From contig VBAX01000070.1 of NCBI GenBank assembly GCA_005883075.1, positions 1 to 49,490 of the forward strand: a stretch of DNA of 49,490 nt, in the 5' to 3' direction. Below are positions 1-49,490 of the stretch, in pieces. This DNA is from Candidatus Bathyarchaeota archaeon. GTDB taxonomy: Archaea > Thermoproteota > Bathyarchaeia > 40CM-2-53-6. Below the pieces are notes generated by a model. It was not told the origin of the DNA. It did not search any database and saw nothing but the letters and a program-made list of their open reading frames with translations. How positions within the stretch are numbered: the first letter of the stretch is position 1; every line of letters starts with the position of its first letter. Made by a program: the position numbers and the translations under genes.

Positions 1-240
1 GAGAGCTTCCTCAACTGCCCCGATGACTTCTGCGCGTGCATGTCCGTCGAGCAACGCACCGTACGCCATGCAGTAGTCCAGATATTCCTCACTATCAACG
101 GTTTTGAATTTCGAGCCTTTCGCTGACGCTACGAACAAGGGGTAGGGAGAGTAGCTTCTTACTGGGCTGTTGACGCCTCCCGGTATTATCTCTCTTGCGC
201 GGCGGTAGAGCTGTTGGGATCTTGAATCTAGCCCAGCCAT
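1..240 (-). CDS. hemL: Glutamate-1-semialdehyde 2,1-aminomutase, N-terminal part (runs off the window)
   Basis: Reading the minus strand from the ATG at 240 gives 80 residues open to the window edge. Residues 21-28 are GGVNSPVR, the signature near the start of glutamate-1-semialdehyde aminotransferases, and DGHARAEVIGAVEEAL near the edge fits the family's next conserved block. The enzyme is PLP-dependent and moves the amino group of glutamate-1-semialdehyde to give 5-aminolevulinate, the product HemB then condenses. The start codon lies inside the end of hemB (13-base overlap), which indicates one transcript and coupled translation. The PLP lysine lies outside the window, so activity cannot be judged. 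Confidence 0.93.
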   Translation of the reverse strand, partial: MAGLDSRSQQLYRRAREIIPGGVNSPVRSYSPYPLFVASAKGSKFKTVDSEEYLDYCMAYGALLDGHARAEVIGAVEEAL

Positions 241-1202
241 TCGGCCGCTTCCATCGCATGGTATGTCAGTATCATGTCGGCCCCTGCTCGCTTGATGCTA
301 GTTAGAACTTCTATGATCGCCGATTTCTCGTCTATCCATCCTTCGCGCGCGGCCGCTTTTATCATTGAAAATTCTCCGCTCACGTTGTAGGCTGCGGTAG
401 GCATCCGGAATCTTTTCTTCGCACGATAGATAATGTCCAGGTAGGATAGTGCGGGCTTGACCATGATTACGTCAGCGCCCTCTTTGATGTCTAGGGCGAT
501 TTCACGCAGAGCTTCTTCGGGATTGGAGTAATCCATCTGGTAGGTTCGTCGGTCTCCGAACTTTGGTGTGGAGAAAGCGGCCTCTCGAAAGGGACCGAAG
601 AATGATGAAGCATGCTTCGCCGCATACGCCATTACAGCGACGTCTTTGAATCCGGTATCGTCGAGAGCTTGCCGGATCGTCTTGACTTGCCCATCGATCA
701 TAGCTGACGGTCCCACCATGTCAGCTCCAGCCCGAGCATGGCTTACCGCTATTTCTGCCAGTTTCGGAAGGGTCGCATCATTATCGATTCGTCCATCACT
801 GACGAGGCCGCAGTGTCCGTGGCTTGTGTATTGGCACATGCAAACGTCAGTGAATACGACTAGCTCGTCACCATATTGATCCTTTAGATCCTGGATTGTT
901 CTTTGGACTACCCCGTTCGGATCATATGCTGATGATCCGTTTTCGTCCTTGACGGTCGGAATGCCAAATAGGATGACGGATTTCACTCCTCTGTCCACAA
1001 GCCTCGCCACCTCTCGGCCTATTGTCGTGGAGGGATGTCGGCGCTGCCCTGGCATCGAGAGAATCGGGGCGTCGGTTTTCAAGCCCTCTTCTACGAACAT
1101 CGGCTGGATGAGGTCTGACCGGTCGAGTCTAACTTCTCTTACGAGCTCGCGGATGAGTGGTGTTCTTCTGAGTCGCCGCATCCGCAGTGCGGGAAAGCTC
1201 AA
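228..1202 (-). CDS. hemB: Porphobilinogen synthase (delta-aminolevulinate dehydratase)
   Basis: A 324-residue protein of normal family length that condenses two 5-aminolevulinates to porphobilinogen in the cytoplasm. The zinc-site motif DVCMCQYTSHGHCG gives C121, C123 and C131, so this is the zinc-dependent class. The two active-site lysines are K196 (in AYAAKHASS) and K249 (in VIMVKPALSY); the second forms the Schiff base. The gene sits 6 bases downstream of hemA and overlaps the start of hemL, so hemA-hemB-hemL form an operon covering the path from glutamyl-tRNA to porphobilinogen. Confidence 0.97.
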   Translation of the reverse strand: MSFPALRMRRLRRTPLIRELVREVRLDRSDLIQPMFVEEGLKTDAPILSMPGQRRHPSTTIGREVARLVDRGVKSVILFGIPTVKDENGSSAYDPNGVVQRTIQDLKDQYGDELVVFTDVCMCQYTSHGHCGLVSDGRIDNDATLPKLAEIAVSHARAGADMVGPSAMIDGQVKTIRQALDDTGFKDVAVMAYAAKHASSFFGPFREAAFSTPKFGDRRTYQMDYSNPEEALREIALDIKEGADVIMVKPALSYLDIIYRAKKRFRMPTAAYNVSGEFSMIKAAAREGWIDEKSAIIEVLTSIKRAGADMILTYHAMEAAEWLG

Positions 1203-1208
1203 TTTTCG

Positions 1209-2450
1209 CTACTCTCCTTCGAATATCTGCCCGGCAACGGTCAGGAGTTTACTGTCGCCCTTTTTCGCAGCCTCACGGAGGTTGACGACTGGCTGGGCTA
1301 GGAGCTTCCGTACTAGTGAGAGGCTCATCTTCTCAAGTACTTCCCGTTGGTGCTCCGGCAGGTCTAGTTGGGATAGAGCCTTTTCCAGCTCCTCCCTCCG
1401 AATCTTATCGGCCTTGTGGAAGAGGTCTGAGACCATCGGTTCAGCTTCCTCGCGACGCAGGATATTCGAGATTTTTTCGACAGCCTCCTGTACCTTAGGT
1501 TCGGCCTCTTTGATCAATATCCTCCTAGCCGACACTGCTTGGTCGGTGATATCGCGAAGGTCGTCGATCGTCTTGATTACGATGCCTTTGAGCTGTTCTA
1601 GATCCGGTGAGACATTTCTCGGGATTGAAAGGTCCAGAATCATAAGTCTTTGATCCTGCTTCAGCTGAGGTCCAACAATCTCCTTGGTCAACAAGTAGCC
1701 GGTTGCTCTGGTTGCCACCACAACCAGTCGGAAGAGTCCTAGCTGCGAAAGGACATTCTTGATATCTTCGGGTTTGCCTCCGAAGGTTCTAGAGAACGAC
1801 TCGGTTCTTTGACGTGTTCTGCTTGCAACGGTCACATCTCTGATTCCCCTGGCCTTGAATGCTTTCATCAGAATCATGCCGATCTGTCCTGTTCCGAGCA
1901 AGAGTATCTTGACATGGTCAAGGTTTCCCAGCGATCTCTCCGCGATCTTCAGGGCTGCAGATCCGAGGGATACGGTTCCTTTCCCGATTCCAGTTTTCTC
2001 CCGAATATTTGTGCCGGCGGCAAGTGACATTTCGAAAATCTTGGAAAGGGCCGGGCTCGATGCGGCTAGCCCGCGTGCTTCTATCAGGGATGATCTTAGC
2101 TGTCCGAGAATCTGGCTCTCTCCGACCAGCATGGATTCCAGTCCTGACGCGAGGCTCACGAGATATTCTATGACCTGCTCTCCGGTTCTCTGTTCTGCAA
2201 GCTTCTTTAGTTCGTGAAGTTTGAATTTGGTTTCTAGGGCCCAGTTCCAGAGGACCTTCTCACTGACATCAGCACCTCCTTGAGCGTCGATGAACAGGTC
2301 AACCCGGTTACATGTCTGGACAACAACCGCTCCACTTACCTCTCGGATGCCCTTGAGTATGCTGTAGAATGTTGGAAGGTCTCGAAGGGTTAGCGCGTCA
2401 AGCGCTGCTAGGGGGGCTTTTTTGTAGCTGACGCCTATGTTGACGAGCAC
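1209..2450 (-). CDS. hemA: Glutamyl-tRNA reductase
   Basis: A 413-residue NADPH-dependent reductase that turns glutamyl-tRNA(Glu) into glutamate-1-semialdehyde, the first step of C5-pathway tetrapyrrole synthesis. The nucleophile is C47 in VVQTCNRVDLF. The tRNA/glutamate-binding block is GLESMLVGESQILGQ near residues 103-117, followed by the nucleotide-binding loop LLLGTGQIG and a helical C-terminal dimerisation domain. The start is GTG at 2450, preceded by GGGAG. An ATG eight bases upstream is out of frame and closes quickly, so GTG is preferred. It is the first gene of the hemA-hemB-hemL operon and appears to have its own promoter, separated from hemC by about 530 bases. Confidence 0.96.
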   Translation of the reverse strand: MLVNIGVSYKKAPLAALDALTLRDLPTFYSILKGIREVSGAVVVQTCNRVDLFIDAQGGADVSEKVLWNWALETKFKLHELKKLAEQRTGEQVIEYLVSLASGLESMLVGESQILGQLRSSLIEARGLAASSPALSKIFEMSLAAGTNIREKTGIGKGTVSLGSAALKIAERSLGNLDHVKILLLGTGQIGMILMKAFKARGIRDVTVASRTRQRTESFSRTFGGKPEDIKNVLSQLGLFRLVVVATRATGYLLTKEIVGPQLKQDQRLMILDLSIPRNVSPDLEQLKGIVIKTIDDLRDITDQAVSARRILIKEAEPKVQEAVEKISNILRREEAEPMVSDLFHKADKIRREELEKALSQLDLPEHQREVLEKMSLSLVRKLLAQPVVNLREAAKKGDSKLLTVAGQIFEGE

Positions 2451-2497
2451 TCAAGCATCTCCCAGACCGGAGCAAAGCTGGCCGGGCGTCCCACTTT

Positions 2498-2505
2498 GAT
2501 ATTAA
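2498..2505 (-). promoter_or_regulatory. Putative TATA box of hemA
   Basis: Minus-strand TTAATATC lies about 48 bases before the hemA GTG. A start site some 25 bases downstream would leave a leader of about 25 bases holding the GGGAG site. This suggests that hemA-hemB-hemL can be transcribed independently of hemC. Confidence 0.45.
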
Positions 2506-2677
2506 CACTTGACATGTACTCCCTAGCGGGTAGGTAACATGCGCAGCTCACGCGGCGCTTTGAGAAGGATTGGGTCGAGAAGGGAATGTCTAGGCTCTAC
2601 TCTGAAGTAAAAACTCGGAGAAAGACAGCATTATGCGTCACGAAAATGGTTTTCTCAAGCATTCTTTTTCATACTAG

Positions 2678-2759
2678 CCCCCCGGGGGGGGGGTCGATTT
2701 CTCCCGTGTCCCGCCGTTCATGAAACGTCGGTTTGCGTGCTAAATCGCCCGTTTTCAGC
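2678..2759. repeat. Dispersed non-coding element, copy A
   Basis: The segment starts with six C and ten G, continues with TCGATTTCTCCCG, then CCCGCCGTTCATGAAACG, then GCGTGCTAAATCGCCCGTTTTC. The same order of blocks recurs at 12243-12310: C-run/G-run, CGATTTTCGCGCG, CCCGCCCTTCATGAAACG, CGCTAAAATC, CTTTTCC. Both copies are intergenic in the same orientation, each downstream of a minus-strand gene's promoter side or end. Function is unknown; a MITE-like or structured RNA element is possible. Confidence 0.5.
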
Positions 2760-2978
2760 CCTGTTTTCGAATCTGGCGCCTGTCGCTTAATTGCATAGCA
2801 AATCCTTCTTGACGCAGCGTAAAACCGCTAGGGCATCCAAGCCCATACCACGCCCTGAATCCCGAGACTCGCCCAGAAACCCGGCCAGTTAGCGAGAAAC
2901 CTCTCTAGAAAGGGGGGGTCTTGCACAGAACACCTCGTGACGCAAGAGTGGTTGAGGGGAAGAGTCCAATTCTCTTCT

Positions 2979-3908
2979 TTAGCGGCGGGCGTTTCGCCAG
3001 GTCATCTCGATCCTGCTCGCCCCTTTAGCAATTAGCTCCTCTCCAATTTCACGGGCCAGTCTCACGCCTTCCCTAGCAGGACCCGACCTTTCCGCAAACA
3101 ATCGTTCCTTCCCATCGACCGAGAGAATACACGCCCTCACATGAATCCGATCTCCTCTCGCCGCGGCAAGCCCGCCAACAGGAACCTTGCTCGTTCCCTC
3201 AAGAATCCGCACCAGCTCTCTCTCCGCATCCACCTCTGCCCTAGTCGACTGGTGCTCAATCGACCTCAACGTCTCTATAACCTTCAGATTATCCCGTCTC
3301 GCCACAATAGCCAGTGCTCCCTGACCAGGAGCCGGCATGAACTCTTCAATCGGCAACCGTTCCGAGACTCTGTCGGCGATACCCAGCCTAGCAAGACCAG
3401 CCTCGGCTAGAATAGCCGCATCGAACTCTCCCCTGTCCACCTTCTCAACCCTCGTCTCCACATCTCCCCACAGAGGTTCAGGGCGCAGATCTGGCCTAGC
3501 ACGTCTAAGCTGTGCGACTCTGACAGGGTTGCTCGTCCCAACTCTGCTCCCCTTCACGAGATCCTTCAACCGTCTATCTCCACTGCTGACCAAGGCCTCG
3601 GCCGGAGATCCCCTCTCTGGAACACTAGCGATCACGAGCCGTGAACTTCTATCTATGATCGGCACGTCCTTCATGTTGTGAACCGCAAAATCGACCCTGC
3701 CTTCCAAGATCTGTTGATCGACATCCTTGTCGACTACTCCTCTCTGCTCGAGAGAAAACATTGACCTCCCACTGTTAGCATCACCCGGTATCTCGATTAT
3801 CTTCCGATCGATTCTGAGACCAGCGTTCTTCTGGATTATTCGGGCGACAACAAGATCGGTCTGAACCAGCGACAGTTTGCTGTTTCGAGAACCGACCTTG
3901 AGAAATAT
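2979..3908 (-). CDS. hemC: Hydroxymethylbilane synthase (porphobilinogen deaminase), apparent ATA start
   Basis: The enzyme polymerises four porphobilinogens to hydroxymethylbilane. The first ATG (3761) would remove the conserved N-terminus, yet the same frame continues upstream through KVGSRNSKLSLVQTDLV, the counterpart of the family's GTRxSxLAxxQ motif. Further motifs are HNMKDVP and PAPGQGALAI. An in-frame stop lies nine codons above ATA 3908 (15 residues above the G of the motif), with no ATG, GTG or TTG between. ATA at 3908, six to seven bases after GGTGAG, gives 309 residues, the normal length. A GTG at 3919 in another frame would require one missing base. The dipyrromethane attachment site, usually GGC before QVP, reads EGTSKVPVG, so Ser replaces the conserved Cys. 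No other cysteine aligns there. Confidence 0.9.
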   Translation of the reverse strand: MFLKVGSRNSKLSLVQTDLVVARIIQKNAGLRIDRKIIEIPGDANSGRSMFSLEQRGVVDKDVDQQILEGRVDFAVHNMKDVPIIDRSSRLVIASVPERGSPAEALVSSGDRRLKDLVKGSRVGTSNPVRVAQLRRARPDLRPEPLWGDVETRVEKVDRGEFDAAILAEAGLARLGIADRVSERLPIEEFMPAPGQGALAIVARRDNLKVIETLRSIEHQSTRAEVDAERELVRILEGTSKVPVGGLAAARGDRIHVRACILSVDGKERLFAERSGPAREGVRLAREIGEELIAKGASRIEMTWRNARR

Positions 3909-3999
3909 TCTCGGCTCACCGTAATGGAGGTTTCACGACAGCATCGACCGCGCAGAATCGGACAGGGACGACTCGATTCTTTGCGATAATAAGCGTATC

Positions 4000-4293
4000 T
4001 TAGAGATCGGTTGGAAACTCGCTCGAACCCCACGAGGTCGCATCGTTCTTCGGTGAGTGCTGCAACGTTTTCACCACGTCCTCCAGTCTCGGATGGGACT
4101 TGTGGAGGCGTATCTCGTCCTCTTCAAAGCCCAACTCCACCATTCCATGATCTGTCAGAAACTTCGCAGCCCATGAGACAGCATTCTTCGGAATACGCAA
4201 CTGCTTCGATATCTCGTCGAGCTTGTGCCAGGCGCCGTCTACGACATGCATCCAGACATACCAGAGAAGCATCGGTCGTGGTCCGCCAGGCAC
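4000..4293 (-). CDS. Small winged-helix DNA-binding protein
   Basis: A 97-residue protein whose middle part, DEISKQLRIPKNAVSWAAKF followed by LTDHGMVELG, has the helix-turn-helix and wing pattern of small archaeal regulators. It lies about 90 bases upstream of hemC on the same strand, so it could regulate or be cotranscribed with hemC; that is inference. The start is GTG at 4293 with GGGAG upstream; ATG 4272 (residue 8) is an alternative. No ligand-binding domain is present, only a short polar tail. Confidence 0.65.
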   Translation of the reverse strand: MPGGPRPMLLWYVWMHVVDGAWHKLDEISKQLRIPKNAVSWAAKFLTDHGMVELGFEEDEIRLHKSHPRLEDVVKTLQHSPKNDATSWGSSEFPTDL

Positions 4294-4419
4294 TGTCTAT
4301 AGGCTCCCGATTCCCACAACAGCCCCTGTATCCTACTAACCCTAGTGTAACTATGCGATTTTTCACCGAGTAACACGCGAGTGAACCGCAACCCCTCAAC
4401 CCCGGAGTCTTAATCGTTC

Positions 4420-4956
4420 ATGGGTCCTAGAGGAAAGATTCTCACCTCGCTCCTCATGATTATCGCAGTAGTCATTGCTGTCTGGCAGTTCACAAGCCCC
4501 GCGCTGATTCCCTCCGTCGGGGACGAAATACCTCTCCTCAACGCAATACTCGAGTCGTGGAAGCTGGGTCTTGCTGGAAGTCTCTGGCTAGGGTAGAGTC
4601 TTCCTCGCCTTCTCTATCGCGAACCTAACCTATCCTCGGACAACCCTCCCGACCTCATACTCTGTCGTTATCAGCAAGGCGAATGAGACCGCGCCCGCCT
4701 CATACGCTAGCGGCCTTACTCTGAAGATTACCGCGCCGCGCACCCAAGACAACTATGATGGCTCTATTTCCAGCTGGGCGCCATCAGGGAACTTTCCAGA
4801 CGCAGTCCAAGCCACAACTCTCTACAACTTCAAAACCTCAGCAAACCATCAACTCAAATTCACATAAGCTACCAGCTCTACGAGATCCTCATCCTAGGCT
4901 CACTACTAGATCACTCCGCAACGCAGGGGTTCAACATTACCCAGAATGTCGTCTGA
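4420..4956 (+). pseudogene. Broken gene for a membrane-anchored extracytoplasmic protein
   Basis: ATG 4420 opens a frame with one N-terminal membrane helix (LLMIIAVVIAVW) that stops at TAG 4594. Dropping one base there continues the protein as LWLGRVFLAFSIANLTYP and then a polar, Ser/Thr-rich segment to TAA 4865. Adding one base there continues as LKFTISYQLYEILILGS to TGA 4954. Joined, this is about 179 residues: anchor, extracellular domain with N-x-T sequons and a hydrophobic end. The family was not recognised. Two shifts in 540 bases suggest decay or sequence errors. The longest single frame left is too short to be the gene. Confidence 0.6.
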
Positions 4957-4977
4957 GCAATTTCCCATCCGCTAAAG

Positions 4978-4986
4978 GATTATTTA
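4978..4986 (+). promoter_or_regulatory. Putative TATA box of the O-methyltransferase gene
   Basis: The AT-rich stretch GGATTATTTATCACG is centred about 38 bases before the TTG at 5021. It is the only TATA-like stretch in the spacer, and no ribosome-binding site precedes the TTG, which fits a short-leader or leaderless message. Confidence 0.4.
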
Positions 4987-5020
4987 TCACGCTCCGAGGC
5001 TCGGTTCCGATTGTTGAGTT

Positions 5021-5650
5021 TTGGCCATAACCTACGACTATATTGACGATTATCTGTATCGCATCGCACAACCAAGAGATCTCCTCCTTCAAAAGATGGA
5101 GGAGGAAGCCGACACCGGAGCAGTCCCTATCATCGGACCGCTCGTCGGCCGGCTCTTGTATAACCTCGCCCGCAGCAGCCAGAGCAAGAACGTTCTCGAG
5201 ATAGGAACCGCCATCGGCTATTCCGGAATCTGGCTTGGAAGAGCAGTCGCACCCCTCAAAGGATCCGTCACAACCATCGACAAAGACCCAGAACGAGTCA
5301 AACGCGCTGAGAAAAACATCACCGAGGCCAAGCTTCAGAAAGTAATCAAGGTCTTGAAAGGAGACGCTCTACGCATTCTACCAACTCTCAAACACGAATA
5401 TGATCTGGTCTTCCTTGATTCTGACAAGGACATTTACCTCGACGCGTTCAAGTTGAGCGTGAAAAAGCTCCGCAAAGGCGGTCTATTCATCGCCGACAAT
5501 ACATTGTGGGGCGGTGACGTCGCGAAAGGCGGCAAGTCCGAGCTGACCCAGACCATGATCAGGTTCAACAAGGAAGTATCCGGCTACCCAGGACTGTCAA
5601 CCGTCATTGTCCCGTTACGCGACGGAGTTCTAGTCGGTCTGAAAGAGTAG
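5021..5650 (+). CDS. Class I SAM-dependent O-methyltransferase (COMT/YrrM-like family)
   Basis: A 209-residue protein covering the whole family-3 O-methyltransferase fold. SAM-binding motif I is VLEIGTAIGYSG (58-69), the acidic residue after strand 2 is in TTIDKDPERV, and the metal-binding stretch is LVFLDSDKDIY (D133, D135). A second acidic site DNTLWGGDV lies near 158. Such enzymes use a divalent metal to methylate catechol-like or other hydroxyls; the substrate here cannot be named. The start is TTG at 5021, as no ATG or GTG gives the expected N-terminus. It stands alone between a broken gene and the ribonucleotide reductase. Confidence 0.88.
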   Translation: MAITYDYIDDYLYRIAQPRDLLLQKMEEEADTGAVPIIGPLVGRLLYNLARSSQSKNVLEIGTAIGYSGIWLGRAVAPLKGSVTTIDKDPERVKRAEKNITEAKLQKVIKVLKGDALRILPTLKHEYDLVFLDSDKDIYLDAFKLSVKKLRKGGLFIADNTLWGGDVAKGGKSELTQTMIRFNKEVSGYPGLSTVIVPLRDGVLVGLKE

Positions 5651-5718
5651 ATGTTTCAAAAACCATTGCACTCTACAGCGCATATATCCCGGGAGTATTT
5701 TCCAGGTTACACTACAAG

Positions 5719-5725
5719 TTTATAC
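5719..5725 (+). promoter_or_regulatory. Putative TATA box of the ribonucleotide reductase gene
   Basis: TTTATAC lies about 110 bases before the ATG at 5833, giving a predicted leader of some 85 bases. The leader ends with AGGAG about 12 bases and AGGTAAG about five bases before the ATG. It contains only weak local inverted repeats, and I could not match it to a known riboswitch. Confidence 0.4.
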
Positions 5726-5832
5726 GATTCTGTACAAATCTCTTTAATCAAGGACACGATGTTGGGGAGATACTCCTGCAATTCTCGCTCCGAAGCCCGG
5801 GGAAGAAGAAGTATAGGAGTTAGGTAAGAACA

Positions 5833-8592
5833 ATGGAAATCCAACAAATACCGAAGGTCCCCCAAGGAGAATTCAGATACCAAAGGTCCTACACGAAACC
5901 AGGCGTCCACCCATACGACGCAGTAAAATGGGAAATCCGGGACGCGGTCATAACCGACCATAAAGGACAGACGATCTTCGAGCAGAAGAAGGTCGAAGTT
6001 CCCTCATTCTGGTCCCAAACAGCCACAAACATCGTCGCCTCGAAATACTTCCGCGGAAGACTCGGCACCCCGGGAAGAGAAAGCAGTGTCAAGCAACTCA
6101 TAGGCCGCGTCGCAGGAACCATCGCCCGCTGGGGCAAGAAAGGAAACTACTTCCTCGACGAAGAGGAAGCTGAGACGTTCGAGTCAGAACTCACACACAT
6201 TCTCCTACACCAGATGGCCGCCTTCAACAGCCCCGTCTGGTTCAACGTGGGAGTCGAGGATCGACCCCAATGCTCTGCATGCTTCATCAACTCCGTCCAG
6301 GACGATATGCGATCGATAATGCAGCTCGCCCAGACAGAAGGCATGCTGTTCAAGTACGGATCCGGAACAGGATCAAACCTCTCATCCCTACGATCATCAA
6401 AGGAACACCTCTCCACCGGCGGAAAAGCCAGTGGCCCTGTTTCGTTCATGAAGGGTTTCGACGCGTTCGCAGGCGTCATAAAATCCGGCGGACGAACCCG
6501 TCGAGCCGCGAAAATGGTCATCCTCAACGTTGACCATCCCGATATTGAGGAGTTCATCTGGTCAAAGGCGAAAGAGGAGAAGAAAGCCTGGGCCCTAATC
6601 GACGCAGGCTACGACGGAGCCGTTGATGGCGAAGCATATGGCTCGATCTTCTTCCAGAACGCTAACCACAGCGTCCGAGTAACCGACGAGTTCATGCACG
6701 CAGTAACGGAAGACAAGGAGTGGAAAACCCGGTACATCACAAACCACCAGGTAGCGGACCTCTACAAGGCCCGGAACTTGATCCGAGAAATGGCCGAGGC
6801 CGCCTACATCTGCGGCGATCCTGGAATCCAGTTCGACACCATAATCAACAAGTGGCACCCTTGTCCGAACACGAATCGGATCAACGCGTCCAACCCCTGT
6901 TCTGAGTACATGTTTCTCGACGACTCCGCCTGCAACCTCGCCTCTCTGAACCTCATGAAGTTCAGAACAGTAGACGGCGAGTTCGACGTTGATTCCTTTG
7001 AACACGCAGTCGAGATCGTGATCAGCGCCCAAGAGATTCTCGTCAGCAACGCCGGCTATCCCACTCCAGCCATCGAGAAGAACAGCCATGACTTTCGCCC
7101 GCTCGGACTTGGCTACGCAAACCTAGGCGCCCTACTGATGGCGCGCGGCCTCCCGTACGACAGCGACCAGGGCCGCAACTACGCCGCTGCCATATCCGCC
7201 CTGATGTCGGGTCGAGCATACGCCGCATCCGCCCGGGTCGCCAAGAGGCTGGGACCGTTCAAGGGATACGGTGTGAACGAGAAGCCTTTCCTCAACGTTA
7301 TCGACATGCACAGGGCACACGCGTACAAGATTCCTGTTGAGGGAGTCTCTGAGGAGCTCTTGAAAGCCGCTCTCAGGTCTTGGGATGATGCTCTCTCGTT
7401 AGGCGAGAGATTCGGATTCAAGAACGCGCAGATATCCGTCATCGCGCCAACCGGAACGATCGCGTTCATGATGGACTGCGACACCACCGGCATCGAGCCC
7501 GACATTGCCCTGATCAAATACAAGTGGCTCGTGGGAGGCGGCGGGATAAAAATCGTCAACAACACCGTTCCCGAAGCGCTAACAAAGCTCGGGTATTCGA
7601 AGACCGAGGCCGGCGAGATTCTCAAGCACCTCGAAGACCACGACACAATCGAAGGCGCGCCTCACCTCAAACAAGACCACCTTCCAGTCTTTGATTGCGC
7701 GTTCAAACCTGCAAAGGGTACCAGAAGCATTCAGTACATGGGTCATGTGAAGATGATGGCCGCCGTTCAGCCCTTCATCTCCGGAGCAATATCCAAGACC
7801 GTGAACATGCCCGGCAACGTTTCCGTGGACGAAATCGTCGAGACTTACATTACTGCTTGGAAGATGGGATTGAAAGCCATCGCCATCTATCGTGACGGCT
7901 CCAAGAGAACCCAGCCCCTGACCACAACCCTCCAGGACAAGGGCAAAGCTGTTGAGAAGACTAAGGAGCAGGTGGTCTTCAAGCCCTTCCGACGCCGACT
8001 CCCAGAAGAGAGAGAGGCGATAATCCACAAGTTCTCGATCGCCCAGAATGAAGGCTACCTCATGGTAGGCCTCTACGATGACAATACTCCCGGTGAGATA
8101 TTTGTGGTAATGTCGAAGGAGGGAAGCACTATTTCGGGATTGATGGACGCGTTCTCAACCTCCATCTCCCTAGCCCTACAATACGGCGTTCCGTTGAAGG
8201 TGCTCGTGAACAAGTTCACCCACACACGATTCGAGCCAGCAGGCATAACCACCAACCAGGACATCCGATTCGCCAAGTCCGTTGTCGATTACATCTTCCG
8301 ATGGCTTGGACTGAAGTTCCTTCCAAAAGAGGAACAGGATGCGCTCGGGCTCGCAAGGACAACCCTGGAGAATGGGACTCAGGTAAAACTAGTTGAGCCA
8401 GTTGGTTCAAAGGCCGCAGCGCCGATAGCTGCAGAGGTCAATACTCGAGAGGCTCCTGAGCTTGCGACTCCTCTGGCAAGCTTCGACAACCAATCCGACG
8501 CACCCGCATGTGAGAACTGTGGCATGATCATGGTTCGGGCAGGGTCGTGCTACAAGTGCAATAACTGCGGGAACACGAGCGGTTGCGGTTAG
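5833..8592 (+). CDS. nrdJ: Class II (adenosylcobalamin-dependent) ribonucleotide reductase
   Basis: A 919-residue enzyme that reduces ribonucleotides to deoxyribonucleotides using a cobalamin-generated thiyl radical. Conserved blocks in order: FNSPVWFNVG (131-140), CSAC (147-150) with a redox cysteine, FKYGSGTGSN near 173, NPCSE (354-358) with the radical cysteine C356, and APTGT near 538. A TSCPD-type region follows around 720-820 (EGSTISGLMDAFSTSIS). The C-terminal zinc-ribbon/redox tail has C893, C896, C906, C909, C912 and C918. No intein interrupts the catalytic motifs, although inteins are common in archaeal reductases. It needs adenosylcobalamin, so the host makes or imports B12. Confidence 0.97.
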   Translation: MEIQQIPKVPQGEFRYQRSYTKPGVHPYDAVKWEIRDAVITDHKGQTIFEQKKVEVPSFWSQTATNIVASKYFRGRLGTPGRESSVKQLIGRVAGTIARWGKKGNYFLDEEEAETFESELTHILLHQMAAFNSPVWFNVGVEDRPQCSACFINSVQDDMRSIMQLAQTEGMLFKYGSGTGSNLSSLRSSKEHLSTGGKASGPVSFMKGFDAFAGVIKSGGRTRRAAKMVILNVDHPDIEEFIWSKAKEEKKAWALIDAGYDGAVDGEAYGSIFFQNANHSVRVTDEFMHAVTEDKEWKTRYITNHQVADLYKARNLIREMAEAAYICGDPGIQFDTIINKWHPCPNTNRINASNPCSEYMFLDDSACNLASLNLMKFRTVDGEFDVDSFEHAVEIVISAQEILVSNAGYPTPAIEKNSHDFRPLGLGYANLGALLMARGLPYDSDQGRNYAAAISALMSGRAYAASARVAKRLGPFKGYGVNEKPFLNVIDMHRAHAYKIPVEGVSEELLKAALRSWDDALSLGERFGFKNAQISVIAPTGTIAFMMDCDTTGIEPDIALIKYKWLVGGGGIKIVNNTVPEALTKLGYSKTEAGEILKHLEDHDTIEGAPHLKQDHLPVFDCAFKPAKGTRSIQYMGHVKMMAAVQPFISGAISKTVNMPGNVSVDEIVETYITAWKMGLKAIAIYRDGSKRTQPLTTTLQDKGKAVEKTKEQVVFKPFRRRLPEEREAIIHKFSIAQNEGYLMVGLYDDNTPGEIFVVMSKEGSTISGLMDAFSTSISLALQYGVPLKVLVNKFTHTRFEPAGITTNQDIRFAKSVVDYIFRWLGLKFLPKEEQDALGLARTTLENGTQVKLVEPVGSKAAAPIAAEVNTREAPELATPLASFDNQSDAPACENCGMIMVRAGSCYKCNNCGNTSGCG

Positions 8593-8601
8593 GAACCTAG
8601 C

Positions 8602-8907
8602 TTACGCCTTCTCGACCAGTAGCACTAACCCTTCAGTCTCTCTAATTTTCACAAGGGTCCCTTTCTGTATCAACCCTTCTGACGTCTTGGCAGAGAACTC
8701 TTCGCTGGTGACAACTACCGTGCCACTGGATTCTGTAATGTCAGATGTCGCACGACCAGTAGATCCAATCAATCGCTTGAGAGTTTCCTCAGTCAAATTC
8801 GATGGCGGTTTATCTTGACCCGAAAACGCGTAGAACAAGAACCATAAGACGAGGACTCCAACGAATACAGCGATTATTCCATACAACGCAATGTCGATAG
8901 CACTCAT
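8602..8907 (-). CDS. Membrane-anchored NfeD-like OB-fold protein
   Basis: A 101-residue protein with one N-terminal membrane helix (about residues 5-28, IALYGIIAVFVGVLVLWF) and a C-terminal beta-rich domain: LIGSTGRATSDI, SGTVVVTSEEFSAKT, GTLVKIRETEGLVLLVE. This is the pattern of the NfeD C-terminal OB fold (short NfeD1b-like form), often partnered with stomatin/SPFH proteins in membrane quality control. No stomatin gene is nearby. It converges with nrdJ, the two stops being nine bases apart. Confidence 0.75.
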   Translation of the reverse strand: MSAIDIALYGIIAVFVGVLVLWFLFYAFSGQDKPPSNLTEETLKRLIGSTGRATSDITESSGTVVVTSEEFSAKTSEGLIQKGTLVKIRETEGLVLLVEKA

Positions 8908-9063
8908 GCGATATTCGCCCTCAAACCGTGAAACCCAGGATTAAATCTTGCTAACGGCAACTATTCAGAACGTTAAGCGCTCTCAGAACGGTATCGGGCC
9001 CAGGACACCAAAGAAGCAATGGTCTGCGATAATCACAATATGTGACTACGAGAAGTGAACCGA

Positions 9064-9071
9064 CATTATAA
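9064..9071 (+). promoter_or_regulatory. Putative TATA box of the bactofilin-like operon
   Basis: CATTATAAGC in the 305-base spacer between the divergent NfeD-like and bactofilin-like genes is the best TATA match. It predicts a leader of roughly 115 bases before the ATG at 9213, long enough to hold the small ORF at 9111-9200. Confidence 0.35.
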
Positions 9072-9110
9072 GCGGCGACGGCACTGTTCCATTCCTGAGG
9101 CGAAAAATTC

Positions 9111-9200
9111 ATGAAATGTTACCCACGCCAAAATCCTGAGAATATCGAGACAGCTGTCACCTGGATCAACAGGAACCCGCTGAGACTAACACTCCGTTAG
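9111..9200 (+). CDS. Possible 29-residue leader peptide ahead of the bactofilin-like gene
   Basis: ATG 9111 opens 29 codons ending in TAG at 9198-9200. The stop codon runs into the strong GGAGG site of the next gene (TTAGGAGGG), so translation of this ORF would bring ribosomes to that site. GAGGCG precedes the ATG by about ten bases. The peptide contains one Cys and is basic near its end; no homology is recognised. It may be chance. Confidence 0.25.
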   Translation: MKCYPRQNPENIETAVTWINRNPLRLTLR

Positions 9201-9212
9201 GAGGGTTAAGAA

Positions 9213-10442
9213 ATGGGCGATGTCACTGTCCCCCGAAACGCTACCGTCAAGCTTGCAAAGGTTGATGGCCAGCTTCACCTTTTAGACAGAGCTAGAATAC
9301 AATCGGAGGGAGAATCGCCCATCGAAGTCTCAGGCGAAGTAATCTGTGAGGGAGACGCTGAGTTCGAAGGCAGCCTCAACTGCTCAAGGCTAAACATTGA
9401 ACATGGAAGAGTAGAGATCTCAGGCGACCTAGAGACGAGCGGGGACATCGAAGTGGAACACGGCGAGCTGCGGGTCCATGGCTCTCTGGAAGCTGGCTCA
9501 GTAGAAGTCGATTCTCGCTTGTCCGTTGGAAAGTCAGCGACAGCTCACGACTTCGAAGTCGGAGGAACGCTGGACATTGGAGGCTCAATCAACGCGACCA
9601 AGGTCGATGTCGGAGGGTCCTTCAAAGTCGAAGGCGACGCGAATGTTGAGGATATCGATGTTGGAGGCCGGATCCAGGTCAACGGCAAGATCCAGTGCGA
9701 GAGACTGGACGCGGGTGGAAGTGCTGAGGTTGGAGGTGGTGAAATCTCTCGAATAATAGACGTTGGAGGTTCATTCCGATCCTCCAAACCTTTGAAGTTC
9801 GACAAGATTGACGTCGGAGGAACCGCGGCCCTAGACCAGGGAGGAGAGGGGAGAACTATCGACGTGGGCGGAAGATTCGAGAGCAAAGGGGACCTGACCT
9901 TCGAATCGATTGACGTTGGAGGAATGGTCGACATCGCTGGAAACGGAGAAGGAGAGGAAGTGGATATCGGAGGTATGTTGCAAGTGTCCGGCAACCTCCA
10001 TCTGAAACGGGATCTGGAGTTGGGCGGGACGGCCCGGATCGGTGGAAGCTTGAGGCTTGCCTCGTTAGAGGTCGGTGGCATGATAGAAGCGGATCTGATA
10101 ATCGCTGAAGACGAGGTAAAGATTGGAGGGCGTCTGAGGACTACAAGAGGAACGAAGGCAAAGACAATCCAGCTCGGTCAACGGTCAGAAGTATTGGGGG
10201 TCCTCGTTGGTGAGCATGTAAAGATCGGGGACAACGCCAGGGTCGAAGACGTGTACGCGGACACCCTGGATATGGGTGAGAAAGTCCGAGCTCGAAACGT
10301 CTACGCAAAGGACGCCCGTTTCGAATCTCGTTGCCGGATAAGTGGGGAGGTAAAGTACATCGATCGGATCGAGTCGGAACCTGACGTAGAGTTCGCGAAG
10401 CCTCCTCTGAAGACCAGCGATCTGCCTAAGCCTCCTCTCTGA
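9213..10442 (+). CDS. Bactofilin-like beta-solenoid (polymer-forming cytoskeletal-type) protein
   Basis: A 409-residue soluble protein with no signal peptide or membrane helix. From residue 117 to 306 a D/E-V/I-GG motif recurs with its first G at 117, 134, 151, 168, 185, 202, 219, 236, 253, 271, 288 and 305: every 17 residues with one 18. Each unit probably forms one turn of a right-handed beta solenoid, as in bactofilins, which self-assemble into filaments without nucleotide. The flanks (20-110 and 310-385) continue a looser version. The C-terminal tail repeats KPPL twice, like the proline-rich tails of bactofilins. The start ATG follows GGAGG by about nine bases. A wHTH gene follows 11 bases downstream, so the two are probably cotranscribed. 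Role in the cell is unknown; scaffold or shape function is inferred. Confidence 0.8.
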   Translation: MGDVTVPRNATVKLAKVDGQLHLLDRARIQSEGESPIEVSGEVICEGDAEFEGSLNCSRLNIEHGRVEISGDLETSGDIEVEHGELRVHGSLEAGSVEVDSRLSVGKSATAHDFEVGGTLDIGGSINATKVDVGGSFKVEGDANVEDIDVGGRIQVNGKIQCERLDAGGSAEVGGGEISRIIDVGGSFRSSKPLKFDKIDVGGTAALDQGGEGRTIDVGGRFESKGDLTFESIDVGGMVDIAGNGEGEEVDIGGMLQVSGNLHLKRDLELGGTARIGGSLRLASLEVGGMIEADLIIAEDEVKIGGRLRTTRGTKAKTIQLGQRSEVLGVLVGEHVKIGDNARVEDVYADTLDMGEKVRARNVYAKDARFESRCRISGEVKYIDRIESEPDVEFAKPPLKTSDLPKPPL

Positions 10443-10453
10443 GATGGCTGGGC

Positions 10454-10750
10454 GTGGCGAAACGGTCTCGCGTAGACATCTACTCTGAGATACTTGAAGC
10501 TCTTAAGCGGAGAGGACCTACGAAGATTACGCGGGTCTCATATGCTGTCGGGCTTCCAGTGGATCGGATCAAGAGGTTTCTTACTGACTTGTCATCTTTC
10601 GGACTGGTCAGAATTCTAACGAGTGAGGATACGTCGTACTCGATAACTCATCGGGGGCTGGAGTTTCTCGAAGCGTATTGGAAACTTGCCGGCTTCCTGA
10701 AATTCTTGGGAGAGAAAACGACGCTTGAGGCCGATTCGGGAGAACTCTAA
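10454..10750 (+). CDS. Archaeal winged-helix regulator (HTH_45-type)
   Basis: A 98-residue protein typical of the predicted archaeal regulators of the PF14947 type. It has an N-terminal helix with SEILEALKRRGPTKIT, the recognition region GLPVDRIKRFLTDLSSFGLV, the wing YSITHRGLEFLE and a C-terminal dimerisation helix. The start is GTG at 10454; the ATG at 10444 is in another frame. It lies 11 bases after the bactofilin-like gene and may control that operon. Its end overlaps the end of the convergent metalloprotease-like gene by four bases. Confidence 0.85.
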   Translation: MAKRSRVDIYSEILEALKRRGPTKITRVSYAVGLPVDRIKRFLTDLSSFGLVRILTSEDTSYSITHRGLEFLEAYWKLAGFLKFLGEKTTLEADSGEL

Positions 10751-11265
10751 GCTACGTAACTCTTGTATTCCTTCTCGAATTCCCTGACGATCTCGAATTT
10801 CGGCAATCTTCTCGACCTTGATTCCCCGTGATGCTGGAAGGTTATCTCAGGGAACATGACCGCGGGACCGTCAACGGCCAGCCTAGTGGCAGGGTGGTCC
10901 GGTCCTAGTATTCTTGCGCAAATCTGACGGGTCAGCCGTCGGACGTCTCCCTCATCCGCATAACCCAAGGTGTGAAGGTATTCGTGGAGTAGGGTGTAGA
11001 AGACGTATGCGTTGATGTAGCGTCTGTCCTTTGCAAGATGAGTTATCTGATCCAAGAGGCTTCGGTTCATAACAATGAAGTTCGATCCCATCTGATGAAA
11101 TGCCCCGATATAGTCCGGAAGATCTGCTAAACCAAGCATGAGTCCTGTGCGTCGTCGCCCGATACTGGTTTTGACGGATCTCTTGACGAGCTGGAAGACT
11201 TCTGAAAAGTTGAAACTGCGATCGAGGCTTTCCGACACATCCAAGTTGTTCTGAGATGCTTCCAT
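10747..11265 (-). CDS. Predicted zinc metalloprotease-like protein (HExxHxxGxxD)
   Basis: A 172-residue cytoplasmic protein with LLHEYLHTLGYADEGD at 92-107. H94, E95 and H98 form the classical zinc-protease core, and with G101 and D104 the pattern HExxHxxGxxD is that of metzincin-like enzymes in which Asp is the third ligand. The rest shows no known protease domain, signal peptide or propeptide, so the substrate is unknown and a non-proteolytic metal role is possible. It converges on the bactofilin-wHTH operon and is divergent from the UbiE-like methyltransferase, 39 bases away. Confidence 0.65.
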   Translation of the reverse strand: MEASQNNLDVSESLDRSFNFSEVFQLVKRSVKTSIGRRRTGLMLGLADLPDYIGAFHQMGSNFIVMNRSLLDQITHLAKDRRYINAYVFYTLLHEYLHTLGYADEGDVRRLTRQICARILGPDHPATRLAVDGPAVMFPEITFQHHGESRSRRLPKFEIVREFEKEYKSYVA

Positions 11266-11304
11266 TCTAGAATTCTTCCAGGCACGTTTGATACGTGCTC
11301 TAGG

Positions 11305-12090
11305 TTGATTTTGGGCTCAGCGCTATATAAGGACTGGATTTTGCATCATCCAATCGGGGGACGTTTCTTGGGCAATAGTAGAGATGAGTGGAGCAGCGTA
11401 ATCCGCGCGATTGAGGCTGCGTCTCCGGTCTACGAGTCAACTAGCGAGTGGATATCCCTGGGGCTTGCTGGCCCTTTGAGGAGAAGAGCCGTCGCGTTTC
11501 TTCGATCCCACCGGCGAGAATGGGTTCTGGATTCCGGTGCAGGTCCAGGAGTCTCTAGCCGAATGTTGTTGGAGGATGGATTTGAGAATGTTGTAGGACT
11601 AGATCCGTCAGCTAAACTGCTCAGATTTGCGAGGTCAAGTCTTGGAAGACGGTTCTGTCCGATAGTAGGAGTTGGGGAGAACCTTCCCTTCAGAGCGGGT
11701 TGTCTGGGAGCTGTCATCACATGTTTCTCGCTAAGGGATGTGGTAAGCTTGGATCGTAGTCTGGATGAGTTCGCGAGTGCTACGCGGCGCGGCGGCGCTC
11801 TTGCCGTTGTTGACATTGGCAAGCCTGACAACGGATTTTGGCGTTCCGGGACCAGCTTCTATATCTCGCATGTTATGCCTGTTTTGGCTCGCTTTTGGAT
11901 TCGCGGAAGGACAGCCGGCAATCCGTTCAGGATGATTATTCCAACTTGGAAGAAACTGCATTCCAACAAGCAAGTCTCCGATCTCATAGAACAGTCATTC
12001 GGGCCTTGCGCGCTAAAGAGTTTCTTTTTCGGAGGATTGGTTGTCTTCGAGGCAGACAGATTCTCAGTCTGGAAAGACGCCCTTCGTTAA
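11305..12090 (+). CDS. UbiE/COQ5-like SAM-dependent methyltransferase
   Basis: A 261-residue class I methyltransferase. Motif I is VLDSGAGPGVSSRML (74-88), followed by NVVGLDPSAKLL, VGENLPFRAG and ITCFSLRDVVSLDRSLDEF. The last stretch and VVDIGKPDN, then a hydrophobic YISHVMPVLARF, follow the order seen in quinone C-methyltransferases (UbiE/MenG). A role in menaquinone or another lipid-quinone methylation is plausible but not shown; no other quinone genes are nearby. The start is taken as TTG 11305, with no clear ribosome-binding site. The Asp-Ser-Gly-Ala of motif I departs from the usual GCG. Confidence 0.75.
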   Translation: MILGSALYKDWILHHPIGGRFLGNSRDEWSSVIRAIEAASPVYESTSEWISLGLAGPLRRRAVAFLRSHRREWVLDSGAGPGVSSRMLLEDGFENVVGLDPSAKLLRFARSSLGRRFCPIVGVGENLPFRAGCLGAVITCFSLRDVVSLDRSLDEFASATRRGGALAVVDIGKPDNGFWRSGTSFYISHVMPVLARFWIRGRTAGNPFRMIIPTWKKLHSNKQVSDLIEQSFGPCALKSFFFGGLVVFEADRFSVWKDALR

Positions 12091-12176
12091 GACCCATTCA
12101 CTGTTCAAACACCAACCTTGATTGACTCAAGATTGACTCTCTCTCCCATGTTCTCTTACGCGACAATCTTTCTTCC

Positions 12177-12239
12177 CTGTAACTATTTTTTCGTGTAACT
12201 TTCTCTTTCTGTAACTATTCTTTTTTGCTAACTAATCTG
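12177..12239 (+). repeat. T-rich imperfect tandem repeat, possible terminator
   Basis: Four tandem units of 16-18 bases share G(T)TAACT followed by pyrimidine or T runs: CTGTAACTATTTTTT, CGTGTAACTTTCTCTTT, CTGTAACTATTCTTTTTT, GCTAACTAATCTG. They follow the plus-strand methyltransferase gene, where archaeal termination needs T-rich tracts, so multiple staggered termination sites are likely. Repetition of the leading GTAACT is not explained by termination alone. Confidence 0.5.
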
Positions 12240-12242
12240 TGA

Positions 12243-12310
12243 CCCCTCGGGGGGGCGATTTTCGCGCGCCCCGCCCTTCATGAAACGCGCTAAAATCTGA
12301 CTTTTCCAGG
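12243..12310. repeat. Dispersed non-coding element, copy B
   Basis: The second copy of the element at 2678-2759, with a shorter G run. CGATTTTCGCGCG, CCCGCCCTTCATGAAACG and CGCTAAAATC follow in the same order and orientation. It lies 3' to the convergent methyltransferase and amt genes, ten bases from the amt stop. Confidence 0.5.
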
Positions 12311-12319
12311 TGAGCTTCG

Positions 12320-13603
12320 CTACAGTTCTTCCCGGTTGAGGATTCCGTGCATTGCCTTGCTAATGATGCGGACGGATACGTAGGATAGTATGAAGACAGT
12401 AGCCATGACCGCACCAATACCTAGGGCCTCAATTCCTAGCTGCTGCAGGGCTGCGGATCCCCCGCCGAACAGTAGCCCATCAGGAATCGGGGAGTTCCCC
12501 GGAGTGACAGGGTTCCCGGAGGCAATCGCAAAGGTTCTCTGAGAAAAGAAAGCGATCATCGCGACCCCAAACAGCCCGCCGAGTAAATGTCCCGGGAACA
12601 GGCCAACAGGGTCCGAGAACCATTTGAATCTGGAGAACCACCTCTCGCCGACGAGGAAGAGGGGTCCGCCGATCAGCCCAAGAATCACTGCACTTCCCGG
12701 ACTAACGAAGCCTGCAAGCGGTGTTATGATTATGAGCCCCATAAGTACGCCGTTGGTAGCATAGATCAAGTCCGGCATCTTCTTGATCATCCGATAACGG
12801 AAGTACATTATCGAGAGAAATGAAGAAGCCGCGGCAAGGAACGTAGTAAGAACAACGGTCATGGCTGAGTTGTTGAAGGCGAGAACGCTGCCGGGGTTGA
12901 ACCCGAACCATCCTATCCAGAGAAGCAAGATCGACAGGGTCAGCCATCCGCTATTCAGCTTGTACGGTACCTGAACGCTCTCGATCCTCCCCCTCTTCTG
13001 CTCCTCTCGCCAGATCTGGAGAACGATTCCAAGCCCCGCGGCTCCCGCCGCTCCATGCACCACGAGTCCTCCCGCGAAATCGGCCATGCCGATGCGAGCT
13101 AGCCAGCCTTGAGGATTCCAGATCCAAGCCGCCGGGAGATTCCAGATTAGAACGAAATAGACAATTGAGTAAGCGAAGAAGGCCTGCAACTTCATCTTAC
13201 GCAAGACAACAACCCCGACGAGGGCAAGGGTGACAGAGGCAAAGGCTGTCTCGAAAAGAAAGTAGGTCCCAGTCGTCAGACCCTGTCCGGTTGTAGCCCA
13301 CCAAGCACCTGTGAGTAGCTGGTTCGCATCAGAAGAGAAGCCGCCAAGGAAGAACCCGTTGTAGACTGGGTTCCCGATTATCCCGTTGATCGTGGGGGCG
13401 AAAGCGGTGTTGAAGCCGACAAAGGCCATGAAGAATATGGCCGAGCCGGTAATCAACATCGTCTTTAGGAGGCTGATGTCCATGTCTGCGCCAAGCTCTC
13501 CTACCTCGAGGAACCCGACAGAGACAGTCATTATGAAGACGAGAAGTCCACAAATAATCACCCAGAGATTATTCGCGAGCACAACTTCGAGAGGAAGAGC
13601 CAT
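12320..13603 (-). CDS. amt: Ammonium transporter (Amt/MEP/Rh family)
   Basis: An integral membrane channel for ammonium uptake with about 11 helices over 427 residues. The family signature DFAGGLVVHGAAGAAGL carries the first pore histidine, and FPGHLLGGLFG carries the second, matching the twin-His pore. The start is placed at ATG 13603, since MALPLEVVLANN begins the first helix and GGTGA precedes it by seven bases. A frame open to 13747 would add 48 non-hydrophobic residues. No GlnB/GlnK gene is adjacent, so control of gating by a PII protein cannot be inferred from the locus. Confidence 0.95.
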   Translation of the reverse strand: MALPLEVVLANNLWVIICGLLVFIMTVSVGFLEVGELGADMDISLLKTMLITGSAIFFMAFVGFNTAFAPTINGIIGNPVYNGFFLGGFSSDANQLLTGAWWATTGQGLTTGTYFLFETAFASVTLALVGVVVLRKMKLQAFFAYSIVYFVLIWNLPAAWIWNPQGWLARIGMADFAGGLVVHGAAGAAGLGIVLQIWREEQKRGRIESVQVPYKLNSGWLTLSILLLWIGWFGFNPGSVLAFNNSAMTVVLTTFLAAASSFLSIMYFRYRMIKKMPDLIYATNGVLMGLIIITPLAGFVSPGSAVILGLIGGPLFLVGERWFSRFKWFSDPVGLFPGHLLGGLFGVAMIAFFSQRTFAIASGNPVTPGNSPIPDGLLFGGGSAALQQLGIEALGIGAVMATVFILSYVSVRIISKAMHGILNREEL

Positions 13604-13641
13604 TGTCTCGTCACCCTGTCCGCAGTTTGAAAACGAGTGGA

Positions 13642-13649
13642 GATTTAAG
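13642..13649 (-). promoter_or_regulatory. Putative TATA box of amt
   Basis: Minus-strand CTTAAATC lies about 40 bases before the chosen amt ATG, predicting a leader of some 15-20 bases that just includes the GGTGA site. This supports the downstream start over one at 13747, which would lie upstream of this box. Confidence 0.45.
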
Positions 13650-13983
13650 CTGGGTACATGACTCTCTACTTTGCCCAGATCATGAGCTTCCGTCGTCGAC
13701 ACGAAACGATGGGCATTCAGGCTGCGAACTAGCACTCGTAGTTCCAATCTAGGCTTTGAGCTAAGTAACAGCCTCCTTACAATGATCCTCAGGTAGAAGC
13801 ATATGGATGAAGATGCCTACCCAGCTAAACCGTCTCTTCCGGCTTTACGCAACCAGAAAAGGAGTCTCGACTGAAAACATTCGGCCGTCTTCTCCTTACA
13901 ACAAAGAACCCGTAAACAAGAAACCTGACTCTACCGGGACTAGGAAATCGTCTAAGAACTCGCGTCGCTCGTAATTCGTTGGG

Positions 13984-14029
13984 ATAAAAAAATGAGGGAA
14001 GGGTATCTAGGCCTCCCTTGAGGGGGCTC
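13984..14029 (-). terminator. Probable terminator after the small zinc-ribbon gene
   Basis: On the minus strand the zinc-ribbon gene's stop is followed by a G/C-rich stretch with a possible CCCTCAAGGG-type hairpin, then CATTTTTTTATCCC with seven T in a row. The remaining spacer down to amt (13650-13983) shows nothing else I can support. Confidence 0.5.
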
Positions 14030-14176
14030 CTAGTACCTTCGATGCTTTTGGTAACAGTCCCTGCAGTAAACTGGTCTACCTTCTGTTGGCTGGAAAGGAA
14101 CTTCAGTCTCCTTACCACAGTCAGAACAGACGACTTTGTGCATTGTTCTGGGACCACCGTACGAACCACGACTCAT
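14030..14176 (-). CDS. 48-residue CxxC-x17-CxxC zinc-ribbon protein
   Basis: The minus strand from ATG 14176 to TAG 14030 encodes 48 residues with VVCSDCGKETEVPFQP and RPVYCRDCYQKHRRY. C17/C20 and C38/C41 are separated by exactly 17 residues, the defining spacing of the small archaeal/bacterial CxxC-x17-CxxC domain, with its conserved EVPFxP and PVYC. AGGAGGTG, a near-complete anti-Shine-Dalgarno match, lies 11 bases before the ATG. Function is not established; the domain often stands alone or at ends of RNA-related proteins, so a nucleic-acid role is likely. A longer frame on the same strand (13825-14169) is a shadow. Confidence 0.88.
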   Translation of the reverse strand: MSRGSYGGPRTMHKVVCSDCGKETEVPFQPTEGRPVYCRDCYQKHRRY

Positions 14177-14298
14177 TCGGCCTAGTACACCTCCTATAAT
14201 ACGCGATACCCTCCCGGTCCCTTTACTAGGTTATAGACCTTCGGAAGGCAAGTAGCGGGCGGAAATCGCGCTCTTAATTGGCGCCTGACAGACGTCTT

Positions 14299-14970
14299 CT
14301 AGAGGGCGCCATGCTTTTTCAGTGCCTCCACAACGTCGACATGATTCTTCTCTTTGGCAAACGACATGGGACTCTTTCCGTCCCCGGTCTTCGCGTTGGG
14401 GTCAGCTCCGTTTGCAAGGAGGAAGTTTACAAGTTCGACGTTTCCGTTCTCAGATGCTTCCATTAGAGGTGAGAATCCGCCTTCGTACCTGTAGTTGACC
14501 TGCGCGCCTCGTTTCACGAGCAGCTTTGCTATCTCGGTATGATTGTTAGCCACTGCCCCAGTCAAAGCTGTGAAACCTGTCCTATTCCTCGCAACCGCGT
14601 TAACGTCCGCGCCTTTCCCAATGAGGTACTCTGTTGTTTCCTTCTGGCCCAAATATGCTGTGAGAGCGACAAGCGCGAAGCCGTCTGAAGAGTAGGCACT
14701 TGCGAGTGAAGGGCTCCGATCTATGAGAGATTTGGTGCGGTCGAGCTTTCCTAGGGTCGAGGCTTCAAAGATATCGAGTTCTGTTTTCTTGATGCTTATT
14801 GCCTCCGCGATATTCCTCTGGCCGTGGTAGAGAGCAAGAAGTATGACTGAAGTACCATCCTTTGCCTTGCTGTTTGCGAGGTCTGGGTTTGTTTCTAGAA
14901 GTTGGTTGACTTTCGATAGATTGCCTTTCTGGATGGCTTCAAGGAACTCATCCGTCTGTATACTTAGCAT
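14299..14970 (-). CDS. Ankyrin-repeat protein
   Basis: A 223-residue soluble protein of about six ankyrin units, for example TGFTALTGAVANNHTEIAKL, GGFSPLMEASENGNVELVNF and GKSPMSFAKEKNHVDVVEAL. The first two units are degenerate. Ankyrin proteins bind other proteins; no partner is identifiable. The gene is divergent from marR with only 61 bases between the starts, and a palindrome begins exactly at its ATG, so MarR is likely to control it. The ATG is about 26 bases from the shared TATA box, implying a leaderless message. Confidence 0.9.
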   Translation of the reverse strand: MLSIQTDEFLEAIQKGNLSKVNQLLETNPDLANSKAKDGTSVILLALYHGQRNIAEAISIKKTELDIFEASTLGKLDRTKSLIDRSPSLASAYSSDGFALVALTAYLGQKETTEYLIGKGADVNAVARNRTGFTALTGAVANNHTEIAKLLVKRGAQVNYRYEGGFSPLMEASENGNVELVNFLLANGADPNAKTGDGKSPMSFAKEKNHVDVVEALKKHGAL

Positions 14971-15012
14971 AGCTAATCATTAGCTAAGCTAATATATATG
15001 CATTAGTAATGC
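14970..15012. promoter_or_regulatory. Shared bidirectional promoter with three palindromic operators
   Basis: Three odd-centred palindromes lie end to end: 14970-14986 (TAGCTAAT, C, ATTAGCTA), 14980-14992 (TTAGCT, A, AGCTAA) and 15000-15012 (GCATTA, G, TAATGC). Between them is AATATATATG (14991-15000), a symmetric TATA box about 26 bases from the ankyrin ATG and about 36 from the marR ATG. MarR dimers bind such palindromes, so binding here would block both directions: autoregulation plus control of the ankyrin gene. Confidence 0.75.
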
Positions 15013-15031
15013 TCACAACTAGGATGCGTGC

Positions 15032-15472
15032 ATGACAGAGAAACAAAGCCTCGAAGAGGTAGGGAGGAGTCTCCATAGTAACGCGATCCATCTATTGCGT
15101 CATGTGAGAACGGAGGATTCTGCTATGGGTATCGGACCGGCCCAAGCCTCAGCCCTGTCGGTTGTTGTCTTCGGCGGTCCACTCACGTTGAACGAGCTGG
15201 CAGAGGTAGAGCAGGTTAGGCCGCCGACTATGAGTCGTGTGGTAGAAGCTCTGGTCAAAGAAGGCCTGGTCCGAAGGGAGACTAACAGAGATGATAGGCG
15301 CTCGGTCATAATCTCACCAACGGACAAGGGAACGAGAATCTTGCAAGAAGGGCGAAATCGACGAGAGAGACGACTGATCAAGCTTCTCTCCAAGCTTGAT
15401 GCAGACGAGATTAGATGTCTAGGAAAGGCTTCTAGAATTCTGTCAAAAATCCTTGTCGTAGAGCACTCCTAG
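15032..15472 (+). CDS. MarR-family transcriptional regulator
   Basis: A 146-residue winged-helix dimer. Recognition helix region LAEVEQVRPPTMSRVVEALV and wing EGLVRRETNRDDRRSVIISP match the family, flanked by N- and C-terminal dimerisation helices. The family senses small phenolic or lipophilic ligands or oxidants; the ligand is unknown here. The only neighbours it can directly control through the palindromes at 14970-15012 are itself and the ankyrin gene. The convergent aldo-keto reductase ends 14 bases away. Confidence 0.93.
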   Translation: MTEKQSLEEVGRSLHSNAIHLLRHVRTEDSAMGIGPAQASALSVVVFGGPLTLNELAEVEQVRPPTMSRVVEALVKEGLVRRETNRDDRRSVIISPTDKGTRILQEGRNRRERRLIKLLSKLDADEIRCLGKASRILSKILVVEHS

Positions 15473-15486
15473 CCCGTTGAGATCTT

Positions 15487-16446
15487 CTATCGTTCCCAAG
15501 CCGTTATTGAATCCTCAATTGTACTCATCTCGTCGGGTGTTAGTTTCCAGTCAGTTCCTCCAATCATTTCACGAGCCTCGTTCTCACTTCGGACTCCGAT
15601 TATTGCTGCGGTTAGTGCGGGGTGCATTAGTTCCCATGCGATGACGGCATTCGCCATCGTCCCGTGATGGGCATCTGCGATTTGTCGGAAGGCTCGGCGG
15701 ATCATCTGAATCTTAGAGTGATTTTCTGGTTGAGAGTAGACCTGTCGTCTGCGAAAATCCTCCGGATCTAGCTTGTCAATATCGAAATTGTCGGCCAGGA
15801 CTCCTTCGGAGAGGGATCCCCATCCGAGAACTCCGATCTCGTGTTCCAGGCAGAAGGGGAGTATATCTCGTTCCGTTCTTCTTTGTAGAGGGTTGTATTG
15901 GTTTTGGGTGGAGGTTACGGGTCCCACTCTGAGAGTTCTCTCGATCAGATTCGTAGGATGGTTTGACAGTCCCCCGTATCGGACTAGACCTTGGTCGATG
16001 AGGCGTTGCATTTCCTTCCAGGATTCCTCGATCGGCGTTCGAGGGTCGGGATCGTGAAACTGGTATAGATCCACGTAATCCGTTTGCAGACGTTGGAGGC
16101 TTTCTTTCAATTCTCTTCTAATGCTCTCGGGCTTGAGATTTTCCGACCATCCTTTCCTGCCGTCGGGGAGAGTGCCGCATTTTGTGAAAATGTGAACTGC
16201 GTCTCGTCTTCCCTTGATCGCCTTTCCGACGATCCTCTCTGCTCTTCCCCATCCATAGAATGGGGCGGTGTCTATCCAGTTAACGCCGAGGTCGATTGCT
16301 GTCTGTATGGTTTTGATTGCCGCCTTTTCGTCTTGGGGTCCCCAGTAGACTTTCCACTCAGGCGTCGAGCCAATGGGTGCGGTCCCAACTCCCACCCTAG
16401 TGATTCTAAGGTCGCTCTTCCCAAGACTTCGCGTTTCCAAATTCAA
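15487..16446 (-). CDS. Aldo/keto reductase
   Basis: A 319-residue NAD(P)H-dependent oxidoreductase of TIM-barrel type. The catalytic tetrad is intact: D59 and Y64 in WIDTAPFYGWG, K89 in FTKCG and H131 in YQFHDPDP. Near the C-terminus IIGVRSENEAREMIGG matches the family's cofactor phosphate-binding segment. Substrate cannot be assigned. The start is TTG 16446, giving MNLETRSLGKSDL, the usual N-terminus. It converges on marR and is divergent from the small zinc protein. Confidence 0.93.
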   Translation of the reverse strand: MNLETRSLGKSDLRITRVGVGTAPIGSTPEWKVYWGPQDEKAAIKTIQTAIDLGVNWIDTAPFYGWGRAERIVGKAIKGRRDAVHIFTKCGTLPDGRKGWSENLKPESIRRELKESLQRLQTDYVDLYQFHDPDPRTPIEESWKEMQRLIDQGLVRYGGLSNHPTNLIERTLRVGPVTSTQNQYNPLQRRTERDILPFCLEHEIGVLGWGSLSEGVLADNFDIDKLDPEDFRRRQVYSQPENHSKIQMIRRAFRQIADAHHGTMANAVIAWELMHPALTAAIIGVRSENEAREMIGGTDWKLTPDEMSTIEDSITAWER

Positions 16447-16596
16447 CTGACCCTTTCGTTGGGTTCTCCGAATCTTCGCGTCTCTTCTTAGGCTTCGAAG
16501 TAGTTCTTTCTTTTTCGGGTGGTGGAGAATGAAGCTTACTCATGAGTTGTCGTAGAGGAGTATAACTAGGCCCTTTGTCCCGTATTAGAGTGGCAG

Positions 16597-16794
16597 ATGC
16601 GTGACGCATTGATCTGCAACGAGTGTGAAGAGTCTCAGGCATTTCCGAAGGATATTGTTGAGCTCGAATCCTCACTAGGCATTTCCCGCGAAGAATTGAT
16701 GGCAGACATGGAGAAGGGGAAACGATGCATTCTTTGCGGATCCGTCCTTGAGCAAAGTATGATAGCTCAGCCCGTTGAGAAAGACTTAACCTAG
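16597..16794 (+). CDS. Small two-CxxC (zinc-binding) protein
   Basis: A 65-residue protein with C7-x2-C10 and C44-x2-C47 (LICNEC and RCILCG), a spacing suited to one zinc site closed by an intervening acidic helical segment. It lies divergent from the aldo-keto reductase, with a TATA-like GTATAACTA about 35 bases before the ATG. No family is recognised. The cysteine pattern and promoter make it more likely than not to be real. Confidence 0.55.
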   Translation: MRDALICNECEESQAFPKDIVELESSLGISREELMADMEKGKRCILCGSVLEQSMIAQPVEKDLT

Positions 16795-16992
16795 GAAACG
16801 CGAGATCTGTGCGATCATCTTTCACGGGGCAGAGTTCATCTGACCTATCACGAAACCGTTTTGGAGTACGATCTTTGGCGAGAAACGGAATCTTCTGCCT
16901 GAACGTTATGAAATAGTACAGAAAAGGGCGATTTATGGTGATTTTAGCTCAAAATAGAGGTTGTTTCGCCCAATAAGCTCGGAATACAATAG

Positions 16993-17117
16993 TTTTATAT
17001 CTTGACAACGAATTATCAAGCTAATAGGTGAATTCGAACGCCTAGTAAGCCAAAGAAGAAGAGCAAGAAGTAGAAGTAGGCTTCTTACTCTCTATCAAAT
17101 CTAATACCCACGTTTTT
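16993..17117 (+). ncRNA. Candidate short transcript between TATA box and T-run
   Basis: In a spacer of about 440 bases (16795-17232) with no gene, TTTTATATC at 16993-17001 is a good TATA box, and T7 at 17112-17118 followed by T6 near 17134 would terminate a transcript of about 95 bases from near 17022. It contains a small AGAAG/CTTCT hairpin and a GGTGA followed by a 13-codon Lys-rich frame with no standard start. No tRNA, box C/D or other known RNA signature was found. Confidence 0.22.
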
Positions 17118-17232
17118 TTCGGGTCCCTCCGTCATTTTTTCGTCGAAATTGATTTGGCTATACCTTGTTACGTTCGCCTCTTTTTAATCGGGTCGAATTT
17201 GCAATCTCGCGCCTCAGGCACTCAGTGAACAT

Positions 17233-17565
17233 TTACACCATAGTGTCTGTCGACTCTATGGAGATTCTGCGTGGCTGAACCATCAACATCGTCTCAAGCC
17301 ATAATCGTTCGGCAGCATCGACTAGTTTCGAGTTTGTCGATTTCTCGAATCCCGCGACGACGTCGACCAGTTTTCGGAATCCTTTGGGTTGCTCTTGGCA
17401 TTCGAATAGTTGCTTCCAGAACCAGCTTGTCGTGAGAACATATCTTCGGTTATAGAGGAACACGACTCTCGCGGCGTCCCATGCCAAGTAGAAGGCTCGG
17501 GTCCTGAGGTCTAGATGGTCACGTTTAGTGTGCGCGTTGCGGACGGCGGCGAGGGACTCGGTCAT
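17233..17565 (-). CDS. C-terminal half of a kanamycin-nucleotidyltransferase-like enzyme
   Basis: A 110-residue helical protein starting five bases after the nucleotidyltransferase stop. From memory of the ANT(4')/KNTase family, FYLAWDAARVVFLYNRRYVL followed by TT corresponds to the C-terminal helical domain (a Tyr-Thr-Thr block preceded by a small-residue helix). The Glu in MTESLAAVRN falls at the position of the family's catalytic Glu145. The full family protein is about 250 residues, matching the sum of this and the preceding ORF. Adding one base near 17572 fuses them (QMLR-IGMTESL). It is either a split enzyme, a frameshifted gene or an assembly error. A HEPN-type toxin was considered, but a clear Rx4-6H motif in the expected place is missing. 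Confidence 0.6.
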   Translation of the reverse strand: MTESLAAVRNAHTKRDHLDLRTRAFYLAWDAARVVFLYNRRYVLTTSWFWKQLFECQEQPKGFRKLVDVVAGFEKSTNSKLVDAAERLWLETMLMVQPRRISIESTDTMV

Positions 17566-17567
17566 AC

Positions 17568-18020
17568 CTATCGTAGCATTTGCAGTTCTTCGGTGAAATC
17601 CATCCGGTCGTTTCCGGCGACGACCTTCTCGAGTTTTCCGAGCCAGTTGTCACGTTCGAATAGTACTATCCGGTTTCGGAACTGGTCAGCCCCGAGGTGC
17701 CAGTCCCGGCCTTTCTTCGCTGCTTCTCCGAGAAACTTTGACTCTTGAAAATAGTCTATCTCCACTAGTAGCCCATCGTAAACGTAAAACTTGCTCGGCA
17801 GTTCGAGATTATCATTGACCACGCAGAAAATTTCGAGGTCTGAATACGGACGATCCAGTTTCTTCGCAACGGACCCGTAGATGCAGATTGCTAACACTGC
17901 ATCTTTGTACGAATTAATGATTTGGGACGCAATCTTTCGTCCCAATTCAACCCGTTCTTCGTGCGAGACCTTCCTCAGAGGAAACTTCGGTTTCGAGGAT
18001 CTATCTTCTATTTTTCGCAT
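17568..18020 (-). CDS. N-terminal nucleotidyltransferase domain, KNTase-like
   Basis: A 150-residue protein with the nucleotidyltransferase signature IYGSVAKKLDRPYSDLEIFC: GS, then D and E as metal ligands. The preceding SHEERVELGRKIASQI and the later DWHLGADQF also follow aminoglycoside 4'-nucleotidyltransferases, which transfer AMP to drug hydroxyls. The start overlaps the upstream methyltransferase by 13 bases, so they form an operon. The domain alone lacks the helical half that carries the general base, found in the next ORF. Resistance function is inference; archaeal targets of aminoglycosides are limited, so another hydroxyl substrate is possible. Confidence 0.75.
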   Translation of the reverse strand: MRKIEDRSSKPKFPLRKVSHEERVELGRKIASQIINSYKDAVLAICIYGSVAKKLDRPYSDLEIFCVVNDNLELPSKFYVYDGLLVEIDYFQESKFLGEAAKKGRDWHLGADQFRNRIVLFERDNWLGKLEKVVAGNDRMDFTEELQMLR

Positions 18021-18760
18021 TGCACTATGTGCTCGTATGGGAGTTCAATTCCTTCTCGTTTCAGCATCTCATCATTGTGCCTGAGAAATTTTTCAGTTGC
18101 GCCCCAAGTTTGAAGCTCCTCAAGTGCGTTCTCGTACCCGAAATGGATTGTTGTTTCGAAGTAGGTGACTCGAAAATCGTGAAAGCCATTTTTCCTCATT
18201 ATTGAAAAGAGCTGGTCAGGGGTCCAGGACGGCCAATGTTTGACGAGAAATGCTTGAGGTTCTGCTGCCGGGGAAGATGACCACTCGCCATGGATCATGA
18301 GGCCTCCAGGTCGGAGGATCCGATAGAACTCTGTCAGAGCCTTTTCGAGTTGCGAATCGTAGGGTAGGTCGCAAAGCAGTTCGTTTGAAACCACGATGTC
18401 AACGCTTTCATCTTCGATGCCTCTGATTCTTCTCGCGTCGGATTTGATCGGCTGGACTCGTTTCTCTAATCGGGCCGTTTGGAGCTTTTGACTTAGTTCT
18501 TTCAACCACCCCGCGTAAGGTCCCTTGGACGAGTCTATGGCGATCATCTTGACGTTTCTCGGAAGCCTTCGGAGCAGCGGTATTGTGAGCTGTCCTTTCC
18601 CGCAGCCCGCCTCGAGGATCACATTGAACCGTCGCCGATCGATCTGTTCAACAAAGCGCGCTGCCAACCTATCATAGTACCTCGCCCACGCTTTCGAAAG
18701 GTCTGATGGGCGGCTGGCGACAATCTTCAGATCTGAAAGCCGGGGGGGTCCCTTTTCCAT
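18008..18760 (-). CDS. Class I SAM-dependent methyltransferase
   Basis: About 250 residues. Motif I is VILEAGCGKGQLTIPLL, followed by MIAIDSSKGPYAGW, then DESVDIVVSNELLCDLPYD and the typical YRILRPGGLMIHGEW. ATG 18760 is preferred because GAGAGG lies four bases before it; GTG 18784 would add eight residues. The substrate is unknown. It heads an operon with the nucleotidyltransferase pair, the two modification enzymes together suggesting drug or small-molecule modification. It is divergent from the thermosome gene, with about 100 bases between starts. Confidence 0.82.
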   Translation of the reverse strand: MEKGPPRLSDLKIVASRPSDLSKAWARYYDRLAARFVEQIDRRRFNVILEAGCGKGQLTIPLLRRLPRNVKMIAIDSSKGPYAGWLKELSQKLQTARLEKRVQPIKSDARRIRGIEDESVDIVVSNELLCDLPYDSQLEKALTEFYRILRPGGLMIHGEWSSSPAAEPQAFLVKHWPSWTPDQLFSIMRKNGFHDFRVTYFETTIHFGYENALEELQTWGATEKFLRHNDEMLKREGIELPYEHIVQCEK

Positions 18761-18819
18761 TGGTCCTCTCAAGTTCTGGGACACGTTCTTTGGTATTCTG
18801 AAGGATCCGCCTGCATATG

Positions 18820-18825
18820 TTTATC
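18820..18825 (+). promoter_or_regulatory. Putative TATA box of the thermosome gene
   Basis: TTTATC within CATATGTTTATCTTGG is 40 bases before the thermosome ATG, predicting a leader of about 15 bases. No heat-shock operator is recognisable. Confidence 0.5.
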
Positions 18826-18864
18826 TTGGGAAGCACATCAACCCTACTCAGAATCTGATTAGAA

Positions 18865-20529
18865 ATGTCCGAAACACCCGTTTTGATTCTGAGAGAGGGC
18901 ACTTCCCGGTCTAGAGGAAGGGATGCCCAGAGAAGCAACATAATGGCCGCTAAGATAGTTGCAGAGATTGTCCGGTCGACTATAGGCCCTAGAGGGATGG
19001 ACAAGATGCTTGTCGCGGGCATGGGGGATATTGTAATCACAAACGACGGTGCTACAATCATGAAGGAAATGGATGTTCAGAATCCAGCGGCTAAAATGAT
19101 TGTCGAGATCGCTAAGACCCAGGATAGCGAGGTAGGGGATGGAACAACAACCGCAGTTGTTCTCGCAGGAGAATTACTCGCAGGTGCAGAGACTCTTCTC
19201 GACAAGGATGTTCATCCTAATGCAATCATCGACGGTTACAGGGACGCGGCGGGGAAAGCGCAAGAGATTCTGGAGAAGATAGCCATTGCTATCAAACCAG
19301 ATGACGACGCGCGTTTGAAGCAGGTCGCGATGACCTCTCTAAATACCAAAGGTATCTTCGGTTCTCAGAATCGTTTCGCCGAGCTTGCTGTCGAGGCGGT
19401 CATGCAGGTAACCGAGAAGAACAATGGCAAGGTAAAGGCCGACATTGATCTCGTCAAGGTGATGAAGAAACACGGAAAGAGTCTAGAGGAGAGCGAGCTG
19501 GTCAATGGAATAATTATCGACAAAGAAGTCTCTCACTCACAGATGCCTAAGAGCGTGACTGGCGCCAAGATAGCATTGTTGAATGCGAAGCTGGAGATCG
19601 AGAAGACCGAGACAGATGCCAAGATCAACATCAACAAGCCGGAAGAAATGTACCAGTTCATACAGGAAGAGGAAAAGCTCCTCCGAGATATGGCTGATCA
19701 AGTAGCCAAAACCGGGGCAAATGTCCTATTTACCGAGAAAAGCGTCGACGACGAGGTTCTATCTCTTCTCGCAAAGAAAGGAATCCTCACCATCAAAAAC
19801 ATCAGCAGTAGCGACATGGAGAAACTAGCGAAGGCGACCGGCGGCAGCGTGGTTGGAACTACAAGGGATCTTTCGAAGGAGGCCCTAGGCTATGCAAAGA
19901 CGGTTGAAGAAGTGAAGATCGGAGATGACAAGCTCGTCTACGTCCGCGAAGCCAAGAACCCGAAGGCGGTAACCATCATGATACGAGGGGGGTCTGAGCA
20001 CGTGGTCGACGAGGCTGAACGGTCTCTTCATGATGCGCTGTCCGTTGTTCGAAATGCGGTTGAAGACGGGAAGATAGTCGCGGGTGGCGGCGCTCCGGAA
20101 ATAGAATTATCCAAGCGTCTGCGAGAATACGCAATCAAGGTTGGAGGCAGAGAGCAGCTAGCTGTCACAGCTTTCGCGGAAGCGCTTGAATCGATCCCTG
20201 TCGCGATTGCACAGAACGCAGGCATCAACCCCATAGACATACTCGTCGATCTCAAATCCAAACACAACACCCTTCAGAACATCTGGTTCGGAGTTAACAC
20301 CAAGACGGGAAAAGCAGCCGACATGCTAAAGATGGATGTAGTTGAACCGCTGAGGGTAAAGACGCAAGTAATCAAGTCCGCAGTAGAAGCCGTGACAATG
20401 ATCCTCAGAGTTGACGATGTCTTCGCGTCGAAAGGTGGAAGCTCTCCAGGTCCAGGCGCTGGCGGCCCTGGAGGAATGCCTCCTGGCATGGGTGGCGGTA
20501 TGCCTCCCGGCATGATGGGCGGAATGTAA
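18865..20529 (+). CDS. thsA: Thermosome subunit (group II chaperonin)
   Basis: A 554-residue subunit of the archaeal CCT-like double-ring ATP-dependent folding machine. Nucleotide-binding motifs are IGPRGMDKML (40-49), NDGATI (60-65) and GDGTTT (91-96); the apical domain spans roughly 215-365, and the equatorial domain returns near AGGGAPEIELS. The C-terminal tail is the typical Gly/Met-rich repeat ending GGMPPGMMGGM. It stands as a single gene with its own promoter; other subunits, if any, lie elsewhere. Downstream, TCAACATT and AATGTTGA (around 20594-20626) form an 8-base inverted repeat with a long loop. Confidence 0.98.
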   Translation: MSETPVLILREGTSRSRGRDAQRSNIMAAKIVAEIVRSTIGPRGMDKMLVAGMGDIVITNDGATIMKEMDVQNPAAKMIVEIAKTQDSEVGDGTTTAVVLAGELLAGAETLLDKDVHPNAIIDGYRDAAGKAQEILEKIAIAIKPDDDARLKQVAMTSLNTKGIFGSQNRFAELAVEAVMQVTEKNNGKVKADIDLVKVMKKHGKSLEESELVNGIIIDKEVSHSQMPKSVTGAKIALLNAKLEIEKTETDAKININKPEEMYQFIQEEEKLLRDMADQVAKTGANVLFTEKSVDDEVLSLLAKKGILTIKNISSSDMEKLAKATGGSVVGTTRDLSKEALGYAKTVEEVKIGDDKLVYVREAKNPKAVTIMIRGGSEHVVDEAERSLHDALSVVRNAVEDGKIVAGGGAPEIELSKRLREYAIKVGGREQLAVTAFAEALESIPVAIAQNAGINPIDILVDLKSKHNTLQNIWFGVNTKTGKAADMLKMDVVEPLRVKTQVIKSAVEAVTMILRVDDVFASKGGSSPGPGAGGPGGMPPGMGGGMPPGMMGGM

Positions 20530-20699
20530 GAAACAAGATCTCCATCGTTCCTGTCTCGCTAAGCTAGCGGGGGACGTCGATACTTGCGGTGTTCAACATT
20601 CAAGCATTTCTTTGGAAAAATGTTGACCCGGTCGAGGGCCTTTTCCAACGGTGAATCTCAGGCTTTCAGTTAGGAAGCAGCTGCTGAGGTCCTAGGTTT

Positions 20700-21056
20700 C
20701 TAGCGATTCTTGCCCTTTTTCGGGCCTTCTCTGCCTGCCATTTTCTTCTTTTTCTTTTGCCACTCTGGACGGGTCATGAATCCTCCAAAAGGAGCTATTT
20801 TCTGACATATACGTTTTCTCAGGTGTATGATGAGGTTGCGTTGTTGATAGCTAGGCTTTCTCTGGAAGCCGAAAAGTGAAAGCTTGTAGTTTGCGGTAAT
20901 AGCGAAGCCTGGCCGAGCCATAATGTTGGCTGTCCACATGTAAATCGGATCTTGGGGATTTGACGTGGTTCTTCGGAGCATGATGAAGGACGCGTCTTCG
21001 CCATTTGTACTGTAGTTTTTGGGATGGGTCGGAAAACACGGTTCCTTTCCAAGCAA
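20700..21056 (-). CDS. Hypothetical basic protein
   Basis: A 118-residue frame with an aromatic middle part (DPIYMWTANIMARPGFAITA, NYKLSLFGFQRKPSYQQRN) and a strongly basic C-terminus (WQKKKKKMAGREGPKKGKNR). The composition is more protein-like than the overlapping frames, and the Lys-rich tail suggests nucleic-acid binding. No family was recognised. The start is uncertain: TTG 21056, or ATG at residue 26 (20981). It is divergent from ada with 74 bases between. Confidence 0.42.
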   Translation of the reverse strand: MLGKEPCFPTHPKNYSTNGEDASFIMLRRTTSNPQDPIYMWTANIMARPGFAITANYKLSLFGFQRKPSYQQRNLIIHLRKRICQKIAPFGGFMTRPEWQKKKKKMAGREGPKKGKNR

Positions 21057-21130
21057 ACACTCATGTCCTCGCTATGATGCTTTGACAGCAAGAAACGGAG
21101 TCAAACTACTTATTTTCTCACGTCAATTAC

Positions 21131-22261
21131 ATGCTCATGCTAACGCTTGACCAGAGTCGTCCAGTTTTGCAGGATCCAAAGGGAAGTTTAGAAAATGGCC
21201 TGACTGATGAAGAGAAATGGAAGGCAGTTTTGTCCAGAAATCATAGTTATGATGGAGCGTTTGTGTTTGCGCTTCGCTCAACTGGAATCTATTGCAGACC
21301 ATCATGTCCGGCCAAGCGGTCAAACAGAGATAATGCCGTGTTCTTTGCGGGGCCAGATGAGGCGGAGCAGTCAGGTTTTCGACCTTGTCGCCGATGCAAT
21401 CCCAAAGACCTCGAGGCTTCGTCTGGGGCGACATGGGTGTATGAAATCTGCGCTTTCATAGATGCGAATCTTGGTAAGAGACTAACTCTTTCAATCCTCG
21501 CTGCCGAAGCGGGGCTAAGTCCGTTCTATTTCCAGCGGACCTTCAAGAAAATCCTGGGAGTTTCGCCTCGTCAATATGTGGAGGCTCGCCGGCTCGCGAA
21601 GATGAAGCGTTTTCTGAGAAGTGGGGAGACAGTAAACAATTCACTTTACAATGCTGGATTCTCTTCTAGAAGTCGAGTGTACGAGAAAATTTCAAGCGGA
21701 CTCGGCGCGAATCCTGGAGCGATTCGCCAAGGTGGGCGAGGGTTGCGGATTCAGTACACGATCGTTGACTCACCAGTCGGACGTTTGCTTGTGGGAGCCA
21801 CTGAGCGAGGAATCTGCGCCGTCTGTATGGGAGATTCTGACCGTACAGTCGAGACTGTGCTTACCGAAGATTATCCCGCGGCAAGTCTTCAACGCAACGA
21901 TGTTGGAATGAAGGACTGGGCGGACGCATTCATCAGATATTTTACTGGTCAATCTTCTCTCAAACTTCCGCTCGACGTGACGGGTACAGCATTCCAGTGG
22001 AATGTCTGGAAGAAGATCCAGTCCGTTCCTTACGGTAAAACTGCCACCTACAGCGGGATTGCTAATGCTCTCGGAGCTCCTCAGGCCTCGCGTGCAGTAG
22101 CAAGAGCATGCGCTACAAATCCAGTCGCACTAGTGATTCCCTGTCATCGCGTGATCGGTAAAGATGGAGGATTGCATGGCTACCGTTGGGGCAACGAGAG
22201 AAAACAAACCTTACTCAATTTGGAGCAGAGAGCGTCGGTAAGCAAGCGATCCGATTGTTGA
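21131..22261 (+). CDS. ada: Ada: methylation-sensing regulator and O6-methylguanine-DNA methyltransferase
   Basis: A 376-residue three-part protein. The N-terminal methylphosphotriester domain has C55, C59, C86 and C89 with the exact Ada spacing (4, 27, 3). An AraC-type helix-turn-helix region follows (SILAAEAGLSPFYFQRTFKK), then the alkyltransferase domain with VALVIPCHRVIG, C338 being the acceptor. In bacteria Ada transfers methyl groups from DNA to itself and activates repair genes. Full-length Ada is rare in archaea, where a stand-alone Ogt is usual, so bacterial transfer is likely. A TATA-like TACTTATTTT ends 15 bases before the ATG; with usual spacing transcription would begin near the second ATG (21137), so the true start may be residue 3. 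An SDR gene follows 73 bases downstream. Confidence 0.95.
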   Translation: MLMLTLDQSRPVLQDPKGSLENGLTDEEKWKAVLSRNHSYDGAFVFALRSTGIYCRPSCPAKRSNRDNAVFFAGPDEAEQSGFRPCRRCNPKDLEASSGATWVYEICAFIDANLGKRLTLSILAAEAGLSPFYFQRTFKKILGVSPRQYVEARRLAKMKRFLRSGETVNNSLYNAGFSSRSRVYEKISSGLGANPGAIRQGGRGLRIQYTIVDSPVGRLLVGATERGICAVCMGDSDRTVETVLTEDYPAASLQRNDVGMKDWADAFIRYFTGQSSLKLPLDVTGTAFQWNVWKKIQSVPYGKTATYSGIANALGAPQASRAVARACATNPVALVIPCHRVIGKDGGLHGYRWGNERKQTLLNLEQRASVSKRSDC

Positions 22262-22334
22262 GGAGAAGCCTCAAATCTTCAAGATCTCCTCATCCCGGGG
22301 AATGTGGGTTGGAAAGAGTGGTTAGACTGGGCCT

Positions 22335-23192
22335 ATGTCAAGTGCCAATATGACCGGTAAGATATGCATCGTTACAGGCGGGAATTCCGGTATAGGCAAG
22401 GCAACAGCCATAGGATTGGCAAAGATTGGCGCGACGGTTGTGATAGTCTCTCGGAGCAGAGAGAAAGGGGAGATGGCAGTCAATGACATCGTCGGGAAAA
22501 GTGGAAACAAGAACGTCGAAATGATACAGGCTGACATGTCTTCTCAAGACTCGATTCGCCAATTGGCTGACGAGTTCAAGGCCAAGCACGAGAAGCTCCA
22601 CCTTCTAATCAACAACGCCGGAGTCTATCTGACCAAACGGACCACCACTCTGGATGGTTTCGAATCAACATTTGCAGTCAACCATCTTGGACCGTTTCTC
22701 CTGACAAGCCTTCTACTAGACATCCTAAAGGCAAGCATTCCCTCCCGCATCGTCAACGTGACATCAGATGCCCACAAAGGCGCGAACATCCATTTCGATG
22801 ATCTCCAGGGTGAGAAGAGGTTTTCAGGCTGGCAAGCTTACGGTCAATCGAAACTTGCAATGATACTCTATACCCATGAGCTGGCAAAGCAGCTTGAGGG
22901 CACTGGAGTTACGGTGAACAGCGCGCATCCTGGAGTTGTACGGACGAACTTCGCAAAGAACAATGGCGGCCTTGTGATGCTAGGTTTCAGATTCCTCGGA
23001 ATGTTTTTCATAAGTCCCGACTCGGCCGCCAAGAGGATTCTCTACGTCGCCACGTCCCCTGACTTGGATGGCGTGACGGGCAAATACTTCACCAAGATGC
23101 ATGAGGTAAGGTCTTCTCAGGAATCCTACGATGATGACTCAGCGAAACGATTGTGGCAAGTAAGCGAGCAGCTAACTCGTCTAGCTTCCTGA
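22335..23192 (+). CDS. Short-chain dehydrogenase/reductase (retinol-dehydrogenase-like)
   Basis: A 285-residue NAD(P)-dependent oxidoreductase with a Rossmann fold: TGGNSGIG (14-21), NNAG (93-96), structural N116 and catalytic S144, Y169, K173. After the active site, AHPGVVRTNFAKN matches classical SDRs. It resembles WW-oxidoreductase/retinol dehydrogenase-type members that act on lipophilic alcohols or carbonyls, but the substrate is unknown. It follows ada on the same strand with no ribosome-binding site near its ATG. Confidence 0.92.
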   Translation: MSSANMTGKICIVTGGNSGIGKATAIGLAKIGATVVIVSRSREKGEMAVNDIVGKSGNKNVEMIQADMSSQDSIRQLADEFKAKHEKLHLLINNAGVYLTKRTTTLDGFESTFAVNHLGPFLLTSLLLDILKASIPSRIVNVTSDAHKGANIHFDDLQGEKRFSGWQAYGQSKLAMILYTHELAKQLEGTGVTVNSAHPGVVRTNFAKNNGGLVMLGFRFLGMFFISPDSAAKRILYVATSPDLDGVTGKYFTKMHEVRSSQESYDDDSAKRLWQVSEQLTRLAS

Positions 23193-23228
23193 TATCCTAA
23201 CTATTCACGCACCAAGCAGGATGCTATG

Positions 23229-23432
23229 CTAGTATGGCAGAATCCTAGAGGCAATATCGCTCGCGCAATCCAATACCAACCTTGCTTGCTGCCCGGCCTT
23301 GACACTGAGTTCTCTGCCGGACCATGTTGCTCGCAGGGTCGTCTTTCTAAGCTGTCTCTCGTCCTCTTGTCTTACAAATTCAAGCCCAATGAACTCTATC
23401 TCTGTTAGTTCGAAGGGTCCGACTGAAGGCAA
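23229..23432 (-). CDS. Possible small protein downstream of a palindromic promoter
   Basis: A 67-residue frame starting at TTG 23432, with AGGGGGA about 11 bases before it and the TATA-bearing palindrome at 23519-23538 about 90 bases upstream. The sequence shows alternating hydrophobic residues (LRKTTLRATWSGRELSVKAG) that could form beta strands. No homology is recognised, and another frame overlaps on the plus strand (23226-23408). Apart from these, the spacer 23193-23563 is empty. Confidence 0.22.
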   Translation of the reverse strand: MPSVGPFELTEIEFIGLEFVRQEDERQLRKTTLRATWSGRELSVKAGQQARLVLDCASDIASRILPY

Positions 23433-23518
23433 CTCAAATTTTCCCCCTGCTAGTGTCTGAGATGTTTCTGCAGGGCGATATTAGGTGTCGTGGTACAGTT
23501 GTCAAAAGCCCGGTTATT

Positions 23519-23538
23519 CACGCGATATATATCGCGTG
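23519..23538. promoter_or_regulatory. Perfect 20-base palindrome containing a TATA box
   Basis: CACGCGATAT and its exact complement form a gapless palindrome whose centre is ATATATAT. It is 26 bases past the stop of the membrane-protein gene. A repressor dimer bound here would cover the TATA box in either direction. Which gene it serves is unclear. Confidence 0.45.
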
Positions 23539-23563
23539 CTGGAAAGGACCGATTAGAACTAGC

Positions 23564-23887
23564 TCAGGCAGCTCCCTTTCCAAGGTCTTTTCTTGGCCTA
23601 ATGACGATCGCAACGAAGAAGAGCGCCAGCGCAATGAAATCAAAGAGCGGACGGACGAGCTCAAGTAGCGCCGATGTTGGGTAAAACACATCTAGAATGG
23701 TTTTTGCGAAAAATGGCAGAAAGGCCGCTGCGACGATCAATAGCGCGGGCTGTTTTCTCTTAGACCATGCGTAGAGGGAGATCGCAAAGAGAACTAAAGC
23801 GAAAACTCCTCTCCCCAATTCGAGTATCTCAGCAGGGTCAGGCGACAACCCGGTCGTATCTAGGGTTAGCAGTGGGGGAACTATCAT
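23564..23887 (-). CDS. Three-helix membrane protein
   Basis: A 107-residue protein with predicted helices near 21-41, 47-67 and 74-97 and a short basic C-terminus. It lies 53 bases after the two-domain wHTH regulator on the same strand. Small membrane proteins next to such regulators are a recurrent archaeal arrangement and may act as the regulator's membrane-bound sensor or target. Family not recognised. Confidence 0.7.
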   Translation of the reverse strand: MIVPPLLTLDTTGLSPDPAEILELGRGVFALVLFAISLYAWSKRKQPALLIVAAAFLPFFAKTILDVFYPTSALLELVRPLFDFIALALFFVAIVIRPRKDLGKGAA

Positions 23888-23940
23888 CGGTCACAATCTG
23901 CCCGAGATCCTGACTCTCCCCTCACCAGTACTCCCATCGA

Positions 23941-24489
23941 TTATGTCATGAGGTCGGCCAATCTCTCGGCCCACTTGTCCCAGATTCTTGGGTGATAACT
24001 CCTGAGAAGAGAGAGGATCATTCCTGGGTCCCCTTTCACCGTGTAGATTACGAACCCGCGTTCTCTTCTAGCTTCTACGAAGCCAGCTTGTGATAGTCTT
24101 TTCATATGCCAATTGGTTGAGCTCGGTGAGATTCTGGCGAATTGGGAGAGTTCCTTCTGGCTGGCTTGTGGGTTCTCGAGGAGATAGAGTATCAGGTCTC
24201 GCTCGGTCTCTTGGAAGAGGATGTTCACGATAGCTCGTTCCTCGATTCTTGGACCCTGGTCCGCATAGTAGCGTTTGTAGAGTCCGTGGCGAGCCGATAC
24301 TATGCTACGTTCTCGTTCCAGTCTGTAGAGGTGGTACTGTATGACGCCCATGGCGAGGTTTAGCTCTCGTTTGATCTTTCTAAGGTGGGTGCCTGGATTC
24401 GCCTTAATGAACTGCAATATGCGGACTCTTTTGGAGTCCTCTATCTGTACAACCTCGGCCGCTTGCGCCTTGGCACGCTCCACACACAC
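23941..24489 (-). CDS. Archaeal regulator with two winged-helix domains
   Basis: A 182-residue protein with two tandem wHTH modules: residues about 20-75 (ILQFIKANPGTHLRKIKREL then MGVIQYHLYRLE) and about 95-155 (LILYLLENPQASQKELSQFA then SSTNWHMKRLSQAGFV). The second resembles ArsR/MarR-like domains common in archaeal regulators. The start is GTG 24489, with GTG 24483 an alternative. It likely controls its own operon with the downstream three-helix membrane protein. Confidence 0.85.
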   Translation of the reverse strand: MCVERAKAQAAEVVQIEDSKRVRILQFIKANPGTHLRKIKRELNLAMGVIQYHLYRLERERSIVSARHGLYKRYYADQGPRIEERAIVNILFQETERDLILYLLENPQASQKELSQFARISPSSTNWHMKRLSQAGFVEARRERGFVIYTVKGDPGMILSLLRSYHPRIWDKWAERLADLMT

Positions 24490-24633
24490 AGCTACGCGTT
24501 GGGTGAAAAATGTTTGGGAGGCTCTCTAAGTGGGATCTTCTAGGACAATTTTTCGAGGAATACAGAGAATCCCCATTCGCTCCTATGCGAGGAAGAAGAA
24601 AAGAAAGGGAGGGGGAGGGGTCTGGGTATGCTG

Positions 24634-25035
24634 TTACATTCCGCCGGTAGACTGGAATAGGGCGAAGACGTTTCCGTCGGGGTCCTTGAGAACTGCAAAG
24701 TATCCCACGGTTGGGATTTCTTGCTTTGCAGTGACGACTTGGGCTCCTAGGCCCGTGGCTTTGGCGGCGGATTCATCGATGGAGTTGACGGAGAAATAGT
24801 TGACGAATTGTTCGTTTGGGGTGTTCCGTTTGAAGAGTCCGCCCATGGTCTCATTTGCCGGGGCGTCTTTGTGGGCTATGAGCCAGTAGTCTTGTTCCCC
24901 CCATTTGGAGAATTTCCAGCCGAAGAGCTGTTCGTAGAACTTGCTTACGGTGGAGGGGTCGCTGGCGGGTATTTCGAAGTGAACTAGACTGTGTAGTTTC
25001 GGTTGAGGTCGGGTTGTGACTGTTGATGCTTCCAT
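24634..25035 (-). CDS. VOC-superfamily (glyoxalase/bleomycin-resistance fold) protein
   Basis: A 133-residue protein with the paired beta-alpha-beta-beta-beta pattern: HSLVHFEIPASDPSTVSKFY, EQLFGWKFSKW, then FVNYFSVNSIDESAAKATGL and FAVLKDPDGNVFALFQ. The final DPDGNVFALFQ carries the usual Glu/Gln metal-ligand region. Members include glyoxalases, dioxygenases and drug-binding proteins; the substrate is unknown. Downstream on its strand a long pyrimidine-rich tract (about 24589-24625) may serve as terminator. Confidence 0.87.
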   Translation of the reverse strand: MEASTVTTRPQPKLHSLVHFEIPASDPSTVSKFYEQLFGWKFSKWGEQDYWLIAHKDAPANETMGGLFKRNTPNEQFVNYFSVNSIDESAAKATGLGAQVVTAKQEIPTVGYFAVLKDPDGNVFALFQSTGGM

Positions 25036-25378
25036 GAGATTTCAGCGACGTGAGGGGTTCGGGGGCGTCTCTTAAACGTGGCCTCTGCTCGCACAACAGT
25101 GTGTTAGAGAGAGGAACCTTGGGACATACATCTTGAACCGCTGTGGAACGCCTTTCGATCGGGCGGCCGCGAATACTCGCCCATGCCACGTTGACAGCTT
25201 CGTTGTTGGTCCGACTAGAAGTTGGCTCCGGACCAAAGCCGCAGGACTTTCGGACCGGATTCGACCTCCTGTTTTTCCACTGTAACCCCATCGAGTAATT
25301 TCCGGTTATGCTAGGGATAAGGGCTGACCGAGGCAATCTCCTAGTGGGAACGAGGGCCGGCTCGATCGGGAACAAGCG
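25036..25378. other. Spacer between the VOC and DUF4382 genes
   Basis: A 343-base region between divergent genes. Minus-strand frames cross it, but none shows a convincing start or family. CTCTTAAACG near 25065 could be a promoter for either direction. Nothing else is seen. Confidence 0.4.
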
Positions 25379-25942
25379 ATGGCAAAGGGTACTGCGGCTG
25401 TCATTCTGGCGATTCTCATCATCGGTGCGATTTCAGGTTATTTCTTCTATACTAGGTATGTTCAGGGAACAGTCGTTCTGAGCATCACGGATCCACCTCA
25501 GGTGCAGCCTGGTAGCGGTCAGCAGTATGATCCGAGCATTCTTCATATCTATCTGACGTTCGCAACAATGGAGATCCATCAGGCAGGCTTTGGAAACTCT
25601 AGCGATAATGGCTGGTACGCGATAGCTGGGTCTCACAAGACGGTGGATATGATTTCGGTTTTGACGATCGCGAAGACTCTCGGAAGTGCGAGACTCGCCA
25701 CAGGAACATACGACCAGCTGCGCTTTCCCGTGTCCGCCGCAGTGGTTACTTTTTCCAACATTGGAAATGTGACCTATTCAATACCTAGTGATTCGCTCAA
25801 AGTGTCGATCACTGGTGGAGGCTTCCAGAGTTCTCCCGGTACTACTGTGAATCTCCGATTAACACTTTCTTTCAACAATAATGAGATCCTTGCGATGAAT
25901 GGGCGCTTGACACCTCATGCTACCGTCCGAATACTAACCTAG
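25379..25942 (+). CDS. DUF4382-type secreted or membrane-anchored protein
   Basis: A 187-residue protein with an N-terminal membrane helix (about 5-27, AAVILAILIIGAISGYFFYT) acting as signal or anchor. The extracytoplasmic beta-rich domain begins GTVVLSITDPPQ and contains LHIYLTFATMEIHQAG and TGTYDQLRFPVSAAVV, the landmarks of DUF4382. Members are surface proteins of unknown function in archaea and bacteria. Several N-x-S/T sequons fit an exported archaeal protein. Immediately after the stop the TfoX_N gene converges. Confidence 0.82.
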   Translation: MAKGTAAVILAILIIGAISGYFFYTRYVQGTVVLSITDPPQVQPGSGQQYDPSILHIYLTFATMEIHQAGFGNSSDNGWYAIAGSHKTVDMISVLTIAKTLGSARLATGTYDQLRFPVSAAVVTFSNIGNVTYSIPSDSLKVSITGGGFQSSPGTTVNLRLTLSFNNNEILAMNGRLTPHATVRILT

Positions 25943-25967
25943 TCTTCCCGTTAGAAAGACGATGCGG

Positions 25968-26321
25968 CTATTTTTCCTTCTTCTTTGGAGGCAGCTTACT
26001 AGTCCAGTCCAGGGACCGGATGATCCATTTTCGGGCTGTCTCGTGCTGTTTCCACCAAGCTTTCGGGATCACAACATATTCTTTCATGGGCCTTCCCTTC
26101 ATCGGCTCGAGCATCGAAGCGCCTTCTTTCTCTAGAAGTTCCTTGCGATTCTCTTCGGATAGGCGCACGAATAAGTCGTTTCCAAAAAGCCCTGGAAACA
26201 TGTTTCCATTTACGAACGCGGATATGTTTCCGAACATCGGCCGAATCGTGACCCGAGGATCGTCTGGCAAAAGGGATCTGAAGAATTCCTTCGATTTTTC
26301 GTCAGGACGTGGAATAATCAC
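25968..26321 (-). CDS. TfoX N-terminal domain protein
   Basis: A 117-residue stand-alone TfoX_N domain: VTIRPMFGNISAFVNGNMF, GLFGNDLFVRLSEENR and MKGRPMKEYVVIPKAW are the family's conserved segments. In Gammaproteobacteria TfoX regulates competence, but stand-alone archaeal copies are of unknown function. It lies 25 bases after bcp on the same strand, so they are likely cotranscribed. The start is GTG 26321. The C-terminus ends in a short Lys-rich tail. Confidence 0.88.
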   Translation of the reverse strand: MIIPRPDEKSKEFFRSLLPDDPRVTIRPMFGNISAFVNGNMFPGLFGNDLFVRLSEENRKELLEKEGASMLEPMKGRPMKEYVVIPKAWWKQHETARKWIIRSLDWTSKLPPKKKEK

Positions 26322-26346
26322 ATGAGAACCTCGATCTTGCAGATGG

Positions 26347-26808
26347 CTAAGCGATCGATTTCAAGAGGACAAGGGCCTTTCCAACATGCGCGGTCGCCCG
26401 GGTCTGAGATGAGAAGATGTGTCTGATTATTCCTTTCTTGTCGACTACGAAACTTACGCGGCCAGCAAACAGGCCGAGTGTTTTCTTGACCCCGTATGCC
26501 TTCCTCACCGCGCCATCCGCATCGCTAAGCAATATGAAAGGCAGGTGGTGTTGTTGAGCGAAATCTCGATGAGAGTTTTGGCCGTCGGAGCTTATCCCAA
26601 TAACCTCTGCGCCAAGATCCTTGAATGATTCGTACGAGTCTCGGAAGCTGCAAGCCTCGGCAGTGCAGCCTTGGGTGAAGTCTTTCGGGTAGAAGTAAAC
26701 GACTACGTTCTTCTTTCCAAGGAAATCCGCCAAGGAAACGTAACTGCTATTGCTTGTTGCCAATCGGAAATTAGGTGCAGTATCTCCAACGGCGAGCAGC
26801 TTCGTCAC
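26347..26808 (-). CDS. bcp: Thioredoxin-dependent peroxiredoxin, Bcp/PrxQ type
   Basis: A 153-residue thiol peroxidase that reduces hydrogen peroxide and organic hydroperoxides. The peroxidatic cysteine is C48 in FTQGCTAEACSF and the resolving cysteine is C53, the CxxxxC arrangement of PrxQ. The YFYPKDFT segment and later F-V-V-DKKG-I match the family. It is cotranscribed with a TfoX_N gene and divergent from the TMEM175-like gene. Confidence 0.94.
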   Translation of the reverse strand: MTKLLAVGDTAPNFRLATSNSSYVSLADFLGKKNVVVYFYPKDFTQGCTAEACSFRDSYESFKDLGAEVIGISSDGQNSHRDFAQQHHLPFILLSDADGAVRKAYGVKKTLGLFAGRVSFVVDKKGIIRHIFSSQTRATAHVGKALVLLKSIA

Positions 26809-26910
26809 TTTCGACGGTCGTTCTGCGGATTGGAGGAGAAGAGGCTTTCGTTTGTGAATGAGCGAGGAAAGAGCTAAGCACAGTTCGAGGCGACACTTGA
26901 CTCAGGGAAA

Positions 26911-27549
26911 TTGGGTATTTCAGGGATAGTACAAGGGGGTCTGACAAAAGCCCGCATTGAGGCACTGACAGACGGAATATTCGCCACGGTCATGACAGTC
27001 CTAGTTTTAGGACTCAGTCTTCCTCAGGCGGGTCTGTCCGAGTCGGGCCTTGAGGGTGAGATCGTGAATCTCTCGCCACATATTCTCGCCTATGTTTTCA
27101 GTTTTGTCGTATTGGGTGTGTATTGGATTGGCCATCACAATCAGTTTCATTACATCAAACGGACTGACAGGGTTTTCTTGTGGGTCAACATACTTTTCCT
27201 TTTGACCATCGGTTTCGTGCCCTTTTCGACATCGTTGCTCGGGTTGTACCCTTTCTCGCCTACCGCAGTCCGAATCTATGGCGTAAATCTGGCTGCAACG
27301 GGGCTCGCACTTTACCTTGTATGGTGGTACGCAACTGCCCAGCATCGTCTCGTAGAGAAAGATCTAGACCCTCACATTGTGACTCTAGCCCGAAATCGAA
27401 CTCTAATTGGGCCAGTGGTCTCCCTTACTGGAATCGGCTTTTCCTTTCTCGACACTCGAATAAGCCTAGTACTCTACCTGCTTCTCATTCCGTTCTTTAT
27501 CCAACCAAGTCACATTGACATTCACTTTAGAGGAGGCTCTCACGACTAG
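26911..27549 (+). CDS. TMEM175-like (DUF1211) membrane protein
   Basis: A 212-residue polytopic protein starting with RIEALTDGIFATVMTVLVLG, the counterpart of the RxxxFSD motif in helix 1 of TMEM175 potassium channels. Here FSD is replaced by LTD. YVFSFVVLGVYWIGHHNQFH and later TM segments complete the six-helix pattern. Prokaryotic members form potassium-leak channels as tetramers. The altered FSD leaves channel activity open. The start is taken as TTG 26911. Confidence 0.85.
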   Translation: MGISGIVQGGLTKARIEALTDGIFATVMTVLVLGLSLPQAGLSESGLEGEIVNLSPHILAYVFSFVVLGVYWIGHHNQFHYIKRTDRVFLWVNILFLLTIGFVPFSTSLLGLYPFSPTAVRIYGVNLAATGLALYLVWWYATAQHRLVEKDLDPHIVTLARNRTLIGPVVSLTGIGFSFLDTRISLVLYLLLIPFFIQPSHIDIHFRGGSHD

Positions 27550-27656
27550 TGACGCGCGTCCCTAGTTCACAATGCCAAGCTGACTATGGCGTGCGGTAAC
27601 GTCCTTAAAGCCCGATTTCAAATCCGGCGAAGGGAAACGCACAGGAGTAGTAGTGA

Positions 27657-28405
27657 TTGGCTAGCCGCGACGGTCCATCCATGGTTGAGGCCCAATCTGT
27701 TTGGAAAGTCTACCAGACAGGCACGCTGAAAGTTGAGGCTCTTAGGGGTCTCGACCTCAATGTTCGAAAGGGCGAGATGGTGGCTGTGATGGGTCCTTCG
27801 GCTGTGGCAAGACCACGCTCCTCAACTGTCTCTCAGGGCTCGACGACATCACGAAGGGCAAAGTGGCGATCGAGGGCGTTGACCTTGCGACTATGTCTGA
27901 TGATCAAAAGTCCGGGTTCCGGGCTCGAAGGATGGGTTTCATCTTTCAAGCCTACAATCTTCTCCCTGTTCTGAGCGCACAGGAGAACGTCGAACTCCCC
28001 CTACTTCTAGCGGGGGTCTCGGAGGCTGAGGCTCACAAGGAGGGTTTGAGTGCTCTGAAGATGGTTGGGCTGGAGGAGTGGCGACTCCACAAGCCTAGCG
28101 AACTTAGTGGTGGGCAGCAGCAACGCGTCACCATTGCTCGTGCTCTAGTGAACAAGCCCGCGATAGTTTGGGGGGACGAGCCGACGGGAAATCTGGACTC
28201 CGAGAATTCCGCGGAGATTGTCAAGCTGTTGAGAAGCTTGAATCGCGACTACGGACTGACTTTCGTGATAGTTACCCATGATCCTCAAATCGCCAATGAG
28301 ACTGACAGAATAGTCTCGATGAGAAACGGGCAGATAGAGAAAGAGACTGCGACTGGAACGAAAGTCTTGAACAAGGAGGCGGGATTAGCTGACGTCAGAG
28401 TCTAG
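27657..28405 (+). pseudogene. ABC transporter ATP-binding protein (MacB/LolD type), frameshifted in the P-loop
   Basis: TTG 27657, with AGGAG ten bases upstream, begins VEAQSVWKVYQTGTLKVEAL. At 27800 the frame breaks inside Walker A: adding one G restores [19 protein letters not shown] and runs on into the second frame. That frame has [19 protein letters not shown] (Q-loop), [15 protein letters not shown] (signature), [12 protein letters not shown] (Walker B) and VTHD (switch). Restored, it is about 249 residues, a normal MacB/LolD-type ATPase driving an FtsX-like permease next to it. As sequenced it cannot bind ATP. It is either decayed or carries an assembly error. Confidence 0.88.
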
Positions 28406-28410
28406 GTCAC

Positions 28411-30308
28411 ATGGAAGAGCCCTTCTCCTAGGTCTGAGCATCTTCGTCTCGATAATTGCACTCGGGGAACTCTACGCTTTCTATCTGAACTACCAAAACA
28501 ACATCTTCCTGCGCCAGTTTGTCTCCGAAAACCAGACCCGGCTTCTAGTCCAGGCAACCGGGCTTTTGGTCTTGGGACTTGGCGCTGCCTATCTGTTCTA
28601 TCTGTTCTCCCGGGCGAAGCCTACAAGCAGAGCAGGACGATACTCGAGGAAAGTGCTCTCGTTCTCTCCATTTATCGCGGGGCTGGCTGCGTTGCTCCTT
28701 TGGTTCGGGGGTCTAGGCAGTATCGTTGGTGGCTCGACTATTGGTTTCGAAGTCTACATTGTGATCGTGCTTTTGCTGATCTCCCTCGGCATGATACTTC
28801 GGGATCGGCTTACTTTCAGGATGGCGCTCCGCAACTTTGTACGTCGAAAAACCAGCATGGCAATAGTCATTCTCGGATTAATGATTGGGACGGCGATGAT
28901 CTCAGGGTCACTAGTAACCCAGGACACCTTTACGGAACTCTTCACAAGAGGGGCATACTACGGCTATGGTTTCGCAGACGAGGTCGTCTATGTTAGAAAC
29001 GTCACGAGCTTCGCCTACATGTACTTCCCCGCGAGCATATCCCCGAGCCTCGCTTCTCAGTTAGCAAGTAACCCACAAGCTCAGCCCTTCCTTCTCGGAA
29101 CTACCCCAGAAATTCTGGACACCGTAAGCATGAGCGATACCAACACCGGGAACGTTCAATCTCAGGTAACTCTAATCGGCACCTACTCCAACGCTTCAAA
29201 GACCCTCGGAGACTTTCATTCAACCAGCGGCTCAGTTATCCCTCCCAATTTCGGAGACACTGAGGCTGTTATCAACGATAGGACTGCCCGAGACCTAAAC
29301 GCCACTGTTGGCGACTCTGTTGTCGTATACTCCGCTGTTCCTGCCACCTTCAAGATTGTTGGGATCGCCCTCTCTGACGCCAGAGGCAGTTTTTCAGGCA
29401 ATGACAATATTTTCGTCACGATAAACGCGGCGCAACAACTCACAAATCATCCCGGGTCAATCAACTATATCGCAATAACCAACATTGGCGGTCTAAGAGG
29501 CTCCATTCAGCATAGCCAAGTTGTCGGTCTCGCTGCCAACCAGACTCTAAACTCCATCACCCCGGCCTCCGTGTACAAGTGCAAGACAGATCCCTCTCAG
29601 ACAGCCGGTCCCGCGTCAACGCTCTGCGCCTATTCCGAGAAACAGAATTCGGTCAACAGCGCGACAACCAGTGCCCAAAGCCTGAGTAGTTTTCTGATAG
29701 TCTTGAGCACGTTCGTCATAGTTGCTGGTGTCGTGCTGATCGTGAACATCTTCGTCATGCTAGCCGAGGAGCGAAAGTCGGAGATGGGAATGTCCCGAGC
29801 AGTCGGTATGAGGAGGGGACAGCTCACTAGGATGTTTCTTTTCGAGGGGAGTCTCTACTCGGCCGGTGCGGCGTTCGTAGGGGTGTTCGTAGGTATCGCG
29901 ATAGCCTATGTCATAGTCTATGTTTTCGCCACAATTATCGCTAGATTCTTCCCTGTCAACCTTTCCGAGGTTCTTGCAAGTTTCACCTTTACTCCCGAAA
30001 GCTTGTTTACTGCCTTCACCGAAGGTTTGCTCATCACTTACGTGACTATTCTTTTCACGTCGTGGAGGGTAAGCAAGTTGAACATTATTCGAGCGATCCG
30101 TAATATTCCCGAACCTCCGCAAGGAGTGAGGACATACACCGTCCTATCGCTCGCTGGAATCGTCGCGATTATCATCGGAGCGCTTGTGTTCGAGCAATCC
30201 TATGGTGCAAAGTCTGCTGTGGAGGCATTGGTCGGGCCTAGCATCATAATTTTCGGAGCAGGCCTCATTCTCTCTCGATTTTTCCTAACCGCTATGCATT
30301 CTCGGTGA
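28411..30308 (+). pseudogene. FtsX/MacB-like ABC permease, first part
   Basis: ATG 28411, five bases after the ATPase stop, closes after six codons. Adding one base near 28420 gives MEEALLLGLSIFVSIIALG and joins the long frame usually begun at TTG 28566. That frame has two or three N-terminal helices, then FRMALRNFVRRKTSMAIVIL, a helix of FtsX type, a large extracytoplasmic domain and three helices containing MLAEERKSEMGMSRAVGMRR, the conserved cytoplasmic loop of FtsX. At its end a T5 run near 30280 should probably be T6: the other frame reads SRFFPNRYAFSVTGIALL without a break. This exporter type moves lipids, peptides or drugs using the upstream ATPase. Confidence 0.8.
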
Positions 30309-31534
30309 CAGGCATTGCGCTGCTCATCCAGTGGGGAGTGCCCAGTCTCTCTTGGAATAACCCCCTGATTCAGACCTACACCTTCGGCGTCGAGATCTAC
30401 TTCGCCGGAGGAATTCTCATGGTGTTAGGGGCAGTCTTGCTGGTCATGTACAACACGGATGTGACATTGAAAGGCCTTCATCTCTTCTATCGGGGAAAAA
30501 AGACCTTGACACCAATCTTCAGGACCGCTCTGGCGTATCCGGAGAATAAGAGGTTCAGAACTGCCGCTACCGTGGCCATGTTCTCCTTGGTACTCTTTAC
30601 AGTGGCAGCGATTGCCTCTCTCACAGCTGAACAGAACGCGGCTCTGAACAATATTGTTAAGATTGATTCCGGGGGCTACGATATCATAACCCAGGGCGCT
30701 GTTCCTGTCCCGAACTTTGCGTCAATGGTCCGCAACAATACCGCGCTTCAGAACAAAGTTGTGGCCGTGATAGGTTTCAACAATACAATTCTTCTCTCAG
30801 CGAACGACACCACTATTGGCCAGAGTTTTCAGCCGGCTCTCCTCCTTGGAGCCGACCCCGATGCTCCAGCCGCGTCAAACTTCTTCCTCACAAACACGTT
30901 TCAGATGTCGTCTATGAGTCCACAGTACAAGACGGCGACCGAAACATGGAAGGCAGTCATGACTGACCCGTCGAAGGTTGTGTGGTCCTACGGGCAGGTG
31001 AACAATCGGGGCCCGCCATCGTCGGTACAAACACCAAACGTCGGGGATACTCTAATCCTCACAGGTCTCATAGGGAATAATACCGTACAAAAGAGTGTCA
31101 CTGTGGTCGGGCTCGTTAACGGAGTTTTCCTCAATGGAATTGTAAGCACGAAAACCCTGTTGATGGATCCCTTCAAAGTTGGCGCCGGAAGTCTGTCCTT
31201 CGTAAAGGTTGCAACTGGAGAGGATCCTACCAATGTCGCTAGTTTGTTGCGGAAGGAGTTTGTAAGTCTGAATGTGGACACTGTTGTTATTCCGGTCGTC
31301 CTGAGCGGTTTTCTCCAAATAGGTCAATCGTTCGAGGGATTGCTACAGGGATTCCTCGGGCTAGGTCTGGTTGTTGGAATAGCTGGCTTGGGGATAATAT
31401 CAATCAGATCAGTGGCTGAGAGGCGGCAGGAGATCGGCATTCTTCGCGCTCTAGGGTTCAGGAGGAGAATGATCCTCGCCGAACAGCTACATCTCACTGC
31501 TCGGCATACTGATTGGAATCCTCTTGGGAATTGA
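30305..31534 (+). pseudogene. FtsX/MacB-like ABC permease, second part
   Basis: A 409-residue frame whose GTG start overlaps the preceding TGA. It continues the same permease: helices at YFAGGILMVLGAVLLVM and TVAMFSLVLFTVAAIASL, a second extracytoplasmic domain, then helices ending in VAERRQEIGILRALGFRRRM, the second FtsX cytoplasmic loop. After LAEQ the frame turns into non-membrane sequence (LHLTARHTDW), while another frame continues with the expected helix, so the last residues are out of frame. Alone it would lack the first transmembrane module. Confidence 0.78.
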
Positions 31535-31709
31535 TGTGGGGTACGCTTTCGCGGTCAGTCCGAACTCGGGCCTCACCTTTGTAATTCCCTGGCAACAAAT
31601 CCTTGAGATTGTCGGGCTAGCCTATGCCCTGTCTATGCTGGCAACGATAGGCTCTGCGCGCAGAGCCGCGAGAATATCTCCTGCTGAGGCTCTTAGGTAT
31701 TCGGAGTAG
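31524..31709 (+). pseudogene. FtsX/MacB-like ABC permease, C-terminal fragment
   Basis: The last 61 codons of the permease. Its frame is open upstream to about 31488, where it reads SYISLLGILIGILLGIDVGY, the penultimate helix. It then gives the final helix ILEIVGLAYALSMLATIGSA and the conserved tail ARRAARISPAEALRYSE (P-x-E-A-L-R-Y is typical of MacB-like permeases). A shift near 31488, with a few residues apparently missing, separates it from the second part. Confidence 0.75.
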
Positions 31710-31717
31710 TTTCGGGT

Positions 31718-32857
31718 CTACTTTCCACGCGTTCTCTTCGTGGTTTCGCTTGCTGCTTCTTTCAGCAGCCTGTTCGTGCTTTCCGTGCTTCCTCCTAGCC
31801 TGAGGGTCGCTTCGTGCTGGTCGGACAACCGTTTAGTCGCCTCGATGAGATCAGTGCGTCGTGTTTGTTCTGCGTTCGCAGATAATTGGTTCATCGTCTT
31901 GGTTGCTTCTTTCAACTGCCCCGCGGCAAGGTGCTGGTAGTATTCCTCTAGTCCTTGGTAATATGTGAATTCTGAGACGAGGTTGTTGTTGATCCCTTCC
32001 GAGAACTGCTCATCGTTTTTTGCCAGTTTGACTTCAATAGGGGCGTTGATCGTCTTCTTCTTGTCATCGATCGTGTCAGAGTAAGTGATTTGGATGTTGA
32101 GGAGTCGTCCGTTGAACCCGGCCGGTATCTGGACTCGACCCCAGATCTTCGCAATCGTTTCCACAGCATTGATCGTAACGGGGGGTCCTTTGTAGTTGAG
32201 AATCTTGACATCAGGAGTTCCAAAGTCGACACTTATGTTTCTGGCGCCGACCTCGTTTACCGCGCTCTCCTGCATCATGCTGGGGAGCTTGAGTTTTTGA
32301 GCGTCGGTGATGTTGTGGAGCATTCCGCCAGATGCGTCGGCAAGGGCCTTCAAGATTGACTGGTTATAGTCTGCGCCGATTCCGAATTCGATCATCTGGA
32401 ACCCGGTCGGCATTTTTAACTTCGAGTACTGTTCGGGTTTGGTGACGTCTGTGGGTTCGCCGTCAGTCAGCAGCACGATCCATCCTGGGAGCCGGCTCTT
32501 TTGTGCTATTTCGAACGCTGACTGTAGCGCGGCGTAGAGAGCGGTTAAACCTGAGGCTCTGATCTTAGGAAGAACCTCTGAGAGTCGGGTTTCTGGGTAT
32601 GCTTGGACTGTGCTTGAAAACAGGACGACGGAAACTAGGTTTCCCGAAGGGATGCTCTTTACGTATTCCTGAGCGCCGTTCTTTGCCAGCTCGATTTTCT
32701 GGCCGTCCATTGACTTACTCGTGTCGAGTACTATTATGTGATGGAACCCTTTCGCTTCAGTGCGTTTCTCGGCGACAAGTGTGATCTTGAATATTGCGTC
32801 TATCTTGGAGTCGAACGAGTAGGCGTGGCTGAGTTCCGTTCTTGCTGATAGTGTCAT
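31718..32857 (-). CDS. Cytoplasmic VWA-domain protein
   Basis: A 379-residue protein without signal peptide or membrane helix. The von Willebrand A domain (about 35-205) has a complete MIDAS: DTSKSMD (D45, S47, S49), T105 in ASGLTALYAA and D132 in LLTDGEPTD. A beta-rich domain follows (about 215-290), then a C-terminal helical region with coiled-coil character. Its start overlaps the phosphatase stop by four bases (ATGA), so it is translationally coupled and the last gene of the FHA-phosphatase-VWA operon. VWA domains bind protein partners through a metal ion; here the partner may be phosphorylation-dependent. The TerY family plays this part in the bacterial TerY-P triad. Confidence 0.9.
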   Translation of the reverse strand: MTLSARTELSHAYSFDSKIDAIFKITLVAEKRTEAKGFHHIIVLDTSKSMDGQKIELAKNGAQEYVKSIPSGNLVSVVLFSSTVQAYPETRLSEVLPKIRASGLTALYAALQSAFEIAQKSRLPGWIVLLTDGEPTDVTKPEQYSKLKMPTGFQMIEFGIGADYNQSILKALADASGGMLHNITDAQKLKLPSMMQESAVNEVGARNISVDFGTPDVKILNYKGPPVTINAVETIAKIWGRVQIPAGFNGRLLNIQITYSDTIDDKKKTINAPIEVKLAKNDEQFSEGINNNLVSEFTYYQGLEEYYQHLAAGQLKEATKTMNQLSANAEQTRRTDLIEATKRLSDQHEATLRLGGSTESTNRLLKEAASETTKRTRGK

Positions 32858-33639
32858 AGTCTGATCTGCTCCATCTTTTCGCCGTCGAGAATCAATACGC
32901 CTGCGGCTCCGCCGTGGTATTTGCTGGAGAATATAGTGATCACCTTTCCATCGAGGTCTTCTCTGAATCCGTCAACGACTTCGTGGCCTCTGATGATTCC
33001 TTTTAGCTGGTTGTTAGCTAGGAATTTTTCAGTCACGTCGCTTCCGTAGTAGTATGCTCCGTCTCCTCGTACGCTTGGTATGAATCCCTCGATCATGTCT
33101 CGGGGGTCGTTCCAGAGCAACTGGAATGCAGTCGGGTCGTCCGGGTTCAAGTCGGGAAATGGTAAGTCTGCGATCTGAGAAACGGTATCGAGCGTGGTGG
33201 CTATTCCACCGTGGAGGCATAGATAGTTGTTGACGACGACAGCGTATGGCATGGCTTGGAAGAACTCTTTGAAACTGTCATAGCTGGCCTCTCCTAACTT
33301 CTCTGTAACCTCTTCTAGAAAGCCGTAGTAGGGGTTCGTCAAAGGGCTCTCATGATTTCCCCTCAACATTATGAGCTTGTTAGGGTCCTCGAGAAACTTT
33401 GAGGTGATGAGTCCGAGATTCTCCACGCCGGTCTCTCCCCTGTCAACGTAGTCGCCTAAGAAGACGACTAAGTCGGAATCCCCGTAGAACTTGTCGAATA
33501 CTGTTTGTGTAACATCGATTGCAGTATGTGTGTCTCCGACGAAGATGACTCTGTTTACTTCTCTGGGCTCGAGGAGTGGTTTTCCCATTTTCTCCTTCGC
33601 CTCGCTGATGAGCTTTGGAGTTTCCAGGGCTTCAATCAT
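32854..33639 (-). CDS. PPP-family (PP1/PP2A-like) Ser/Thr protein phosphatase
   Basis: A 261-residue metallophosphatase with all PPP motifs: VGDTHTA (D36, H38), GDYVDRGE (D63, D66, R67), RGNHE (N95, H96), LHGG (H143) and RGHE (H219). The usual GDxHG has T-A instead of G-x after His, a small departure. PPP enzymes use a two-metal centre to remove phosphate from Ser/Thr residues. It overlaps the FHA gene by four bases upstream and the VWA gene by four downstream. It is the likely eraser for phosphates added by the divergent kinase at 34515. Confidence 0.94.
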   Translation of the reverse strand: MIEALETPKLISEAKEKMGKPLLEPREVNRVIFVGDTHTAIDVTQTVFDKFYGDSDLVVFLGDYVDRGETGVENLGLITSKFLEDPNKLIMLRGNHESPLTNPYYGFLEEVTEKLGEASYDSFKEFFQAMPYAVVVNNYLCLHGGIATTLDTVSQIADLPFPDLNPDDPTAFQLLWNDPRDMIEGFIPSVRGDGAYYYGSDVTEKFLANNQLKGIIRGHEVVDGFREDLDGKVITIFSSKYHGGAAGVLILDGEKMEQIRL

Positions 33640-34379
33640 TCACTGGTAAGCCTCACGATAGTGCCGGTACCGAACTTTACTATGCTGTTCGGTTTAACCT
33701 CGACGCTATCGTGAACCTGCTGGAATTCCTTTCCGTTGTAGAGGAATGTGCCGTTCTTGCTGTTCAGATCCTTCAGCATCAGTTTTGCTCCGCTCATCGT
33801 GAGTTCCGCATGTTTTCTCGAGACTTCTTGATCTGGTATGACGACTACGTTTTCGGGGCTGCGTCCGATACTGACGACTGGGAAGTCGTCGAACTCTACC
33901 GGGACCTTTGACTTGATGAGGGATTGGGCGGGAGTGTTCACGAATACCATGTAGTAACGCCCGTGCCCGGTCGTTGGGGTGGCGGCCGATGGGCTGAATG
34001 GGGTGTATGGGGTAGGGGTTGGGAGGAAGGGGGTAATTTCAGGTTCTGGTAATGGTGGCTCCGGATTTTTCTCAGTGGTGTCGAAAGAGAAAATTGTCGG
34101 TTCGGGAGGTGTTTCCTCAGCATCTATCTTCTCCGGTTCTGAAGCTTCTAATGGCTCGGGTTCTTCGAGTTCTTTGGGCTCCTGTTCTTCTAGTGGTTCT
34201 TCGGCCTTCGGGGTCGCTGTGTCTCCAGCTCTGGCTCCACCGCATGATATGCATGATTGTTTAGAGTCAGGATTGTCGGCCCCGCACGCTGAGCATGTCC
34301 AGATTAGAGTCTCCACGGACTCCACATCTAAATCAGGGTCTTTCTGTTTCGTCTTACGCTTCATAGATGGACGCTTCAT
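33636..34379 (-). CDS. FHA-domain protein with N-terminal RanBP2-type zinc finger
   Basis: A 247-residue protein in three parts. A zinc finger at 27-47 (WTCSACGADNPDSKQSCISC) has the W-x-C-x2-C-x3-N-x6-C-x2-C layout of RanBP2 fingers (C29, C32, C43, C46). A long Glu/Pro-rich linker (about 55-138) follows. The C-terminal FHA domain keeps the phosphothreonine-binding residues: G172-R173-S174, S187-R188-K189-H190 and K208-N209-G210. FHA domains read phosphothreonine, so it is the likely reader of the divergent kinase's marks. It heads the operon with the phosphatase and VWA genes. The kinase gene starts 135 bases away on the other strand. Confidence 0.93.
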   Translation of the reverse strand: MKRPSMKRKTKQKDPDLDVESVETLIWTCSACGADNPDSKQSCISCGGARAGDTATPKAEEPLEEQEPKELEEPEPLEASEPEKIDAEETPPEPTIFSFDTTEKNPEPPLPEPEITPFLPTPTPYTPFSPSAATPTTGHGRYYMVFVNTPAQSLIKSKVPVEFDDFPVVSIGRSPENVVVIPDQEVSRKHAELTMSGAKLMLKDLNSKNGTFLYNGKEFQQVHDSVEVKPNSIVKFGTGTIVRLTSE

Positions 34380-34514
34380 GGCTTCACTCTTCGGTCTACC
34401 GTCTTGCGGGCATGTAATTGCGCTGGAACGAAAACCGCCGGGTGTCGGTCACACCGTTGATTACTAGGAATCTGAGTATGGCAAGTCCACTCTTAGGAAG
34501 GCGCATGCTCCCCA

Positions 34515-36683
34515 TTGCCGCAGTTGAAGAAAGCCCGTAGGCTTCCCTTCACGCGGGACTCTTTCGGACCATTCCTCACCGTAGTGCTCTCTGTGCCTAT
34601 CGCTTTCCTCTTCGGTCTAGGAATACAAGGGGATCCCTCAGCTTACATTATCGGGTTGGTCAGCCTCGGCGTTCTGACCTCCCTGGATCTGCGAGGCGGG
34701 ATTCCAAGGGTCGGGGTCGGATTCGTTGTTTCGTTTCTCGCTTCTCTTTATGTCATTGGACACTCAGTCGCTGGACAAGGCCTGTCGCCGTTGTCGTTTG
34801 GGGATCTATCCCTACTCCTCGTTGCCCTTCCCCCCTCAATCGCGGTCCTCGTGGCAGGTCTTCTCTTCTCGCGGGCGACACCCTACAAGATGATCAAATC
34901 AAACGTCGTTGCCTCGGTCGCGTTGGCGGTTGGGCTCGGCTTGGGATCGGCTTTGAAGGCGGGGTCGGCATTGTCAATTGACTCGCTTACCATACTGTTC
35001 TTCATCGCGCTTGGTGCAGCCGCGAACATTGCCCAGATGGCTCTATTCCATCTTCTCGACAAGGTGTGGCGGACCAGGAATCTTTCGATGTCAATGATGC
35101 CTACCGCTTTCTTCACGTTCAATCTGTTGGCCGTCCTCGGGTTCGTTGCCTCTCAGGATCTTAACCAGCTCTACCCGGTCGTTTCGTCTCTAGGGTTCTT
35201 GCCTGCGTTGGCGTTGGTCGGGGTTGGCTCTACCAATCTCTCTCAGAGAATCTCGTCGGGACCCATCATTGGACCAATCATTACCATAACGGGAGCACCG
35301 ATCCTTCGACAGGGCAAAGAACAGACAATCAAGATCGCCACCCAATTTAGTGGACATGCGAAGAAAATGGCAAGGATCGTGGCGATCATCAAGAGACCTG
35401 GAGGCAAGACCGAGTCGCTGAAAGTATCACAGGTTTCGATTGGAGAATACAGTGCTCACTATCGACCTGGCGGCTCAGGCAACTACGCCGTACACGTTAC
35501 TGCTACGAGCAAGGAACACCAGACCGTAAATCAATCCTTTTCCTTCGACGTCCAATCGCCTCAATCAAGTCCTCCCCCCGCACCAAGTCCACCACCACAG
35601 ACTCGTCCACCGCCTCCGCCCCCCGTAACGCCCTCACCTGTACAACTCCCTCCACGTCCCCCGACGCCCTTTGTCAAGGGAAACCTTCCACGCTTGGATA
35701 ATTGGGACCCGAGAGTCTGGGTTGGACAGGAAGTTCACAGTTACAAGATAACCGAGCACCTAGCCACGGGGCTCACCGGCTACGTCTTCCGCGCCAGCTT
35801 TGGGCAGGCGGGTACTGAAATGGCGATAAAGATTCCAATCCTGAGAACCGGGACAGGTGCAGCTGCTCTTGAAGAGACTATGTCGGAGGCGACGCGGCTC
35901 TTGGAGTTGTCCGAGCAGTCGAAATATGTTGTCCAGCTTAGAGGAATATTGGTGGATCGACTGAACATTCAGGAGATTGTGAGAGGTGATACGCAATTGT
36001 ATCTGCGCAGTCCGCCTGCGATAGTAATGGAGTTGATGAAGGGCGGGGCGGCCAAAGGGCTTCTTGAGGATCCGTCCTACGACTCGCTGTACTATTCTGA
36101 GAAATGGGGGGGTATTGTCATGCTAATCGGTTACATGATCGCGAGCGGGCTGGAGACAATTCACAACGCGGGTTTCGTGCATCTTGACGTCAAACCGCAG
36201 AACATTCTGTTCAACCTCAAACCCCCGGCCACTGGACAGGAGATGAGGAACCAGATGAAGTCTGGTACCCTTGTGCCGAAGCTAGCTGACCTCGGTTCCG
36301 CCGTCCGTATCGGAGGCAAAGTCGGGCAGTTCACATCCGAATACGCCCCCGGCGAACAAGTCCTGGGAGATAGGACCGCATCTTCCATGGACGTCTACGC
36401 TCTAGGAGCAACACTCTACAACATGCTGACGAAGACCCCTGTTAATTCCAAGAAGCTCATCGAGTTGATGAACACCATGACAAGTAACCCCGGATCTGGG
36501 AGAACAGCGAGCGATCTGAAGTCGACATGGAACTCGTTCAACCCTGATTTTGATAGGATTGCCAAGCTCGCACCGTCGGTCCCTGTCCTTAAGAAAATGT
36601 TGGACAAGGACCCCCACAGAAGACCGACTGCCGGGAATGCAGCGAGCTTACTCCAAGACCTTGGAGAAAAGGCTCTATCCTAG
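34515..36683 (+). CDS. Polytopic membrane Ser/Thr protein kinase
   Basis: A 722-residue protein. Residues 1 to about 245 hold seven or eight membrane helices. Residues about 252-350 are a beta-rich Ig-like domain (GNYAVHVTATSKEH), followed by a Pro-rich linker (about 352-390) and a eukaryotic-like kinase domain (about 410-722). The kinase has LATGLTGYVF (Gly loop), K439 in MAIKI, HLDVKPQN (556-563; HRD is HLD), D592 in ADLGSA (DFG is DLG) and YAPGEQV for the APE segment. No helix separates the Ig-like domain from the kinase, so it should be cytoplasmic. The start is TTG 34515, the only start giving the N-terminus; a short out-of-frame ATG ORF (34505) overlaps it. It is divergent from the FHA-phosphatase-VWA operon. 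Confidence 0.92.
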   Translation: MPQLKKARRLPFTRDSFGPFLTVVLSVPIAFLFGLGIQGDPSAYIIGLVSLGVLTSLDLRGGIPRVGVGFVVSFLASLYVIGHSVAGQGLSPLSFGDLSLLLVALPPSIAVLVAGLLFSRATPYKMIKSNVVASVALAVGLGLGSALKAGSALSIDSLTILFFIALGAAANIAQMALFHLLDKVWRTRNLSMSMMPTAFFTFNLLAVLGFVASQDLNQLYPVVSSLGFLPALALVGVGSTNLSQRISSGPIIGPIITITGAPILRQGKEQTIKIATQFSGHAKKMARIVAIIKRPGGKTESLKVSQVSIGEYSAHYRPGGSGNYAVHVTATSKEHQTVNQSFSFDVQSPQSSPPPAPSPPPQTRPPPPPPVTPSPVQLPPRPPTPFVKGNLPRLDNWDPRVWVGQEVHSYKITEHLATGLTGYVFRASFGQAGTEMAIKIPILRTGTGAAALEETMSEATRLLELSEQSKYVVQLRGILVDRLNIQEIVRGDTQLYLRSPPAIVMELMKGGAAKGLLEDPSYDSLYYSEKWGGIVMLIGYMIASGLETIHNAGFVHLDVKPQNILFNLKPPATGQEMRNQMKSGTLVPKLADLGSAVRIGGKVGQFTSEYAPGEQVLGDRTASSMDVYALGATLYNMLTKTPVNSKKLIELMNTMTSNPGSGRTASDLKSTWNSFNPDFDRIAKLAPSVPVLKKMLDKDPHRRPTAGNAASLLQDLGEKALS

Positions 36684-36890
36684 ATTATCGAAAAAACAAC
36701 GGAAATATTTCCGAACGGCTGGGCACTATCCTCTCGCGAATAAAGGATCATTGCCTTGGAAACTGAAAAGTGGATCTGAGTTCAGCCTAGAGCAAGGGGT
36801 CCGTTCGCCCGCAGCATGATCGAAACCTCCTCTTCCCTGATATTGAGGGAGTTCGAAGTATCCCAGAGGGCGAACTGCGATGCCGAAACC
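36684..36890. other. Spacer between kinase and ChrB-domain genes
   Basis: About 207 bases between convergent genes. A short A-run (GAAAAAAC) follows the kinase stop. No gene or strong structure is seen. Confidence 0.4.
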
Positions 36891-37370
36891 CTACCGTGTC
36901 GACTGCGAAACGTTGTATTCGAGCTTCTGTATTCCCTCGACCTTAAGCTGGCAGAACTTGTAGAGCGCATCATAGGTCGGAAACTGAAGTCTCATGTTGT
37001 CGAAGTCGTCTTTAGCAAGGTTTCGGAAACCGTGCGCCACAGCTTCCAGACCAGCTGATTCAGCTGGAGCATCCGGAATCTTCGCATCAGCTCCTCTGAC
37101 TATCTTCGCCAGCTCCAATAGCGCAGGGTCCTTGAGTTTGTATTTCTTGATGATCGCGTCAAAGCTGACGTATTCCCTCCCCTCCTCCTTGTAGTGCGTC
37201 AATTCAATCCCCTTGGCATCGTAAGGTATCGCCCCGGTTTCCTTGACTACCTGTGGTATGTTTTCCGAGGGGACAAAGAGGAATTCTGGATTCTTATCTA
37301 CGAACTTTTTGATCAGCCAGGGACAGGCTATGCGGTCAACTTTCGCCTTTTCTCGGGTTACCCATTTCAT
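36891..37370 (-). CDS. ChrB C-terminal domain protein
   Basis: A 159-residue protein consisting only of the ChrB_C domain: WVTREKAKVDRIACPWLIKK at the start, FLFVPSENIPQV, then GIELTHYKEEGREYVSFDAI. In bacteria this domain forms the C-terminal half of ChrB, a chromate-sensing regulator beside the ChrA transporter; free-standing copies occur widely and may have a redox or dehalogenase-like activity. No ChrA is present, but an MFS transporter lies 320 bases away in divergent orientation. Confidence 0.88.
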   Translation of the reverse strand: MKWVTREKAKVDRIACPWLIKKFVDKNPEFLFVPSENIPQVVKETGAIPYDAKGIELTHYKEEGREYVSFDAIIKKYKLKDPALLELAKIVRGADAKIPDAPAESAGLEAVAHGFRNLAKDDFDNMRLQFPTYDALYKFCQLKVEGIQKLEYNVSQSTR

Positions 37371-37469
37371 TCATTTATCACCCATAGATGCTCTACTTAG
37401 ATAGAAAACCTACACATATGAGGCTAACTCACTAATTGTGGAAAGCGAGAAATGAACTATTGTCAAGAC

Positions 37470-37679
37470 TCACGCCCAATCGATGCCAAGAAGCTGTTTC
37501 CTAAATCCCAAACCTCTGAGCGGATTTCTCCTATCGAACAGGTCAGCTAGAAATTTCTTTATGTCAAAGAGAACCACAAATTTGAGATTCTCATTGAGCT
37601 TGAACGGTTGCCCACCCAGAAAGAACTCTCCTCTCGTCAGTAGAAGATATCCAAATTCCCGGGACATAATATGATACAA
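37470..37679 (-). CDS. Possible small protein upstream of the MFS gene
   Basis: A 69-residue frame from TTG 37679 (or ATG at residue 5) with a protein-like sequence (LLLTRGEFFLGGQPFKLNEN, FVVLFDIKKFLADLFDRR). However, its start is only 14 bases from that of the MFS gene, and the MFS TATA-like ATAATATG lies inside it, leaving no room for its own promoter. No family was recognised; it may be a remnant or chance. It is the only content of the 37371-37693 spacer. Confidence 0.28.
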   Translation of the reverse strand: MYHIMSREFGYLLLTRGEFFLGGQPFKLNENLKFVVLFDIKKFLADLFDRRNPLRGLGFRKQLLGIDWA

Positions 37680-37693
37680 AACGGGGGAGCTCT

Positions 37694-38917
37694 TTGCCTT
37701 TCGATTGGATGACTAAGGACGGAAAAGTTGTCCTCATCGAGAAAGCGGTCCGCACGGTCCCTTACGGTTTCTTAGGAGTCCTGTTTTCAGTTTACTTGAG
37801 CAAGGAGTTAGGTCTCGGCGCCTTTCTCATTGGCGTGGTCTTGGCCTTGACGGTTGCTTCGAGTGCGATCTACACTCTCATCGCAAGCGTATTCGCTGAC
37901 CGTCTTGGCCGCAAGCGGACATTGATCTTCTTCGCCCTCACTGACGCAATGGCTGGCGCTCTCCTCTTCTCCTCTGATTCTTTGTGGGCACCCCTAGCTG
38001 CCGGGATCGTTGGCAACATGACTGTAGGAGCGGGAGAGGTAGGCCCTTTTTTGACCTTGGAACAGGCGATTCTTCCAGGAGCGTCTGATGGCAAACGGCG
38101 AACGTTGGGGTTTAGCGTCTACAATCTGGTCGGGTACGTTTCATCTTCAGCCGGAGCCCTTCTGGCCGGCCTCCCTCAATACATCGGTCCCGGCATAGGA
38201 GGATATCGGCCACTATTCCTAGCGTATCTCGCGACAGGCTTGTTGGGAGCATACCTCTACTCTAGGCTATCGATAAGGGTCGAAAAGGAAAGGACCGCCT
38301 CCCCGGGTATCAAGGTCCTATCTGAGGCCTCTAAACCAGTAGTTAGGAAACTCTCAGCATTGTTCGCTTTGGACTCGTTCGGTGGAGGCTTTGTTGGCAT
38401 CAGCATACTCTCGTACTATTTCTACACGAGATATTCGCTGTCGCTTGACTCGTTAGGATTGCTGTTCGCAGGGACACAGATCATAACAGCAATCTCGTTC
38501 TTGGTTGCCGAACGGATCGCGCGCCAGATCGGCTTGATCAAGACCATGGTATTTACTCACATCCCGTCAAATCTCCTCTTGGTGATGATACCATTCGTGT
38601 CTTCAGTCCCAATCGCTGTTGGTCTACTTCTCTCCAGGCAGTCTCTCTCCCAAATGGATGTTCCTACCCGACAATCATACGTGATGAGTGTAGTACCAGA
38701 GGCCGACCGTACCCCCGCTGCCGGGTTCACTAATGTATCCCGGAGTATTGCCCAAACTCCTAGCCCCTCTCTGGCGGGGTACACGATTGCGGCGCTGTGG
38801 CTAGGATCTCCCTTCGTTATTGCAGGGGGACTAAAGGTCGCCTATGACCTCTCCCTCTACAAGATCTTCCACAGGTTGAAGCCACCCCAAGAGAACAAGG
38901 CCACAGGTCAATCCTAA
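37694..38917 (+). CDS. MFS transporter
   Basis: A 407-residue permease with about 12 helices in two halves. The loop after helix 2 carries ADRLGRKRT, the A-motif of the major facilitator superfamily. The second half has AERIARQIG in the matching place and the long amphipathic loop near 195-220. Substrate is unknown; an exporter of the drug-efflux type is likely. The start is TTG 37694, four bases after GGGGGAG; ATG at residue 6 is an alternative. A TATA-like ATAATATG is about 25 bases upstream of the start. Confidence 0.92.
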   Translation: MPFDWMTKDGKVVLIEKAVRTVPYGFLGVLFSVYLSKELGLGAFLIGVVLALTVASSAIYTLIASVFADRLGRKRTLIFFALTDAMAGALLFSSDSLWAPLAAGIVGNMTVGAGEVGPFLTLEQAILPGASDGKRRTLGFSVYNLVGYVSSSAGALLAGLPQYIGPGIGGYRPLFLAYLATGLLGAYLYSRLSIRVEKERTASPGIKVLSEASKPVVRKLSALFALDSFGGGFVGISILSYYFYTRYSLSLDSLGLLFAGTQIITAISFLVAERIARQIGLIKTMVFTHIPSNLLLVMIPFVSSVPIAVGLLLSRQSLSQMDVPTRQSYVMSVVPEADRTPAAGFTNVSRSIAQTPSPSLAGYTIAALWLGSPFVIAGGLKVAYDLSLYKIFHRLKPPQENKATGQS

Positions 38918-39013
38918 GCCTCCTCGCGTCGCTGAAATGCTCTGTTGTCAGATCTTTCTACTTAATGATTGGAGCAATTGAGGATTCTATTTTCGGTTCT
39001 CACAGATTCTTTC

Positions 39014-41593
39014 TCAGCTTTTTCCTTGCTTAACCAAGGACTCAAACGTCGTGGGCACGTGCTTATGTTTGGCTGTCTTGGGAACTAGGAACATCATTCC
39101 TCTTCCTGGGTGAATTTTGATTTTTACGGGTCGGTTGTCGAATTTTCGTCCCCTCATCTTCTTCACTGTGAGTTGTGTGAACATCTGTCCTTCCGCAGTG
39201 GTCGTATCAAGTGTTATGATCGAGTCTACCGCCGCCTCTAGCTCCGCTAGACCCGATTTTGAGTCAGTCTTGCTCACGGCAATGAAGAACTTACCCTTCA
39301 TTTTCTTGATCCGAGTAGAGGTATCAAACACCATGTTTGCCAGGCCGTTGAGCCTCGCCCTTTCAACAAGCTGGTACGCGGAGTCAACTAGGACAACTGG
39401 TTTCTCATTGCTCAGCTGGAAAAGCGCAGTGGATATTGTGAGGTCTAGCGCTGTCGTGTCATAGAAGTTCTCCAGAACTCCGAGGCCGCGCTCTTCCCCG
39501 AGAGTCTTTGTCAGCTCGCAGCCTACTAGTTGGAATTGTTGTTTTTGTTCATATTCAAATGTGTCCCAGTGGAAAGCTTTCATTTGCTGTCTAGTGCTCT
39601 CAGGCTTGTCGTAGGTCAAGTATGCGACCGGGTTTCCAGATTGAAGGGACTTGTAGGCTAGCTCTTCGCAAATTGTCGTTTTGCCAGCTCCTGTGTCGCC
39701 CTCGATCAGAACAACGTCGCCGTCGTGGAAGCCTCCTGAGGTTAGGCTGTTCAGATACTCGAGTGGTTCCTCTTTGTAGGGGTGCTTCCTCCTGTAGAAC
39801 TCCCCGTATCCTAAGAGGCCGCCGACAGCTGCTCCCAAGAGTATCCAGTCCAGAGATTGGGTGACCCAGGATGACGGGGCGGGGCTGAACTGAATCTTGC
39901 TACTCGCATTCTGGGATAGGTCGACAGTACTTCGGACTGTCTGCGATTGATCGCTGACCACGATCACGTACTGTCCCTTGGGGAGATCGCGAAAAACCAG
40001 AATACCGTTGCTTCCGGTAGTGTTCTGGATGATCGTCTCGCCTGCGAGCGTTAGCGAAACTGTCACGCCAGCAGTTGCACCGCCGTCCTGGGCTACCACT
40101 AGCACGGTAAGGTCGTAAATCTGGAGGCTTACCGGAGATAATCCGTTCATCGGATTGAACGTGTTAGGAGAAGGTGCTACACTGACACCCATCCAGGTGA
40201 CAGTGGATATGGAGTACGTTCCTCCTGGCAATAGATAGGCTCCCGTTGGAACGAGGCTCGCCGAGGTGCCGTTCGGGTACGAGAGCTGGATACTCGATGG
40301 GGGATGAGGTAGAGGGTTGCCGTTTCCATCTTGGAACACCTTACTGAAGTCTACCTGGTAGATTGAGAGATGGAGAGTGATGGTTAGAGAGGACCTTGGG
40401 AAGAAGGATGTCTGATTCACAAGGGACCCTTGCCAGAAAGTCTTGATGGTGTAGGTCGCAGTGTCTTGTAACGGAATATTCTGGGGTGAGACTGATCCGG
40501 AAGAGTCAGATGCTCCGTTGTAGATCGCCGCTGACCCTACGAATATCGTTACGGAGGCACCTGGCACAGGGACCGGATTAGGGCCGAGGCTTAGAGCTTG
40601 AAGGTTGAGCAGCCAGGATGCGAATACGACGTATGAAAGTTGTGTTGTCATGTACAGTCCTCCATCGTCAGTGGCTCCCAAGCTTGAACCGTATCCTCCG
40701 CTCGGATCGTTGGAGGAGTAGGTCCAGTTGAGGGACCAGGTTCCAGCGTAGTCCAAGTCGGTTCCCTGGACGGAGATTAAGGGAGTGTTAGTCAGAAGGA
40801 GGGACCCGGTCGGGGATGTGAGATTTGCACGTATTGACGCGAGGTCGTATAGACCCAGGGCATCGAAGATTGACGCTCTGAGTGTAACCTGACGACTGGT
40901 CGCGGTCCAGTTTCTGCTGAAGGAGCCGGTCTGGACCCCTGTCTCGTTGAAGCTCGAGTAGGACGTGATTCCAACGCGTTGCTGGAAATTAATTGAGACC
41001 TCGCTGGAATTTGACGGTGCGTCATAATAGAGACTGATTGTCCGGCTGGTGCTACCAGGGATGTTGACAGTTATTGCGAAGTCGAGTATCGCGCCTGATT
41101 CGATTTGATACGTGTTGCTGGTAATGGCGATAGTATATCCCGTGAGGGTCGATGATATTGGCGCGCTGGAGAGGCTGCCAACAGCCAACGAGATTACCGA
41201 GCCTGAAGACGTGATCTTGTTTAGGTTGCCCGTGATCACCGTACCCGTCCCGGTGCCTGAAGAAGAGGAAAAGTACAGAACAAAAGTTAGGGGCGCTGTC
41301 AGGGTGGTGTTCCCGGCTAACGCGGGCTGCGAGTAAAAGTGCCAGATTCCAGGGGTGCTGCTCGAAACTGTTCTCTGCTCGTTTTGGTTGGTGGCGGACC
41401 AAGACTTGGTGGTGTTGGCCCATAAGTTTGTGGTTATCGTGTTTAGGGTCTTTGTGATTTGCTTGTGGAAGAAGAAGGTTGCCGGTTGCTGGGTCGAAGG
41501 TGCGGCGGCGCTGGGGATTTGGTTTGGAGCCACTGCTATGGCAAAGACTAGGACGATGAGGAATACTCCCTTTGGACCCGAGCTTCTCCGCAT
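39014..41593 (-). CDS. Secreted ectodomain fused through one membrane helix to a KaiC-like ATPase
   Basis: An 859-residue protein from ATG 41593. Residues 1-31 form a signal peptide (basic MRRSSGPKG, then VFLIVLVFAIAVAP, ending SAAA). About 540 residues of Ser/Thr-rich, beta-rich extracellular sequence follow, with around a dozen N-x-S/T sequons and two carboxypeptidase-regulatory/Ig-like repeats before the membrane (GILVFRDLPKGQYVIVVSD). One helix lies near 578-596 (LDWILLGAAVGGLLGYG), followed by basic RRKHPYK. The cytoplasmic domain is a RecA/KaiC fold with Walker A GDTGAGKTT (K638) and Walker B KPVVLVDSA. KaiC-like ATPases are normally soluble (FlaH, RadB). The start was chosen because TTTATG lies about 22 bases upstream, giving a leaderless message; TTG 41638 would add 15 residues and spoil the signal peptide. 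Confidence 0.9.
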   Translation of the reverse strand: MRRSSGPKGVFLIVLVFAIAVAPNQIPSAAAPSTQQPATFFFHKQITKTLNTITTNLWANTTKSWSATNQNEQRTVSSSTPGIWHFYSQPALAGNTTLTAPLTFVLYFSSSSGTGTGTVITGNLNKITSSGSVISLAVGSLSSAPISSTLTGYTIAITSNTYQIESGAILDFAITVNIPGSTSRTISLYYDAPSNSSEVSINFQQRVGITSYSSFNETGVQTGSFSRNWTATSRQVTLRASIFDALGLYDLASIRANLTSPTGSLLLTNTPLISVQGTDLDYAGTWSLNWTYSSNDPSGGYGSSLGATDDGGLYMTTQLSYVVFASWLLNLQALSLGPNPVPVPGASVTIFVGSAAIYNGASDSSGSVSPQNIPLQDTATYTIKTFWQGSLVNQTSFFPRSSLTITLHLSIYQVDFSKVFQDGNGNPLPHPPSSIQLSYPNGTSASLVPTGAYLLPGGTYSISTVTWMGVSVAPSPNTFNPMNGLSPVSLQIYDLTVLVVAQDGGATAGVTVSLTLAGETIIQNTTGSNGILVFRDLPKGQYVIVVSDQSQTVRSTVDLSQNASSKIQFSPAPSSWVTQSLDWILLGAAVGGLLGYGEFYRRKHPYKEEPLEYLNSLTSGGFHDGDVVLIEGDTGAGKTTICEELAYKSLQSGNPVAYLTYDKPESTRQQMKAFHWDTFEYEQKQQFQLVGCELTKTLGEERGLGVLENFYDTTALDLTISTALFQLSNEKPVVLVDSAYQLVERARLNGLANMVFDTSTRIKKMKGKFFIAVSKTDSKSGLAELEAAVDSIITLDTTTAEGQMFTQLTVKKMRGRKFDNRPVKIKIHPGRGMMFLVPKTAKHKHVPTTFESLVKQGKS

Positions 41594-41610
41594 CCCTCGA
41601 AGGTTTGACT

Positions 41611-41617
41611 CATAAAG
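41611..41617 (-). promoter_or_regulatory. Putative TATA box of the KaiC-fusion gene
   Basis: Minus-strand ACTTTATG is centred about 22 bases before ATG 41593. With standard archaeal spacing, transcription would begin at or next to this ATG, which decides the start codon. Confidence 0.5.
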
Positions 41618-41857
41618 TCGCGTGGTACGGCGTACCAAAGGCTGGTGTCACTGAAAATCAGGTAATGTAGTACCACATGTATCGTCACAGGGCGATCTGA
41701 GTGATACACTGAAATGCAGTTAGTTTTGCAAGAATTACTGTCGTCGAATTGGAGCGGTGTGTGTCCATCTGGAGACTCAAGGGATCCTGCGGATCGTCAA
41801 TTGGAGGGCAAGGTTTTCGAACCCCACATAGGCATTTCTCTTGGGAAAGCCTGAGAG

Positions 41858-42358
41858 TTGCCCGATCTCCTTACAATTCTATTCCAGATCGTTGGCGTTG
41901 TCACCCTCTGGGCAATTGTTGGTGAGCTTTTTCGTCGAGGACTTACTGCTCTAGCCAGAAAAGCAGGCGCTTCCAAGCAGCTCATCAGGAATATCCGGGA
42001 TGGCGTCCGGATAGCCTGGATTGTAGTCGCCGTCGCTGCTGTCCTGATAATTACTGGAATAGCCTCTGAATTTCAAGCTTTAACCGTCACAGGGTTAGCA
42101 GGCCTCACAATTTCCTTAGCTCTGCAGACAACTCTCTCCAACATTATTGCGGGGGTGCTCCTCTTCTCTGACAAGACCCTACGATTGAACGATGTAATCT
42201 CGTACAGCGGGATAAGGGGAACAGTTGTCAGGGTGGGTCTGAGATCGACGTTGATAAGAACTCAAGAGGGAAACATTGCGATAATTGGCAACAGCACCTT
42301 GATGAGCGGACCCTTCATCAACTATTCGGCCGAAGAACGTCTACTAGGAATACCCTGA
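41858..42358 (+). CDS. Short MscS-family mechanosensitive channel protein
   Basis: A 166-residue membrane protein. Two N-terminal helices (about 4-25 and 50-68) precede the pore-lining helix and hinge GLAGLTISLALQTTLSNIIA, followed by GVLLFSDKTLRLNDVISYSG, which begins the MscS beta domain. The protein ends after about 50 residues of beta domain and lacks the cytoplasmic alpha/beta vestibule of full MscS (about 280 residues). It may be a natural minimal form or a C-terminally truncated gene. The start is TTG 41858. Confidence 0.85.
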   Translation: MPDLLTILFQIVGVVTLWAIVGELFRRGLTALARKAGASKQLIRNIRDGVRIAWIVVAVAAVLIITGIASEFQALTVTGLAGLTISLALQTTLSNIIAGVLLFSDKTLRLNDVISYSGIRGTVVRVGLRSTLIRTQEGNIAIIGNSTLMSGPFINYSAEERLLGIP

Positions 42359-42393
42359 AACAATCTCGGTCCAGAAAGAAGATGTTTCGGAAA

Positions 42394-42678
42394 TCAATAA
42401 ACACTCCCGTTTCTTTCTTCGAGTTCATCGCCTTCTCCTCGGGATAGAGATGCGAGGATAGCACGCACTAGGTCTCTTGCAGATTGAGGCGTCAGTTCGA
42501 CTGCGATCCTTGATTCTAGTCCGGCCTTCTCGCTAATGAGGTCAATGATGACCACCCGTTCAGCTTGGGCATGATCGGGATGGTCGTAGGAAACGCTCGC
42601 TTGGTTCAAAGGGACCCAACCGTTTGGACCCTTACCGGCGCCCGAGACTCTAGTATTCTCGACGATCCCCGTACACAT
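42394..42678 (-). CDS. DUF6295-like small protein
   Basis: A 94-residue protein beginning MCTGIVENTRVSGAGKGPNG then WVPLNQASVSYDHPDHAQAE, which I associate with the DUF6295 family from memory. The end (VELTPQSARDLVRAI) fits too. Function is unknown; the conserved Met-Cys start and DHPxHA are suggestive of metal or cofactor binding. GGAGGGTG lies eight bases before the ATG, one of the strongest ribosome-binding sites in the window. It follows the dienelactone hydrolase on the same strand by 32 bases, so they are probably cotranscribed. Confidence 0.8.
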   Translation of the reverse strand: MCTGIVENTRVSGAGKGPNGWVPLNQASVSYDHPDHAQAERVVIIDLISEKAGLESRIAVELTPQSARDLVRAILASLSRGEGDELEERNGSVY

Positions 42679-42710
42679 TTCTCACACCCTCCAAACGTAC
42701 AAAATGCGTG

Positions 42711-43487
42711 TCAACGTTTGTCACTAGTTCCGAGATATTTTTCGAAGAAAGCCCACACCTTGTTCCAGCCATCCATTGCCTGCTCTTGTCTGTATCCCGA
42801 CCGGTCGTAATAGAAGAAACCGTGCCCGGCTTTCGGATACATATGAAACTCGTAGGTCTTTCCATACTTCTTCAACTCTTGTTCATGCTGGGCAACTTGT
42901 TGGGGAGATGGAAACTGATCCTCCTCACCAAAGAGGCCCAGCAGAGGACATGACAAATCCTTCGTGTAGTCTATTGGTGCAACGGGATACTTCGGTGTCA
43001 GCTCTTGCTGGGACATGACAACTCTTCCGCCCCAACAATCTACTGCCGCGTCGAAGCCCTTCGTTCTGCAAGCAACAAGGAACACTTGCCTTCCTCCTGA
43101 ACAGGTGCCAAATATTCCCGCCTTGCCGTTGCTCTGCGGAAGAGATTTCAGGTAACCCAAACTCTCTTTCACATCGCCCACGACGTCATCGTCGGGCACC
43201 CCGCCTGCAGCCCGTACCTTCGCGGCAATATCCTCTGGCACACCATGGCCGAATTGCTGGTAGATGTTGGGGCTGATTGCCAGGTAGCCATGGTGGGCGA
43301 ACTTTCGAGTGGTTTCCCTGTACCACTCGTCCCATCCTGGTGCATGGTGGATCAGAACAACCCCAGGGAAGGGTCCTGAGCCCAGAGGCCGCGCGAAATA
43401 TGCGTTGATCACGGAGCCATCATGTCCGGGGACCGTTACGGTTTCTGCTATCATTCCCTCGTACGTATCTGTACGATACTTCTGCAT
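42711..43487 (-). CDS. Dienelactone hydrolase-family alpha/beta hydrolase
   Basis: A 258-residue hydrolase of the carboxymethylenebutenolidase family. The nucleophile is C129 in GIFGTCSGGRQ, D190 in LFGEEDQFPS and H222 in KAGHGFF, giving the Cys-Asp-His triad of true dienelactone hydrolases. VVLIHHAPGWDEWYRE provides the oxyanion-hole region. It hydrolyses lactones or esters; the specific substrate is unknown. It is cotranscribed with the DUF6295-like gene. CTTTATCG about 28 bases before the ATG is a probable TATA box. Confidence 0.92.
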   Translation of the reverse strand: MQKYRTDTYEGMIAETVTVPGHDGSVINAYFARPLGSGPFPGVVLIHHAPGWDEWYRETTRKFAHHGYLAISPNIYQQFGHGVPEDIAAKVRAAGGVPDDDVVGDVKESLGYLKSLPQSNGKAGIFGTCSGGRQVFLVACRTKGFDAAVDCWGGRVVMSQQELTPKYPVAPIDYTKDLSCPLLGLFGEEDQFPSPQQVAQHEQELKKYGKTYEFHMYPKAGHGFFYYDRSGYRQEQAMDGWNKVWAFFEKYLGTSDKR

Positions 43488-43510
43488 GCTCGATACCTGC
43501 CTTTTTTGTC

Positions 43511-43518
43511 GATAAAGA
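43511..43518 (-). promoter_or_regulatory. Putative TATA box of the dienelactone hydrolase gene
   Basis: Minus-strand CTTTATCG lies about 27 bases before ATG 43487, standard spacing for a leaderless archaeal message. Confidence 0.45.
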
Positions 43519-43848
43519 GAGGCGGGCTTGTTTAGCTTTTCCTCAAAATCGGAAAACTTTCGGTGACGTCCCTACCTCCAAATGTTCATGCGACAGCATA
43601 GGTTCAGCTTGTTCATTGGACCCCTAGCGTCTTGCAATCTGCTCGATGTTCCGTTCCTCCTCGCTGCTGGTCTCCTGTTGGCCTCTCTGGCGCTCTCCAT
43701 TCGGGAAGACACGACCGGCATCGGCCAAAGCTACACAACCGAAGCTCAGAATCCCGCCTCTGAAACCTAACGACTCGTGAGGCTCGGATGATCACGTCCA
43801 TTGATGGCCCTTAAGTACCGGATTGCAAAACCCAGCGATTGGATCATC
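43519..43848. other. Spacer between the hydrolase and aminopeptidase genes
   Basis: About 330 bases between divergent genes. A 62-codon plus-strand frame at 43582-43770 contains one hydrophobic stretch (FLLAAGLLLASLALSI), but it has no ribosome-binding site and no homology, and is not called. CTTAAGTA near 43810 could be the aminopeptidase TATA box. Confidence 0.4.
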
Positions 43849-46242
43849 ATGCAGGTAACGACTCAAGCTGGCAAGGCCGTCCAGCAGGTCAACGAGTACG
43901 ATGTATTTCTTGACGTCGATTTTGACGCTCTGAGATTCTCAGGAAAGGTAAGAATCGACATTAGCTCAACTGGAGACATCAGCCTGGACGCAGTAGATCT
44001 AGAGGTTGCAAGCGTCAAGACAAACGATCGAGACGTACCGTTCAAACAGCATGGAAACGTCGTGGATATCCAGACCGGTCGATTCTCCGGAACGCTAGAA
44101 GTTGACTACAAAGGAAAAGTCTCTGAGAGCCTGACCGGGTTCTACAAGGCTCCCTACGGAGACAAGTACGTCCTGACAACACACTTCGAAGCCGGACATG
44201 CTCGTAGACTACTCCCTTGCATCGATCATCCAGCCTACAAGGCAGACTTCAAGCTAACAGTACGCACAAGAAATGATCTCTCTGTAATCTCGAACATGCC
44301 ACTTGAAGCCGAAAGGAAGGAAGGGAACAGGAAGACGGTAGCTTTCCAGAAGACTCCGAAGATGTCCACCTATCTTCTCTATCTTGGAATCGGCAGGTTC
44401 GAAGAGGACAAGAATCGACATAACAAGACAGAGTTGTATACGGCCTCTGTTGTCAAGCCCGATGGCAAGATCAAGACTGGTCTCGCCTTCGAGGCAGCGC
44501 AGAAATCCCTTGAATTCTACGAAAAATATTTCGGCATTCCTTATGATCTGCCTAAGCTCCACTTGATCGCTGTCCCCGAGTTCGCTTATGGAGCGATGGA
44601 GAACTGGGGCGCGATAACCTTTCGGGAGATCTTGTTACACGCTGACAAGGATACGAGCACCTCGACTAAGAAGAGCATTGCCGAGGTAATCGCGCACGAG
44701 ATTGCTCACATGTGGTTCGGCGATCTCGTTACGATGAAATGGTGGGACGACCTCTGGCTTAACGAAAGCTTCGCGACCTTCATGGCTTACAAGGTAGTTG
44801 ACTGGGCCTATCCCCAGTGGAAGATCTGGCAAGACTTTGTCAAGAACAGCACCGGGGGCGCGATGGCACGAGACGCGTTGAACAGCACTCATCCCATCGA
44901 GGCCAAAGTCAGATCACCTGAAGAGATCGAAGAATTGTTCGACGAGATCAGCTACGGCAAGGGCGCAAGCATTCTTCGAATGATTGAGGCCTACATTGGT
45001 CCAGATAAGTTCCAGAAGGGCGTCAGCAAGTACCTCCAACAATTCCGGTATTCCAACGCCTCTGGAAGCGACCTCTGGAACCATCTTCAACAAGCTTCAG
45101 GCTTGGATGTCAGCCGCATCATGGAAGGCTGGATCGGCAAGGTAGGATATCCAGTCGTCAAGGCCTCACTTTCCTCCGGAAAGCTTGTACTGGAGCAGGA
45201 AAGGTTTCTCCTCTCGGGAGCGAGGGACAAGCAAACTTGGCCTATCCCGGTCACGATTGCAGTGGACGGTAGGACCCAGCAGCTCATGCTCGACAAGGAA
45301 AGAGCTGAAGTCACCGTCGCAAACCCAAAGTCCTTGAAACTCAATGTTGACCGGACCGGGTTCTATCGAATAGACTACAGGGGTCCCGAACTCCAGTTGC
45401 TCGTCTGGGCCAGCAAGCTGTCCGGGCTCGACAGGTATGGCCTCGCGAATGATGCTTGGGCCTTTCTCAACTCGGGTAGGATGAGCTGGAAAGAGTACCA
45501 GGGTCTTCTGGAGCGTTTCTTTGATGAGGAAGACTATCTTCCTGCCTTTGAGGTGTCGGAAAGGATCACGAATCTATTCCTAATTGCGCCTAAGAAGGTC
45601 GCAGATCTCTCGCGGAGATACCACAAATCACAGTTGAAGATCCTTGAAGGGAAACGCGACGAGAACAGCTCGCTACTCAGAGGAACCATTGCCGCGCGGC
45701 TCGCTATTCTGGATGATGCATACGCGCATGAGGCTGGCGCGAAATTCAAAGACTTGGCCGCCGTAGAGCCGGACATGAAACGCTCGGTCATCATAGGCTA
45801 TGCCAGGTCATCCAACGACCACGACGGGCTAATTGATCGGTACAAGAAGAGCACTACGGACGAGGACCGCCTCAGGTACTTGGAGGGACTCGCCAGCTTC
45901 AAACAGCCCGACTTGGTGAGAAAGGTTCAGGAGTTCGCCATGGCGGGCAACGTGAAGCGCCAGGATATCGGACGCGGACTGCTCCAGTTTGCTACCTCGA
46001 ACCCGGATGCGCATGCTGTAACTTGGGAGTGGTTTAGAGACAACATTGGGAAGCTGGACAAGATGTACGAGGGAACGGCGACCCTCTCGGCGTATATGCG
46101 CGCCTACATATCGATCATTGGCGTCGGCCGGGTTGGTGAAATCGAGAAACTATTCAGTGAACACAAATTGGCGGGAGCCGACGCAACCCTTGAAAGGTTG
46201 AAGATTCACGATCGACTGGCCAACGAGATAACAAAGTCTTAG
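43849..46242 (+). CDS. M1-family zinc aminopeptidase (tricorn-interacting-factor-like)
   Basis: A cytoplasmic metallo-aminopeptidase of about 797 residues that releases N-terminal amino acids from peptides. The substrate-amino-terminus motif YGAMENWG (G248-N252) and zinc motif HEIAHMW with downstream WLNESFA (H283, E284, H287, E306) are intact; the C-terminal helical ERAP1-like domain is present. It resembles the archaeal tricorn factors F2/F3. The start chosen is ATG 43849, which gives about 15 residues before YDVFLDVDFD, as in relatives, and puts the TATA-like CTTAAGTA (near 43810) at a suitable distance. The frame is open to TTG 43801, so ATG 43804 is possible. It stands alone. Confidence 0.94.
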   Translation: MQVTTQAGKAVQQVNEYDVFLDVDFDALRFSGKVRIDISSTGDISLDAVDLEVASVKTNDRDVPFKQHGNVVDIQTGRFSGTLEVDYKGKVSESLTGFYKAPYGDKYVLTTHFEAGHARRLLPCIDHPAYKADFKLTVRTRNDLSVISNMPLEAERKEGNRKTVAFQKTPKMSTYLLYLGIGRFEEDKNRHNKTELYTASVVKPDGKIKTGLAFEAAQKSLEFYEKYFGIPYDLPKLHLIAVPEFAYGAMENWGAITFREILLHADKDTSTSTKKSIAEVIAHEIAHMWFGDLVTMKWWDDLWLNESFATFMAYKVVDWAYPQWKIWQDFVKNSTGGAMARDALNSTHPIEAKVRSPEEIEELFDEISYGKGASILRMIEAYIGPDKFQKGVSKYLQQFRYSNASGSDLWNHLQQASGLDVSRIMEGWIGKVGYPVVKASLSSGKLVLEQERFLLSGARDKQTWPIPVTIAVDGRTQQLMLDKERAEVTVANPKSLKLNVDRTGFYRIDYRGPELQLLVWASKLSGLDRYGLANDAWAFLNSGRMSWKEYQGLLERFFDEEDYLPAFEVSERITNLFLIAPKKVADLSRRYHKSQLKILEGKRDENSSLLRGTIAARLAILDDAYAHEAGAKFKDLAAVEPDMKRSVIIGYARSSNDHDGLIDRYKKSTTDEDRLRYLEGLASFKQPDLVRKVQEFAMAGNVKRQDIGRGLLQFATSNPDAHAVTWEWFRDNIGKLDKMYEGTATLSAYMRAYISIIGVGRVGEIEKLFSEHKLAGADATLERLKIHDRLANEITKS

Positions 46243-46353
46243 ACCTAAGATGGCTTAGAATGAGGCACGTCGAAAGACCGGGTTAATGCGCTATGCCCGT
46301 GCTCTATCCAACAGAATCAGTGGCCAGTGACCACGCCGAATAGAGAAGAAGTT

Positions 46354-48564
46354 CTACGACTTGCCGGTCCTGTACAGATCAGTAAGAAGTTGGATGACCT
46401 CTCGATGGTTTCTCAGGTTGAACTTTGCATAGGATTTCGAAAGTCCTACCTTGATCGAATAAGCCTCGTCCGGAATCGCCTCGAAGAGGTCTTCGTCAGC
46501 CCAATCGTCACCCATGGCTAGAACGAAGTCGAAGGCGGTCTCGGAGAGGAGCAGCTTCGCTGCCATACCTTTGTTTATTCCAACGTTTCTCACCTCGATT
46601 GACTTACTACCCTGCAGTACCTGGAGCTCAGTGTTTTCAGTGAAATAGGACAATTCGTCCGCAAGCTCTTTTGATCGCACGTATGCGAGTTCCGGGTCTG
46701 CTGCTCGGAAGTGCCAGACGAGGGAGAACTCCTTTTCCTCCAAGAAAGATCCTGGCAGTCGGTCTTCATACCCTCTAAGGGTAGGTCGGACTTTCTCTTT
46801 CCAGTTGCTTTCTACCTTTATCGTTGGGACCCAGTCTTTGCCCTTTTGTTTGATCCAGGCTCCATGCTCCGCAACGATTCCTAGATCGAGGGCGCCAAAC
46901 CAGTCCTGCAAGAGGCTTCGATTGCGTCCGCTGATTATTACCAGATTGTTTCGCGGATCTTCTGAGAGTGCATTGAGGACGGATAGCAAGGTCTTTTCAG
47001 GGACTGCTGTTTCGGGACGTGCCTTGAATGGCGATAGCGTCCCGTCGTAGTCTAGAAAGAGTATCCTGCTGGGTGAGGTGTCATAATCTCTCATCATCTT
47101 CTCTCTAGTCGCGGCGTCAAGTAGTTTGGCACTGAACTTCTCTTGTTGTTGTTTGATCGAGTGTAGTTTGCCCATGAAGTCCTGGCCCCATTTGATGACA
47201 TCGTAGCGCTCCAGTCTGGTCTGCATTGCTTGGTTGCGGCGTACTTGCTCATCTTCAGGCATCTCAAGGGCTGTCTTTATGGCGTCTACTATTTCGGAGG
47301 TGTCGTTGGGGTTTATGATGAGTGCCTCGCCAAGTTCCCTGGAGGCTCCTGTCATCTCGCTGAGTATCAGAACTCCTTTCTGGTCGGTTTTTGACGCGAT
47401 GTATTCTTTGGCGACTAGGTTCATCCCGTCTCGTAGAGGGGTTACTAGCGCGACGTCACTGATTGCAAAGAGGCTTAGCAGTTGATTGTAGGGCAGAAAC
47501 CTGTACCGGTATACTATCGGGGTCCAGTCGATAGTCCCGAACTTTCCATTTATGCCGCCGACCAGCTTATCGATCTCTTCTTTCATCTGCTCATATTGTT
47601 CAGCTCCGAGTCTTGAGGGCACGACTGATAATACTAGAACAACTTTCCGTTGCCATTGAGGATACCGCTCAAGAAAGATCGCATAGGCTTCCAGACGATG
47701 CTTGATTCCTTTGGTATAGTCAAGTCTGTCTTGGGACAGTATTATCTTGCGATTGCCGAGTCTCTCGCGGAGCCCGCGGCCCTCTTCTTGTATGTCGTCA
47801 CTTTTCGCGGCGTCACGAATTTCGCGGTAATCAACGCCCATCGGGAATGTGTCAATTTTTATCGTCCTTTCTCCATCAATGAGCACCTGGCCGAAAGTGT
47901 GTTCATAGCCTAGGATTCGGAGAATGCATCTGAGGAAGTGTTGCGTGTAATCTATTGTGTGAAATCCTATCAGGTCGGCTCCAAGAATGCCCTCCAATAT
48001 TTCCCTGCGCCACGCGGTCGGGAGGGTGCGGAAGACATCGTATGAGGGGAAGGGAGTGTGGAGGAAGAACCCGATTGAGAGATCAGGCAGTTTCTCTCTC
48101 AATAGTTGGGGGAGAAGCATGAGGTGATAGTCGTGGACCCAGACCGTATCGTTGGGCTGGTACACCTTTAGGATGGAATCTCGAAACTCCTCGTTCACCT
48201 TCACGTACTGCGCCCAGTCTTCTTCTCTGAACTTTGCGTAGGTGGGAAAGTAGTGGAATAGAGGCCATATTGTGCTGTTGCAGAATCCTTGGTAGAATTT
48301 TTTCATGGTATCAGCGTCGAGGAAGACAGGGCTGGCCTTTTGCTTGGCAGCCTTCGTTCTCAGTAATTCTCGAGAACCTTCTTCGACCTCTATCCCAGGC
48401 CATCCAACCCAGAGGTAATCTGTTCTGGAGGGGTCTTGTCTGGCCCACTCCAAGTACGCGGTCAATCCAGAGACGAGGCCGCCCGGGCTGGAATGGAAAA
48501 CTAGTTTGTTGTCGCGACTGCTGACAGTGAAAGGCAGTCTATTGGATACGACTAATAGTGTCAT
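46354..48564 (-). CDS. otsA-otsB: Fused trehalose-6-phosphate synthase/phosphatase
   Basis: A 736-residue bifunctional enzyme. The N-terminal GT20 domain (1 to about 470) has LLVVSNRLPF, SSPGGLVSGL, the DYHLMLLPQLLRE loop, QDRLDYTKGI and PLRDGMNLVAKEY, and joins UDP/ADP-glucose to glucose-6-phosphate. The C-terminal HAD domain has FLDYDGTLSPF (nucleophile D505, D507), ISGRN and MGDDWADEDLF, and removes the phosphate to give trehalose, an osmolyte and stress protectant. The fusion order OtsA-OtsB is seen in some bacteria, eukaryotes and archaea. AAAAAAATC about 24 bases before the ATG may act as TATA box. Confidence 0.96.
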   Translation of the reverse strand: MTLLVVSNRLPFTVSSRDNKLVFHSSPGGLVSGLTAYLEWARQDPSRTDYLWVGWPGIEVEEGSRELLRTKAAKQKASPVFLDADTMKKFYQGFCNSTIWPLFHYFPTYAKFREEDWAQYVKVNEEFRDSILKVYQPNDTVWVHDYHLMLLPQLLREKLPDLSIGFFLHTPFPSYDVFRTLPTAWRREILEGILGADLIGFHTIDYTQHFLRCILRILGYEHTFGQVLIDGERTIKIDTFPMGVDYREIRDAAKSDDIQEEGRGLRERLGNRKIILSQDRLDYTKGIKHRLEAYAIFLERYPQWQRKVVLVLSVVPSRLGAEQYEQMKEEIDKLVGGINGKFGTIDWTPIVYRYRFLPYNQLLSLFAISDVALVTPLRDGMNLVAKEYIASKTDQKGVLILSEMTGASRELGEALIINPNDTSEIVDAIKTALEMPEDEQVRRNQAMQTRLERYDVIKWGQDFMGKLHSIKQQQEKFSAKLLDAATREKMMRDYDTSPSRILFLDYDGTLSPFKARPETAVPEKTLLSVLNALSEDPRNNLVIISGRNRSLLQDWFGALDLGIVAEHGAWIKQKGKDWVPTIKVESNWKEKVRPTLRGYEDRLPGSFLEEKEFSLVWHFRAADPELAYVRSKELADELSYFTENTELQVLQGSKSIEVRNVGINKGMAAKLLLSETAFDFVLAMGDDWADEDLFEAIPDEAYSIKVGLSKSYAKFNLRNHREVIQLLTDLYRTGKS

Positions 48565-48661
48565 GCCTAGCTCGTCTTTGGGATTTTTTTCTCAGACGGT
48601 CTAACTGTCCATTAAGATTGTTAGTAACCCGTCCTTAAACCAGCCGAGTATAGGGTCGAAC

Positions 48662-48859
48662 ATGTCAATTCTATCCTTCTCGAAGGGCCCCTCGGTCAGC
48701 ATCGACCACGTTCTAACTGACTCGGGCAAGGACCTTGTCCCTGTAGTGTTTGAGATGGTCGATATGCTCGATAAGGAATTTTCCGAGAAAGTCTTCCGAG
48801 ACCACACGAGCCGCACGTTCGAGCAAGTCGTACGAGAGAAATCAGCGCGATCAAAATGA
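48662..48859 (+). CDS. Small hypothetical protein
   Basis: A 65-residue frame with a charged, helix-prone sequence (VVFEMVDMLDKEFSEKVFRD, FEQVVREKSARSK). CCTTAAACC about 26 bases before the ATG is a fair TATA box, suggesting a leaderless message. An overlapping minus-strand frame (48601-48816) has a less protein-like composition. No family was recognised. Confidence 0.45.
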   Translation: MSILSFSKGPSVSIDHVLTDSGKDLVPVVFEMVDMLDKEFSEKVFRDHTSRTFEQVVREKSARSK

Positions 48860-48933
48860 AGTCTTCAACCAGAGTTCGAGGAGAAACCACAAGGGATTTT
48901 GAACACCTAGATCTTGCGCCAAGGACGTAATCG

Positions 48934-49317
48934 ATGAAGGGAATTGAGGTCGTTCGAAGTTCAGAGCTGAGAGCAGGTTATTCGACTCCAGGGATAGTCC
49001 GTGAGAAAGCGTTCGAATCAATCCACGGGTACATCATTGTCTCACGGACGAGGGTTGCGGGTGGAGCACTATCAGATTGGCACCACCACGGAAGAAGGCA
49101 TCTCTACGGGTTTCTCCAGGCGGGGCGTATGCGATTGGAATACGGCTTGAAAGGCGCTAGCGCGGTCGAGGTAGGACAAGGAGATTTCTTCCATATTCCT
49201 CCGCGTCTTGTTCATCGCGATGTGAATCCGGACAAAGAACAAGAGCTCGTCGTGGTAAACATCCTTGTGGGGAGAGGAGAACCAGTCATTAACGTCAAGA
49301 GTCCCAAGGAGGTTTGA
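48934..49317 (+). CDS. Cupin-domain protein
   Basis: A 127-residue single-domain cupin. Motif 1 is WHHHGRRHLYGFLQAG with H50-H52 and H56, and motif 2 is GDFFHIPPRLVHRDVNP with H94, separated by a typical spacing. These residues would bind one metal ion. Cupins of this size include isomerases, dioxygenases and ligand-binding proteins; the function is not assignable. It follows the small ORF at 48662 on the same strand and converges with the gene at the window end. Confidence 0.9.
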   Translation: MKGIEVVRSSELRAGYSTPGIVREKAFESIHGYIIVSRTRVAGGALSDWHHHGRRHLYGFLQAGRMRLEYGLKGASAVEVGQGDFFHIPPRLVHRDVNPDKEQELVVVNILVGRGEPVINVKSPKEV

Positions 49318-49344
49318 GTGGGATCGAGGCAGGTCGTGATGTCC

Positions 49345-49490
49345 TTACTTCAGTTTCTTGGGGTCCCAGTCGATAGAGTCAGCATTTATCTTCTCTGCCT
49401 TCAGCGCGGTCTTCAGCGCTCCTAGGACGCCCGTGAAAGTATAGCCTGGTCCAAGGCGCAGAACATGGTGGACAACGGGTTGTTTGTGTA
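49345..49490 (-). CDS. Unidentified protein, C-terminal 47 residues (runs off the window)
   Basis: The minus strand from the window edge to TAA 49345 is open in one frame and reads PVVHHVLRLGPGYTFTGVLG, then a helical LKTALKAEKINADSIDWDPK. The composition and the converging orientation with the cupin support a real gene end. The family cannot be told from this fragment. Confidence 0.55.
   Translation of the reverse strand, partial: HKQPVVHHVLRLGPGYTFTGVLGALKTALKAEKINADSIDWDPKKLK

Follow-up and report, generated by a model that had tools for sequence, protein, structure and literature searches.

A one-pass membrane protein of Bathyarchaeia with a large outer domain and an inner KaiC-type ATP-binding domain

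A gene on the minus strand (39014..41593) of the window, by which the whole 49,490-nucleotide stretch of DNA under analysis is meant (contig VBAX01000070.1 of a Candidatus Bathyarchaeota archaeon), encodes a predicted type I membrane protein of 859 amino acids. Judged from its sequence, the protein of this soil archaeon crosses the membrane once, with a large domain outside and a KaiC-type ATP-binding domain inside the cell. It has the full architecture of its family, i.e., a signal peptide, an ectodomain, one transmembrane helix and a C-terminal KaiC domain. The protein is interpreted as a receptor-like, ATP-binding and probably non-hydrolysing membrane-anchored "iKaiC" acting on a soluble KaiC, and this interpretation is given a probability of about 50%. 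KaiC-based signaling, inactive KaiCs and fusions of KaiC to cytoplasmic domains are already known. The new element is the pairing of the main lineage of membrane KaiCs with a soluble KaiC. KaiC-like proteins have been proposed as archaeal signaling hubs, and a defined, conserved pair is now found in nearly every sampled genome of the order. Most KaiC-like proteins are without a known second component (PMC4858521).

The open reading frame starts at TTG 41638 or ATG 41593 and ends at 39014. With the ATG start, its coordinates are those of a sequence-only reading, made earlier, that had proposed a single chain joining a surface ectodomain to a cytoplasmic KaiC-like ATPase. The fusion was confirmed. 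The same single fused frame is present in two independent soil MAGs, G001 (97% identity) and G016 (62%), the matching records being "Candidatus Bathyarchaeota archaeon" BA_4 and BA_2. Moreover, the architecture is found order-wide, and dN/dS values against G001 of 0.11 for the ectodomain and 0.13 for the KaiC domain indicate purifying selection on both halves. An assembly chimera or a spurious joining of two genes, against which the earlier reading had proposed a search for fused homologs, is ruled out by these orthologs and has practically no chance of being correct.

The N-terminus is basic and followed by a hydrophobic stretch (hydropathy 2.02 near residue 9) and by AAA preceding the ectodomain, which bears out the proposed signal peptide (residues 1-30; 41504..41593, minus strand, as for all parts below). 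The single membrane helix had been placed near residues 578-596 and was found at residues 580-600 (39794..39856). It is glycine-rich and of moderate hydrophobicity only (best 19-mer 1.29), and AlphaFold2 models it as a helix at 579-603 with low confidence; the corresponding helices of the paralogs are clearer. RRKHPYK directly follows the helix, which fits a cytoplasmic C-terminus.

According to an AlphaFold2 model built from seven sequences (mean pLDDT 68.8), the ectodomain is all-beta. Module 1 (residues ~36-190; 41024..41488) is a predicted jelly-roll with pLDDT ~65-88 over much of its length. In Foldseek, the ectodomain model matched PDB 3i2j and 7f65 with a probability of 1.00 and an rmsd of 3.1-3.2 over 192 columns at low sequence identity, a single-module match to the jelly-roll of cocaine esterase that probably falls on module 1 and makes it similar to the CocE C-terminal domain. 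The middle part (residues ~191-400; 40394..41023) consists of beta modules of partly low confidence. The C-terminal modules (residues ~401-575; 39869..40393) are prealbumin/CnaB-like with pLDDT ~80, and residues 496-569 resemble PF13620 (CarboxypepD_reg) at 28.8 bits, below the Pfam cut-off of 32.3. An earlier AlphaFold2 model matched small prealbumin-like domains and, with poor rmsd, 177 columns of Sulfolobus SlaB. Multi-module matches to a TIE protein and complement C3 were set aside, as rmsd values near 20-40 support only a string of beta sandwiches. Foldseek matches to such predicted models indicate folds of the ectodomain, not functions. For the full-length protein, a model from three sequences gave a pLDDT of ~20-35 in the KaiC half and supports no structural statement. 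The ectodomain had also been described as sequon-rich. This description did not hold: the protein has 11 sequons, none of them after the helix, against 8.5 expected by shuffling (p=0.21), i.e., no excess beyond its Ser/Thr/Asn-rich composition.

The KaiC/RecA-type domain spans residues 612-834 (39092..39760). It matches PF06745 with an E-value of 2.2e-26 (93.1 bits, cut-off 26.6), and sequence hits in the PDB include PH0284 and KaiC. Both nucleotide-binding motifs are present as reported earlier, Walker A as GDTGAGKT (residues 632-639; 39677..39700) and Walker B as VVLVDS (residues 733-738; 39380..39397). The Walker A lysine and the Walker B aspartate are kept in 3/3 orthologs of the window clade. 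Non-conservation of this lysine in homologs had been named as an argument against the coupling idea; the orthologs give no such argument, and the lysine is replaced, by threonine, only in two paralogs of the same genome. In KaiC, E77 deprotonates water as the general base and E78 binds Mg, while K224 and R226 act in trans (PMC2777353). Equivalents of the trans-acting pair are retained in KKMRG (residues 811-815; 39149..39163) and in the whole window clade (3/3), as well as in all 30 soluble partners described below. The acidic pair is missing. In an alignment of 87 KaiC domains, its position falls in YLTYDK (residues 658-663; 39605..39622) and is degenerate, reading D-K, D-K and D-N in the three members of the clade, so that the acidic catalytic pair of an active KaiC ATPase is absent from all of them. 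As the Walker A lysine is kept and the acidic pair is lost, the membrane protein can probably still bind ATP but no longer hydrolyse it, although the loss of residues alone is no proof of lost hydrolysis. Models of known KaiC-type proteins scored low. The window protein has only one KaiC domain and reached 18 bits against the 546 required for the clock KaiC (TIGR02655). The ArlH/FlaH equivalog NF052589 gave 44.4 bits against 215, and two FlaH models gave 35 and 29 bits against 194 and 215.

The ectodomain of the window protein is homologous to that of the canonical members of the family (hhalign probability 98.7%, E 4e-16). A soluble KaiC of ~255 residues adjoins the canonical membrane KaiC in 30 of the 31 loci with flanks, the exception being that of G026. 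The two genes are convergent (tail to tail) in 28 pairs, with stop-to-stop distances of -20 to +94 bp and many overlaps, and co-directional in G245 and G344, where they are still adjacent. Other flanking genes vary between families. That the two genes stay neighbours even where they have been re-oriented speaks for a functional link, although the arrangement could also be inherited without any contact between the proteins. Neither the window gene nor the ortholog in G016 has a soluble KaiC beside it. Within the family, the window protein is a divergent paralog, an orphan with no partner gene next to its own.

The two sides of the pair differ in their active sites. Both acidic positions are kept in 29 of 30 soluble partners, against 2 of 42 membrane KaiCs and 0 of 3 in the window clade (Fisher p ~1e-16 for partners versus membrane KaiCs, with related sequences counted separately). 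The Walker A lysine is found in 30/30, 39/42 and 3/3, respectively. The partner motif YVTLDE aligns gap-free to FVTFEE of KaiC. The E77 position of the partners is mostly occupied by Asp, not Glu, and for this reason their activity, too, is only inferred. In the phylogenetic tree, the soluble partners group together, apart from the group of the membrane KaiCs. A tree constrained to place the window KaiC among the latter is no worse (AU p=0.51), and one that places it with the partners is rejected (p=2e-5). It joins the membrane KaiCs of families f11 and f20 with a support of only 88 and on a long branch, so the exact place of its clade is uncertain.

Membrane KaiCs are widespread in the order. 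Searches with a canonical member and with the window protein found long-frame or contig-end matches in 37 of 38 sampled genomes, the missing one being 67% complete. They also occur in some genomes of f11 and f20, two other families of the class. Outside the class, a single query with a threshold of E 1e-22 against 398 sampled genomes of the phylum yielded one genome; such a search would miss distant membrane KaiCs. The window genome itself has at least five ectodomain-TM-KaiC paralogs with differing ectodomains: the window protein and those on C96, C135 (interrupted by a contig end), C117 and C81. The last two, out of four other paralogs, have Thr in place of the Walker A lysine. In the order, the ectodomains combine jelly-roll and CarboxypepD-like modules. 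The f11 members carry PKD ectodomains, and that of G344 a polytopic membrane part. This free swapping of ectodomains is receptor-like.

In the proposed mechanism, the ectodomain would bind something at the cell surface, such as a ligand, a glycan, the S-layer or a neighbouring cell, and the single helix would pass the binding event on to the cytoplasmic KaiC domain. The retained Walker motifs and trans-acting Lys/Arg suggest that the ATP-bound membrane KaiC may form or join a KaiC ring. This ring would then recruit or regulate the soluble KaiC with the acidic catalytic pair, the gene of which is adjacent in the main lineage. The window paralog might rely in trans on the partner encoded on C96, or its target might be a different one. 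Outside-to-inside coupling, already suggested by the sequence-only reading, is plausible for the window protein, since a protein that couples the two sides would be expected to have just this order of ectodomain, membrane helix and KaiC domain. If the membrane and soluble KaiCs do interact, a route from an outside signal to KaiC becomes testable with two purified proteins. A broader proposal is more tentative. Bathyarchaeia and some relatives may possess a distinct form of signaling, in which a swappable ectodomain is attached to an ATP-binding, non-hydrolysing KaiC and this KaiC, within a mixed ring, controls a soluble KaiC ATPase dedicated to it, in parallel to histidine and Ser/Thr kinases; this is possible but judged rather doubtful.

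The same anatomy would also serve a switch working from the inside out, the KaiC ring reading cytoplasmic ATP/ADP or phosphorylation and altering the clustering or adhesion of the ectodomains, in the direction known from integrins. Adhesin-like folds in the ectodomain are in line with such a switch, as is the shift of the oligomeric state of ArlH with phosphorylation (PMC8978795). Ectodomain swapping fits a diversity of inputs somewhat better, and the inside-out direction is considered unlikely. A slightly better chance, still a small one, is given to a structural membrane or S-layer anchor, in which a passive or scaffold KaiC ring clusters surface proteins from inside and no signal travels inward. 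The beta-module ectodomain, the PKD ectodomains of relatives and the Thr residues replacing the Walker A lysine in some paralogs would suit such an anchor. So would a KaiC-less ectodomain-TM paralog of the window protein from the same genus (G000:C119; L063 1389-3281; 42% identity), which represents either a loss or the donor state and implies some function of the ectodomain independent of KaiC. However, nucleotide-binding residues are kept in the orthologs, and the conserved pairing with a soluble KaiC of retained active site suggests regulation over scaffolding.

ATP-driven assembly, or movement of a surface structure, had been suggested as well. Here, KaiC would act as a membrane-anchored assembly factor or motor, its ATP hydrolysis assembling or moving a surface structure formed by, or attached to, the ectodomain. 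Intact Walker motifs and the trans-acting Lys/Arg would allow this, the modules at the C-terminal end of the ectodomain have folds similar to those of sortase pilins and of Sulfolobus SlaB, and T2SSE ATPases are present in 13 of 18 genomes of the genus. The suggestion is not supported by the remaining findings: the acidic pair is lost, two paralogs have Thr for the Walker lysine, and no type IV pilus or archaellum motor gene is linked to the window gene, the neighbours of which encode MFS, MscS-like and ChrB_C proteins. Furthermore, no T2SSE match above the cut-off was found in the window genome (88% complete), and in G016 the membrane KaiC and T2SSE genes lie on separate contigs. A motor is therefore quite improbable.

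Among known systems, ArlH (FlaH) offers the closest analogy for the receptor-like iKaiC. ArlH has the KaiC-family RecA fold, binds ATP without hydrolysis and regulates a second ATPase at the membrane, its ATP-bound form stimulating the motor ATPase ArlI (PMC8978795, PMC6011876). By analogy, the membrane KaiC would sit beneath a surface domain as an adaptor gated by ATP and act on a soluble KaiC. In contrast to the window protein with its signal peptide, ectodomain and transmembrane helix, ArlH is soluble, single-domain and encoded in arl operons, and the adjacent ATPase of the membrane-KaiC family is another KaiC, not ArlI. Identity with ArlH was rejected on score (44 against a cut-off of 215) and gene context.

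KaiC-like ATPases and inactivated KaiCs (iKaiC) in archaeal signaling were reportedly treated by Makarova, Galperin and Koonin in 2017 (cited in PMC5847659). The membrane KaiCs share with the archaeal KaiC-like and iKaiC proteins an expansion into paralogs, some of them inactivated, and the fusion to input or output domains. In the fusions found described, KaiC is joined to domains of the cytoplasm, among them REC, PAS and HalOD1 (PMC5847659). In contrast, neither a type I membrane ectodomain fusion nor an adjacent KaiC pair was found described in the searchable papers, a search that did not extend to the main 2017 paper. Cyanobacterial KaiC belongs to the same domain family and likewise unites a pair of KaiC domains that differ in activity. 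Its CI and CII, however, are parts of one soluble chain with no membrane part and with the glutamate pair in both halves, and no evidence for a circadian clock was found in the membrane-KaiC system. Transmembrane Ser/Thr kinase and histidine kinase receptors work in a similar way, with a swappable ectodomain, a membrane segment and a cytoplasmic nucleotide-binding signaling domain, but the membrane KaiCs have a KaiC domain and neither a kinase nor a receiver domain.

Other KaiC loci were noted as well. A soluble KaiC (G000:C78; L019 2369-3133) falls inside the membrane-KaiC clade and has probably lost its ectodomain; it adjoins, as judged by eye, a proteasome-activating-type AAA ATPase. The pair of G025 (L075 1-3394) is adjoined by an AAA ATPase that matches MIT weakly, and two neighbours appear CdvB/ESCRT-III-like by eye, with no Pfam hit. 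In G024 and G029 (L072, L073), the pair is flanked by multi-TM, glycosyltransferase-like proteins (by eye) and by an aldehyde ferredoxin oxidoreductase, the latter with Pfam support on L072 only. A contig-end KaiC-like gene (G000:C138; L016 1-3000) lies beside several proteins with pilin-like N-terminal helices and may mark a pilus locus equipped with a KaiC of its own.

Within the window, a cluster resembling the Arn phospho-signaling set is found ~2.3 kb from the KaiC gene (31718-36683). It encodes a VWA protein with ArnB_C, an ArnA-like protein with Zn-ribbon and FHA domains, a calcineurin-like phosphoesterase and a membrane Ser/Thr kinase. The neighbourhood of the window gene is not kept around the G016 ortholog, and this cluster is not kept beside it either. 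Further away, at 9213-10442, the window encodes a protein with a bactofilin domain in an archaeal host.
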